Assembly (NCBI GenBank): GCA_947034885.2
Contig: OX344758.2
Coordinates: 7,504,501-7,568,500 of the forward strand
Direction: 5' to 3'
From: Thuidium tamariscinum
Lineage: Eukaryota; Streptophyta; Bryopsida; Hypnales; Thuidiaceae
Length of the DNA stretch: 64,000 nt
Each line of letters starts with the position of its first letter. The stretch's first letter is position 1. The notes beneath the pieces were generated by a model. It was given only the letters and a program-made list of their open reading frames with translations. It ran no database searches and was not told the DNA's origin. Position numbers and translations under genes: made by a program. This document shows positions 1-64,000 of this stretch, one piece after another.

Positions 1-95
1 CCAACAAGAAGATCATTTTGGGGTGGAAGGAGTATTGATTTTTGGGTAAAATCTGTCATCATGCTTGATTGACAAATTTCATCCTTATTTTTATA

Positions 96-670
96 CTCCC
101 TCTATCCCACTAAAAGCTTCCAAATCAAGCAATTTTTTCCTCTTACTAAAAAGCTCCTTTTTGTGATTTTGATTGTTTAGTGAATGTTGTGTTGAACAAC
201 CTTGTGGGGGTAAGTGAAACAATCTAAGAGCATTTCATTGGCCTTGCAAACTTGGCCTCAAATGGCAACATGAGACACCTTGTACTAACTGCTTTTTCAA
301 ATAGTAGTGTTCATGATTTGTTTAGTGACTACTTTAGTGCTATTAAAATTTGATCATAAAGTGGGCTACTTTTTTTATTTTTAGATATTTAGGTTGGAGA
401 ACATGTTATTATCTAAAATCCTATTGTATCCACCACCCTTTAAATCATCTAAAATGGCAGAGCTGGCAACAACTATAAAATATGTCAAACATCGTACTTT
501 TAACTTGTATTTTGGATGCCTAAATGATGGTGCCTAAGCTCTAAATTTTGCATAGATTTAAGGTATGAGTTATTCATTCTTAAATGCATGTATTTTTGGA
601 ACTTTGATCAAAAACATAGTTAATATCTTAAGGGGAAGAGCTTTGGAGGATTTTAGTAGGATAGAGGAAG
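96..670. mobile_element. Stowaway-like (Tc1/mariner) MITE, 575 bp
   Basis: The left end reads CTCCCTCTATCCCACTAAAA and the right end, read inward on the other strand, reads CTTCCTCTATCCTACTAAAA. These terminal inverted repeats differ at two of 20 positions. Both ends are flanked by TA (94-95 and 671-672), the Tc1/mariner target. The CTCCCTC start is the known plant Stowaway signature. There is no coding potential inside, so it is a non-autonomous copy. Confidence 0.85.
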
Positions 671-1034
671 TACTAATTTACCAAATTAGTTTGTGCAATA
701 CAAAATGATTGAATTTGCACTATTTTAAATTAGTCCAAGTTAAAATATTAATATCATTAGAAGAAAATCACATCTGCCGCAACCAACTAAAATACGACTA
801 TATATCCTATATAACTTCCCTGCAACTACAACCCTCTATATTTGCACCAAATTTGATGTTTACACTATTGTAGTTGCAAAATAGTTGCAAAGTAGTTGTA
901 GATTGAAGTTTTGAGTGGCATGTAGTTACAAAGTAGTCGCAAGTTGAAGTTTTGGATTATAGGAATGTAATAGGAGAATTTCTATAAGGTATTCTAGATC
1001 CAAGATTCATCACACTTGTCAACATGGACCACTC

Positions 1035-1284
1035 ATTAGATGTTTTTTGAGGGATTAGAAAACTATTTTAGACCCGTTCCCAATGCTGTGAACAGTTAGA
1101 ATAAAATATTACAAAAATTAATTAATTTTAAAAAATCCAAAAACAAATTAATTAATTAATTTTTAAATATTATTATTTGATGTGGCAGTCTCTCGCCACA
1201 TTAGATCGCATATGTGGCAAAGTTCCCTAGTGTTTTCACAGTTGGGAACTTGTAGTCTTCTTAACCGCAGAAAAAACATCTAAT
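1035..1284. mobile_element. MITE A, copy 1 (250 bp), nested in the CACTA element
   Basis: The ends are the perfect inverted repeat ATTAGATGTTTTTT / AAAAAACATCTAAT, with a TA that could serve as a Tc1/mariner-type target. An internal GTTGGGAACTTG segment and the AT-rich middle match the copy at 60303-60552, which lies in the opposite orientation and is also 250 bp. The second CACTA copy lacks this insert at the corresponding place (about 27452-27462), giving a natural empty site. Confidence 0.85.
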
Positions 1285-1954
1285 GTTAGGTTCATAGAGT
1301 TCAATGTGTCAAACTACAATTGCATATAATCTAAATTTGATTACAATTCAACTAGTATGCAACTAGAAAATGTCTGAAATGTACGTAGAAAGAAACTATA
1401 GGGTCAAAACAAGTTGATACTTTGACACTACTCTAGGTCCTTTTGGTGGTCTTTTTGAAATTTTCAAGGAATGTTTTGACCCTATAGTTCAAATAAAATT
1501 ACTAGACTTTAATTAGAGAACTACTAACATGTGACTAGAAAATGACTAGAATGCAACTAGAAGATGACTAGAATAAAACTAAAAAACAATTAGATCAAGT
1601 CTTATATCAATTGTCCCATGTCAATTGTCAAGAGTACCATTAGATTGAACAAATAAGAATTATAAGTTATAGCATTTTTAAGTAATGAAGTTTAATATTA
1701 TAATTGTAATATTTTTACACTTTGTAGATTTCTACAATCTATAGAAATCTACAAATATTTATAGTAAATAAAATTTTAAAACTTGTGAAATTTAAAGTTT
1801 TTTAAACTCATGAAATCTATTTAATATCAATATTTGAATTTGATAATCTAAAAAAAGCTAGATCTGAAATTCTAAATCTACAAATCATTGAGATTAAAAT
1901 TTTGAAATCTACAATAATTAAGATAAAAAAATTTGAAGATCTATAAATCTACAA

Positions 1955-2075
1955 GTCACAAACCAATTGCAAAATAGTTGTAAATTAGTTGCAAATTGGT
2001 CACAAACCAGTTGTAAACTAGTTGCAAAGCAATCGCAAACAAGTTGTAAACAAATTGCACAAAAGCAAATTCCAC
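1955..2075. repeat. CACTA subterminal repeat cluster
   Basis: Densely spaced degenerate copies of GTTGCAAA, GTTGTAAA and AATTGCA in both orientations lie just inside the right end of the CACTA element. A matching cluster lies at about 815-960 near the left end. The open frame through this cluster is a by-product of the repeat and not a gene. Confidence 0.7.
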
Positions 2076-2513
2076 ATCAAAAGAATTCATCAATGAAGTT
2101 CCACGTAGGCTATCTGATGAAAAACAATCATTTCGATTTTGCAACTGCATTGCAACTACTGCAACTTGTCCACTTCAATTGCGTGCTCCAAATTCTCACC
2201 CAATCGCAAACATGTAATGCAACTACAAAACTAGTTGCTAATTATAGTCACAGAAGCCCTAATTTTCTTTTAGTGTATTAATATTGTTTTAACTTCTAAT
2301 GCTTGTTTTAATATTATTTTTATAGTTATACTAATTTTGTACCCTTACAAGTAGGAAAAAACACACTTAATAAAGGTATTCAAAAATACCTATGTCATGT
2401 AAAATTGGTGGTCATAATATGTTTAAGCTCTAAATTTGTTGCCTTAAGGTAAGGAATAACTTTTGATTTTCTAAATTTTTGTCACCAAGGCCTCATTTGA
2501 ATGTATCAGTGGA

Positions 2514-3129
2514 GTAGATGCATGGTTTGGTGTCTCAATAATTGTATCACAAGGTCAATTTCAAATAGGCATATACATTTCAATGTAAGTATCTTACAAA
2601 ATATTATAGTTTAAAAGCTATTTTTAGATTAAAAACATAATAACTTGTATAAAAAAACATCCATGTAATTATTTTGATAACCAATGTCTATCAACATTGA
2701 ATTATTGACTTTCAAAGATTAATGTGTAGATTGTCACAACAATTAATTGTATACATATGGACTTTTTTTAAAACACAAATACATGAAAATGGTTTATAGT
2801 GACTAGTGTTTGAGTAAATAAAAACATTCTTCATCTAAAAATGAACTCTTGGTGCTAATATCATTGTATTTCATATGGTTACAAATGTTTACATAATGAA
2901 ATTAGGTTTAATTTTTGGAAGTCATTTTCTTATGGATTTTTTTTTAATTAATTATTTTATTGCATAGTATATTTGAGATTCTAAGCAGGCATGTTTTTCA
3001 ATTGACCATTTATGAAGTCTATCTTTAAACATGTATATGTAGATTTATGAAGACTCTCTTTAGATGGCTTTCCTTTATTGACTAATGAATCAACTAGTGA
3101 CAAATAGTGACACCAAACCATGCATCCAC
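2514..3129. mobile_element. Inverted-repeat element (about 616 bp)
   Basis: A 21-bp arm at 2514-2534 (GTAGATGCATGGTTTGGTGTC) recurs inverted at 3109-3129 with one mismatch. The interior is AT-rich and non-coding. I could not define a target duplication, so the outer limits and superfamily are open. Confidence 0.55.
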
Positions 3130-3392
3130 CTAGTGCAAGAATATTCTTAATTGCTAATGGAGAGAATATAGCATCACTAGGGAGCTATCTATTTCAAAGC
3201 ACAATTTGTAAAATTAATGTGAATTTGAAAATTGAGAAATATCCTACCTTGAAGATGACATGAAGGCAAGCATTTACAAAAAATATATAACTAAAAAGTT
3301 GAACTTGAAGGGTTAAGAATAAAATATAAACTTTCAAGCTTTGACAACTTATAAAAATAACTCTAAATTCTAAAATTAGGATATAAATTGCA

Positions 3393-4125
3393 AGGTGATT
3401 GTAAGAAATACTTGTATTATTTGTTGCGTTTTGCATCAATACTCATGATTTTTTCTAAAGTACTTTAAAACTAGAACAATGATTTTTTTTTTAATTTCAA
3501 AAAAATTAGCCAATGTATGCCTCTTTAAGATGACGGTAAAGACTAAAGAAAATTCATTAAAAACATCTCAAAGGTGGAGAACCAAAATAGTGCCAAACTT
3601 TAAGAAAATAGATACTTCAATGTTTTAATTAATAAAAAATAGATAAATGTTCAAATAAATCAAATAAAAATCGTCTATCTACAACAAATTTATAGAGATG
3701 ATCATTCACCCAAAAAACAACCATTATAATTTTTTATATATTTCCAAATGCAAGAAAAAGATGCTCACTTTGTCGACTTCTATACAACATTTACTTCTCT
3801 ATTTTTGAAAATCCTTTGAAAATGGTCTAAAGGTGTACTGAAAGACCAATTCCTCCAGATTTTTGCTCCAAATTTGATTTTTTGGTACTACTTTGTTAAA
3901 AAAACTTCAAAAATGACAAGTGTGAAATAATATTGGGGGCCATTATTAAATATTAAAACATTTTTAAAAAAATTCAAAAAATTAGACAATATTTACAATA
4001 GTTATAAGTACCTTGTCTATAAATTTTGAGTTATTTGGAGCCAACATGTAGAAGTTGTGTCTAAAAAACTGATTAGCACACAATGTGTGACGGAAAATAG
4101 TACAAGTGTTTCTTGCAATGACCCT
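3393..4125. mobile_element. TIR element, family GGGT-ATTGCAAGAAACACTTGT, copy 1
   Basis: The left end reads AGGTGATTGTAAGAAATACT. The right end, read inward, reads AGGGTCATTGCAAGAAACAC. The same ends flank 28268-28996 at nearly the same length (about 730 bp), so this is a dispersed TIR family. No coding sequence is visible. Superfamily not determined. Confidence 0.6.
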
Positions 4126-4513
4126 ACAATGTAAGAGCTTGGAACACCACAAATCTCCTTGAAACAATAAGAAATTCTCTAACTTGCTTTCAATGAGATC
4201 TATATATATTTTCAGTTTGTACAATGTAGTGAATGAAGCACTCTTTTGGTGTAGAATGATACATTCAAAACATGGCATAATATCTTTTAATTATTATTTT
4301 TTGTAATTACGTTATTTTAGTAGTATTAGCCGTGAGAAAAATTCACTCAACTTCAAGATCCATGTTCCAAAATTGCTGAGGTTATTTTTATTTTTATTGA
4401 AGTAGTGCCAAATCACTACACTAAGAAAAATACCTCAGGTATTGTAGCATGCAATCACCAAAGCTCTTGAAGATTGATTAATAAGGTTTAAGATTGATTG
4501 CCAAGCATGATTG

Positions 4514-5290
4514 ATTCCTAAAGATTTTGGACTATATTTTCATTTAAAATGTTCCAAAAATGCCCTTTCTTTTACAAGCACCATTTTTTTTCCAAAACAT
4601 TTTTGGATACACATAACCATAGTATCTTATAGTATGCTTATTCAGAAAGATGTAGAAAACATTTGAAAGATTTTCACTGTGTAGATTGCAAGATATTCAC
4701 TGTGTAGATTGCAAGATATTAGTATTTAAATTGAAAAAAAAACTTTTTTTTGAGCTCCATGAAAAATTGGGTAGGTGCACTTCACAAGCTCATATTTATA
4801 TGAAAGAAATGTCGAAAATGATTGTGTGTCTTTGGATTTATTCTTCAAAGTAATTAGATACATGCTTGAAAAATATTAGATCATTTGAAGTTGTTAACTA
4901 TATAGGGAAAAAAATCAAAAAGTAGAAAGAAGTAGAGAATGATTCAAAATACTAAATTGTTAAGATTTTATTTATGAAAATGAAAAATTCTAATGGTGGT
5001 AAGATTGTCATAAACAATATACACTCAATGTTTTATTTCTTTTTCCCAAAATATTGAAAAATAAAGGACTTCAAAGTTTATTTTAGAATAAGAATTCCAT
5101 AAGTGCTTGCAAACAAAACTCTTCACAACATTTGACTCACTGATCAAAATGGAATGATTCAAAGATTTCAATGTAGATATAAGTGTAGAGATCCAATTTC
5201 AAAATTTTATTTCTTCAAGAATTGATTTTCTCTAAGCTGCCCAAGGTGCCCAAAGTGCCCAAGATGGGATAGAAACTATTATTGTACAAT
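4514..5290. mobile_element. Degraded copy of the TTAA/CCCCTAAAGGACC element family
   Basis: The sequence aligns by eye with the complete elements at 48568-49521 (same orientation) and 14202-15128 (inverted). Shared blocks include GTAGATTGCAAGATAT, GGTGCACTTCAC, ACATGCTTGAAAA and GTAGAGAATGATTCAAA. The left end is decayed (CCTAAAGATTTTGG) and the right end is unclear, although TTAACCCCTCAAG at 5332 is a related terminus. About 4670-4712 holds a 22-bp tandem duplication. Confidence 0.55.
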
Positions 5291-5439
5291 ATTGTTTTAA
5301 GCATTAAGCCAAAGGTTATGAAGGTTATGCCTTAACCCCTCAAGAACCAGTAGGACATAATAGGAGTAGTCACGGCTCCTTCGAGCACCTAGATTTCACA
5401 GAAGAATGAGGGAAAACAGGGTCCAATCAGGAGTCGATT

Positions 5440-5735
5440 AGCATGAAGGAGCTGTGACACCCCTTTCAAGCGCAGTGAGCGTGTAGAATCGAAATCGTGT
5501 GAGATTGGCAACTCCGACGGTGCGATCGGCAGCTTCCGGTATCAACTTCGCTCGCTAACGGTTCTTCACACCGCTTATTCACCTCCGGAGTAGAATAAGC
5601 GACGCGGCGAAGTCTTCACCGTCGAAGAATATTCCGTCGCATGCCGTCTCGCAATAGCCAACTCGCAGCTGCCACGACGAAAAACGGTGGCGAAGTTCAG
5701 CAGGGAGGAAGAGCTTTGACTACCTCTAATGTGTC
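5440..5735. other. GC-rich, CpG-rich island of unknown origin
   Basis: About 300 bp of much higher GC content than its surroundings, with many CG dinucleotides (for example GACGCGGCGAAG). All frames are broken within a short distance and I recognise no protein, RNA or repeat. It could be a fragment of an unmethylated gene region, a captured exon or recent foreign DNA. The 5736-7083 stretch that follows is AT-rich with no feature I can support. Confidence 0.35.
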
Positions 5736-7087
5736 TTCTTCAAATTTTCAATGGCAAATTCTCAATAGGATGTAATAAATCTCAATATTTTGTAAATTAG
5801 GATCTTTTAGAATAACAAATTGGCATACTTGTTTCATTTCTTTATTTTCAAAATCTGAATGTGAAAAGTATTTAAAAATTTATTTAGAAAATGTAGTCTA
5901 ATAGAAAAAGGAGCAAAAATAATGTTTTTCTAATGAAATGAGTAGTAGATATGGAAAAAAATTTGGTTGTTTCTGGTCTTTGCTCTATACAAATAAACAA
6001 GATTTGGAGAAAAAAAAAATTCAAAATTTTATTTTTAGCAGTTTTTCTAATAAAAACTTCAATCTAATGTTATTAAGAATTCAAAGTAATTAGAATGATT
6101 CCAAATTTTTTGAAGATGTTCCAAACAATTTGAAAACTATATCAATTGTTAAATTAAAAAAATTTACACATATCTAAATTTTTCTTAATTTTGTAGGATC
6201 TAATATGGTCAATTTTGGTTTTCTATTCCTTCTCTTGAACATGTGTACAAATTTGAGAGAACTTTTTTTTTTCTAAATTTTAAATTCAAAAATATCAAAT
6301 TTGCCTTAGATTGCAAGACAAATTTTTTGGAGGGTTAAAAAATCATTATTTATATTTTATAGAAGAATTTCTCCAAACTCTGTATTTTCTTGCCTGTAAA
6401 GTTGATCATCCAAAATTGTTATAATATAAATATTTAAAGGTCAAAACTTTCTCGAAATTAATTCCATGTATACTAGACAAATTATTTTTTAATTATACAA
6501 TTGAAATAAAAAAGTTTAAGCACATCTATGTATAGAAAAATATCAAAGTAGCCCCAAATCCCCAATTCATTGAAAACCTACATTGTCAAAAAGTTGTTAG
6601 GCCTTAAAGCTACTCCTCAATGACAAGTTGTGTGAAAAATTCAAAGAAAAAAAAAGAAAATTCCACTTGTAGTGTGTTGCTCCCAAAATCTATGTTTCCA
6701 AAAAACATGCCTTGAGACCTGAGGATTTAACCTTTTTTTCCTCACATGATCAGTTTAATTTCTAATATTATTGCGTTATGGCAAAAACATCTTGAATTCA
6801 CTTGCTCCTAGTGCTCCAATGTACGAAACACACTGACTGGACATTCAATCTTCTCCAATTCTGGACACAAGCAGCCAATTCGACCAATGCACACTCCAAT
6901 ATGCAAAAATTACAATTTCAAGCAAAGGAGTGAACTCTCCTTACTCAAACATACAAATACAATCAACTAGAATTTCCATATTCCAATGAGATGACTACAT
7001 TTTTCAACTTGACAACACAAGATGATTGAATCATGCTCTGTGAACTCTACATAGCTTCATACACAGTCCAACCTACAACAATAGTAA

Positions 7088-7310
7088 CCCTTAAAATGCC
7101 ATCGTGAATGTTTGGCATCTTTTGAATGACAAAGAATCTTTCCTTGTAGGACAGAAGAATAACTTTTCATCTTCGATATTAGAGGTGGAAAGGGAAGATC
7201 TTCTAGAGTGCTTGGATTTTCAATGAGTATTTTTGGCTTTTCCAAAGTAGATGATGTCACACGATACCAAAATGCACAATTTCCACAGCCACCAATCCGT
7301 CCTTCAAGAG
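7088..7310. mobile_element. Short TTAA-type MITE, copy 1 (223 bp)
   Basis: The left end is CCCTTAAAATGCC, preceded by GTAA. The right end, read inward, is CTCTTGAAGGACGG and is followed by TTAA (7311-7314). The interior ATCGTGTGACATCATCTACTTT and the CCCTTTCCACC block recur inverted at 24230-24409. The ends resemble those of the 0.9-kb TTAA family. A short frame here is shared with the second copy only because the DNA is shared. Confidence 0.6.
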
Positions 7311-7765
7311 TTAAATCACTTTGACAATTGCCAAGGCATCACAAGTTTAGTTGACCATAGCTTATCTACTATCAAAATGTCTAACAAGACCCTAAATTTG
7401 GCAATTTGTTATACAATCTTCACTCCTCACGTTGCTAAACCAATGGCCAATTCATGGCTACTTCCAGTGACTCAAGACAATTTGACAATTTCATCTCATG
7501 GTGCACACACTCTACATATCAGTAATCTTAGAATAATCTCAAACGCTTAGACAATACCTTGACTTCACAATTTGTTGTTCAAAGCAAGCTTGTTAGACAT
7601 ACCTCATAGGTACTTGCAAGTTCACTTAGCCAGTTAGACTATAATTTCAATATACAATTACAAATTTTAACTCTCAATCGATTAGCTAATAATTTCATAC
7701 ATTGACAGTCTCACACTACTCATAACATTCAGTAGCATGTTATGACATTACCTTCTCTCTACAGT

Positions 7766-7937
7766 GGTTGGTACTGCCTTCTCTCTACAGTGGAGGGTGT
7801 GGTAGATTCCACACCCAATAGCCTCTCCATCTTCCACCTATTTAGTTACTTTAGTAGTTATTGATGTTATTGATGAAGCACTGTTGGGGGGGCGAATATT
7901 CCACACCTTCAACTGTTGAGAAAAGGCACTGCCAACC
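7766..7937. repeat. Imperfect hairpin (37-bp arms)
   Basis: The arm at 7766-7802 (GGTTGGTACTGCCTTCTCTC onward) recurs inverted, with mismatches, at 7901-7937. CCTTCTCTCTACAGTGG is also directly duplicated in the left part. Probably a small foldback MITE. No coding sequence. Confidence 0.5.
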
Positions 7938-8602
7938 AATACTACTAAATGTTATATAAGCTATAATCCACAACCAAATAGACACAAACTAAATACAATA
8001 AGCTCATAACAAGAGCAATTAGACAATAAATTTTACAAATTTAGAACGCTAAAAATTATATTGCAAGTATTACTCAAATTTTGAGTGAATGAGTCATACA
8101 AACAGTATGAATTGAACAAAAATCAACTAGACCTTTGGATATACAATCCCAAAACTTGGGAAGATGACTTTTCACAAAGTGAAGGACCTAATCAATTTGA
8201 CTCTTTCAAATCTTTTTAATTCATGTTTTTCCAAGTCCAAGAAAATTCACCCATTTGACTCTGGTAGAATATCAACAAGTCTATTTGACTTGGTAATGGA
8301 AATATGAATAATTGACAAACCTTATTTACACTTCAATAATCAAACTGAAAGAGAAAGTTCAAAAAATTAAGATCACACTCATTTCCATTGGTACTTTAAA
8401 AAGTTGACATACATGTGTGTCAAAAAAATTATATGTGTAGCAAAAAATGTAGAGAATTTGAATTTGAATGGAATTTGAAGATTTTTAATCAATCAAAGAG
8501 TTGAGTTGTCAATAAAAATCATAGAGGACCTATAGGTTGCAATGAATTATTGTTGCATATACTTTAAATAGATTTGACAATATTGTTGTAATATACAATC
8601 AA

Positions 8603-9513
8603 CCTTTAAAGGATTGAGAACATTTTTCTATCAAAAAAACATTCAAAACTACCATTTCTACTGCAATCATCCAAGAAAACAAAAATAGATTAATTTTAGA
8701 ATCTAATTGTAGTATCTTTTACTTAACTTGTTTGAGATCACATGGTAAAAATTTCATGAAGTTTGACCACATAGATTGGAAGATATGAGCATTATAAGCT
8801 AGATTTTTTTCTTGAGTTGTACTTTGCAATTTCAGATGACTTTCACCACTACTTTTGAAATTTTTTTTGTACTATAGAACTTGAATTAAAAAAAATTTGT
8901 GTTAAAAATTGGGTTGAAAATCTGAAAAAGAAATTCACAAAAAATAAACATGATTTCTTTATTAATTTTTTTTTGAGTAGAAGTAGGTCCAAGATTGAAA
9001 TAAAATCTAAGTGATTAATAGCTCTAAGATGGGATTGAAACACAATAATTCTAATGGCAAGATTGCTCTAGCAAGTAAATACAACCTTGTCCAATAATTT
9101 TTTTTGAAAAATGATCAAAATTGCATATACTAATGAATTCTATGAGTTATTTTTTCAAAAAGATGTTTAAATTGCCCCCAAAACAATATTGTCCATAACT
9201 TTCTCATTACTAGTCCAAAAAGAATAATAGTTTAACATGTAGACAAAAATATATTATTTTAAGAAAAAAATTATAAATTATAATTTTGTCTTTTTGCAAA
9301 AAAGAATTTCTTGCCTATTGAGTTTAGTTTTGAACTTTTTGTAGTATAGCTTTTTCTCCTAGGCACCAATTGAAATAAAAATTATATTCCCACAAAGCTA
9401 ATCAATTTTTCTATTTCATGAGAAAGTTTCAAAAAATTTCACCAAAAATTGAGGTTATAGGAATTTCGCCGAAGTCCATTTTGTCTCTTGAGGGGATAAC
9501 ACTCCTTTAGGGG
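8603..9513. mobile_element. TTAA-family TIR element, 911 bp
   Basis: The right end, read inward, is CCCCTAAAGGAG, flanked by TTAC. The left end is CCTTTAAAGGATTGAG, flanked by TCAA. Both flanks look like single-base decays of TTAA. The interior resembles the 50191 copy (for example GTAAAAAT-TCA followed by TTGACCAC). Non-coding. Confidence 0.65.
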
Positions 9514-9524
9514 TTACCACAAAT

Positions 9525-9985
9525 AATTCTTATTTGTATTTAGCAACCAAAACAATTTGTTTCACTACAATCATTTTAAATCCAACACATTAGTTTATAA
9601 GGGTTGTATATCGTACATTTGCTTGCATTACAAGTGATTTAATAGAATATGACAACAATATAGTAATACCAAAATTTCAATAATATGTTTGATAAGTACG
9701 TTCAGTTACAATCCATTAATGCAATGATGCATTAAATACATATAGTTGGTATGTTATAGAGTGATGAAACTATATATGAAAAAATATTGACAAATGCATT
9801 TGAAAAAAACAAGAATCAAACCTATTGTTGAAATTTTTGCATCATTACATTGTTGTCCTATTGTATTAAATCACTTGCAATGCAAACAAATGTACTATAT
9901 TCAACCATTACAAACTAATGTGTTGAATTTTTTTTTAAAGTAGTGAAAAAAAGTGTTTGGTTGCTAAATACAAATAATAATGATT
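9525..9985. mobile_element. Foldback element with about 165-bp arms
   Basis: The left arm, from about 9525 (TTATTTGTATTTAGCAACCA) to about 9690, is the near reverse complement of about 9825-9985, with matching blocks AACACATTAGTTT, GTACATTTG and AAGTGATTTAATA. The unique spacer is about 135 bp. A transcript would form a long double-stranded hairpin. No open frame. Confidence 0.7.
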
Positions 9986-10341
9986 TGCATTAATTGTATA
10001 CTATAATTTTAATTGACAACCTAAGTCTTTGATTCATCATAAATCTTCAAATTCTATTCAAATTCAAATTATTTACTTTTTCTACTATAAAGCTATACAT
10101 ATATTTTTCTTTGATACATATGTACACCAATGAGAGTGGGTCTCAAATGGTGTATGTCAAAATGCAATAAAATATTCAAGTCATCAAAAATAAAAAAAAT
10201 AAGCCTAAGGTATTTTTGGAGTGAATATGAATCCAACCTCAACAACTGGGTCTACGGGTGGTTAGCTTTGGACTTCATTTACTTCCTAACCATAATTGTT
10301 TTTTTACTTCAATCTCTTACAAATTGTAGTGCACAAAGGAT

Positions 10342-11199
10342 TGGGGATGCTATTTTGTGAGCCTGCGAGCGTGAGCCTATGAGCCTGTGAGCTTGTGAGC
10401 CTAGAATTTTTGGTGAAATTTTTAGTGATTTTTAGGGCATGGACCTATTACCATGCTTTAAGGATTTTGGATTTTTATATCTAGTATCCCCCTCATGGGA
10501 TTTGAAATTTGTGACTTTCAAAACTTTTTTTTCAAAATTTTGTTTTTCAATTTTTTTCAATTTTTTTTCAGTCTTTTTTTTATTTTTCAAATTTTTTTGC
10601 AACTCCATCACCCTCCAAAACCCCTCTTGATATTGAAAGGGGTTTGGAGGTAGAGGGCTTTGGAGCTCTCAAAACTTTTTTTTCCATTTTTTTTCAACTT
10701 TTTTTTTTCCGACTATGTTACTAGTTCATGTTTTTTGCGACTTTTCACCCTTGAAAACCTTCTCTCGGTACCAAGAGATCAATTTTAGGGTCAAAAAGTT
10801 GGAATTTTTTTTTTAATTAAAAAAAAACCCTTTTTTTTTTTTTTTTTCCACAACTCCATCACCCTAGAAAACCTCTTGTTGGATTCTGGATTTTGAACCT
10901 CAAAAAGAAATTCAAAATTTCAAAATTCTTTTTGGAAGGTATTGAGAGGCCCTTTGGAGATAGTAGGGTTTGAAATTTTAAAATAAATTAACCACATTTC
11001 CAGGGTCATAGGTCCACGGTCATAGGTCCACGGCCATGAAGCTGAAATTTTACTATAATTAGATTTTTTAAAATGACTTCACTTTTTTTTTCTCTTGGCT
11101 TAAAAAATTCACAGTTTTTTTTTATTAATTCTTTGGGCTCACAAAACCTACGCTCACAGCTTACAAGCTCATGCTTTTAGGCTCACAAACTAGCATCGT
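10342..11199. mobile_element. Mutator-like TIR element, 858 bp
   Basis: A 12-bp duplication TGCACAAA(G/C)GAT (10330-10341, 11200-11211, one mismatch) flanks ends that converge on GATGCTA / TAGCATC. These are followed by reiterated GTGAGCC / GGCTCAC words (10356-10400, 11135-11190). A long target duplication with repeat-rich ends fits Mutator-like elements. The interior is poly-T rich and has two copies of GGTCATAGGTCCACGG near 11000. No transposase. Confidence 0.65.
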
Positions 11200-11693
11200 T
11201 GCACAAACGATATTACAACATAACATTATTAACCATTGTTGGAGGGGGCCCCTTTGCTCCCTGCAAAAGTGGGAGCCCCCCATCAATGCAACTTTTGAAG
11301 CAACTTTATTGGAGCCAATCAGATTTTGTGGACTGACACTCTAATCCACCTAGTTGGTTGGCTTCCGCTCATCCTAAGGGGAATTATCCCTCCATTGACA
11401 AGGTAGGAATCCCCCGGTTAACAATGTTATGAACATCTATGTTTGTTCATTTGCATTTTGTCCACTTAGATTCAACATATGGTATATAGAGTGAAACAAA
11501 ACCAAACATAAACTTACTTTTTGAAGTCACTATATATGATGCAACATTAAAGAAAATTTGTGACTTGTAGAAGGTTGTTTGACTTTTGGAGGCAATGTAA
11601 ATATAAAAAAATTATGAGTAAAATATAAAAAATAAAAAATAAAAATGTATATGACAAAAAATTACAAAAATTATTTTCTGAAGGTGATGTGTT

Positions 11694-12276
11694 CACGGGG
11701 AGGACACTCCCCGTGTTTGGAGAACCCACGTGCGGCGAAAAAAGTAATACAAGTAATATACTTTAAAATTTATTTATTTATTCCAAAAGAAAATTATGAA
11801 TAGATTGTGCTACTTTAAAAGTTTATGTTTTGAATTATTGATATTTTTTTACGATAATAGTAATTAGTTATACATTTTTTAAAAAGAAGATACATTATAA
11901 AGCTGAAAATAACTTTCACACCCCTATATTACCTAAGAAAAAAAAATGAAAAAAATGAAAAAAAAATTCTATAGAATAGCTTTCTATTGAAAGTTTATTT
12001 TGAGTTGAATATTGATGCAATAGTCATCATCATGTGATCTCTATAAATATTTTAGTTGAAAAACATGTCATTTTAGTTCATTTTTCAACCCTTTCTAGAC
12101 AACACATCTTATGTTATTTGGAATTGAAATTTTTGGCAATAGAAACCTTTAGTCATTATCAAACAAAGTTCAAAATTGTAGGATGAAATTATAGTTCATT
12201 CCAAAGTATTACCTAGTCAAAGTTTTCTTCTGCTGCACGTGGGTTCCCCAAACATACAAGGAGTGTCGTCCCCGTG
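11694..12276. mobile_element. hAT-type MITE, 583 bp
   Basis: A perfect 8-bp duplication GATGTGTT (11686-11693 and 12277-12284) flanks terminal inverted repeats of about 45 bp. The left begins CACGGGGAGGACACTCC and continues to AACCCACGTGC; the right is the same sequence inverted with a few changes. An 8-bp duplication is diagnostic of hAT elements. The AT-rich interior carries no transposase. Confidence 0.85.
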
Positions 12277-12658
12277 GATGTGTTAGAAAAATTGTAATTT
12301 TAGAAGGGAAAAAAAATTCATTTGTTGTATTTAGAATATATTTGCCTCTAGAGCCTTAGATTTTTATAATGATTTCCTATAAGTGGCATAAGATAATAAA
12401 TATTATTAATGGACATGTCAATTTGCATTGAGACAAGCAAGTGGTGTTTTTTTGTAAGTCTATAACTCCCTCTTGTCATAGATGAAAGGTTACCCATGCC
12501 TCAAAATTTGGTGTGAAAGAACCATATGTTGAGAATGACTCAATTGTTTAAGCTTCTTGGACTTAGATGGTGAATTTTTCCCTTTGAAGTCTCTATTAGG
12601 AAGTAGGTTCTATAAAAATTAGTAGGTTTCATACCTCAAGAAATTCTTAGGTCCTTAA

Positions 12659-12960
12659 CCCTTAAAAGTTTTTTCACTATGTTTTTTCCAAAAATGCTCC
12701 AAAATTTTCATTTCTAATACAAGTAACAACTTAAAAAGCAAAAACAAAAAACATTTGTACTTATTCAACTCATAATTGTACTTATTAATAAAGAATTATG
12801 ATTTTTTATTTTGATTGTTTTTGGACACATCTAACCATATGATCTTTTAGTAAACTTATTTGAAAAGATGTCGAAAAATTTTCAAAAATTCCTATGATGT
12901 AGATTGCAAGATACAATGCCTCCCAAAACTGAATAAAAAATCTGAAATGTTTCCACTCAA
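12659..12960. mobile_element. Partial TTAA-family element (5' part)
   Basis: TTAA (12655-12658) is followed by CCCTTAAAAGTTTTTTC, then by sequence like the 48568 copy (CCAAAAATGCTCC and, later, GTAGATTGCAAGATA at about 12898). I could not find a matching right end before the next complete element at 14202. The rest, to 14197, is AT-rich and non-coding. Confidence 0.5.
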
Positions 12961-14201
12961 ACAACCATACCATGAGCATCAATGGACAAAGTCAAAAAGA
13001 ATATATAGAAAGTTGTAGTATACAACATATTACACATTATTATAGAAGTTTGAAGAAATATTAGTTGTGATTTGAAAGAAAATTAATTTCAAAGTTCGTC
13101 GTTTCTAAAACTCAGGTTTGTTGACTTTGAATTAGAATACTTTATTTTTTGTCAATCTTTTTTTAGAACTCAAAAAAAACTTCTTATGCCTTGGCAAGTT
13201 GGTGTACATCATTTCATATTGTTGTACGCAAAAATTGAAGGAAATTTACATTTTATAGTATTTAAAATATCAACAATTATACAAACATACTAATGGTGTT
13301 GGTTTTCACAATATTTGAAGGTTTTTTGGAATCAAGAATATGAAAATGTATCAAGCATTGTATGAAGACTATAGGTTGCAATATGGACCTTCGTTTCATC
13401 TTAATACCCTTACATTTGAAATATTTGTTAAATGAGACAATGCATTTAATTTATATTTCATAGCCACATAATTCATTTTTAGGTGCCATTTTTTCATATA
13501 AAGAATGGAGTTAATGATGCACATGTTTTTAAGAAAAATTTCAAAAAATTTCAATTGTCTTTGAAAATATCACCAAAAAATTGACAAAATGCCAAAAATT
13601 ACTCAAAACTTCATCAAATTATGTGGAAAAATCTAGGCTTTTTTGAGCAATATTGGCATATTTTATAAAATTCCTCATCTTGACTTCTAAAATTTGGCAT
13701 GTATGTGACTCCTATGACATAATATGCAATTATTGTCCAAAAAATACTACTTTCAATGCAAGTTGTGAAAGGTGTGAGGTATCATTGCAAGAGGTGTCAA
13801 AATTCTACTAACCCTATCCAATAAGTTCCAAAAAAACAAAATTTCTATTTATAAACCCTATTATCTTTGAAATTTGCACCCTCAAAAATCTTGAAATTTT
13901 TTCCACACATTCCAAATGTTTGATTTCAAGTTTTCCTTGTTTGGATTTCAAACAAATTTTGTTTTGTGCAAGAAATCATCAAAAAAAAGACTTGTATATT
14001 GTCAATTTACTAGACTTCTTTATAATGTAGAGTAATTAAAGGTAAACCCTTTTTTGATGATAAATTTTTTGCATAAGTATATCTATCAAGATGTAGCATT
14101 GAATAGTGTAGAGGCTCAATTATTTATAGGACAAAAAAATTTATTCTAAAAGGGTTTGAGGTTTGTTGGGAATGAAATATAGATTCATCTCTCACTCTTA
14201 A

Positions 14202-15128
14202 CCCCTAAAGGACCAACATGCCTTTTTTGGCAACATAGCGATTTTGGTTAGGTACGTGTGGCTAGATATTTCGATATTTTGGAACCGAACTTTAGTAGAA
14301 GGTGTGGATAAGGAGTATCTTCAAAGCCCAACAATTTTCGTGACTTTTGACTACATGGTTGAAAAGTTATCGCATAAAATGTTGTTTGTTTCTCAACTTG
14401 GGCAATTTGGGCAGATAAAAAACATCACTTTTTTGGGAAATAAAATTTTGAAATTGGTTTTATAGAACTATATATACATGGAAAGCTTTGAATCATTCCA
14501 TTTGGATTAATGAGTCAAAAGTTATGAAGAATTTTAGTTTGCGGGTAGTTATGGATTCTCTTCTCTAAAATAAACTTTGAAGTCCTTTATTTTACTCAAT
14601 TTTCAATATTTTTGAAAAAAATTTAAAAAATTGGGTGTAGGTTGTTTATTACAACATTTGAACCATTGGGATTAGTATTTTTCAATTCAATAAATAAATT
14701 GTTACCATTTTTGTATTTTGAATCATTCTCTACTTCTTTCTACTTACTATTTTTTTTTGTACATGTTGTACAATTTCAAATGATATGAAAATTTTCAAGC
14801 ATGTATCCAACTTGAATTGGAGAATGAATACAAAGAGTTGCAAACATTTTGGACATTTTTTCATACAAATGTGGCCTTCTGAAGTGCAGCTGCCCGAATT
14901 TTTGTAGTGGAAAAAAAATGATTTTTGTAACTTCAAACACTAATATCTTGCAATCTACATGGTGGAAATTTCTGAAGTTTTTTCTACATCTTCCCAAACT
15001 AGTGCAATAAAAGATCCTACGGTTACAAATGTCAGAAAATGTTGTTTTTTTCTGAAATTTGATAGTTGTCCTAGAAATGACAGTTTTGGAGCAGTTTTAG
15101 TGCAAACATAGTTGTGGTCCTTTAGGGG
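14202..15128. mobile_element. Complete TTAA-family TIR element, 927 bp
   Basis: TTAA at 14198-14201 and 15129-15132 flanks ends CCCCTAAAGGACCAAC (left) and CCCCTAAAGGACCACA (right, read inward). A TTAA duplication with a CCC-start TIR is the piggyBac pattern. The interior is homologous, in inverse orientation, to 48568-49521 and 4514-5290. The short open frames inside (such as 14244-14465) are not shared as proteins between copies. Confidence 0.8.
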
Positions 15129-15132
15129 TTAA

Positions 15133-16447
15133 CATAATAATTTTACAGTCCATGTAGTCAAATGGGTTGAATGTTTTCTATGCAATTCCATTTTAGTCCA
15201 TTACACTTTTGTATAGTTGAACTTCAAAGGAAAGTTTATATCTTCAATTTTGGCTAATGCACAATAAATTAGTAGTTTTTCACAATTTCTCTTGATTAAT
15301 ACCCCAAGTCGTATAGTGATTAATTCCTATATGTTCAAATTCTTCTCTACAATTGAAGATTTGGGAAAAATCATCACAAAGTACTATTTGGAAGAATGTT
15401 TTGGAATTGATACACAAATAAAAGATGTAGACTTTGAGTTTCAAATTCCATCTATATAGTTAGATTCACCAATGCCATCACCAATATTTTCTATAAATTT
15501 TGAATGGAAATTTCAAAAGTCCTTCAAAAATTCAATTTTTAAGAAAAATTCATTTTTGGAGTAAATTTTGTTGAAATGGATTTGAAATGATGTTCTCTTT
15601 ATATAGTGTTTTTTTGAGATTTTTGAGTTCCTTGAACCCATATCTTCATTTTTGCAAATCTACTTTTGAATTAGAGTCAATGCAATTTTGGATTGGTCAA
15701 TCTCTTGACATACTTCACATTTATAATTCTAGAAAAATTATGTATTTTAGTAAAACTAAATCTAATTGCTGGATAGAACAATAACTTGATAAAGTATCTC
15801 AACAAATTAGGAAGATTTTCATTCAAGCTATGAAGAAAAGGAAAAGTGATTTTAAATTTGTCCATCATCTAGAAATTGGATATTAGAGCACTTTAGCATT
15901 GAATATAACATAAGAAATAATCTCCTTTTTTTATTCAATATGCGTAGAGCACTTCCAAAATGAAGAACATTGTTTGATTAAAGTAATTGTTTAGTATTGA
16001 AGGTAATTTATGGGCATTCTCTATTTGGAGCCAACCAAATGATATGAAAAAATCTACGTACTCTAACTAGTTGAGAGCTTGAAATTGGTTTCAAGAGCTT
16101 TATACCAAAGCCCAAGCTCAAGTGCTTTCAAACTACTTCTTTGTTGAAAGAAAGAAAGAACTTCAAATGGTTCAAGACTGACTACCTTTTTGTTTTATTG
16201 TCCATTTAAAAAGTTGAAGTTGCAATTTGAGTGTAACTTGTATAGATTTGGACCCCAAGAAACTAATAAATACACAATTCATAGAAGATCTTTTTTTTTC
16301 CATTCAACCATCAAGATTGCATGCAAAATGAAATTTTGACACATCAACATATCTCTTTGTCTCTAATGATATGAAATGGTCATTGAAGGTATCAAAATAT
16401 GAAATAAACAATCTCATTAGATATAAGAAATGCTATAATTATACATC
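15133..16447. other. AT-rich intergenic stretch
   Basis: No gene, RNA or clear repeat is recognised between the TTAA element and the 3' end of the receptor kinase. Frames are short and not supported. Confidence 0.5.
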
Positions 16448-16453
16448 TTTATT
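16448..16453 (-). terminator. Candidate polyadenylation signal for the lectin receptor kinase
   Basis: TTTATT on the plus strand reads AATAAA on the minus strand, about 97 bp downstream of the TGA stop at 16550-16552. Position and sequence fit a plant near-upstream element, but no transcript evidence is available. Confidence 0.4.
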
Positions 16454-16549
16454 TAAATAGACCAAAACTTGGTCCTATGTAGAATTCTCCTCAATAAATT
16501 TGATTAGAGCTTGTTAGAAAGGAGGTCTACTAAACCTCAAATCAAGGGT

Positions 16550-18733
16550 TCAAGTTTGAGAAAATTCTAATGAATGGTAGAGTCCCAAAGGCTTACTAGC
16601 AGGTAGGAAAGGCATTGCAATGTTAGAGATGGCACATCCATTCTCTATGTCTCTTATTTGTTGCAATATTTTGTTCACTTGTCCCATAGATGGTCGGGCT
16701 TTTGGATTTGGAAGGCAACACAACAGGCCCAAACGAAGAAGATCTACAACCATAGTCATATAGACTTCAATATCTACATCCACAATTGTTGAGGTCCCCA
16801 TATCATTGTTGCCACTACTTGTGCTAGAGTTTGAAGGTAATAGAGGAAGTCTTGTTGCATTTGTGACCTCATTGTCTTGATGAGGTGCATGCCTTAAAGG
16901 TTGTAGAGTTTGAAGTAGCTTTGGATCTACTACCTTCAAAAGTGACCCGACTTCATGAGCTCGCCAAATAGAGTGTAATAAAACAAGGTCCTCTGGTTCT
17001 GATGCTTGCATATCCAAAGGATGCCTTCCACACACAACTTCAAGCACCAAAATGCCAAAACTAAAAACATCCAATTCCTTGGTTGCTTTGCCCGTGTATG
17101 GCAACTCGGGAGCCATGTATCCAAGAGTCCCCACAGCCAAAGTCGTTTTGTCCAACTTCTGGTGATCCATCAAGCGAGCGAGGCCAAAGTCTCCCAAATG
17201 CGCTTTGAAATCCGCATCCAACAACACATTGCTAGACTTGATATCTCGGTGCAAGACACAACTTGAGCAATCCTCATGCAAGTATTTTAAAGCAGAACCC
17301 ACCCCTTCAAGAATGGACTGCCGCATTTTCAAAGAGAGACATATTTCTTGACTGCCACTTGTGTGAAGCCACTCGTTGAGGCTTCCATTGGGCATGAATT
17401 CGTAAACCACGAGCAAGCGACCTTTCTCGTTGCACCAGCCTTGCAACTGCACCACGTTGCGGTGCCGAATTTGGCCGAGGCTGGCCACTTCGGCGTGAAA
17501 GAGAGACTCCGCCTGCTTGGGCTCCGAGAAACTGATGTGTTTCACGGCAACAAAATGGGTTCCACTCGGAGTTGCAAAAGATCCTTTGTAGACAGATCCC
17601 GATCCACCTTTGCCGAGCAAATGCTTTTCATCAAAGTTGTGGGTGGCTTTCCGGAGCTCTGCATACGAGAACACATGTGGACGTGCACTATGGCCCAGTG
17701 CAGTGTAGGAGTAACTTTTGGATGGACTCGCAAGTACTGAGATGGACCAGAGAATCACGACAGCAGCTGCCACGACCATTCCCAAAACTCCTGTGCTGAA
17801 GCCAAGCCACGTTCTGGCTTTCCAAACGAGGTTCGGGGTTTGAGAGGGAGGAACACTCAGCTCTGAAATCTCAGTACTAAAGAAGCTCCAGGACAAGAGC
17901 TCATGCGCTTCGACGCGGTGGACGTCGGAGCTTGCCCAAAACGAGAGGTACACATAGTCTCCAAACAGCTCTGCCAATGTGTAATTGGGAATGCGCAACT
18001 GAGGTTCCATTGGTTTCTTCACGTTGGGATTGGACCCATCAGCAAGCCTCACTTCTAGTATCTGGGATGAGCTATAGAAATCAATCCAAGCAGTGAAGAT
18101 TTTGCCGTCGTAGAAATACGAACAGTAGGTTTTGTTGCCACAGAGGTTGTGAGTGTATGCTCCGATGTCATACTCGTAGTCCAGAGTTTTTGCGACCCTG
18201 ATGTAGCAGTTGCTGGGATCTTCGGAATGAGGGTTGTACTTCCCCATGCTAAAAGCAATAACGAAGCCTGGACGAGTGTATCTATGGTTTGGGTCACTTG
18301 GATGGGTAGGACTAATACACGCACCAGAGCGTCCTATTTCGGATATGAAGCCTTGCAGCTTAGCAAGCATTGTGTCTCTGACAAAAACGAAGGTCATTGA
18401 ATTCTCCTCCTTGTCCCTGGGAGATCTGCTGTTGTCCTCAGGTGAGTCCAGAGTGTCGAATGTGAAGGAGAATGAGGTGCTGAACGAAGTAAATCTCCCA
18501 GTTGCTACATCCCGAATGGCTGCCTTCTTGCCATACACTAGCGCTCCGCAAGTCCCTCGTGACTGTGTGGCGCGCCTGTTGACGACGTAAGTACGATTGG
18601 CGCCATTGTGTGCAGCATCTCCGAGAGTTATGAAGGTATCATCCTTGGTGGGGAAGGAATGGAAGTCGAGTCGCGTGTTTTCGCTGGCAACTGATCGAAG
18701 AAACAGAAAGAGGAGAAAACAGGTGAGGTTCAT
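16550..18733 (-). CDS. L-type lectin-domain receptor-like kinase (727 aa)
   Basis: A single-exon membrane receptor kinase, probably at the plasma membrane. Residues 1-17 are a signal peptide. About 20-286 is a legume-lectin-like ectodomain ending in LSWSFFS (280-286). About 309-334 is one transmembrane helix. The kinase runs from about 370 to 695 with loop GKGGSGSVYKG (374-384), Lys398, Glu415, HRDIKSSN (495-502, catalytic Asp497), DFG (515-517) and APE (541-543). It is an RD kinase with all catalytic residues, so probably active. The family senses extracellular signals in defence and development; the ligand is unknown here. Two features are odd. The lectin metal-site acidic residues look replaced (Ala160, Ser162). 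A roughly 45-residue Ser/Asn-rich insert (about 608-653) splits the C-lobe before LGLLCCLPNPKARPSM. Met1 leads directly into the signal peptide, which supports this start. Confidence 0.93.
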   Translation of the reverse strand: MNLTCFLLFLFLRSVASENTRLDFHSFPTKDDTFITLGDAAHNGANRTYVVNRRATQSRGTCGALVYGKKAAIRDVATGRFTSFSTSFSFTFDTLDSPEDNSRSPRDKEENSMTFVFVRDTMLAKLQGFISEIGRSGACISPTHPSDPNHRYTRPGFVIAFSMGKYNPHSEDPSNCYIRVAKTLDYEYDIGAYTHNLCGNKTYCSYFYDGKIFTAWIDFYSSSQILEVRLADGSNPNVKKPMEPQLRIPNYTLAELFGDYVYLSFWASSDVHRVEAHELLSWSFFSTEISELSVPPSQTPNLVWKARTWLGFSTGVLGMVVAAAVVILWSISVLASPSKSYSYTALGHSARPHVFSYAELRKATHNFDEKHLLGKGGSGSVYKGSFATPSGTHFVAVKHISFSEPKQAESLFHAEVASLGQIRHRNVVQLQGWCNEKGRLLVVYEFMPNGSLNEWLHTSGSQEICLSLKMRQSILEGVGSALKYLHEDCSSCVLHRDIKSSNVLLDADFKAHLGDFGLARLMDHQKLDKTTLAVGTLGYMAPELPYTGKATKELDVFSFGILVLEVVCGRHPLDMQASEPEDLVLLHSIWRAHEVGSLLKVVDPKLLQTLQPLRHAPHQDNEVTNATRLPLLPSNSSTSSGNNDMGTSTIVDVDIEVYMTMVVDLLRLGLLCCLPNPKARPSMGQVNKILQQIRDIENGCAISNIAMPFLPASKPLGLYHSLEFSQT

Positions 18734-20050
18734 TCTGTGCTAACCTGCTCTGCAACCCAAATGCACACTTGAACACAATTTAGATAGAAATCTGAGTCTG
18801 CTGAAGTAGTGGTCGGATCCATTCAAGGACTTGTACGTCGCAGGAAAATAGTTCGGCCCTCTCTGCCAATCTGGAAAGACGCGCCCATCGCCTCGTTCCA
18901 GCTTCAGCTCCAGCAAGCAAAATCCTTCATCACTTCAGTGGCCGCAACAAAAGAAATCTGAAATTCCTATCCTTGTTGTAGAGCTAGATGCACCTCTCAC
19001 GCAGCATTCGTCACAGCAGCTCATATCCGAATTCCAGGCAGACGCAAGGGATCCACGATGCTTTGATCGATCCTCTCTCATCCCTCTTGGAAAACATCGA
19101 GAATTCTGAAACACGAAGCTCCCAACGTAACGGCAGTCAAGCTGCAAATCCTTCGTGTTTCGAACAAAACATTCTTCACAGCATCTCACCTCCGAATTCA
19201 AGGACGAATCAAGGTAACCTCGCTTTCTTGATCGATCGTCTCACATCCTTCTTTGGACACCCTCTAAAATTTTGAGAAACGAAACTCCTAACGGCAATCA
19301 AGCTCATCACGACAACCAAGCTCTTCAATAGCATGGCTTTCTTGCAGTATTTTGCACACAGATTCTAGTGCGTAAACTAAGTATTTCGTGACATATTGGA
19401 GCACACTATTCGATTTGAAGCATATTGATGAAATCGAATGCACATCCTTTCTTTTCTACATTGCCGGATGAACAGGAAGATGGCGCGCTCATAAGAATGT
19501 TCTGAACTTGGAAGGATGGCCAAACTCGGTACTTCAATTCTGGCTGCCTAACCTTCAGTGTCACAGAAATTCAATTTTGCAAAGAAGCTCCTCGTTACAC
19601 ATTAGAGAAAATTTGGACTCTCCACAGGGCTGTCTAACTTTGACAAACCAGTCTATAGAATATGCGGTTCAGCTTATGTGCATATCTTCACTGGCAAGCA
19701 GTAATATCTCAGTTTCTTACAGCTTTCATCCAATTAAACTCAAGTTCGTATTTCAAGGCTCTGACATTTGACTGCACTATTGAGCACATGACACTTGTGC
19801 ATCACAGGTATAGAGGAAAAATTCTTCCTCATGCTAAATAAATGTAATCTGGGGTCCCTTCCGCCACTTCTTAGCGGCCTTGTTGAGAGTCCAGATTTTC
19901 TCTAATGTGAATGAAGAGCAAAGCTTTCAGAGGTTTCATGGATCCATGGCGTCCGGACACATACAAACTTCATACAGTTCACGGTGAACAAACACTGCGA
20001 GCTAGCTTATGAGAGTCTCGGTCCCTGTGGCAGTGACTCGTGTTTCGAGT
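18734..20050 (-). promoter_or_regulatory. Upstream/leader region of the receptor kinase
   Basis: This stretch is clearly less AT-rich than the flanks, as expected for the promoter and 5' leader of the minus-strand kinase gene. I see no convincing TATA box. Two direct repeats lie inside (19005-19140 and about 19170-19312), and on the minus strand they form an 88-codon frame (19201 down to 18935). Start site and any leader intron are unknown. Confidence 0.45.
19005..19312. repeat. Diverged tandem duplication upstream of the kinase gene
   Basis: Two units about 165 bp apart share the blocks CATTC-TCACAGCA-CTCA, CCGAATTC, TTGATCGATC, CTCACATCC and AACGGCA-TCAAGCT. On the minus strand each unit contains a CC-[DE]-EC-[FC]-VR stretch. 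It may be an old duplication of leader or promoter sequence. Confidence 0.65.
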
Positions 20051-21330
20051 GTTGACTAACATATAAACTTCCTTACTTTTTGCTTCTGTGAAATGAAGAA
20101 CTCTATTTGTCTCATTTTTGCTAATATTTGGCGCACATATGTATTAGATAACCTTCAAGCCGCTATTGCGGCTCAAAGGTTATCGGACATAACTGGTTGT
20201 TCACTTTTCAATCACAACTTTTGATCTTCATGATTCAAGGGTGTAGGAAGCAAGTTGAAAGGTGAGAAGGTTATAAGTTACAACTTTTGATGGCGATGGC
20301 TATGGGTAGCCTATAGCATAGAGCCATGTTAGCATTGAAAAGTCAACAATCGGTTATATTCAACATTTTGGAAAACCATTGATAACTTCTTTACATGGCA
20401 TTTAAATGAAGCAATGATGTGCATTGCAATCCTCTATCACTCACAAGTAAAAGTTAATGAATGTAATTATATTCATGCAATATAAATTATGCTTTGTTGC
20501 AAATTTTGACTATTATAAGTGCACTGACACACCTTAGCCAAAGGAACCAATAGTCATCAATTTGAGATGAAATTTAACTTGACATATTGGTCATATAATG
20601 GCAAGGTTCTCTTACAATTCATTACATAGATCCTAGTTTATGAACCAATTTCATTACCAATTTTTTAAGGTCAAACATCTTTTTTTATCTCTATTTCACT
20701 TTTAGATCATATTTCCATTTCAATGTGAAATTTTTGTTTTTTGAGTCTATGTATTACCTATCAATGTAAGACATCTTTGTTAATTTCATAATAGTTATTT
20801 TTGAAACTAATGAATGAAAATAGATTGCTAAATATAAATGAAGAATCAATTAATATGAGAATTTTCTAAGAGATAAAAGTAGCCATTGAAGAATAGTGTT
20901 AAATAAAATTCAAAATAATTTTTTTTCTTTCAACATCCAACAAAACTTTCATAATGTATTGAATTCAAATCATCATTACAAAGACAAATTTAGCCTTTCT
21001 AAAATTGATTGATAATCTTTTGATTATACACACATTTGAATATATATTGTATTTATATATTTTTTAGAAATTTAATAGAGGAATCAAATTATTGTGATTT
21101 TTAAAAGTATGATATTAAGGATGATATGAACATTTATGTGTCTATATATCTCTCTGTAAATAAAGCATATACTAGAATAATTTCAGATTTTGAACAGAAA
21201 TGAAGGTTAGAATGACATACATTACTTTGTCAATAATGTGAACTTGGAAATTTATTTTAAAGAAGAAAACAAGAATGACATACATACAATTTTATGGTAT
21301 ATGAATTTTTAAGGTAGGAGGTCTATGAAG
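20051..21330. other. AT-rich intergenic stretch
   Basis: Nothing with coding support or recognisable ends. A small inverted motif AACCTTCAAGCCGC...GCGGCTCAAAGGTT lies at about 20151-20180. Confidence 0.45.
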
Positions 21331-21600
21331 TGCCCATTTTAGAGCTAAAACTTGAATTTGGAGAGGTGAAATTTCTAGAAATAAAATTACCTAAAAGACA
21401 AATGGAATTGGTATGTAACACAAATCATTTCATATATTTTGGAGCTTTGTGGAATTAGTTATGAATTGTAGAAGCTGAAATGGCATAGGGCTTTGAAATT
21501 GCCCATCTCCTCACATCTATATTATCTATACATTACTTGTGTGACAAAAAAAGGAAGATATGTACAAACATTGTACATTTGAAGGGATGGGTGATTTTAG
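21331..21600 (+). repeat. Dispersed repeat D, copy 1
   Basis: The blocks AGAGCTAAAAC, GTGGAATTAGTTATGAATT and GGCATAGGGCTTTGAAA, followed by a TGTACA-rich tail, are shared in the same order with 46861-47140 and 62940-63245. No termini were found. Possibly a short retroelement or MITE remnant. Confidence 0.6.
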
Positions 21601-21636
21601 AGCCTAAACACTTTAGAACTTTGGATCTTACCTTAA

Positions 21637-21883
21637 CCCCTCAACATTCTAATCTTTACAGCATATTTGAAACACTCTCTAAGTCCCTTTTCTCTATAGT
21701 AATTTGCAATAATGTTGGTGCTTGCCTCCCATTTCACCGTTGATTTGCATAACATTGATTTTTGTCAATTATCACCTCACTTTACCATCCCAATCTTCAC
21801 ATTATAACAAACCAAAGGGGTTGAGTTTTTTGGACGGTGATAAGAGGAACGGTGTTTTTTGTGTTGTTAGGGCGTTGAGTAGG
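21637..21883. mobile_element. Short TTAA-flanked element, 247 bp
   Basis: TTAA occurs at 21633-21636 and at 21884-21887. The inner ends read CCCCTCAACATTC and, inverted, CCTACTCAACGCC. The ends resemble but do not equal those of the 0.9-kb TTAA family, so membership is tentative. Confidence 0.4.
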
Positions 21884-22899
21884 TTAACCCCTCATTTCAC
21901 AAGGGGACCAAAAGTGTCTTCATAAAGTCTAGAAGTCCAATTCAAAGTGTGTAATTTTGCATCTGATTACTAAATCCAATAAAATTTGTTGAAAAATGTA
22001 CTTTTTTCTCCTCATTTGGGTGGTAAATTTTTTAGAACAATCCAAGATGTACTAATTTTTTGGAAGCCCTTAAATGTTTATGGGTTCAACTTGAATGCAT
22101 CAAGCTTCAATTTGATGGCTACAACTTTGGGGGCTTATAACTTGAACTTTATCCAATGTTTGTTTTTTAAAATTTATTATTTTTTGTTCTCCATAAAGTG
22201 TAGTTATTGTGGTAAAATTTTCATGTGAGTTCAAGTCATATTGAATATTTGGGATCAATTCAAAGTTCAAAATCCAGACATTTGTGGATTAAAGTGAACT
22301 TTGGTGGCTTATTTCTTCATTTTACAAGGTCCATTTTCAATTAAAAAAAAGTTTAGATAAGTTGTGTGTACTAGTCTAGTTTGTGTTGTTAGAATTTCAT
22401 ATTAGTCCAAGATATTATGAGTGACTCAAAAGCATTTTAGTAGAAGGAGGTTCAACCCTATATGTGTTTTTTACAACTTTTTTGGCATTTCAAAGTCATT
22501 TTGTAGACACAATGAGTTAGTTGAATGATATTTTCTTCCACCAATGTATTTATATGTTGGTTTTGAAGCATTTGGTAGCTTAAAATTTGAGTTACTAAGT
22601 GTAGACATTGAAATTCAACTCCAAATGTGTTTCTCCAAAAATTTTAACATCCTTTTTCTACACTAAGGTATTAGAATCTTGCAATTTATGTAGCCAAATG
22701 ACTCCTAATTTGATTCGCATCATTTACAACATACACACTACAAGATTGTATAATTGAGGTTTTTGTACCTTAATGACATTTTGGACTACAATACTTTAAA
22801 GCAATGATGGTTTTATACTAAGAAAAGCCTTGTATGAGAGAAAATCTAGACCCTGTAGAGGGCCGTTTCAATTTCAAGGAATGAGTAATTACAGTTAAA

Positions 22900-22960
22900 T
22901 AAATAAAAATTAATTAATTAATTAATCATTAATCATTAATCATTAATAATTATATATATA
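22900..22960. repeat. AATT / ATTAATC simple repeat
   Basis: Tandem AATT and then TAATCAT units, followed by TATATATA. Simple low-complexity DNA. The surrounding 21960-23336 holds no supported gene. Confidence 0.8.
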
Positions 22961-23336
22961 AACAAATATTTGTTTAATTGGAAATTTGAGAAGACACATG
23001 AGCTGACTGCTCACTTTACAGATTCGTTGACTGCCAGTTTGGGTTGATTTTGTTGTAATTGCACATTTTCATGCATCCATTAGACCCACACTTGGGCTGA
23101 AATTTTCTCTCATGGGCCTTAAGATTTTAGCACATGGTCATGAGCTTCCAATTGCTATAACTCATTGAAGGGTTTTTTTCCTTTCAAATTTTCAAATTCA
23201 GTTTGAAACATAACTTACAAGGCTTCATTTTTAAAGTTTTGAATCTATTTTTTTTAAAATGATGCTTTGAAAGAGTTACAACCCATCCACTTTGAACAAG
23301 GTAAGTTACATCTGCCCACTTTGAGATGTGGAAACC

Positions 23337-23623
23337 CTGCACAATGTTAAATCCTACCAACGAAGTGGGGCCCAACAGGGTGGATTTAACTTGGGGAAAA
23401 TTGCAAGAATTTTTTTTTTTTTTTTTCCAAATATTTTTCTTTCAAAATTCTGAATTCGCATTTCCAATCAAAGACTCCGACAGCAAGTAGTAGAGGTCTA
23501 GAACATACCCTTGACAGCTGACATAGTACAGAATAGGGGGCTTTTTTTCACTTTTATCTTAGAGAATCCAAAATCCACCCTACCGGGCCTACCTTCATTG
23601 GTAGGATTTAACATCTTGTGCAG
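23337..23623. mobile_element. Foldback MITE with about 52-bp arms
   Basis: The left arm 23337-23387 (CTGCACAATGTTAAATCC, then CCTACCAACGAAG) is the near reverse complement of 23571-23623. The spacer is about 183 bp and contains a poly-T run. No target duplication is evident. Non-coding. Confidence 0.7.
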
Positions 23624-23664
23624 AAAAGTTTTTATTGCGAAAATTTGATGAGAGGAGAAGTTTA

Positions 23665-24059
23665 GAGCATCCCCACGGGCCTCAGAGAATGCCATAAACT
23701 TGGGGACTGGCCATGCTTGAGCCACACTACTTGCCCTATGGGAGGCACGGCCAAGCAAAAAGAGTGGCTGGGCCCGGCCAAATTCAATGATGGCTTGGTC
23801 AAATGGTGTGAAGTTGGCCGGGCTCGGTGTGCTTTAAAAATTATCTAAATTCTCCTTTCAAGGTACTTTAGCATTGACTATCGGCTTGTTTTCTTGGAAT
23901 CTTCGATAAAGTGCCTCGAAGTCCGAAATTGTTTGTTCCCCGTGCTCGTTTGGCATGTTGGGGTGGGGGAAATTTCCTTGGCCGGGCCCGGGCTCCTTGA
24001 ATGGCTCCCCAAGCATCCCCTGGCAGTGTCTTGCTTTTACACAACCAATGGGGATGCTC
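23665..24059. mobile_element. Tourist-like (PIF/Harbinger) MITE, 395 bp
   Basis: TTA duplications (23662-23664, 24060-24062) flank ends GAGCATCCCCA / TGGGGATGCTC. TTA is the PIF/Harbinger target and GAGCATCCCCA-type ends are common in plant MITEs. The interior is GC-rich (GGCCGGGCCCGGGC), unlike its surroundings. A probable relative lies at 63261-63684. Confidence 0.8.
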
Positions 24060-24229
24060 TTACCATTTGAATACACTCAATACATCAAGTTTAGGTCCAA
24101 CAGACCGAATCACCAAGCGTATAATATTGCCATCTCACAAGTGCTTTGCATTCTGTATGAGTTATCTCTAGTACCGACAATGCAGAGATTCAGCATGTGA
24201 TAGAAGCTATGGTCAGCAATGGGCTTTAA

Positions 24230-24409
24230 CCCTTGAAGGATGGACTGGTGGACACGGAAATTAAGTATTTTGACATCGTGTGACATCATCTACTTTAAAT
24301 AAGCTGAATATATTAATTGGAAGTCAAAGTAATGTAGGAGATCTTTCCTTTCCACCCCTAATATTGAGGATGAATAAGGTAAGAGGCTCAAAAACTGCTC
24401 ATTTAAGGG
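24230..24409. mobile_element. Short TTAA-type MITE, copy 2 (180 bp)
   Basis: TTAA (24226-24229) precedes CCCTTGAAGGATGGACTGG. The right end, read inward, is CCCTTAAATGAGC, flanked by TTGG. It shares TCGTGTGACATCATCTACTTT and a CCTTTCCACC block with the inverted copy at 7088-7310. Confidence 0.6.
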
Positions 24410-26389
24410 TTGGTCAGCCTTTATCATGTATTTTTTTAGATGGGAATATTTTTCACTCATTTTTTAGTCAAAGAAAAATAAACGAGGAATCTAACACAAG
24501 TTGTTTCATAATTTTTAGAGCATTTATGAATTATTTATGAATTTTCAAACAAAATCTGGCATAGTTCCCTATTTGTGATTTTGTAGGCCTTGGAAACCCA
24601 CACATGCTTAGTTTTAAGAAAAATCTCGTTTTGTTCAAAAACTAGCATTGCAACATGTAAAAAGTAATAGAGATGGTTTCCAAATGCAACCCTTTCTAAA
24701 ACTAAAATGAATGCTTGAATCAATCATTATTTCAGATTTTTTAACATTTGTAAGAAGGTAGTTGGACCACCAATTCTTATTTTGAATATAATTAGTAGAC
24801 CAATCCACTTAGTTAGGAAAGAACCGATTGTGGCTCTTAAACCATCCATTGAAGGAGTATAAACCAAATCTTATCTTGCATTGATGTAATCAAGAGGCTA
24901 TTTCCCACAATCAAATATCCATTTCATAGCCTCCTACTAGACAATTGAAAATGCTCACACTATTTTAGAGCCCTCTCCTATAGTTGCACTTTTGTCCTAT
25001 AAGGAAAGATCCTTTGTCATTCATCAACCACAAAACATCCTTGTCAACGTTTAAGTGTTAACTATGGATGCTTAGTCTCAAGCATCTTCAACTTCATGGA
25101 TAATGGAACCTTTCCAAAGGTTAAAATCAATCTACATCATATACAAGACTCTCTATAAGTTTCGTTTTCAATTTCATATGATATGTTATAAACCAAGAAG
25201 TTTGAGCTTAGTATGCACCTCTAAGGTAGAATAGCCTATAACCACCCTAATTAATTTGCAATTTGGGTATCTTGAGCAATGTGTTGATTGTTGCCTTTAT
25301 ATTTCAGATAAAGAATTAGTTTAATGGAATGAAATGCAAATAGAATCACATTAATTTGAAAAGAATTGGAATTGATATGAATTTTCAAACAAAAATAAAT
25401 AAAACTACTAGTAGGTAGGGGGCATGACCATCTTCAAGAGGTTCAAAACCAATGACCTACCATCTTAATTTTGTTTAATGAGTGTTATAAAAGCACAAGT
25501 TTAGCATTCTATAAGCATCACTTTTATTGGCTGAAAATAAAACTAATTCTTATAAATATTTATTCACTATTAAGCTCACCTAAATCATTATTTATTAAAC
25601 TACATCTTAATCAACCTTAAACAGTGCATGACTAAATGTAAATTTAGTGTTAATTAGTATGCCTTGTGCTATTGCTATTGTCAAAATTGAAGTAAAGTAA
25701 TTTCCTAAATTTTTAATGCGTAAAAACTTTGAAATTCAATAATTTTCACACCATAGATCCAAATGCTATGAAACCAAGCTCATGCATCCTTCCTTGTAGA
25801 GGGCTTTTTGGCAATACTAAGAATGCAACCAAAATAGAGGTAAAAGTAATTTTCTAATTTTTAGAACCATAAATCACTCAAAAATTCATAACTTTCTCAC
25901 TATGCATTGGAACACCACGAAATGAAGCCTATGCACCCCTCTACACCGAGAGCTTATTTATCATATGTTTCCATTCATCACATTTAGTCAAATACAATTC
26001 CTATTTGGATTATTAGCTCTTGCAATGCATGCACATAGACCAATCATTTACATAGGCAATGATCCCAATTTGTATAATAACATACATGCATCCGGATGAT
26101 CCAATTTGCTCAAACTACAATGCAACAACACCTAATTTGGTAACACAGATTCAATAATTATACAACATAATAACTTCCAATTGAGTAAATAATTCCATAC
26201 AATACAATACACAAATTTCACTCACAAATTCACACATTCATATCTTCCAACTTCACACAATTTCAAGCATTATCCATAATCCAACTAGGCATCATACCAA
26301 TCATAGGCAACACAATAACCTATAACACAAATTTTACAACACACAACACATCCTATTTGTCAACTTCAACTCTTCACAAGTTTTAAATT
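24410..26389. other. AT-rich intergenic stretch
   Basis: No gene or clear element. A short piece of dispersed repeat D (GAATCTAACACAAGTTGTTT) lies near 24488. The left limit of the second CACTA copy could not be found here. Confidence 0.4.
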
Positions 26390-26866
26390 TTCTTTACTTT
26401 AAATATTTGTAGATTTCTGTAGATTGTAGAAATCTACAAATTGTAAAAAGCTATAAAGTGTAGAAACCTACAAGTTGTAGAAATCTACAAAGTGTAGAAA
26501 TAGTACAATTGTAATATTAAACTTCATTACTTAAAAATGCTATAACTTACAATTCTTATTTGTCCAATCTAATGGTACTCTTGACAATTGACATGGGACA
26601 ATTGATATAAGACTCGATCTAATTGTTTTCTAGTTGTATTCTAGTCATCTTCTAGTTGCATTCTAGTCGTTTTCTAGTCACATGTTAGTAGTTCTCTAAT
26701 TAAAGTCTAGTGATTTTTTTTGAACTTTAGGGTCAAAACATTCCTTGAAATTTTCAAAAGGACCTCCAAAAGGACCTAGAGAAGTGTCAAAATTGGCTCC
26801 TATTACCTTGTTTTGACCCCATAGTTTTTTTCTACATAGATTTCAGACATTTTATAGTTGCATTCT

Positions 26867-27075
26867 AGTTGCAAGCTAGTTGCAAGCTAGTTGCAAACTA
26901 CTTCCAAGCTAGCTGCAAACTACTTCCAAACTAGTTGCAAACTACTTCCAAACTAGTTGCGAACTACTTCCAAACTAGTTGCGAACTACTTCCAAACTAG
27001 TTGCGAACTACTTCCAAGCTAGTTGCAAGCTAGTTACAAACTAGTTGCAAACTACTTCCAAGCTAGTTGCAAGCT
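26867..27075 (+). repeat. Tandem array of CTAGTTGC(A/G)AACTACTTCCAA units
   Basis: About ten imperfect units of 20-21 bp (AAACTAGTTGCGAACTACTT and variants) are arranged head to tail. They are expanded subterminal repeats of the CACTA element. This is not a CRISPR array: there are no unique spacers. Confidence 0.85.
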
Positions 27076-27077
27076 AG

Positions 27078-27349
27078 CATTAGGAACAATTTGGACCCTG
27101 AAAGAGGCCGTGACTGCACTGCTGCAATGGTGCAATCAGGAAAAAAAATATTTTTCGGAATAAATAAATAAATAAATAAATATAATAATTAAAAAAAAAT
27201 GACAAGGCATTAGTGCGACCACATCAGATATAATGATTTAAAAAAAATTCAGTGTTTTTTTTTATTTTTTTTTTCGAAAAATATTTTCTACATTAGCTCC
27301 ACACTGTGCTGTGAAACAACCCATTTCAGGGTTCAAATTTTTCCTAATG
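27078..27349. mobile_element. MITE B (272 bp), nested in CACTA copy 2
   Basis: The ends CATTAGGAACAATTTGGACC and, inverted, CATTAGGAAAAATTTGAACC are near-perfect inverted repeats. The CATTA...TAATG outer bases match MITE A, as does an internal ACATCAGAT-type motif, so both are probably related TA-target MITEs. An AAAT microsatellite lies at 27160-27183. CACTA copy 1 lacks this insert. Confidence 0.8.
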
Positions 27350-28267
27350 TTGCAATGTAGTTGCAAACTAGTCGCATTCTAGTTGAATTGTACTCAAATT
27401 TAGATTATATGCAATTGTAGTTTGACACTTTGAACTCTACAAAACCTAAAGTGGTCCATGTTGACAAATGTGATGAATCTTGGATATAGAATACCTTACA
27501 AAAATACTTCTATAACATTCCTATAACCCAAAACTTCAACTTTTGACTACTTTGCAACTACATGCAACTCAAAACTTCAATCTACAACTACTTTGCGACT
27601 ACTTTGTAACTACAATAGTATAAACATCAAATTTGGTGCAAATACAGAGGGTTGTAGTTGCAAAAAAGTTACGTAGGACACATAGTTGCATTTCAATTGA
27701 TTGTGGCAGATGTGATTTTCTTTTAGTGCATGATATACACATTTTGTTTCACTCATTGTGTTTGTAAATACAATGAGAACATTCTATTTCACACTATTAT
27801 TTTATACTATGATTTCAAACTACCATGATAGTGCAAAACAATTCCTACTTATTATTGTGCATATTGTGAAGACATGTACATTGAATCAAACAATGTAGGT
27901 TAAAGTAAAGTTGATATCAAAAAACAATCTCTATATCATTCATATTGATCATGTAAAAATGATACAAATCTAAAGTTTTATTGATAGTATTGAATAATAT
28001 CATACTTTCCTAATAAATGAGTGTAATTGACAATTTTTATGGTAGATGCAATAGTAATATTGACTACACTTTTATGTTAAGTTCTAGTTGTAAGTAGTCA
28101 TTAGTGGTAGAAAGAACAAAAAGTTTGAAAGAAATTTATTGTAAGACAAAAATTGTAGTAGAATTTTAAAAAAATCTAAATTACCATATCATTTATTCAT
28201 ATCAATTTAGAATTATAATTAATGCAAGCCTCTTCTTTAATAACCTAAAGTCAAAAATTACATAATA

Positions 28268-28996
28268 GGGTGATTGCAAGAAACACTTGTCCTATTTTTT
28301 GTCCCCTTGACCTTCAATAGGTAGTTTTTTGCTCATAACTTTTGCATCGTTTGCCCTATCAACTTGAAATTTGGAATGAAGGTGCACACAAAAGTTTTAT
28401 ATGTTGTTTAATTTTTTCAATTTTTTAAAAATTAGTTTACTATTTTTAAACTTCCCCCGATTGGCTGTCTACCTTGGCCATTTTGGGGGTTTTTAGTCCT
28501 ATTTTTGACCCAAAAATGCAAATTTTGAGCTGAAAATTGTCATGCTTAGATATATAGTATAGTTACACAATCCCTAAAAATAATTTTTGAAAATATTAAA
28601 CTATCCAACTTCCACATGTCGTCAAAGTGGCTGACTTTGCGCAGGTGTAGAGAATAGAATTTATTTTTTCCAAAGATGAAATTTGTTGGAAAAGAAATAC
28701 CTTTACTTGAAGAAAAAATGGATTTTTCATTTTCATTTTTTGAATTTTTTTACTATTTTTACCAAATTAGTGAAAAAAGAGCTATTTTCATTGTATTTTC
28801 CATTGTCTATAACATTTAGAGAAAAAATTTCTTAGGTCTGAATTTCAAGAGACATAATATTCTCATTGCTCTTCAAATTATCCATATTTTTTTCAATTTA
28901 AAAAAAATTTATTTCAAAGGGTCATAGGACTCACAGGACTCATTGATTTTGAGCCATTTTGAGCCAAAACCGGTAAGTTTTTCTTGCAACGACCCA
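28268..28996. mobile_element. TIR element, family GGGT-ATTGCAAGAAACACTTGT, copy 2
   Basis: The left end is GGGTGATTGCAAGAAACACT. The right end, read inward, is GGGTCGTTGCAAGAAAAACT after one extra base. ATAATA lies at 28262-28267 and 28997-29002 as a possible duplication. It is the same length class as 3393-4125. Non-coding. Confidence 0.65.
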
Positions 28997-29455
28997 ATAA
29001 TAGCTTGTTAAAAAAAAGTAATACCCCCCGTTGTAAAATAGTTGTTGTTCACACCTATATCCTTTTTTTTTTTAACACACTCCCCCCCAAGAAAATAACC
29101 AACTCAGCTTACATTCATATTCCTATAGTACCACTTCAATTCCCAATGAGCCATCAAATCCCATGAACTCCCAACCTACAAACCAAATTAGACTCATGAC
29201 CATGCCACCTGAACCTTTAACTAGACTCATTCCCACTTGAAACTACTAAATTCAACGAATTGCATTATACACCCTCTTCCAACTTGTCTCAAACCAAGTT
29301 CTTAGCTTACCAACTTGAAATCCTCAAAATTTTAAAAATAAAGTATACATTGAAGCCTGTCTACAAGTATTGGAAGACACTTGTTACAACTTTATTAACA
29401 TAATATTGGCTTGTTGTGTGTTTGGAATGGGTATAGGTGAGGTTATATCCAATGA

Positions 29456-29670
29456 CGCTAGCGCTTGAGCGTGGAGTGGTGAACTTGTGAGCTGCGAGTG
29501 TGAAGATTGTGAGTGGTGAGCCTGAAGCACCTTTTTTTGGAGAAATTTTAGTTGAATTTTGTTTTTGGTTGACTTTTTCAAAAATTAGAACAAATTTTTT
29601 ACTATTTATAGTAAATTTTGGTACCTATGACCGTACCTCCTACAACCGTGGATTGTCATAGAATCCTCTA
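29456..29670. mobile_element. Fragment of the GTGAGCC-rich Mutator-like family
   Basis: GCTAGCGCTTGAGCG, reiterated GTGAG words, and a downstream ACCTATGACCGTA and CAACCGTGGATTGTCATAG match the end and interior motifs of 10342-11199 and of 59890-60027. Only one end is present. The stretch on to about 30980 holds no supported gene. Confidence 0.45.
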
Positions 29671-30979
29671 CTTTTGGGCAATTATTGTTTAGTGCTATGT
29701 ATTTAGAGTTTAGGAAGTTTGTTTATGAACCATAGTAAAGAATATGCCAACCACTTTAAATACAAAGACTTGTATCACATTCCAATAGTAAACTGTATTT
29801 TTTTCACTACCCGGAATGTATATGGACAATTCCAAAAGTGAGTGAATTAAAAAAAGGTCAAAAAATAGAAACACATGCCAAAGATGCCTTCAAAATTAGA
29901 ATATATCATTTCAATTACACTATATGTAAAGAAATACAATATGAATGTAATACACACCAAAAACTAACCATACCTACTTAGAAACAATGATAATCTCTAC
30001 TTGAACTAGAAATAGCTTCAAGTCATTGAAGCTATATCTAAGTGCATAAATGAATTTGTCATCATGAATATCCATCTTGTAGAAGTACCTATATAAATAG
30101 TATAAGTGCTTACAATTTACACATTGCACTTTTCTTTTGACAAGGGACACCACTATACTGATAAAATTAGAGTTTATACATATAGGAAATATACTAATTG
30201 TCACTTGATATACATTTTTATTTGATTCCACCCTAGTCTCCAACACCACTATTGCACCAAGTCCTAGAAGAGGTATAAAGATTACTTCCAGAATTTGTCC
30301 TCTAATATTTCTAACACTTTTCCATTTGTTTTATTGTTCTTTAGTTGGATCATTTGCAAGTCTTTTAATTGTTTGGTTTTTCTTCACTATTGGATGTGCA
30401 TTTAGATTTGGTGGACATGATTGGTTGAAAAAGACAAGCTCAAAAATTTTAGCCATTGTAAAGAATTTAGTTGGCAATAATGTGGGCTAGTCATGGGGGC
30501 AAAAACTTGCATCCTATAAGAGTAAGGTCTTCTCTCGATTGAGATTGGTCCATATTAGTATAGGCTAAATTTCAAGTAGCTTTGGCTAATCAATGACTCA
30601 CTTCTTCTTTGTGCCTTCTACACATCATTCAATATCATTCTAACAGAACCAGAAATCCACCACCTCTTGCTTAGTTCAAAACTCTTATTTTCCACCACGA
30701 TATGTTGGAGCTTGAGTTTCCTCTCTATCCTTTGCAATCCTTGAAGTACACTTGATGTTTGATGTCTCTTGTTGAGCAAAGCATCTTGCATTCAATTTGT
30801 ATTTGATCCTTGCAATATGCCACTTCAATGTGTTACAATCACATTTGCATACTACCAAACATCACATAGTATAGAGGATTGACATCATTGCGATTTTGAG
30901 TATCTTTTATTAAATCTTCTATAACCTTTTTAGACCATATTTGAACATAGGGCTACAAAAAGTTGACTTTGTTTGGTCT

Positions 30980-32905
30980 ATATTAATCTCTTACATCACC
31001 AATAGGTACATCAAGTGTCTTCTTTGTGCTTCCAAAAATTCTTCTCCTTCTAGATGTGGTACTCAAGTTCCCATGCCATGTGCTTTTGGCAATGTATTCA
31101 ATACTTTTCCAATTTTTTTGAGGCATCTGCTGCATCTTGCAACTCTCAACTTCAATTCCTCCCTTTGATGATCTTGACCCTAATGCATATTTGCTTAGGT
31201 ATGTTCGGTAGTTTGTCATTTGCATCCAAGGTGCAAATATTGTCAAAACAAGATGCATTAAACAAATTGTTTTTTCTTCTTCCTAACATTTATAGCCACT
31301 TGTTATATACCATTTTAGACAAATTATAGAAAAGCATATATGTCATCTTTTCTAAAGTGAGACCCTACAAATCCAATTATAGCAAGAAATGAGTACAAAA
31401 TGAAAACACTATTGTCATGCCAATTATATTTCAAATTACTTTGCATAGTTGCAAGCAATTTAGTACAAGGTTTTAGGTCTAAAAGAGTATAATTGAAAAG
31501 GATAAATAAATAGAATTCAAGAAATTTGTAGTATCCTAATTTTTTATATGAGATTAAAAATCCAATAAGATTGTACCTTGAAGTAGGTTGTCAAAGTTGC
31601 TCTAAACTCCAAGGTACCACTTATAGAATGCAATGATTAGAGATATTTAGAACCATAAAATCCAATGGATTCTAAATACAATTTTTTTTATATAAGAATA
31701 AAAATAGTAAAGGATTATATCTTCAACTAGAATGTGATTCAAAATGGTCATTACTAGAAGCTATCCAAAGTGGGAGTTGAAAATGAAGGTACACTTAGAG
31801 CTGTTAGATCCGACGGATGTCAAAGTGATGGCCCATACTAGTCCCATTTTAGAACCTTTCAAATTCTTATTACCATAAATTTTCAATCACTTGTACTAAA
31901 ATATTTCACTAATTAGATCTAGTTATGAAAAAAATTCTTCCACTATCAAACTCAAATATCTAGTCTTCAATTTCTAATAGAATAAAAAAATATTTTCAAT
32001 ACCAAAAGAAGATTCAGTTACCATTGTCATGAAGCCTCTCTATTGTAAATACTCGATATGCCAAAATGCAATCTAATGGTCCAACTGATGAAGTGGATCT
32101 TTACTTATAACTCTACATGAGAACCACCATGACCTAATTGCAAGAGAGCATATCTTCGCTTCATTCAAAGTCTTTGATTCTTTGTATTGTTTACATAGTG
32201 TAATGTACTATTGTTGGAATGTTTACTTGATGTGCTTCTATATAAGTTTGTAAGTGAATTATTCCTATGTAGTAAACAAGCCCTCTCATGATTTTTTATG
32301 ACCTCATTTGCAGAACCACTACTATAAACAATGCAAACCACATTCAAATTGACCATAGCACTATCTACCATGAACTCCTTAAAATTTGGCATACGTACTC
32401 CGTTTTTCTCCACTTTAGCGTTCAACGACCTTCAAAACTACACTTGGATCTTCATATCTTTTGATTGCATGCCACAAACTGCAATAGTCATTTCTTTCTT
32501 GTACTAAAAGTTGTACACATGGCAAGCCATGGTGGTCAACTGTTCATGTGCTTTGCATGGTCAAACATTATCTACGCATTCTATAGATCACCTCCAAGTT
32601 GCATGTGCCTCATTAAGTCGACTCTACTTCTAGGTCCTTCAATGAGCATTTTGAAGATGTAAACCTTTTCTTTGCTATGGCTTGGAAAGATATTATAGTG
32701 TATGAATTCAAACTTGGATTCCCTCTTCATGGTCATAATGATGTCAATGAACCCTTTTTAGTTGTTTTAACATAAAGAGGAGATGATATTCCATATACTA
32801 CTATTTACAAACTCGAAGCAATCTATGACCCCTTCTATTTCCTCTCCTTTCAAGATCTACTTCACTCCCTTTCTGTGGTAAAATAAGTGGTTCATGAAAT
32901 CTATA
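30980..32905 (-). pseudogene. Decayed transposase-like protein gene (MULE-like family, tentative)
   Basis: On the minus strand from about 32740 to 31980 the translation keeps recognisable stretches: LMRHMQLGGDL, ACHVY (frame shifted), MTIAVCGMQSKDM, GVRMPNFKEFMVDSAMVNLN, ERACLLHRNNSL, IRSWWFSC and FWHIEYLQ. In this order they resemble a repeat-encoded protein family of non-flowering plants with a Mutator-like transposase core; I know that family only from general recall. At least five in-frame stops (mostly TAG) and several frameshifts interrupt it. The 91-codon frame at 30983-31258 may be a further exon but is unrecognised. Non-functional as it stands. Confidence 0.5.
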
Positions 32906-34167
32906 CTAGCGGACAAGGCAATGGCGGAATCTATGGCTGTAGAGGTTTTGGCAACTTCATCTGCAATGAGTATAGTAATTTCTTTTGTGGAGTCTATATA
33001 CATGATTTTTTCTATTGGATGATTGTGAGCCCCGTCATTGTCACTTAGGCCTTGGATTTTTCTTTTTTTTGCTTATTGCTCACATTTAGGGTTATTACGG
33101 TTAAAAATCAACTAAAAAAAGTGTTTGTAGTAGGATTGATACAAATCCCAGTAATGATGAGGAATTGGTTAGAATTACTCCTTAGTACCTTAAAAGACTC
33201 CTTAGAGCCAAGTTCTACATTTTATCAGGTGATTAGACATAATATTACACGGTTACCAGGAGATAGCACGAACTAATATTTGAAAGACAATTTAGTGCAA
33301 AAGTGTCAAGACAAGCCTTATTGGACTTTTCAAGAAGAATCTTAGCGGAATTTGGCTAATTGGAAGTCATGGGATTCCGGTAGTCACTCAAGAGCGTAAC
33401 ATCGAAGCTAACTCATGGAGATTCCCTTGTACGGGAATGATTCCTCCGCGGAGGAATTAATTCCGCCCTAGTGCAATTTCTATTTTAATTAGACAGTGTA
33501 TGTTTTTAGCAAAACTTTGCACTTGTCATTAGGGGGATTCCTAGAAGATCCTTTAAAAGTTTCTTAATTTTCTCGATTACGGAAATGACTCCATGGGAAG
33601 TCAACTACTTTTACCGGCAATTGGAAATTCATAGAAAATTCCACGGTGATGGTAAAATCTCACTAAAAATTAGGATAGCATATTTTAGCATAAATAAGCG
33701 TCTTGTCAAATTTCAAGACATTCTAATAGCGGAAAATACCAAAACCGGCAGCAGGAACAAGTTTTGATGGTTTTACCAAAACTCTTGCAAGTTGACCAGC
33801 GTATGGGGAGTGTACGGTGTCCGATTTGAGTCATCTTAGACTCTTTTCCAACATTCTTGGACCTTCTCGACAACCCTGGCTAGTCAAAACCTTTGGGAAA
33901 AATCAATTCCAAAAGATGGATTTTCCACCCTTTTTACCGATTCGTGAATGTTAGCTTTTGAGCGCAATTAGGTTTTGGAAGTAAGGGGTAGACGTTCCTA
34001 TGGACTAATTTGGATATTCTAAATCCATTAGCGCTGTCCGTTTGGCGATCGGACTATTTCTCCAAAAGATAGAGTAATCACAGCAGTAGTGTAGATTTTT
34101 AAAGGTTAAAGTTGACTTTTTAGATTACTTAGCAAGTAATTTGAGGGGGGAGGAGGCCTTGAAAATG

Positions 34168-34174
34168 TATAAAA
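34168..34174 (+). promoter_or_regulatory. TATA box of LTR unit I
   Basis: TATAAAA sits in GTATAAAAGGCCTCC. Units II and III have TATATAAGGGCCC at the equivalent place. This supports the idea that the unit is an LTR with its own promoter. Confidence 0.6.
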
Positions 34175-34920
34175 GGCCTCCCCCTCCCCTCACTTCACAC
34201 CATTATCAACTCAATACGCATATACCACATCAATACCATTGCAAACCATAGCCATTATCCGATCATTCTACACTATTTTCAATACCATTATCATTCTACA
34301 TCCTTCTCATTCTATTCTCTTAGTCTACACCAACTTACAAGTCTTGGATTCTTTTTGTACTCAAGGGTCAAGAGCTTCACCAACCTTGTTGGTACACTTC
34401 AAGGCCTTTCTATACTTGTGTTTTGATAGAGTATTTTGAACAACTTGTGGTGTTTGAAATTCATTAGTGCACCATTGTTAACTTTTCTAAGTTCACGTGG
34501 AGTTTATAGTCTTTTGCATTGTGATATCATAATTCTTTGTGACTAGTCTCTTCAGGTGGATTTACAACCTGGATTGGTTTATCGAAAGTCCCCCTCGGGC
34601 CTAGCCATTGCGTTGTGATCCAAGTGTGGGTTTTGGAGTCTATTTCAAAACTCCAAGGATTAATTTCTAGCCCGGCTCTTGCGAAATTTTGCCAGAATTC
34701 GAGGACAAATCCTCTAAGACGGCGGAGCTTTCGTCCTGGAGCTTGTTTTTTAGCAACACAACCTCAAAAAGTAAGTTGTGAGAAAATCGAGTTATTCCGC
34801 TTTGGTTTAAATTCATTCCGATTTGGGTTGGGTTAGAGGGTCCCCAAAGGAGACCTTGTTGAAGTTTGGCAAACCACCGCCAAAATATTAAGTTTGTTTT
34901 CAAAACACACCTCGGCAGCC

Positions 34921-34992
34921 CAGGCCACCTCCGACAGTCAGGCCACCTCCGACAGTCAGGCCACCTCTGGCAGCCAGGCCACCTTTGGCAGC
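34921..34992 (+). repeat. 18-bp minisatellite in LTR unit I
   Basis: Four head-to-tail copies of CAGGCCACCTCCGACAGT; the last two carry substitutions. It lies in the same relative zone where unit II has its own, different tandem repeats. Confidence 0.9.
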
Positions 34993-36156
34993 ATTCGGTT
35001 ATCATTAAATTCCAAGTGGCCAGACCCAAATTGGGTTCTAGACCCAAGGGGGAAAATACCGGCAAAGACCATACATGCCCACATCCGAATTTGGGGTAAG
35101 TTTGGGAAACTATTTTATGCTCTTTTGAATTTTTATAAAGAAGTGTGAGACAAATTCTAGGTCCAGAAAATTAGAGTTATTTTAAACATACAAACAAAGA
35201 GAGGAGCCAAGGAGTCTTACATCCAAGTCATTGCAAACGTTGATAGTACAATTCATAGTTTTAATTCCAAAGAGAGGAAGCCTAATAGGCAGTCCAATTA
35301 CAAGGGGAAGTCAGTCAAACTGAGTTGACCAGCTGACCTCTTACCCAGAGCTGCATGCTTAAAACTCCAGGGTTGCAAGTTTTTTCTATCACTCAGAAAA
35401 AATCAAGTTTTGAAATCCAAAGTTGGGCTCACCCAGAAGGGCTCAACCCGGCCTAAGGGCCTCAAAATCTGAAGTCAAACTAGGTTGACTAGCAGGCTGA
35501 ACCCAGCCTCACAGGGCCTCAAATCTGAAGTCAAACCAATTTGACCAGCCCTTCCCCTTTGGGAGGCCATCTGCCTTCAACCCACCAGCATCCAGCACTC
35601 AGTCTTGCAACCTGGACCCCAAAATCAGCCCATGCTGGACCTCCAGCAATCGAGCAAGGCTCCCCATTTTTTGAAGCCCTGAACCTGCAAACACAATCTG
35701 ATTCCAACTCCAATTCAACTCAAGATCTCTCACAATCCTCAAACTCTAGAATAATAGAAAAGTGAACCCCAATTGTTGTTTAGAAGGAAGGGAGGGAGAG
35801 AGATGATGGAATCTTGAGCCATTTTGACTTTGGAAATCATATTTTAGTTTGACAATAAACAAATAGAGAAGACAAGAAGAAGAATAGTTTGACTTAGGAA
35901 CCATTTAGAAGTTTGCCAATTTAGGGAAAAGTTTAGAAAAGCTTAGTTTAGGAAGGTTTGACTTTGGAGCCATTTAGTTAGTAATAAGAGTTTAGATTTT
36001 ATTAGGATTTTTTATAGGTTGACTTTGGAACCTCACCCGAAAGAAAAGATAGGAAATTGAAAAGAAAAGGAGACACTTGAAGGAAGAAGGAAGGTCCAAG
36101 AGCTTCAAGACTAACAAGGCTATACCACATACCACAATCACGCACAAATCAACAGG

Positions 36157-36228
36157 ATGGAAGTAGAGCTCATGCACTGGGAGGAGTTATTCGGTGGACA
36201 CGAGGATTTTGAAGTCAATATGATCACC
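36157..36228 (+). other. Candidate leader exon of LTR unit I (24 codons)
   Basis: ATG followed by 23 codons (MEVELMHWEELFGG...) runs up to GTAAGT, a perfect 5' splice site, in phase 0. Units II and III have a 32-codon exon at the equivalent site, also ending at GTAAAY. The protein sequence differs strongly from those two, so only position and splice signal are shared. Confidence 0.35.
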
Positions 36229-37061
36229 GTAAGTTTGTAAAACCTTTTTTCCATTATTTCCACGCAACTAGAATTTAGAAGTCGGAATTTGCTTCACGAT
36301 CAGGATTAAACTAAACAAGTCAAAGATAGGTAAAAGCATTTAGATGGTAATTTCCAAGCAAAAGTAGAAGCTTAGTCAAGATTAGAAAATATTACCAATC
36401 AACTAGGAATTAGGAATTCGATTTTGAAACATCACCAATTGAAAAACATGCATTGATTGGACCCTTCCGTGCATCAATCAATAGAAAATAAAAGGTAGAA
36501 TAATTAGACTAAGTGAAACCATTCAAGGACCATATAGTGCTAAAGTTAGTAAAAAGTCTAACCATCGTTATCCAAATCGCTTAGATAAGTGAAGGAAAAA
36601 CTCTTAAGCAATTATTTCAAGGAAGGAAGTAGGAGTAGCGGTTAGAAGATCCATTGCTTGGAAGGCAGAACTGGACCAAACGTACGTAGACACCCACTAG
36701 GAATTAGACTTCATAGAACTGAGCCCGGTTGTGTACACTTTATTCCAAGGGTGGGAATAAAGCGCCCTGAGCAATTCTAACTCCACCCTCAAGCTTAAAA
36801 TCTATTACACGGGTTCTGTGTTTAATTAAGTATCTTCTCTAATTGGGTGTTCAAAGAGTGCCTTTCAAGCAATGAACTCTTTTAATCATGTCTTCTAATT
36901 TCTAATCTTCTTAATAGTTTCAATGGTCCTAATTTAATTCAATTACTATATTCTATCCTATCTTAGGTTGTCATGTAAAATTCTATCTAACTCTAATTCC
37001 AAGCATTCAGTAAAAAGAAACTTAACAACAAAAGAATGAAAATCAAGTAGAATCGATTTAC

Positions 37062-37157
37062 CTCTTCAACATAAATCTCCATCGTCCCATCATCAAACAT
37101 CATCATGTGGATGTAATCACTTGCGATCTCCCTAGTGAAATCATTGTAGCTCTCCAT
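37062..37157 (-). other. Candidate leader exon of LTR unit II (32 codons)
   Basis: ATG at 37157 opens 32 codons, MESYNDFTREIAS... then MMMFDDGTMEIYVEE, ending exactly at GTAAAT. Compared with unit III there are no indels and the second half is almost identical as protein. This looks like a conserved coding leader spliced to a now absent downstream frame. Confidence 0.4.
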
Positions 37158-38159
37158 CTAATCCATGATAATTTCTCACGTTGTTGGTAAAATAAAAATC
37201 TAACCTAAACAAGTCAACACTAATAATTATGTAGGTTTGAATTAATAGCGTATTTCTTTTAATCCCTAATTTTTCGGTGATTAGAAAATACCGCGAACTA
37301 ATCTAACCTAGTTAAATTCCTAACAGTAAATCAATTGAAAATTCTAGTTAATTAGCTAATTTTTGTTATTGTTTTTTCTTTTATTCTAATTCTAAAAATC
37401 CAACCAAATTCCTTTAAATCTAATTAATTAATTTCTTTAATTCCATTTAATTGTTGAAGAAATTGGTTGTCAATTTTGTCCTTTTTTGTTTGGCTTATTA
37501 GCAATAATTATAACCAAATCCTTTTAAATCTAATTAATTTTAAAATTTCCCTTAATTCCTAAAGAAATTGGTTGTCAATTTGTTGTTTTCCTTTTGGCTT
37601 ATTAGGCCTAATAGGACAAAACCAACAAAATCCAAACCTTCTAAGAATCTAATTAATAACTAACTACCAAAGAATGTAGAACATTCCTAAAGAACAAGAA
37701 TAACTTCAATAGTAGGATTTTTTAGAAAATAATTCTTTAATACCAAAGGTCAAAGCTTAAGGAATAAAAAACCTTATTCAATAGTAATATTCTTTGAATA
37801 TTAGTATTTTAATCCTAATTCCCTCACATGTGTATATTCCGTGACATTAATTCTCTTAATTCCTCCCCTCCCTCTTCATTTTGCTTCCAAGATGTTTTGT
37901 TATTTTGATGAGAACGATGATGGCTATGGAGTTTGAGTTGGTAGGAGACGGACCAAGATCTCTTGACGTTGCAATTGTTAAATTTTTGGTGGAAAATTAA
38001 ATTTAGGAGTTGTAAGTTTTCTTTGCAACTCTTGTTTAATTTGACCAAAATTCAAATAATTGTAATGACAAAGTTTTGGTGAGGGTACACTTACTTGTGA
38101 GATTGTTTTGGTGTTTGAGAATGTTGGGTTACACCTTTGTATTAGTATGTTGGGATTCC

Positions 38160-38560
38160 AAACTCCCTAGACCCCGAGCTCCCACAGACCCCAAGCTCCC
38201 ATAGAACCTCGAGCTTCCCTAGAACACCGAGCTCCCCACCTCAGCGCCACGTGGCAGCTCTTGGGTGGCCAGACCCCTCGTCTAGGCCGCGTCAGCTCCC
38301 ATCGCGTGGCGGGGCACGATTGGCCGACGGGGGTGTGTTGGTCGCCTTGCTATGTGGCTAGCTCCGCTGGTCTAGACTGAATTTTGATAAACTAGTGGCT
38401 GGCTCTCCGGTACTAGACTGAATTTTGATTAACTAGATGGTTGGCTCTGCTGGTATTGGATTGAATTTTGATAAACTGGATGGCTGGCTCTGCCGGTACT
38501 AGACTGAATTTGATAAATTGGGTTGGCTGCCTTCTCTGGTCTTCGACTGAATTTGATAAA
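38160..38560 (-). repeat. Two minisatellite zones in LTR unit II
   Basis: About 38165-38240 repeats CGAGCTCCC-type units of roughly 22 bp. About 38360-38560 repeats a unit of roughly 60 bp containing CTAGACTGAATTTTGATAAA and GGCTGGCTCT. They flank a GC-rich core with GCCACGTGGCAGC that is shared with unit III (44333-44345). Confidence 0.7.
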
Positions 38561-39280
38561 ATAAACTAGGTTCTATAATCTCTACTATCACTCAATCAAA
38601 TAGAAAGTTAACTCGGGTGTTTCAAAGGAAAAGACTAAACTAATAACTAATTTTAATTTAACTAATTTGTTTATGAGCACAACACAAGAAACTGGTTTTG
38701 TGGCAATGGAAGGGTAAAGACATCTAAGGCATCAATCCTTTAACTGCCAACATTTTGGAAAGTGTGGATTGTCAAAGATGGTTAGGTGAACTTTGCCATA
38801 TAGCCGTTTTTTCGAGTTGGTTTTAAATTCCATGTGATAGGTGTTTATAGGGTTTTATAGCTTCGCCCTGTGGAGCTTTTTGCAATAATATTTTAAGAAC
38901 TTTTGATTGCAAAAGGAGGTACATATGATAGTGTTTAACCGAACTTTCACTTTGAGTCTTCAAAATTTCTTAGTATTCTAAGATTTTGCCACCAAAGGAA
39001 GTTCACATGACAATGTTTGAACCGAACTTTGGTACTCAATGCTTGAAATTTCCACGATAGAGTAGTTAACAAGAACTTGAGGCTTAGTCTCTTGCACGAA
39101 AGAGAGAATGAGAATCGATTGAAGGGGCCCTAAGCCTTTAAAGTGCAACAATAAAACATAAAACAAAACTTGGCCAAGATCTTTTGGTCCAAGTGGTGCT
39201 TCAACCACGTCGATAGCATAGAAGAAGAACAAAGTGTTGGTGCACAAAAGAAAGGGTACTTGCAACCTCGAGGGGGGCCC

Positions 39281-39287
39281 TTATATA
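39281..39287 (-). promoter_or_regulatory. TATA box of LTR unit II
   Basis: TTATATA on the plus strand, read on the minus strand as GGTATATAAGGGCCCCCCTC, is nearly identical to the unit III promoter. Confidence 0.6.
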
Positions 39288-40850
39288 CCCATGGCCGGGC
39301 CCTCTCCGGTAAGTTGCTAGTGAAAATACTTTGTTACTTCTCCTCCTAAACTACCCTAATGTAATTTCAAAATAATACTTGTTTAATGGTGGAAATTTCT
39401 AGAAACATCTCCATTTAGCTAATGAAATCTTGGTCAAATCAAATCCAAGATCTTAACCCAAGATATTTTGAAATTAACCCTAATATACCTAAATATTTTG
39501 CAAATTAATCAAAAGTTATTTTGAAAATTGTCTTTCTTTAGCCCAAAGATGACTTTTTACGCAAGAAAGAGATCTTGACCAAATCCAATCTTTGATTTTC
39601 TAAGAGATATTTCCAAAATCACTTTAATTAACCACAATTAACGATTAAAAAGTCAAACTAAGAGCTGACCCTCTCTATCTTTTAGGGAACAATCCGAAAT
39701 GGAAATCCGTCTACGCCATTGCTTCAGAAGACCCCAATTGGCCTACAGGATCCCTTACCCCTCACTCTTAGGCCGTTTGTGCGCCTAATTTGGAATTACG
39801 ATAATTCCAATTAAAAGTTAAAAATTTAACTTTGGGGATTTGCACATTTTGATGAATCTGTCAGACTAGGGTCGTTAGGAATGTCTCTGAGAGAAAGGAA
39901 TGTCTCCTCATTTGCGTCAATCGGACATCATTCGCTCCTGATACCCCGGTCAACCCGCCGCCAAATTGTAAATTCTGTTGAAATCCGATGTCGATGTCGG
40001 TTCTGGTAGTTGAGAATGTCAAAATGTCTTCAAACTTGACTGGGCGCTTATTAAGCATACAAAACCTATTCTAATTTTTAGTGAGATTTTACCGCATTGT
40101 ACATAATTTCTAGGAATTTACGAATATTTTCATGTGTGGTTGACTTCCCATAGAGTCAACATGAAATTTCGGAAAAATTCAAAATAAATTGGATAACATC
40201 TAGGGCACTTTTAGATTCTTAGTGTAAGTTCCACGCGATCTTGCACTTGTCTATTTTTAGTAATTTGGAATTACTTTGCCCAATTGGACAATTTAATTCC
40301 TGATACCCGGGAATTTTGGACAATTGTTTGATTCTTGTTCGCTCTTGGCATGCTCCTACCTCTGGAACACCTTTTTATAGTCTTCAATCGCCAATTCCTC
40401 CATCTTCTAATCTTGACATTTCAATTCTCTAAGTTCTTCGTAAGAATTTTACTTCTAAATTCAATTTTCTCCAAAATCGAATTTAGGCCTTGGTAAACTT
40501 TCTAAACTTATAATAGACTCTATTGGCTTAGTTAGTATGCCATGTGCATCCTTAAAAGGTTAATTTTGCATAGACAGACACTAGAACTGACTAACTCTCA
40601 TTCTCACTCATATCTCTCAGATTTACTAAATATGCTTTAAAATCCTCTTCTAAGATTTAGAATGATGGAAACTCCTAGAATTTAGGAATTTTCCACCTTC
40701 TAAGCTGATTCTTTGCCATTTTGTTAGAGACTACTACCAAAACTCTCCTAACACTCTTTTTATGTATTTTCCTTGTATTTTCAACTAAATTTCGCAAATC
40801 ATTCGCGAAAAATAGATCCAGCGTTCCAAGTGCCATCTTGAGGGCTCACA

Positions 40851-41879
40851 GATGACTATGATTTCCTAAAAGAATTACAACCCTATTCAAATTGAGGTTG
40901 TCACTACAACAATAGTAAATCTTAGCGTTTCAGGTGTCATTTTAGGAATCAATTCAAGAACCTTCTTTAATGTCATTTCAAGAATCTCGTTCATACTCTA
41001 ATGTCTTTCCATCTACACTAGCAATACATCCATTTTTTTTTGTCAAACTTAAAATGAAAAAGAAGCAAAAGCAAAGTCATGCAATATCTTGAAATTTAAT
41101 TCACCTCTTTTAGGAAGCCAAGCCTATTAGAGGGATGAGCCACTACTAATAGTAGTTTGTCCATTTTTACCATCAAAGTATTAGTTGTCTCTTTCCCTCT
41201 AGCCCTTATAGCATGAATGACCTCTTTTAGCCTTTTGTTGCTTTTTGGTGTGGCATTAATATACTTTCTCATTGCAACATGTGCTACTTGAAAAATATCT
41301 TGGTGCATGATCACCCCATTTTTTCACTTAGTCATTAAAAAAGTTTCAAAAGCATGCCAAGCAAAAGGATTTGAATTTCTTGAAGAACAACGTATTTTTC
41401 TTTAAATAAATGATGTAAAAACCTCCATAAGTACGTTGTACCATTTCTTGAAAACCATACTTTCAAAACACCTTTTCTTCTTTGTGAGTCTAAGTAAGCA
41501 TATTTGTGAATCATTCACTAGCAAAAGTTTATATTTTTGCACTTGGTACAAAGTGAATGTCATATTCTACTCAATTTCAAAGCTATCTTTTTAGTCATAG
41601 ACCCAAAAAATTTGAATAATAAACCTTTGAAAAAATCAGTGGTATCAAAACTAGAAGTATCTTTCAACATCCTATAAAGTTCAATTGGATTCAATAGACC
41701 TTTATGGGGTGCTTGGAGGTGCCCTTCTTTTAGATACCCTGTTGAATTTCAAAACTATCTTTTTAGTCATGGTTTCAAAAAATTAAAAAAACACTTTTTA
41801 AAAAGTCAATCGTATCAAAATTAGAATTAATTATAAGAGTACTATAAAGTTTAGTTGTATCCAAGAAAAATTGGGGGAT
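40851..41879. other. Spacer between LTR units II and III
   Basis: AT-rich, with no recognised gene (the 72-codon minus frame at 41096-41314 is unsupported). The right part, 41641-41739, is a member of the GGTACC-type hairpin family; unit III is inserted just beyond it. Confidence 0.5.
41641..41739. repeat. Hairpin family H, copy 1
   Basis: GGTATCAAAACTAGAAGTAT pairs with the inverted CTTTTAGATACC side around a TTGGATTCAAT centre. The order matches the copies at 45055, 45304, 45649, 45892, 54122 and 54473. Confidence 0.6.
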
Positions 41880-43442
41880 TGTGAGCCCTCGAGATGGCAC
41901 TCAGGACTCTGGGTCCATTTTTCGCGATTAAATAGCGAAAATTAGCCAAAATATTCAAGAAAAAGACATAAAAAGAGTGTTGAGGGAGTTTTGGTGTCAG
42001 TCTATGCCAAAATGGTGGAAAACCAACTTAAAAGGTGGAAAATTCCTAATCCTAGAAATTTGAATCATTCTAAGTCTCCAAAGCAAGTTTATGTGAAGAT
42101 TTAGTAATTCCGAGAGAAATGAGGAATCGAGAGTTAGTCAATCCTAGTGATTGTTTGTGCAAAGTCAACCTTTTAAGGATGCACATGACATAATGACTAA
42201 GCTAAAAGAGTCTACTACAAGCTTGGAAGAGTTACCAGGGCTTAAGTTCAATTTTGGAACAAATTGGATTTAAAAGTAAAACCACTACAATGGATTTGGA
42301 GAATTTGAACTTCACGAGATAAAAGATGGAAGATTGGAGATTGAAGACTACAGAGAGGTGTTCCAAGGGTAGGAGCATGCCAGGAGCGAACAAGAATCAA
42401 ACAATTGTCCAAGATTCCCGGGCATCGGAAATTAAATTGTCCAATTGGGCAAAATAATTCCAAATTACTAAAATTAGAAAGGTGTAAGGTTGCGTGGGAC
42501 TTACACCAAGAATCTAGGAGTGCCCTAGATGTTACCCAATTTATTTCGGATATTTCCGAAATTCCACGTTGACTCCATGGGAAGTCAACCGCACATAGAA
42601 ATGTTCGTAAATTCATAGAAATTACGTATGATGCGGTAAAATCTCACTAAAAATTAGGATAGGTTTTTGTGTGCTTAATAAGTGCCCGGTCAAGTTTGAA
42701 GACATTCCGACATTTCCAACTACCAAAACCGGCATCGACATCGAATTTCACTGGAAGTTACAAGTTGGCGGCGGGTTGACCGGTGTATCAGGAGCGAATG
42801 ATGTCCGATTGTCGCAAATAAGGAGTCATTCCTTACTCTCACGGACATTCCTAACAACCCTGGCCTGACAGATTCATCAAAATGCGCAAATTCTAGAAGT
42901 TAGATTTTTGACTTTTAATTGGAGTTACCGTAATTCCAATTTGGGCGCGCAAACGGCCTAGGAGTGAGGGGTCAGGGGTCCTTTAGGCTAATTGGGGTCT
43001 GCTGAAGACAATGGCGTAGACGGTTTTCCGTTTCAAGTTGTTCCCTAAAAGATAGAGAGGGTCAGCTCTTAGTTTGACTTTTTAATCGTTAATTGCGGTT
43101 AATTAGAAGTGATTTTGGAAATATCTCTTGGAAAATCAAAGATTGGATTTGGTCAAGATCTCTTTCTTGTGTAAAAATCCATCTTTGTGCTAAAGAAAGA
43201 CAATTTTCAAAACGACTTTTGGTTAATTTGCAAAATATTTATGTAAATTAGGATTAATTCCAAAATATTTTGGGTTAAGATCTTGGATTTGATTTGGCCA
43301 AGATTTCATTTGCCAAATGGGGATGTTTTTAGAAATTTCCACCATTAAACAAATGTTATTTTGGAATTACATTAGGGTGGTTTAGGGTAGGAAGTAACAA
43401 AGTGTTTTCACTAGCAATTACCGAGAGGGGCCCAGCCACGGG

Positions 43443-43449
43443 TATATAA
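43443..43449 (+). promoter_or_regulatory. TATA box of LTR unit III
   Basis: TATATAA lies in CACGGGTATATAAGGGCCCC. The GC-rich frame around the box is conserved with unit II. Confidence 0.6.
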
Positions 43450-44544
43450 GGGCCCCCCTCGAGGTTGCCAATACCCTTATTTCTCACACCGACACTTTGT
43501 TCCTCCCACCTTATTTTGTGCTACCAACGTGGTCGGAGCACTGCTTGGATCAAGATTTTGGCCAAGCTTTTGTGTTTTGAATTCTGAAGGCTTAGGGCCC
43601 CTTCAACTATTTCTCATGTTCCATTTGACACTATTAGTCTAAACTCAACATTTTGTTAGTCACTACTCGTGGAAATTTCAAGCATTGAGTGCCAAAGTTC
43701 GGTTTAAATACTGTCATGTGTACCTCCTTTGGTGGCAAAATCTTGAAATACTAAGAAATTTTGGGAATTTAAAGTGAAAGTTTGGTTAAACACTATCATG
43801 TGTACCTCCTTTTGCGATTAAAATTCTTAAAATACTATGCAATAATTCCATACGGCGAAGCTTTGAACCCCGCCAAGCACGTGTATTACTTAAAACACCC
43901 ACAACCAAGTTAAGGGTTTGGATAGTTGGAGTGCAAATAACTAAGTCTTTGGAGGAGACCATCAACCACCATTCAACAATCGGAAAGGAGAAAGGAAAGG
44001 CTTCCAACTACAAACCAATAATTCTCTTTGTCAACTCTTTATCACGTTTACCCCCTTGTTTTGTAGCCATCGGGAGAAACTAGCCAACTTTTGGAAAATA
44101 GGACAACATTCGATTAATCCATTAGATTTAGTGACTAGGTGTTAGTTTTACCATAACTCAAAAATTAAAGGAGAAGAATAATTTAGTTTAGGCTGTTTCT
44201 TTTTCTTTAGTCTAGGGTCAAAATTTGGCCCAGTAGCCAAGGCCTGATCGGACCAGCCGATACGAGGCAACCCAAGGACCTGATTGGACCAACCGAGTTG
44301 ATGTGGCCTGCAGCCAACCACGCCTTGCCACGTGGCAGCCGCGGGAGGAGGGTGGCCGGGTCTGAGCGCCGGAAGGGAGCCAAGCGGAAGGGAGTCCAGA
44401 GCGGAGGGGAGTCCAGGGCGTGGAGGGGTGTCCAGGGAGTCTAAAATTAATTTTTGGACACTCAAAACACGACTTAGACACAAGTTCAACTACCACTCAA
44501 GACAGAATTAATTGACCAACAACGTGAGAATTATTATGGATTAG

Positions 44545-44640
44545 ATGGAGAGCCGGGATGATTTCGATGGTGAGGTTGTGGGAGAATATTTGCAGATGAT
44601 GATGTTTGACGACGGGACGATGGAGATTTACGCAGAGGAG
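44545..44640 (+). other. Candidate leader exon of LTR unit III (32 codons)
   Basis: ATG opens 32 codons, MESRDDFDGEVVGEY... then MMMFDDGTMEIYAEE, ending directly at GTAAAC (44641). The reading frame and the splice donor are shared with unit II. What it was spliced to is not in the window. Confidence 0.4.
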
Positions 44641-44964
44641 GTAAACCGCTCACATTTGATTTTCATTCTCATTGTTTTACTGTTAAGTTTTTTTTTACCA
44701 AATGCTTGGAATTAGATTTAGGCAAAACCATAGAATAGAATAGAGTAGGATCGCTTGGTTGAATTTTAGACTAGAATAGATAGAATTATAACCACGAAAT
44801 TAGATTAAAAACACTTAAAAGACGTGACTAAAAGAGTTCATTGCTTGGAAGGCTTTCTTTTCATACCCAATTAGAAAGAAAACTCAATTAGACACAGGAC
44901 CCGTGTAAAAAACTTTTAGCTCGAGGGTGGAGTTAGGAGCGCTCACATGGATGCTTGGAACTAC

Positions 44965-45490
44965 CTCTCTTTTTAGATACCTTGCTGAATTTCAAAACTA
45001 TCTTTTTGGTTATGATTTTAAAACTTTAGGAAATTTTTAAAAAAAAATTAAAGGAGCCCAAATTAGGAGTACTATGAGGCACCTCCAAAAGGGCCGTCAG
45101 ATCCAATGGACCTTTTTGAGGTGCTTCATGGTACCCCCAGTTTAGGTATCCTATTAAGTCTAAAATCAAATTTTTGGTCATAGTCTAAATTAATTTTTTT
45201 TTCCTATATTAAGAATTAACCAAGATAATTATATACTAAATTAATAAATAAAAATTCAAAATTTTTAAAACTGTGACTAAAAATTTGATTTTAGATTTAG
45301 AAAGGTACCTAAATTGGGGGTACTATGAGGCACCCCAAAAAGGTCCGTCAGATTCGACGGCCCCTTTGGAGGTGCCTCATAATACTCCTAATTTGGGCTC
45401 CTTTAATTTTTTTTTTTTTAAATTCCTAAATTTTTTAAGCCATGACCAAAAAGATAGTTTTGAAATTCAACAAGGGATCTAAAAGAGAGG
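44965..45490. repeat. Large palindrome made of two family-H hairpins
   Basis: The left arm (about 44965-45195: TTGAATTTC...AAAATCAAATTTTTGGTCATAG) is the near reverse complement of the right arm (about 45270-45490). Each arm itself contains a hairpin (45055-45150 and 45304-45401) with the centre GTCAGAT-C-A-GG. Hairpins therefore sit within a larger hairpin. Confidence 0.75.
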
Positions 45491-45648
45491 TTGTTCCAAC
45501 TTCCAAGCATCCTCTAATTTCTTTTGGATCCAAATAAAATTTATAGGACTCTTAGAATTAATTCTAGTTTTTATACCATTGACTTTTTCAAAATTATTTT
45601 TTCAATTTTTTGAAACCATGACTAAAAAGATAGTTTTGAAATTCAACA

Positions 45649-45748
45649 GGATACCAAAAAGAGGGGCACCTCCAAGCACCCCATAAAGGTCTATTGAATC
45701 CAACTGAACTTTATGGGATGTTGAAAGATACTTCTATTTTTGATACCA
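45649..45748. repeat. Hairpin family H, copy 4
   Basis: GGATACCAAAAAGAGG pairs with the inverted CTTCTATTTTTGATACC side around TTGAATCCAACTG. It is flanked by AAAAAGATAGTTTTGAAATTC, as are other copies. Confidence 0.6.
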
Positions 45749-45891
45749 CTAACTTTTTCAAAGGTATTTTTTTCAAAATATTTGAAACTATGACCAAAAT
45801 CTTAATTTTGAATTCAATTGGGTACGTAAAAGAGGGGAGCACGAAGTACCTTAAATGGTTTGTTGGATCCTATGGAACTTTATAGGGTGGT

Positions 45892-45979
45892 TGGATACTT
45901 AGAATTAGAGTACCATGAGATACTTCAAAAAAGCTTGTTTCTTTTTGGAGTATCTCATGGTATCCCAATTTTGGATACC
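45892..45979. repeat. Hairpin family H, copy 5
   Basis: GGATACTTAGAATTAGAGTACCATGAGATACT pairs with the inverted right side ending CCAATTTTGGATACC. The loop is short and A/T-rich. Confidence 0.6.
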
Positions 45980-46402
45980 ATTGTGATATTTTCATAGAAA
46001 TCTTGAACTTTCAAAGGATGCTCTTTTGATGAACATTGATCATTTTAGTTATTCTTTCTATAAGCTGAGTAATCATTCAAGTGAAATTTTTGAACAATTA
46101 GAGATCTCAAAAATATTGTTCATGTTTTAGAATTAGAGGTCAAATTCAATAAACTAAAATTCTAGCTACAAAGTGAATGACCATGCCATACCACTTTGCA
46201 AAGTGAATACTTGCCATTCTCTATTTCCGGAATTTGTGCGCTCAGGCTTCAATGATTCCATCTCGCCAATGACAAAAGACTGTAGATGCCTAAAAATCAA
46301 GAATTTTTTTTTTCAAAGTATTTGGGTCTATTCAACTATTCCAATTTCAGATTTTAGAACCCTTGAAGAAATTCCTGATGAGATACTTATAGCTATGAGA
46401 GG

Positions 46403-46799
46403 TAGGGCTGTGCAGACGTCCGGACGTCCAACGTCCAGTGTCCGGCATCCCACGGACGTCCTGTGACATTTGAATTTCCTATATTTACTGCGCCCGGTAA
46501 AAACTGAGGCGGACGGCCGCCCCGGCCGCCAGCGTCGGAGGTCCCGTCCGACCGCCCGTCCGCCTTGACCGCTGGCATCGGAGGTCCCATCCGACCGCTG
46601 GCGTCAGAGGTCTCGTCCAACCGCCTGTCCGCCCCGACCGCCGACGTTGGAGGTCCCGTCCGTTGCGTCCGTCTCAGTGTCCGCTCCGACTGGCGGCGTC
46701 CGCCACGATCGCGATCCCGTCCACCGCGACTGCATCTCGCCGTCCGCTCCGACCGACCGCGTCCACCACGCGTCTGTGATGGCGTCCGCATCGACCCTG
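46403..46799. mobile_element. GC-rich left terminal block, or a separate 397-bp hAT MITE
   Basis: It begins TAGGGCTGTGC and ends GCATCGACCCTG, followed by ATGAGAAT (six of eight bases match the left flank). The interior is CpG-rich with GTCCG and GGAGGTCCCGTCCG repeats, which leave long overlapping frames on both strands. Those frames are compositional and not genes. Confidence 0.5.
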
Positions 46800-46860
46800 A
46801 TGAGAATGTGTGAAATTTTTTTTAAAACTTTTCACCGTATAAGTTAACTAGTCAATAAAT

Positions 46861-47140
46861 TGACCATTTAAGAGCTAAAACTGAATTTTGGGGAGGGGAA
46901 ACGTCTTAAAATATTTTCCAGTAAATTGCCTTTGAAAGACAAGTGGAATTGACATCTAACCCAAGTTGTTTTATATTTTTTGAAGTTTTGTGGAATTAGT
47001 TATGAATTTTTGAAGTTGAAAGGGCATAGGGCTTTGAAAACGCCCACCCCCTGCAATGCACACCCTTTGTACATTGCTGAAGTCTACAAAAAGCAACATG
47101 TACAAGTAGCGTACAATTGAGAAAGTGGGCAATTTTAGGC
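46861..47140 (+). repeat. Dispersed repeat D, copy 2
   Basis: It shares AGAGCTAAAAC, GTGGAATTAGTTATGAATT and GGCATAGGGCTTTGAAAA, in order, with 21331-21600 and 62940-63245. It lies inside the left part of the large foldback. Confidence 0.6.
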
Positions 47141-47454
47141 ACATTGAACTTCCAATTGGTGGGGAAATTTACAATAAAATTTTGGAATAATGTACTTGAT
47201 TACTTGAACAAGTTAACAAAAAGATCGACAAGTTAGTTTTCTTATAAAAAAATTAATGATGAAGATTTTGATTTTTGACATTCCTTTGGGGACAAGTATT
47301 TCGTATTTTGAAGTGCATTTGGGGGATCCTTTTGGGATTAATGACATTTTTGAATCACAATTTGTCCATGTCATGATTTTAATTAAAATTGCCATGAATT
47401 TTTCAGGACCCCGCAAAAGGAATTTTGTCATTTTTGACTAATGTCCTTTGGGGC

Positions 47455-49100
47455 ATTAGTCACATTAGTCACAATTTAGTATATTTGCCACAACTTTTGC
47501 ATGGGCAATTGAAATTTTCTAGATTTTTTTATACATGCTTGGCATGATGTGGAACACCTACTTGAAAATTTTCAAAAGCAAAGGACACTTTTAGAATTTT
47601 GTACAATTTTTTGATGGTTTTGACTTACAACCCAAAAAGAAATAAAATTTGAAGTCACTTATCCAACTTCGAATGTCAATATGCTTCATTAGGATGCATT
47701 AGAAGTATTTGGAGATTTTCAAAAAAATTTGAAAAAGAAAAGGCTAGAAATTTGGGAGATATGTTCAATTGTGACTAATGTGACTAATGCTCTTTGGGGC
47801 ATTAGTCACATTAGTCACAATTTAGTATATTAGCCACAACTTTTGCATGGGCAAATAAAACTTTCTAAATTTTTTCATACATGCTTGGCATGATGTTGGA
47901 CACCTACTTGCAAATTTTCAAAAGCAAAGGACACTTTTAGAATTTTGTACAATTGTTTGATGGTTTTGACTTACAACCCAAAAAGAAATAAAATTGGAGG
48001 TCACTTGTCCAACTTCAAATGTCAATATGCTTCATTAGGATGCATTGGAAGTATTGGGGGATTTTCAAGAAAAATTGAAATTGAGAAGGATAGGAATTTA
48101 GGAGATATGTTCAATTGTCGGACCTCTGGCGTCCGCCTCGGGTCATCCAACGACAGGCCCGTCCGCCTCGGAAGTCGTCGGCCGAACCTGGCGTCCGACA
48201 GCCCCGCTATGCATCCGCCCTTCCGATGTCCTCGTCCGCCTTGTCGACTTCGCCGTCCGCCCTTCCGACCGCCCAGCGTCCGCCCTTTGGCCCTGCTCGT
48301 CCGCCTTGACAACCGAGTGGACGTTCGACAAAGGCGTCTGCCCTTCCGACCGCCCAGCGTCCGCCCTTTGGCCCTGCCCGTCCGCCCTGCCGACCGAGTG
48401 GGCGTCCGACAAAGGCGTCTGCCCTGCCGACCGACTAACCTCCGCCGAAGACCGCTCAGATTTCAAGTCCAAACTCAACATTGGATTCCACAAGTGAAAA
48501 CTTGACATTGGATTCCACAAGTCCAAACTCAACATTGGGTTCCTAGAAGTCATATTTAAAGCTTTAACCCTTAAAGGATCGTCAATATACTTTCTCCAAA
48601 AGCGCTCCAAAAGACCAAAACTGCCATTTCTAGTACAAGTACCAAAAATTTTGGAAAAAAACTTTTTTTGACATATCTGACTGTAGGATATTGTATTATA
48701 TAGTATCAAAAACATGTAGTAAAAATTTCAAACATTTCCACCGAGTGGATTGCAAGATATAAGCATTCAAATTAACTAAAATCATTTTTTTGACTTTGTG
48801 AAAAGCAAGGCAGGTGCACTTCACGAGCTCACATTTCTATGAAAAAATGACCTAAATGGTGGTGCTTCTTTGGATTTGTTTTCCTAGACAAGTTGGGCAC
48901 ATGCTTGAAAATTTTCAAATCATTTGGAATAGTACAACATATAGGAAAAAAATAGTAAGTATGTAGTAGTAGAGAATGATTAAACATACTAAATTATTTA
49001 TAGTTGAAATATGGAATTGAAAATTTCCAATCCCAAATTCTCAATGGTTGAAAATTTGAAATGTTGTAATAATGTATCTACATCCTACGATTTTATTTTT
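47455..49100 (+). repeat. Left arm of the large inverted repeat
   Basis: This arm carries about two 340-bp tandem units, then a GC-rich block (48117-48460) with an 81-bp duplication, then the first 533 bp of a TTAA-family element. The same order occurs inverted at 51029-53190. The inner edge is sharp: CATCCTACGATTTTATTTTT is shared, and the arms diverge after 49100 / before 51029. Confidence 0.85.
48117..48460 (+). repeat. CpG-rich GTCCGCC block with 81-bp tandem duplication
   Basis: CCTTCCGACCGCCCAGCGTC recurs 81 bp later (48261 and 48342). Because 81 is a multiple of three, long frames stay open on both strands. The right arm holds a shorter version (51640-51822). The words GTCCG/CGGAC link it to the terminal blocks of the element. 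Confidence 0.75.
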
Positions 49101-49521
49101 GTCCAAGAATATTGGAATTTGGGTAAGATAAAGGATTTCGAAGTTTATTTTTAGAGTAGGAAATCCAAAATTGCCCAAAACCAAAAATCCCACATAACTT
49201 TTGACTCATTCATCAAAATGGAATGATTCAAAACTTCACGCGTATACAAAATTCTAGAAAATCAATTTGTGGAATTCTTGTTTATGAAAAAAGTGATTTT
49301 CTCTGATTTACATGAAATGCCCAGTTATGAAAAAAAATAACATATTAGGCTATAACTTTTGACTTATATTTTCAAATGTCATGAAAATTTGGTGCATATG
49401 AAAGATCTTCCTTGCCTCCACATTCTATTCAAATTTCAGCCTCAAATCTAAAAATCCCCGCTCGTAGGTACCTGCCCAAAATTTCTATACATCCCAAAAA
49501 GACAGTGCGGTCTTTTAAGGG
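48568..49521. mobile_element. Complete TTAA-family TIR element, 954 bp
   Basis: TTAA at 48564-48567 and 49522-49525 flanks CCCTTAAAGGATCG and, inverted, CCCTTAAAAGACCG. The interior aligns with 14202-15128 (inverted) and 4514-5290. The element crosses the inner edge of the large inverted repeat, so its first 533 bp are also present, inverted, at 51029-51561 with the outer TTAA preserved. Confidence 0.8.
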
Positions 49522-49606
49522 TTAAAATGGGAAGCGTTGGAAAAAGCATCCAATGTTCAATGTATGTGTGAAATTGAGTTTCATTCCGCACATTTAAAGA
49601 AAGTAA

Positions 49607-49709
49607 GTCCTAAACCCTACACCCTATCCGAATAGCATCGACGTCCACTTTTGTAGAGTGTAGACAAGCCCAAACCCTAAACCCTAAATTCTAAACCCTA
49701 AACCCAAGC
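49607..49709 (+). repeat. Short interstitial telomere-like repeats
   Basis: Two runs of CCCTAAA-type units: CCTAAACCCTACACCCTA near 49609 and CCCAAACCCTAAACCCTAAA near 49669, continued by AACCCTAAACCC. This matches the plant telomere repeat TTTAGGG. Too short and degenerate to be a telomere. Confidence 0.75.
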
Positions 49710-50190
49710 TTCTTCATCATTTTTGCATTATGGGTGTCATATAAAATAATAAATAGTGAAAGTAAATTGATGAATGATCCAAGGATTCAACACATTATTA
49801 ATTAAAAAAATGTATACACCCTACTTTAATAGAAAAAATATATATTCTTGACATATTTCTAAATGCAAACTAGTAAGGGATAAAATTATTTGAAGTACAC
49901 TCCTTCATATTCACATTCACAGATTCACTTACATTCAAATGAAAGATTCTATAATTTTTCACATTTTCAAATTTTTTTTCAAGTATAATTGCATCATTTT
50001 CAAATTTGACTCATCCTCTTATGCAATCTTGAATGTCATCATCTTCCAACTGTAGAATTGTAGAAAGTATGGTGATACATTTTTCTAATTTGTTTAGAAA
50101 TTGAAATATTAGGCCCTTACAAGTTACAATTTGAGAGTTGAGAATGTCTTGCAATAAAATATGGTTATAAATCTCTCCCTATATTGTTAA

Positions 50191-50815
50191 CCCCTAAAGG
50201 ACCAAGGCCATTTTTTTGTTACAAACCACTCAAAACTGCCATTTTTGCTGCGTTCACTATAAGAAAACCAAAAAAATACTTCTCTTGGGATCTAACCGTA
50301 GGATCTTGTACTTTATTTATCTAGGATAATGTGGTAAAAATATCAGATGCCTTGACCACCATTCGTGGAATTTTTTGGAACTATGGAGTATGGACCTTGA
50401 ATTAAAATTTTTTAAGGAATTTGAAGAACTTAGAACTGAGTTGAAAGTCTAAGACAAAAATTTCAAGAAAGATAGGCTTGATTTTCATTATTCAAAAAAT
50501 AGTTAAGTACAAGTAAGTCCAAGATTGAAAGAAAAACTAAATCATTAATAGCTCTAACATGGGATTGAAACACAATAATCTCAATGGTGAGATTGTTCTA
50601 GCTATTTTCAACCCCCCGTCCCTTATTTTCAATATTTTGTGTTCATTGGATCATAATTGTTGCTCTTGGGCATCAATTGTGAAAAAAATTACATTCCATG
50701 AAAGTTAATCAATTTTTTTAATCTTCTGAAGAAGTTTGTAAAAACAAAGATCAAATTTGAATTTCAGCCCGCAGGTACTAGCACAAATCACATGTTTCCC
50801 CTAAAGGACCAAAAG
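50191..50815. mobile_element. TTAA-family element, left end plus rearranged right end
   Basis: TTAA (50187-50190) precedes CCCCTAAAGGACCAAGGCC. The interior resembles 8603-9513 (GTGGTAAAAAT-TCA, CAAGATTGAAA). At the right, CCCCTAAAGGACCAAAAG (50798 on) lies in direct instead of inverted orientation, so this end is rearranged or belongs to another copy. Confidence 0.5.
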
Positions 50816-51028
50816 TGAATGATCTCTAGGATTTCAAATTTCAATTGGAATTCCATTAAATTTGAAAATTCCTTTCTCATGGGAGGTGTGTTATTGTGTT
50901 TGGAACAATTTGAATCAACTAAATTTCAACTATTGATATTGACAATTTCCAATATTTAAGACTAGTATCATTATAATTTCCTAGAATTACAAATTCTTTC
51001 AAAAGAGATTAATTTATGATTCCTAGAA

Positions 51029-53190
51029 AAATAAAATCGTAGGATGTAGATACATTATTACAACATTTCAAATTTTCAACCATTGAGAATTTGGGATTGG
51101 AAATTTTCAATTCCATATTTCAACTATAAATAATTTAGTATGTTTAATCATTCTCTACTACTACATACTTACTATTTTTTTCCTATATGTTGTACTATTC
51201 CAAATGATTTGAAAATTTTCAAGCATGTGCCCAACTTGTCTAGGAAAACAAATCCAAAGAAGCACCACCATTTAGGTCATTTTTTCATAGAAATGTGAGC
51301 TCGTGAAGTGCACCTGCCTTGCTTTTCACAAAGTCAAAAAAATGATTTTAGTTAATTTGAATGCTTATATCTTGCAATCCACTCGGTGGAAATGTTTGAA
51401 ATTTTTACTACATGTTTTTGATACTATATAATACAATATCCTACAGTCAGATATGTCAAAAAAAGTTTTTTTCCAAAATTTTTGGTACTTGTACTAGAAA
51501 TGGCAGTTTTGGTCTTTTGGAGCGCTTTTGGAGAAAGTATATTGACGATCCTTTAAGGGTTAAAGCTTTAAATATGACTTCTAGGAACCCAATGTTGAGT
51601 TTGGACTTGTGGAATCCAATGTTGAGTTTGGACTTGAAATCTGAGCGGTCTTCGGCGGAGGTTAGTCGGTCGGCAGGGCAGACGCCTTTGTCGGACGCCC
51701 ACTCGGTCGGCAGGGCGGACGGGCAGGGCCAAAGGGCGGACGCCAGGTTCGGCCGACGACTTCCGAGGCGGACGGGCCTGTCGTTGGATGACCCGAGGCG
51801 GACGCCAGAGGTCCGACAATTGAACATATCTCCTAAATTCCTATCCTTCTCAATTTCAATTTTTCTTGAAAATCCCCCAATACTTCCAATGCATCCTAAT
51901 GAAGCATATTGACATTTGAAGTTGGACAAGTGACCTCCAATTTTATTTCTTTTTGGGTTGTAAGTCAAAACCATCAAACAATTGTACAAAATTCTAAAAG
52001 TGTCCTTTGCTTTTGAAAATTTGCAAGTAGGTGTCCAACATCATGCCAAGCATGTATGAAAAAATTTAGAAAGTTTTATTTGCCCATGCAAAAGTTGTGG
52101 CTAATATACTAAATTGTGACTAATGTGACTAATGCCCCAAAGAGCATTAGTCACATTAGTCACAATTGAACATATCTCCCAAATTTCTAGCCTTTTCTTT
52201 TTCAAATTTTTTTGAAAATCTCCAAATACTTCTAATGCATCCTAATGAAGCATATTGACATTCGAAGTTGGATAAGTGACTTCAAATTTTATTTCTTTTT
52301 GGGTTGTAAGTCAAAACCATCAAAAAATTGTACAAAATTCTAAAAGTGTCCTTTGCTTTTGAAAATTTTCAAGTAGGTGTTCCACATCATGCCAAGCATG
52401 TATAAAAAAATTTAGAAAGTTTTAGTTGCCCATGCAAAAGTTGTGGCTAATATAGTAAATTGTGACTAATGTGACTAATGCCTCAAAGAGCATTAGTCAC
52501 ATTAGTCACAATTGAGCATATCTCCGAAATTCCTAGCCTTCCCAATTTCAATTTTTTTTGAAAATCCCCAAATACTTCCAGTGCATCCTAATGAAGCATA
52601 TTGACATTTGAAGTTGGACAAGTGACCTCCAATTTTATTTCTTTTTGGGTTGTAAGTCAAAACCATCAAACAATTGTACAAAATTCTAAAAGTGTCCTTT
52701 ACCTTTGAAAATTTGCAAGTAGGAGTCCCTCATCATGCCAAGGATGTATAAAAAGATTTAGAAAATTTTAGTTGCCCATGCAAAAGTTGTGGCTAATATA
52801 CTAAATTGTGACTAATGTGACTAATGCCCCAAAGAGCATTAGTCACATTAGTCACAATTGAACATATCTCCCATAATCCTATCCTTCTCAATTTCAATTT
52901 TCTTTGAAAATCCCCAAATACTTCCAATGCATCCTAATAAAGCATATTGACATTTGAAGTTGGACAAGTGACCTCCAATTTTATTTCTTTTTGGGTTGTA
53001 AGTCAAAACCATCAAACAATTGCACAAAATTCTAAAAGTGTCCTTTACTTTTGAAAATTTGCAAGTAGGAGTCCCTCATCATGCCAAGCATGTATAAAAA
53101 AATTTAGAAAATTTTAGTTGCCCATACAAAAGTTGTGGCAAATATACTAAATTGTGACTAGTGTGACTAATGTTTCAAAGGGCATTAGTC
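51029..53190 (-). repeat. Right arm of the large inverted repeat
   Basis: Reverse-complement match of 47455-49100, but longer because it carries about four 346-bp tandem units instead of two. Its GC-rich block (51640-51822) is shorter and lacks the 81-bp duplication. The long frames at 51412-51912 and 51456-51989 are the same DNA as those in the left arm and are not genes. Confidence 0.85.
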
Positions 53191-53195
53191 ACAAT
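51830..53195 (+). repeat. 346-bp tandem repeat, about four units
   Basis: The landmark GCATTAGTCACATTAGTCAC or its variant recurs near 52144, 52490, 52836 and 53182, a constant 346-bp spacing. Each unit contains a palindrome TTGTGACTAATGTGACTAAT / ATTAGTCACATTAGTCACAA around CCCCAAAGAG. The left arm has two units (47455-48116). Confidence 0.85.
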
Positions 53196-53299
53196 TGAAC
53201 ATATCTCTCAAATTCGCTTAGGACGTTGTAGGTACACGAACCTGAATCCCAATAAATATGTGAATGTTAAAGGTCACTATGAGCCCCCCTAAGACCCAA

Positions 53300-53711
53300 G
53301 GTTGAGGGCTGAAAAATAAAAAGGGGTCCGTCTAAACTCTAAAGCCGTCTGCCGTCCGCCCATTCCGTCGTCCCGTTCGCCAAAGGACCGCCCGTCCGCC
53401 CATTCCGCCGTGCCGTCATCCAGTCGGTCCTCCCGTCCGCCGTGCCGTCCGTCTACGCATGCCCCGTCCTCCCGCCGTCCGCGCAAATTAAACCGCCCCC
53501 CGATTGTTCCGCTTCCCCGTCCGCCAGTAAACTCGCCGTCCGACAGCCCGTCTGCCGGTAAAACCGCCGTCCGCCACGGTAATTAGGCCATCCGCCATTT
53601 TTACCCAACGTCCGCTGCGCCCGCTACGTCCGGACGTTTGGACGTTTGGACGTTTGGACGTCCAGATTTTGGGCGTAATTTTACAAAAGACGTAGAGTCC
53701 GCACAACCCTG
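53300..53711. repeat. CpG-rich right terminal block of the hAT-like element
   Basis: Rich in CCGTCCGCC words and ending with three tandem ACGTTTGG units (53632-53658), GGACGTCCAG and finally CCGCACAACCCTG. It mirrors the left block in composition and subterminal words but is not a simple inverted copy of it. Confidence 0.65.
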
Positions 53712-54121
53712 ATGAGAGGGAATTTAGGAATTGAAATTCTACATTTGATTAAGCCTACCAAGGACAATAAAATTTGAGCTTAGTAAAGCTTTGAAATTTC
53801 AATTGATTTTTTATTCTACATACATTATTCCTTTGTAGAATTCTTGGATAGCCTTTCCTGAATCAGGTCTTTATACCTTTGATAATTGTATCTAAAAGAA
53901 TTTGCTTTAGTTTTTAGCTTAGTTTCTAATTACATATAAGTTTTTGATTCTAGACATGCTAGAGTCAAATAAGCTCGTTTGAGGGCATTTTTCTCTTACT
54001 TGTGACCCTCAATCCAATTTTCAATCGAAATTAACTAGAAGTGTTGTACTTTAGCGCATAAATGCACTCTTTTGGTGTGTTTTGTTTTTTTTTCCAAAAA
54101 CGGCTTGTTTAAACTACTCAG

Positions 54122-54219
54122 TGTGCCAAAATTGGAGGTACCACAAGATACTCTAGGAAACACCGTTGAATCCGATAGTGTTTCCTAGAGTATCTCGTGG
54201 TACCCCCAATTTTGGCACA
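54122..54219. repeat. Hairpin family H, copy 6
   Basis: TGTGCCAAAATTGG...CCAATTTTGGCACA is a nearly perfect 98-bp palindrome. The arms include GGTACCAC-AGATACTCTAGGAAACAC and the centre is TTGAATCCGAT. Confidence 0.8.
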
Positions 54220-54472
54220 TTGAGAAGTATGTTTTAAGAAAATCTCTGAAATCATTTTTAGTTTAGGGATTTTAGTTCAAATCCATGGGGTTTTTTGGCT
54301 TGCAAAAGCCTTGATCTAAACTAAATGCCATATGTTAGATCTTCTATGATTGAGTTCTTTGGCACTTTATTTTTGAAAATCAACGGCCATGTAAGCAGAT
54401 TCTTCATAAATGATTTTTTTTTAAGAAATCTCATTCTTTACAAATTTCTAATTTTCTTTGAAATCTCAATTA

Positions 54473-54577
54473 GGTACCCAAAATTGGGGTACCATGGGTC
54501 ATGGGATACTAGAGAAAGTACCGTCGGATCCAACGATACATTCTTGGGTCTCTCATGGTACCCCATTTTTGGGTACC
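54473..54577. repeat. Hairpin family H, copy 7
   Basis: GGTACCCAAAATTGGGGTACCATG pairs with CATGGTACCCCATTTTTGGGTACC on the other side around GTCGGATCCAACGAT. The loop centre is itself near-palindromic, as in other copies. Confidence 0.8.
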
Positions 54578-54930
54578 CTTGTGAATTCCATTATTTTTAT
54601 TTTTATTAATTCTTTTATTTGTGTGCAATTTTGCGAGGTTCCTAACGCTATTTTAGGGCCAACATAAGGTTTTCAATTGATTTCTTAGCAAGTATAGAGC
54701 ATTGAAGTCCAACTTTGTGTGTGCCATCCCCACGTGCGCAATGCGCAATGCCTTGTGCAGGGGACCCCATTTGTGTATACATATTTTGAACCTATAGTAT
54801 TAAGCTAGACTTGTTGATCCTTACTCGGTGTTTTAGAAATTAGCCCAAAGTTGGCACCCAATTGTTTCAAATTTCTTTCATCTCTTGTAGTCAAACCTCT
54901 TCATTTTTCTATTTCTAATTTTCTCCATGG

Positions 54931-57900
54931 TTGGAATGTCAGAGTAAGGGCATTCATGCTCGTGAAGGCGTTGCTGGTGCCAATGGCCAAGTTTTATCCA
55001 TTCAAGCCTTATATGAAGGAGGTCCATCCGAGGCAAAGACTCTGAAAGATGTTGAGGAGGTGGTTGGAGAATCCAAAGATGAAGAGGAAGAGGAGGAGGA
55101 AGAGGATCTACCGATCTGGTAAGATTTGAAGACATCATGAGTGTAGCAAGTCGTACTGTAGATGCCTTAGATGTCTCTATGCACACCTGCTATATTAATT
55201 GGCCAGGTCACCTTGTTGCAGGCTTCAATCGCAAACACAAGAGTATTAAGTTTTCTCCCAAAAGTTTAGAGACCAAGTATAGCTCAGAGCCATAGACATG
55301 CACGCTCATTATAAGTCTAGAGTTGCACAAGTTGAGTGACTCAGATGATAGTGGTAGACTGCATTTCAAGGGAGAATTCATCATTATTCTCAACTCAGAT
55401 TCAAACACCGACAGTAAGGTTGATGTTGTTAGTACTTGAATGGCACCACAAATTGCCCATGTAGTTCTGAGAGCTCTTTGAGTCTACTACTTAGTGAACT
55501 TTTTTTGCAATCAAAACAGCAGTCATTTTGGACTTCCAATTTGATGTAAAGGGTTCACTATTTTTGCTCATCAATGATCAATGATGTCCTGTGCATTCAT
55601 TCAATGTCCTTTTTTATTTTAAGTGATGGAATTGGATTTGCAAATGGATGTCACACTGGTAGCTGAAAGACAAGAAGATAGAATCATGGAGACTCCTGGA
55701 AGAGAAGATAACCTTCAACCCGACATTAGGGGGGATGGAGACTTCAATCAACCTAGAGTGGGGGGTGAAGAAGATATAGAGATGTTAGGGGGAAATGACA
55801 TGGGTGACGATGAAGAAAAGGACCTCCTTGAAGACAACCTCCAAAGTTTGCAGAAGGTGGACTCCATCACCACCATCAATGCCTCGAGGATGAAGCCTGA
55901 GAAGACCTTCTGCCTCTCTATTCCTCTTTGTAGGATGTTTTCTATGCCAATGGTTCTATCGACCCTCTCATGCGACATCCAGTTCTTAGAGAGGGAATTC
56001 ACAAGTGGATATCGAGATGACGTAGCTGTCTTCTATGTGTCTACCACCAATGAGGTGAGAGAGTCCTCACAGTTCACCAAAGAGGAAATGGATGAGTGGG
56101 ACCCTCTGTGGAAATGCAAAAATGTAGAGTTTGAGAGCCAATTGGATGCCAATCCGGCTCTCAAGTACCTCAAGAACTCTAAGTTCTTCGTCTGTCACGA
56201 AAACCATAGACTCCTTATATGGATGAACGTCATTTCCAGGATGTATGCCACCAACTGTGATTGGCACTATGCCATGGACAACATTCTCTTAAACACGAAG
56301 GGAAAAATTGAACTCGTTATGTAGGTCATGTACAACATCAATAAGTAGGTGCATGAAAACAACTCTACTCTCTCTTACTTGTCTTGCATACATTGTATTT
56401 TCAATTGCATCTTGTTCTATACAATGATAATCAATTCCTACTTTATTTAAAGTGGATGGAATGTACAAATCCATAGAGGATTCACACATCAAAACCAACC
56501 TCGTACACACTCTCTACTGGGTGCAAAAGTATGGCCTACTGCCCATGGAAAGGTTCAATGAAATACTCAGGCCTTTGGAGAGAAAGAAATGTATTGCACT
56601 GCTAGCAAAAAGGACGTGGTACTCCATACCTATAGAGGTCTTCACTTCCTTCATTTTCAAGGTAAGACTTACAAAAAGCCTCTCTTTTACATCTACTCTT
56701 TGTTTCTTGTTATTGCCTTGGTTTCTTTCATTTGCTGAGGTTTGAAAAAAATGTAGGAATAGACAACAAGAGATTGCCATGGCAGCAAATGCAGCCCTTT
56801 GGAGGTACACAGAGACGACATCACCTCGATATCAAACCGCAAAAGGGGAAATTTTATGCATGAGGGTAGAAGCCAAGGAAAATAATGTCAAATTCTATGT
56901 CAAGATGATCAAGCTCTTCACCGTTGCCAATCTCGCTCATGGAACGTGATTCCTTGAAGAGGTTAGTTGAATTGCTTCACTGATCATGTCTTCTCTCACT
57001 GTCATTCTTCCTTGCATTCAAAATGAAATTCAATGGCTTCGTGGTTGTCTAGGTGGAGAGGCATTGAAGCTCCAATGAGGTGCCCAAAACGATGCTTGAG
57101 AAATTGCAGATGGTGGTCACCTACAATACGATGCCATACCACAAAATGAAGTTCCTCAAGTGGTAGAACACATCCATTCCATCTCATGATGCTAGGAAGT
57201 TCCTAGCCAAACTTGTCGCTGAATCACATCTCGAACCATTCTTCAACAAGTACGTCTGGTATGTAGGGATAAGTTCATTCGTTCACACCATTTTAGATTC
57301 ATGTTGTTATTTTTTTTGGTAGAAGTGCTTATAGGTACTTTCTTTGCATCTCACGTTTTTGTACATGAAATGAATTTCTTGTTCTAATCAACATTTTCTA
57401 CAGATCGAGGATGCTTTGGTCTAATACTTCGATGGGATGGTCAGACATGACAATCTCAAGATTGACATGATGGTCCCGTAGTAGCCAGAGACATTGCATG
57501 ACTACATCAAGGGATGGAGGAAGAAGATCTAGGACCAAGGATTCGAACCTATCTTCAAAGGTGCTAATTACTTTAAGAAAGGAGATTCATTCATGAATTA
57601 CAAAGGCTCCAACTTAGTGGTCCAAAGAGTTCTTTTCCAGTATGCTTCAAACATTGGTCAATGTTTTTCTAAAGTCATTTGCCTTACGCTTTGACCTTGT
57701 TGCTCACAATTCTATCATGTTTGTTATCGAAGGACATACCATTTGAAACTCAACAGGATATTGGTTGCTAGAGTTTGTTACTTCTCTCTATTCATTCAAT
57801 TGATCGGCGTGGCAGGTACTTCAAGTATGAGCTCCAAGAAAAGGGGGCAATTAAACGACGGGACTTTCCATCTTTCTTGTCCTCATGGTTGGACCGCAAC

Positions 57901-59684
57901 TTCACTGATTGCATGTTCTCTGCGAGCCAGCTATGCATGTTCTCCACTGCTCATCTCAATGGAGGAGCCTTGTATTTGGACTGCTTTGTAGGATTCACCC
58001 ATGAATCAAAGGCACAACTACGGGAATACTTGGAGGGCAAAGGGGCCATTGATTTGGAAGTGGATGAATTCACTGGCTTGATAGATAGGCAGAGGAGGAA
58101 AGACATTTAGAGGAGGGATACTAATGACATGAAGAAGAAAGCACGAGTCTAAGTTCTACTCAATGACAAGGAGAAGAAGGAAGTGGAGAGACTTCAAGCT
58201 AATGGAAAAAGAGAAGGAGGAATAGGCCAACAACAAAGGGAAGAAGAAGGCAAAGGTGACCGCCCAAGTCCCAGCATCCTCCACAATTGATCAAGGCTTT
58301 CAACTCTAGGTTGGATCTCAGAGTGGAGTCAAGAAGAAGGCCATTTTATTAAAGCTCTTAGAAGAGGTCATCACTCATGTATCTCAAGTATTTCTTCTCA
58401 TCGACAAAAAGTTCATCAAGTCCAAAGACTTGATCCTCAATGTCTCCATCATGGAACTTGTGGAAGACATGGACTCCAACAAGCCCACTTGTTACAAGTC
58501 TTGGCCTTCTTGAGGAAAGTACTCACTTCAAACTTCAAATTGGTCATTGTTCATTTTGTCTCCTCAACATCAATAGTGTACATGCTACTTCTTCATTTGC
58601 TAATGTACTTCATGTTGGCACTTGGCAAGTGTCCACGACAAAAAACAAATATTTCTATGGGTAGTGGAACACTTGATCGAGGGTGGACGTTGTCTTCTTC
58701 GACTACCTTGAGAACTTGATTATCCTAGGGTTGTCTTTTCCTAAAGATGATGTGCCCAATTGGAATGAAGACGTTGAAGATGAGGCCCTCCAGTCAACCT
58801 TCAGATTTGCGTGCAAGCATCTCCAAGACGACGGCTATGTCATCGTCTTCCACTCGTATGGCATCAAATCAAGGAGTGACATTGTTGCATTGTGTGACAT
58901 ATATGACATGGTCAAAAAGGAGTGGATGGGCATGAACCACATGCACTTAACTTCAGCCATTGACAACAAAAAGACGATAAACTCCATTCCATTCTCTTAG
59001 CTTTTGCAAACTAGTCATCATGTTCATCTTCCAATGCATTTCTAATCAACATTTGCCTCATCTAATCCGTAGATACAAAAGTTTGGGAGTGAACTAATCA
59101 ATATGTGTTCATGGCTTGTCTAGGGTCTTGTATTATTGTTTGCAGTGCCATGGGCCACCTCATTGTGGCTTTGAAAGATAACAAAGACATCTTCAATGCC
59201 ATATTCAAACCCATGAAGAAGTCCACTACAACAATAGTAGAGACTTTAGCGCCGGCACCAATTATAGCCTTGTCACAGGATCAAGATGAATTGCCATTGC
59301 TGCCCCGAAAATTCACTCGCAAAAGAAAATTCAGTGAGTAAGTTGGAACTTTTTTTATTTTTTAGTGAATTGCATGGTGAATTAATCAACCAAAAAGTCT
59401 AACTCTATATATATTGGTTTGCAGTCATTGAGGATTGATGTTGGAAGATGCCAACATACTAAAGCAAAGTCTTTTTTTTGAGTCCTCAAAAGACTTTCGA
59501 CCTTCTTGTCTATGCAAAGCAAATGGCAAGTGCCTTTGTAACTTTTGGTTCCTCTAAACCAAAACATCATAAAGACACATATGCCCTAAATGTTTTACAG
59601 TTTTTAGATGGATCAGCATATGACGGTAGAGAGTCTTCTAAGTTGTCAAAGAGTTCTCATTTTGAGATTGAGTCCTCAACGATT
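54931..59684 (+). pseudogene. Decayed multi-exon gene, methyltransferase-like 3' part (tentative)
   Basis: A chain of coding remnants on the plus strand: an acidic stretch (55060-55120), SVASRTVDALDVS (55138-55176), the 55623-56324 frame, HIKTNLVHTLYWVQKYGLLP (56452-56661, donor GTAAGA), WRYTETTSPRYQ (56757-56959), 57053-57258, 57404-57657, RDFPSFLSSWLDRN (57817-58110) and DVVFFDY...HLQDDGYVIVF (58683-58998). Exon-intron borders with GT/AG are visible. The last part resembles a SAM-dependent methyltransferase motif IV-VI region, but the DPPY-type motif reads DYLE. In-frame stops occur near 55293, 56322, 56947, 57065, 57164, 57422, 57479, 57482, 57530 and 58108, so it is dead. The whole resembles repeat-encoded proteins of non-flowering plants (from recall, unchecked). 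Confidence 0.5.
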
Positions 59685-59889
59685 TAGATTCATGGAATTG
59701 ACATATTCCGTGAGTCAAACTATTGTATGTTGCCTTCTATTATGATTGGATTTTTGTGTTTTATAGCTACATCTTGGTACTTTATGGTATTCATTTTCAT
59801 TTTTCATTGTATGAATTATACTTTAACCAACAACATTTCAACGTTCTCTCCTAAACACCAAATTCTAACTCGAAAAGATTGATAAATTT

Positions 59890-60027
59890 CACCCTAAAAC
59901 ACTAAACCACGATCATGAGCCCCCCTTCACTTATCCACGGTCATAGGTCCAAAATGAAATTTTTCCTTAAAAAAATTTCCCACTCCTAGGCTCACACTCC
60001 TAGGCTCGCCTGCTAGCAACCTTGAGG
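59890..60027. mobile_element. Fragment of the GTGAGCC-rich Mutator-like family (right end)
   Basis: CCACGGTCATAGGTCC, then CCTAGGCTCACACTCCTAGG and GCTAGCAACC, match the interior and end of 10342-11199. Only one end is present. The stretch 60028-60302 shows nothing further. Confidence 0.5.
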
Positions 60028-60302
60028 TTGTATCTTCAAATCTAAATTCTCCAAATTAGAATTCACGATTTATCTTATTTCAAGTATGTGGGCTTCTTCT
60101 ATGGTGCTTCTTTTTACTTACATTGTTGAATAGACATAGTAATTGTTGAGATATTACATCTACATGGCATAATGTTAAGACTCTAATAATTTAATTTGTC
60201 ATGTTAGCCTATATTTTCAAAGAGGTGATGTGATGTAAAGTATTGTTTTACTCTATTGCCAAAGAGTTAAGTTTGGAAAAGTGAAGTGCTATAAAGGGGT
60301 GC

Positions 60303-60552
60303 ATTAGATGTTTTTTCTGCAGTTTAGAAGACTGCAAGTTCCCAACTGTGGGAACGCAAGGGAACTCTGTCACATATGCAATCTGATGTGATCAAGAGAC
60401 TTCCATGTCAGATAATAATATTTAAAAATTTAATTTAATTTAATTTTTCAATTTTTTAATTTTTTAATTTTTTAATTATATTTTATTCTGACTGTTCATA
60501 GCATTGGAAATGGGCCTGAAATAGTCTTCTAATCTCCCAAAAAACATCTAAT
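60303..60552. mobile_element. MITE A, copy 2 (250 bp), opposite orientation
   Basis: ATTAGATGTTTTTTCTG...AAAAAACATCTAAT, the same length and internal order as 1035-1284 when inverted. Shared blocks include AGTTGGGAACTTGCAGTCTTCT (on the minus strand) and GCATATGTGACA. It contains a TTTAATTTTT short tandem run. Confidence 0.85.
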
Positions 60553-60899
60553 ATTTAGTCCCACTCATTTATTCTTAATTCTTACATCTTAATTTTGTCA
60601 CCATTGAGGTTGAAACCTAGTCTTTACCATCACAATAACAAGCCTTTGCATTCATTGAACCTAATTCCCTTCAATGACCAATTCCACATTTTTATTCCAT
60701 TTATAAGATAAAACAATCCATTATGGTCATAATTGCTAGTTTGTTTCATGCCATCGTTGAAATTTCTTAATTTTTTCACCACACAAAGACAAGTGTGAGA
60801 AATAGAAAGAGCAAGAGAAATTATATTTTTCAAGAAAGTATGAATTTGCTATGAGTTTTTGAAGTTTTTAGCCCAATAGAGTCTATAGACTACCCTTAA

Positions 60900-61736
60900 C
60901 CCCTAAAAGCCCAAGGGGTTAGGACAAAACACAAAAGTGTTATAAAATATAAGTATTACAACTTTTTTGAAGTTATTATCAAAGAAGATAATGTAAAGCA
61001 CAAAAAGTAGAAAGTATCCATACAGTCAAAGTAAAAAAAATATTTTTAGATTATTTTTAAATGAATTTTGAAGATATAACTTCAAAAATTCACCAAAAAT
61101 ACAATTTCTATTTTTAGGATTTGAAATTTTTTTTGATTGGTCAAAATTGTGTTTCTTATTGATTCATAAAAGAATGCAAAATATTCAACCTCTAAAAGCC
61201 GAAGAGATTAAGACAAAATACAAATGTGTTATAAAATATAGGCTTTACAACATTTTTGAAGTTAGCATCAAAGAAGATAATGTAAAGCACAAAAAGTAGA
61301 AAGTATCCATATGATCAAAATTAAAGAAATATTTATAGATTCTCTTCAAATGAATTTTGAAGATATAACTTCAAAAATTCACCAAAAATACAATTTCTAT
61401 TTTTAGGATTTGAAATTTTTTTTGATTGGTCAAAATTGTGGTTTTCATTGATTTGTTAAAAAATAAAAAGTATTTACTAATGAGAGCATCAGTACTTCCC
61501 CCAAATAGTAAATTTTTCAACACTAAGCAATTTTAGACACTTTGTACTATTTCTCCTTTTTTTTGCTATAACTTTTGTTTGACCGTAGTGATCTTAGTTT
61601 TGAATATCAATGTTGAAAGAAAACCCAATTTTTTCAAATCTGAAAAAAAAAAATTTTGAAAAAAGTTTTTTTTTGCCCGAAAATTTTGCCTGAAGTCAGG
61701 CATCGACCAAAAAATGGTCGTTTGAGCACTTAGGGG
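60900..61736. mobile_element. Complete TTAA-family TIR element, 837 bp, with internal duplication
   Basis: TTAA at 60896-60899 and 61737-61740 flanks CCCCTAAAAGCCC and, inverted, CCCCTAAGTGCTC. The interior consists of a tandem duplication with a period of about 290 bp (60900 to about 61190, then to about 61480; for example AAGTAGAAAGTATCCAT occurs in both). Different interior from the 14202/48568 group, so a second subfamily. Confidence 0.75.
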
Positions 61737-61740
61737 TTAA

Positions 61741-62939
61741 ACTAACATGCAACTATATTCATAATGCTCACCTTACTCTTCCAAAGCAATCACAATATTT
61801 TCTAATGAGAGGAACAAAATTTGAAAAAGTGGTTTAGCAATTTGGACTTTGGATTTGGACTTGGAACTTAGACTTTGAACTTCGCCTTTGGAGGCTTCAA
61901 ACTATGGCCAGCTAAAGGCTTCAATTCTTACAATTTTTTTGTCTATTTATTGTCCATTTATTTGGACTCTCAAAAAAATTCAGCTAGTCAATTCTACGGC
62001 TTCTTAAATTAGATGGCAATAGTGCAAAGTGGCCCTATTTTCCTAATGTGTGCTCTAAGATAGTGTGCTCTTAAAACAACCGTTTTGGATCTAATTGTAT
62101 ATTAGGAGAAGTGTAGATAGGCTAATATTTTATAGGAAATTTTTGAGGCTATTAATTCCAAATTAGGAGTGTAAATGGTAGATTATAGACTTCTAATTAA
62201 ATAGTTGGATGCCATATTTGGAGTTTTTGATTAGTTTTAGTGGAAAGAAACTTACCAAAAGGAAGTCGAGTGGCAATGAAATGAAATGGATTTGATTAGT
62301 TGTGTTCCAATTTGGTGTGAGCTGAAGGGGTTCGTTGGTTTGGTATATAGCCTTCTCTCCCGATTGGAATTGGACCCACTTGTAGAGAGAGCAATGTGAG
62401 TCCTAGCCAATTGAGCTATATATTTTTTTTGTTTTTTTGTTTGTATGTTAGATTAGTTAATGAGAGGTGGATTTTGATTCTAATTGGATTGTCTATGGAG
62501 TTTAAATTGTACTATTTGTGAAGTTGGAATGGAATGGATGGATTATCAAGTTGGATACTATGTGATTGTGTTTGTAGAATGGTGGTTGTAATGCCTAATT
62601 GGATGCATGATTGTCTATGTGTTTATTTGCTTAGTTTATTTGGAAATTAGTAGTGATCAATGTGATGGGAATTTAATTGTTAAATTTATGAGATAGAAGT
62701 TGTAAACTTGGTGTGTTTGAATGTGCAAGTTTGCCTATTTGGAGGTGACTATATTATTGTCATTAGTTGAATTCTTGTTTGGTTGAATGAATGTGAGGCT
62801 TTGAGCCAATTGGAATTGTGTTTCTTATCTTGAGTTTAAACCTATTAGTATAGATTTCCTACTTGGTCGTCTCCCTAGGGATGAACTTATTATACTAATA
62901 GGATAATTTCCTAGTAGGTGATTATTCTTCTCCCACAGG
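61741..62939. other. AT-rich intergenic stretch
   Basis: No gene, RNA or element ends recognised. Frames are short. Confidence 0.45.
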
Positions 62940-63245
62940 AAGCTAAACTTTATAAAATAACTATTAGAAAAATTTCACAAGAAAAAAAAATAGAATTGGC
63001 ATCCAACTTTCCAACCCAAGTCATTTCATATTTTTTAGGCCTTAATAGAGTTAGTTACAAATTTTGGAAGCTGAAATGCAGTGGTATCTAAAAGCAACCT
63101 TGGCCCATCCTGAAAAGTACACTACATGGACATTGTACTAGATGAAAAGTACACTATGGGTACATTGTAGATGAAAAGCGCACTGTTGATACATTGTAGA
63201 AATCAAAATGTACTTCTTCATTGTTAGAGCTGGGTTGGTTTTAGA
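62940..63245 (+). repeat. Dispersed repeat D, copy 3
   Basis: It follows the order of 21331-21600 and 46861-47140 (GAATTGGCATCCAAC, CATTTCATATTTTTTAGG, AGAGTTAGTTACAAATTTTGGAAGCTGAAATG). The tail holds three tandem GAAAAGTACACTA/TACATTGTA units, about 35 bp each (63110-63205). Confidence 0.55.
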
Positions 63246-63260
63246 GCACCCCACGGCTTA

Positions 63261-63684
63261 GAGCATCCCCACCACTTGAGGGATGCCTTGTAAAGATTTT
63301 TGGGCTCATCCAAAGACCCCAGGCCGTGTCTGGCTCATGCACCCCACATTGACATGAAATGGGAGGACATGGCCCGGTCACTTTTCCTTATTTTATTGCA
63401 ACACAAGGAATCTCCCTCCAAATTCAAGTATCCTCCCATCAATGAAGTCCAGGCCCCATTTACTTTTTGAATATAAAAGTGTGTCTTTTGAGGAGAATTG
63501 TGTTGAATTAATGGATCCGTAGATTGAGAGTTGTGCCAAATCACACAAGGAGCCATGGCCAGTGTTCACCATTTGGTTGTCTCTTCTTCAATTTTGTCCG
63601 GGCTGGACATATTTTGAGCCTCTTCTTGCGTGCCGTGGGGAAGTTTGTTTGACTCCACACGGCCAAATACCGAGTTTGAGGCTC
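63261..63684. mobile_element. Probable Tourist-like MITE, copy 2
   Basis: TTA (63258-63260) precedes GAGCATCCCCACC, the end of the element at 23665. A candidate right end TTGAGGCTC followed by TTA (63685-63687) is only partly complementary. The interior is GC-richer (CCCAGGCCGTG, ATGGCCCGGTC). Confidence 0.4.
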
Positions 63685-63819
63685 TTAACTCTCATAAGAA
63701 CTGAATTAATTATCCGAGCATGAAGTCAACTCAGTTTGCAGGATCAATGAAATTGACATACCCTACCCTTTGGAGTATGGAGTGGTCACCACGTCTGAAG
63801 TCGTGGATATAATTGTAAA

Positions 63820-63900
63820 AAGTTAACCCACGTTGGCAATGAAATTCCGTTTCATTTGTGCCAAAAAGAAAGGAAAAAAAAGAAAAGTTAACCCACGTTT
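63820..63900 (+). repeat. Short direct repeat AAAAGTTAACCCACGTT
   Basis: The 17-bp word occurs at about 63820 and 63883, 63 bp apart. It may be a small local duplication or footprint. The last 100 bp of the window show nothing else. Confidence 0.5.
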
Positions 63901-64000
63901 AGCAACTGGGTGCAAAATCAGCTTTGAGTGCAAAGTGATCCAATGAATTGCTAGTGAGTGACCGACAGACGCTGCAAATTGCGTAATTAATTATTTCTTT

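What the first reader, a model, noticed from the sequence alone, without database searches (positions are those of the whole stretch)
14198..15132. TTAA-targeted TIR elements resembling piggyBac in a land plant
The elements at 14202-15128, 48568-49521 and 60900-61736 have ends CCCCTAAAGGACC (or CCCTTAAAGGA, CCCCTAAAAGC) and are flanked on both sides by TTAA. More degraded copies lie at 4514, 8603, 12659 and 50191, and shorter ones at 7088, 21637 and 24230. TTAA duplication with a CCC-start TIR is the piggyBac rule. To my knowledge piggyBac is well known in animals, algae and oomycetes but not as a normal component of land-plant genomes. A Tc1/mariner reading (TA target, TIR starting ACCCC) is possible, but then the outer T and A would have to be conserved at six independent ends by chance.
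Basis: partly seen in the sequence, partly recalled or inferred. Interest (0 to 1): 0.8.

Follow-up and report, generated by a model that had tools for sequence, protein, structure and literature searches.

The report
piggyBac-type miniature transposons in a moss-like plant
The repeats are short, gene-less members of the piggyBac family of jumping DNA, best known from animals; this plant genome, apparently a moss or close kin, also holds many longer relatives that carry the jumping gene, including near-identical copies that moved recently.

Summary
All six ends of the three main window elements are TTAA plus a CCC TIR. The 363-Mb genome has 19,612 TTAACCCCTAAAGGACC-like ends against 63 for the reversed pattern, and 658 first-look candidates for the piggyBac transposase domain PF13843, 116 of 116 scored matching at 1.4e-70 or better. 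Transposase-bearing elements with this TIR and TTAA flanks exist; the window element's two ends align (about 70%) with their 5' and 3' ends respectively, without cross matches. So it is a non-autonomous, internally deleted relative. Ten of ten fetched empty relatives of one insertion have a single TTAA; three other ungapped relatives have TGAA, TCAA or AAGA. A sister family has 11 nearly identical copies with open 1023-codon frames: recent transposition. The host looks like a moss (one protein; species recalled). The kind is known, and PiggyBac was already listed for land plants (PMC4438587, PMC6890710); scale and recency are notable. Present mobility is not shown.

The parts
14198..15132 (+). 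non-autonomous piggyBac-type element, TTAA + CCCCTAAAGGACCA TIR at both ends, 927 bp between the TTAAs; left end matches 5' ends and right end matches 3' ends of transposase-bearing elements
14198..14215 (+). TTAA target copy plus left TIR
15115..15132 (-). right TIR plus TTAA target copy
48564..49525 (-). second, diverged element of the same group (72.5% to the first over 48615-49525), opposite orientation; its right end matches transposase-bearing 5' ends, its left end their 3' ends
60896..61740 (.). third TTAA-bounded TIR element (CCCCTAAAAGCCC / CCCCTAAGTGCTC) with an internal duplication; different family, parent not identified
8601..9516 (.). diverged full-length relative (78% to copy L011); flanks now TCAA / TTAC
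4517..5256 (.). degraded relative
50187..50743 (.). partial relative with TTAA + intact TIR at 50187
51027..51563 (.). partial copy of the 48564 element inside an inverted duplication (610-nt arm, 99%)
12807..12916 (.). fragment of a relative; a TTAACCC end lies at 12655
6589..6710 (.). fragment of a relative

Best explanation
The elements are miniature, transposase-less piggyBac transposons. A piggyBac (DDE_Tnp_1_7) transposase made elsewhere in the genome binds the CCCCTAAAGGACC-type ends, excises the element and inserts it at a TTAA, which ends up on both sides. Shown: TTAA plus TIR ends, transposase-bearing relatives with the same ends, end-to-end correspondence of the window element with those relatives, conserved catalytic aspartates, single-TTAA empty sites, and very recent spread of a sister family. 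Inferred: that transposases of this group moved the window copies, the hairpin and seamless-excision chemistry (from known piggyBac biochemistry), and any present activity.
For: 19,612 ends versus 63 for the reversed pattern. PF13843: 658 first-look candidates, 116 of 116 scored match, 0 of the tool's 14 control genomes. L039 element, 7121 bp, ends CCCCTAAAGGTCGGAGG and CCCCTAAAGGACCAAAC, TTAA outside both; L061, with a 95% identical transposase elsewhere (frame has one TGA), has the same ends and TTAA flanks; L064 (open frame) has ends CCCCTAAAGGACCAGCC / CCCCTAAAGTTCC. Window left end to 5' ends: L064 71.8% over 220 bp, L039 70.6% over 153 bp; right end to 3' ends: 68-69% over 251-264 bp for L064, L065, L066, each from base 1; the L039 3' end shares only a 40-bp inner block (90%); no left-to-3' or right-to-5' match passed the cut-off. 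The L039 transposase matches piggyBat 9c0f (E 9.7e-27) and piggyBac 6x67 (1.6e-22); the four aspartates are kept in 13 of 13 transposases aligned. Empty sites: 10 of 10 fetched for L011 have one TTAA with no gap at the junction; 5 distinct places for L013 likewise. Sister family: 11 copies with open 1023-codon frames, all 11 starting at TTAA next to 11 different flanks; four complete copies of 5096 bp, 99.98-100% identical.
Against: As letters, a TA duplication in a TTAA target with an element starting A..T would look the same; the transposase and 14 of 15 outer T argue against it. Some empty-site relatives are not clean: L073 has TGAA, the L062 relative TCAA, the 60896 relative AAGA (ungapped at the junction); two L007 relatives and two low-identity L013 relatives are gapped there. 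Only 2 of 17 joined sites gave matches among the 40 of 4122 candidates scored. One of six transposase loci with extended flanks (L016) showed no convincing TTAA-anchored TIR, and in 3 of 6 further loci only one end was found. The window copies match transposase-bearing elements at only about 70%, so a direct parent was not found.
Confidence: 0.95

Rival explanations
1. Tc1/mariner-type MITEs with a TA target duplication and a TIR starting ACCCC, landing in a TTAA context.
For: The letters at an occupied TTAA site are the same under both readings.
Against: Outer T at 14 of 15 NTAA ends, p 1.8e-6 for random outer bases; elements with the same ends carry a piggyBac transposase. Tc1/mariner transposases were not searched for.
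Confidence: 0.02
2. PIF/Harbinger (Tourist-like) MITEs with a 3-bp TTA/TAA duplication.
For: Plant MITEs with TTA/TAA duplications are common (recalled).
Against: The inverted repeat is symmetrical through all four TTAA bases, which a 3-bp duplication would not give; the transposase with these ends is PF13843. Harbinger transposases were not searched for.
Confidence: 0.01
3. Kolobok-type elements, another superfamily with TTAA duplication.
For: Kolobok also duplicates TTAA (recalled).
Against: Elements with this TIR encode DDE_Tnp_1_7, and the PDB matches are piggyBat and piggyBac. Kolobok transposases were not searched for.
Confidence: 0.01
4. TTAA belongs to the element end and is not duplicated target.
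For: TTAA is nearly invariant at the ends.
Against: Ten of ten fetched unoccupied relatives of the L011 site contain one TTAA, as do five L013 relatives.
Confidence: 0.01

Closest known systems
piggyBac / piggyBat transposons (PDB 6x67 'Transposase', T. ni recalled; 9c0f piggyBat transposase)
   Same: Transposase homologous over the catalytic domain with the four aspartates; a C-terminal Cys/His stretch in 12 of 13 aligned frames; CCC-start TIR; TTAA on both sides
   Different: Host is a land plant; measured elements are about 5.1-7.1 kb; several diverged families coexist (L039 versus 12 others 35-83% identical), with many short relatives
piggyBac-derived MITEs of animals (Daphnia mPok PMC4912750, coral MITEs PMC2872659; listing only)
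   Same: Short derivatives of piggyBac-type elements
   Different: Plant host; 19,612 recognisable ends of one TIR type
PiggyBac entries in land-plant repeat surveys (Ceratopteris PMC6890710, passage; 2015 survey PMC4438587, section 8)
   Same: Superfamily named in land plants
   Different: What I saw of them gives counts or a list only; here ends, transposase, empty sites and recent copies are shown

Membership tests
piggyBac superfamily (element group) | DDE_Tnp_1_7 transposase in complete members | tested here: met
   PF13843 E 2.5e-79 for the L039 frame; 116 of 116 scored loci
piggyBac superfamily (element group) | conserved catalytic aspartates | tested here: met
   13 of 13 aligned transposases; aligned to piggyBat/piggyBac
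piggyBac superfamily (element group) | TTAA once when empty, on both sides when filled | tested here: met
   10 of 10 fetched L011 empty sites, 5 distinct L013 relatives; three other ungapped relatives have TGAA, TCAA, AAGA and four are gapped
piggyBac superfamily (element group) | TIR starting CCC | tested here: met
   not found at L016
piggyBac superfamily (element group) | seamless excision | not testable with these tools
   needs an excision assay or population data
window element 14198-15132 as a derivative of the L039/L064 group | both ends homologous, each to its own counterpart | tested here: met
   left to 5' ends, right to 3' ends, no cross matches; identity about 70%
60896-61740 as a piggyBac MITE | transposase-bearing parent with the same ends | tested here: inconclusive
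   no match to the ends compared; TIR resembles that of L037 by eye
Tc1/mariner | TA duplication with free outer bases | tested here: not met
   14 of 15 NTAA ends in the sample have outer T
host is a land plant | land-plant-type nuclear genes | tested here: met
   One LHC protein: 433.8 bits to 8htu and 433.4 to 7xqp (moss, recalled), 419.8 to 8c29 (spruce, recalled), 415.7 to 5zji (angiosperm, recalled), 381 or less to 7d0j/6kac-type chains (green algae, recalled); a multi-domain chain, 9vfj_2, has a higher summed score but 288.8 in its best stretch. Lectin receptor kinase in the window

The most novel reading that the evidence does not exclude
A land plant, probably a moss, carries currently active native piggyBac transposons (11 near-identical copies with open frames) together with perhaps the order of ten thousand short relatives. 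[quoted passage not shown]
Probability: 0.5. Interest if true: 0.72.

Novelty: new member of a known kind. Interest (0 to 1): 0.55.

Why it matters
piggyBac is widely used in genome engineering (PMC7351741, abstract start) and is missing from a 2008 statement of the cut-and-paste superfamilies then described in plants (PMC2528002, passage). A land-plant lineage with a large, recently mobile piggyBac population would be a native system for asking whether excision in plants is seamless and how such elements are silenced. It also explains abundant TTAA-flanked repeats that could be misfiled as Stowaway or Tourist MITEs.

Tried and rejected
Tc1/mariner, PIF/Harbinger, Kolobok and 'TTAA is part of the element' were considered; see rivals. 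The 5096-bp recent family was first taken as the possible parent of the window elements; its TIRs (CCCTGAAACGCCGGG / CCCCTAAACGCCGGC) share only the first bases, so it is a sister family. A TIR search in the 1.5-kb flanks of transposase hits found nothing convincing because the elements are longer than those loci. The genome-wide count of VTAACCCCTAAAGGACC, which would give the outer-base statistic directly, was asked 19 times and never answered (first, last). Ten paper searches were run; several listings were cut (for example 20 of 302, 15 of 33), and among the titles and abstract starts shown I saw no description of native moss piggyBac; a hit on a moss genome paper was the word 'piggybacking'. 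One review states that piggyBac has been isolated from plants among others, without detail in the passages seen (PMC10813416).

Full report
Observation. The window is G000:C10:7504501-7568500, in a 363-Mb genome of 19 contigs. The named element has an 18-nt perfect inverted repeat, TTAACCCCTAAAGGACCA, at 14198-14215 and 15115-15132; the elements at 48564-49525 and 60896-61740 have 19-nt inverted repeats of 89% and 84% that include TTAA.

More than chance. TTAACCCCTAAAGGACC with up to 2 mismatches occurs 9851 + 9761 times in the genome, against 23 + 40 for the reversed control pattern. That search required TTAA, so I also scanned the window and loci L015-L060, fetched for their transposase, for CCCCTAAAGGACC alone: 14 of 21 distinct places have TTAA outside, and positions 5-10 outward have no conserved base. 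The seven misses include places that look like chance hits and ends with a changed flank or TIR. Among the 15 ends with TAA outside, 14 have T before it (p 1.8e-6 for background T).

Transposase. PF13843 (DDE_Tnp_1_7) gave 658 first-look candidates; 116 were scored and all 116 match at 1.4e-70 or better, about 74 of them without a stop in the match by my hand count of the table; the tool's 14 control genomes gave none. For the open 600-codon frame at L039, Pfam gives only PF13843, and the two solved relatives found are piggyBat and piggyBac. All 13 transposases I aligned keep aspartate at the four catalytic positions (positions by alignment to the PDB matches and recalled piggyBac residues). 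A search with the L039 protein gave 75 matches, 73 of 842 candidates scored.

Same ends. I laid together the flanks of six transposase loci and looked for TTAA-anchored inverted ends: five have a pair matching at 11 to 13 of 13 bases, and L016 has none above 7. The L039 locus has a 7121-bp element ending CCCCTAAAGGTCGGAGG and CCCCTAAAGGACCAAAC with TTAA outside both. Of six further members fetched, L061 (6722 bp; transposase 95% identical, one TGA) has the same ends, L064 has CCCCTAAAGGACCAGCC / CCCCTAAAGTTCC, L062 has related ends, and in L063, L065 and L066 only one end was found. Comparing 260 bp of each end, the left end of the window element matches the 5' ends of transposase-bearing elements (L064 71.8% over 220 bp; L039 70.6% over 153 bp) and its right end matches 3' ends (68-69% over 251-264 bp for L064, L065 and L066), each from base 1; to the L039 3' end it matches only in a 40-bp inner block at 90%. 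No left-to-3' or right-to-5' match passed the cut-off (E 1e-3, 35 bp). The 48564 element shows the same pattern in opposite orientation. Some other MITEs (L004, L007) have two ends of the 5' type. The 60896 element matched none of these ends.

Target duplication. For one insertion (L011) the joined flanks with a single TTAA match many places: 39 of the 40 scored matches belong to this site, of 17 sites in the query and 4122 candidates. Ten were fetched and all ten have one TTAA with no gap at the junction. For L013, five distinct places (one inside the inserted element itself) also have one TTAA, ungapped, while two low-identity relatives are gapped. Other results are less clean: the empty relative of a complete 5096-bp element has TGAA (97.4%, ungapped), those of L062 and of the 60896 element have TCAA and AAGA (ungapped), and two relatives of L007 are gapped at the junction. 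A TA duplication inside an always-TTAA target would give the same letters; the transposase and the outer-base sample decide against it.

Recent activity. Eleven loci of a sister family each have an open 1023-codon frame. Compared within orientation (eight and three loci), they are 99.925-100% identical over 3984-3992 bp, and L048, from the group of three, is 99.98-100% identical to three of the eight over the full 5096 bp. All 11 begin at TTAA beside 11 different flanks, and the four complete copies fetched end at TTAA on both sides in unrelated flanks. One of them lies in the TTAA beside the end of a MITE of the window's type. The MITE ends compared with the window's differ from them by about 14-33%, so the window copies are old.

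Host. One light-harvesting protein scores best against 8htu and 7xqp, above 8c29, 5zji and the green-algal chains, apart from the summed score of a multi-domain chain (the species behind these codes, a moss, spruce, angiosperm and algae, are recalled). A moss or near kin is likely; the species is unknown.

Literature. [quoted passage not shown] A 2015 survey lists PiggyBac among superfamilies found in all groups studied, land plants included (PMC4438587, section 8). A fern genome table lists 1230 PiggyBac entries totalling 122,417 bases (PMC6890710, passage). A 2023 review of animals says piggyBac has been isolated from insects, fungi and plants (PMC10813416, passage). Another 2023 review states that all DNA transposons found in plants leave a footprint (PMC10905368, passage). 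In the listings of my ten searches of open-licence papers, several of them cut, I saw no characterised native land-plant piggyBac; most subscription papers are not held.

Verdict. These are piggyBac-type MITEs in a land plant with a large and recently active set of transposase-bearing relatives. The kind is known; the host, scale and recency are what is notable.

Noticed in passing
window 47421-48197 / 51737-52513 and 48491-49100 / 51027-51636: Recent inverted duplication (98-99% complementary arms) that carries the 48564 element and a truncated inverted copy of it.
   Followed up: partly
L028, L025, L017, L019: Ends of different elements share one TTAA (L028, L025) or lie within a few bases of each other (L017, L019); target preference or chance in TTAA-rich repeats.
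   Followed up: no
window 60896-61474: The third element contains an internal tandem duplication of about 290 bp, 88.5% identical.
   Followed up: no
L004, L007: Two MITEs whose both ends match the 5'-type end of the window element, so some MITEs seem to be made of two 5' ends.
   Followed up: no
window 16550-18733: Legume-lectin receptor kinase gene read as one open frame of 727 aa.
   Followed up: no
G000:C1:50504919-50561060 and C4:6915062-6922176: Clusters of light-harvesting genes with near-identical scores.
   Followed up: no
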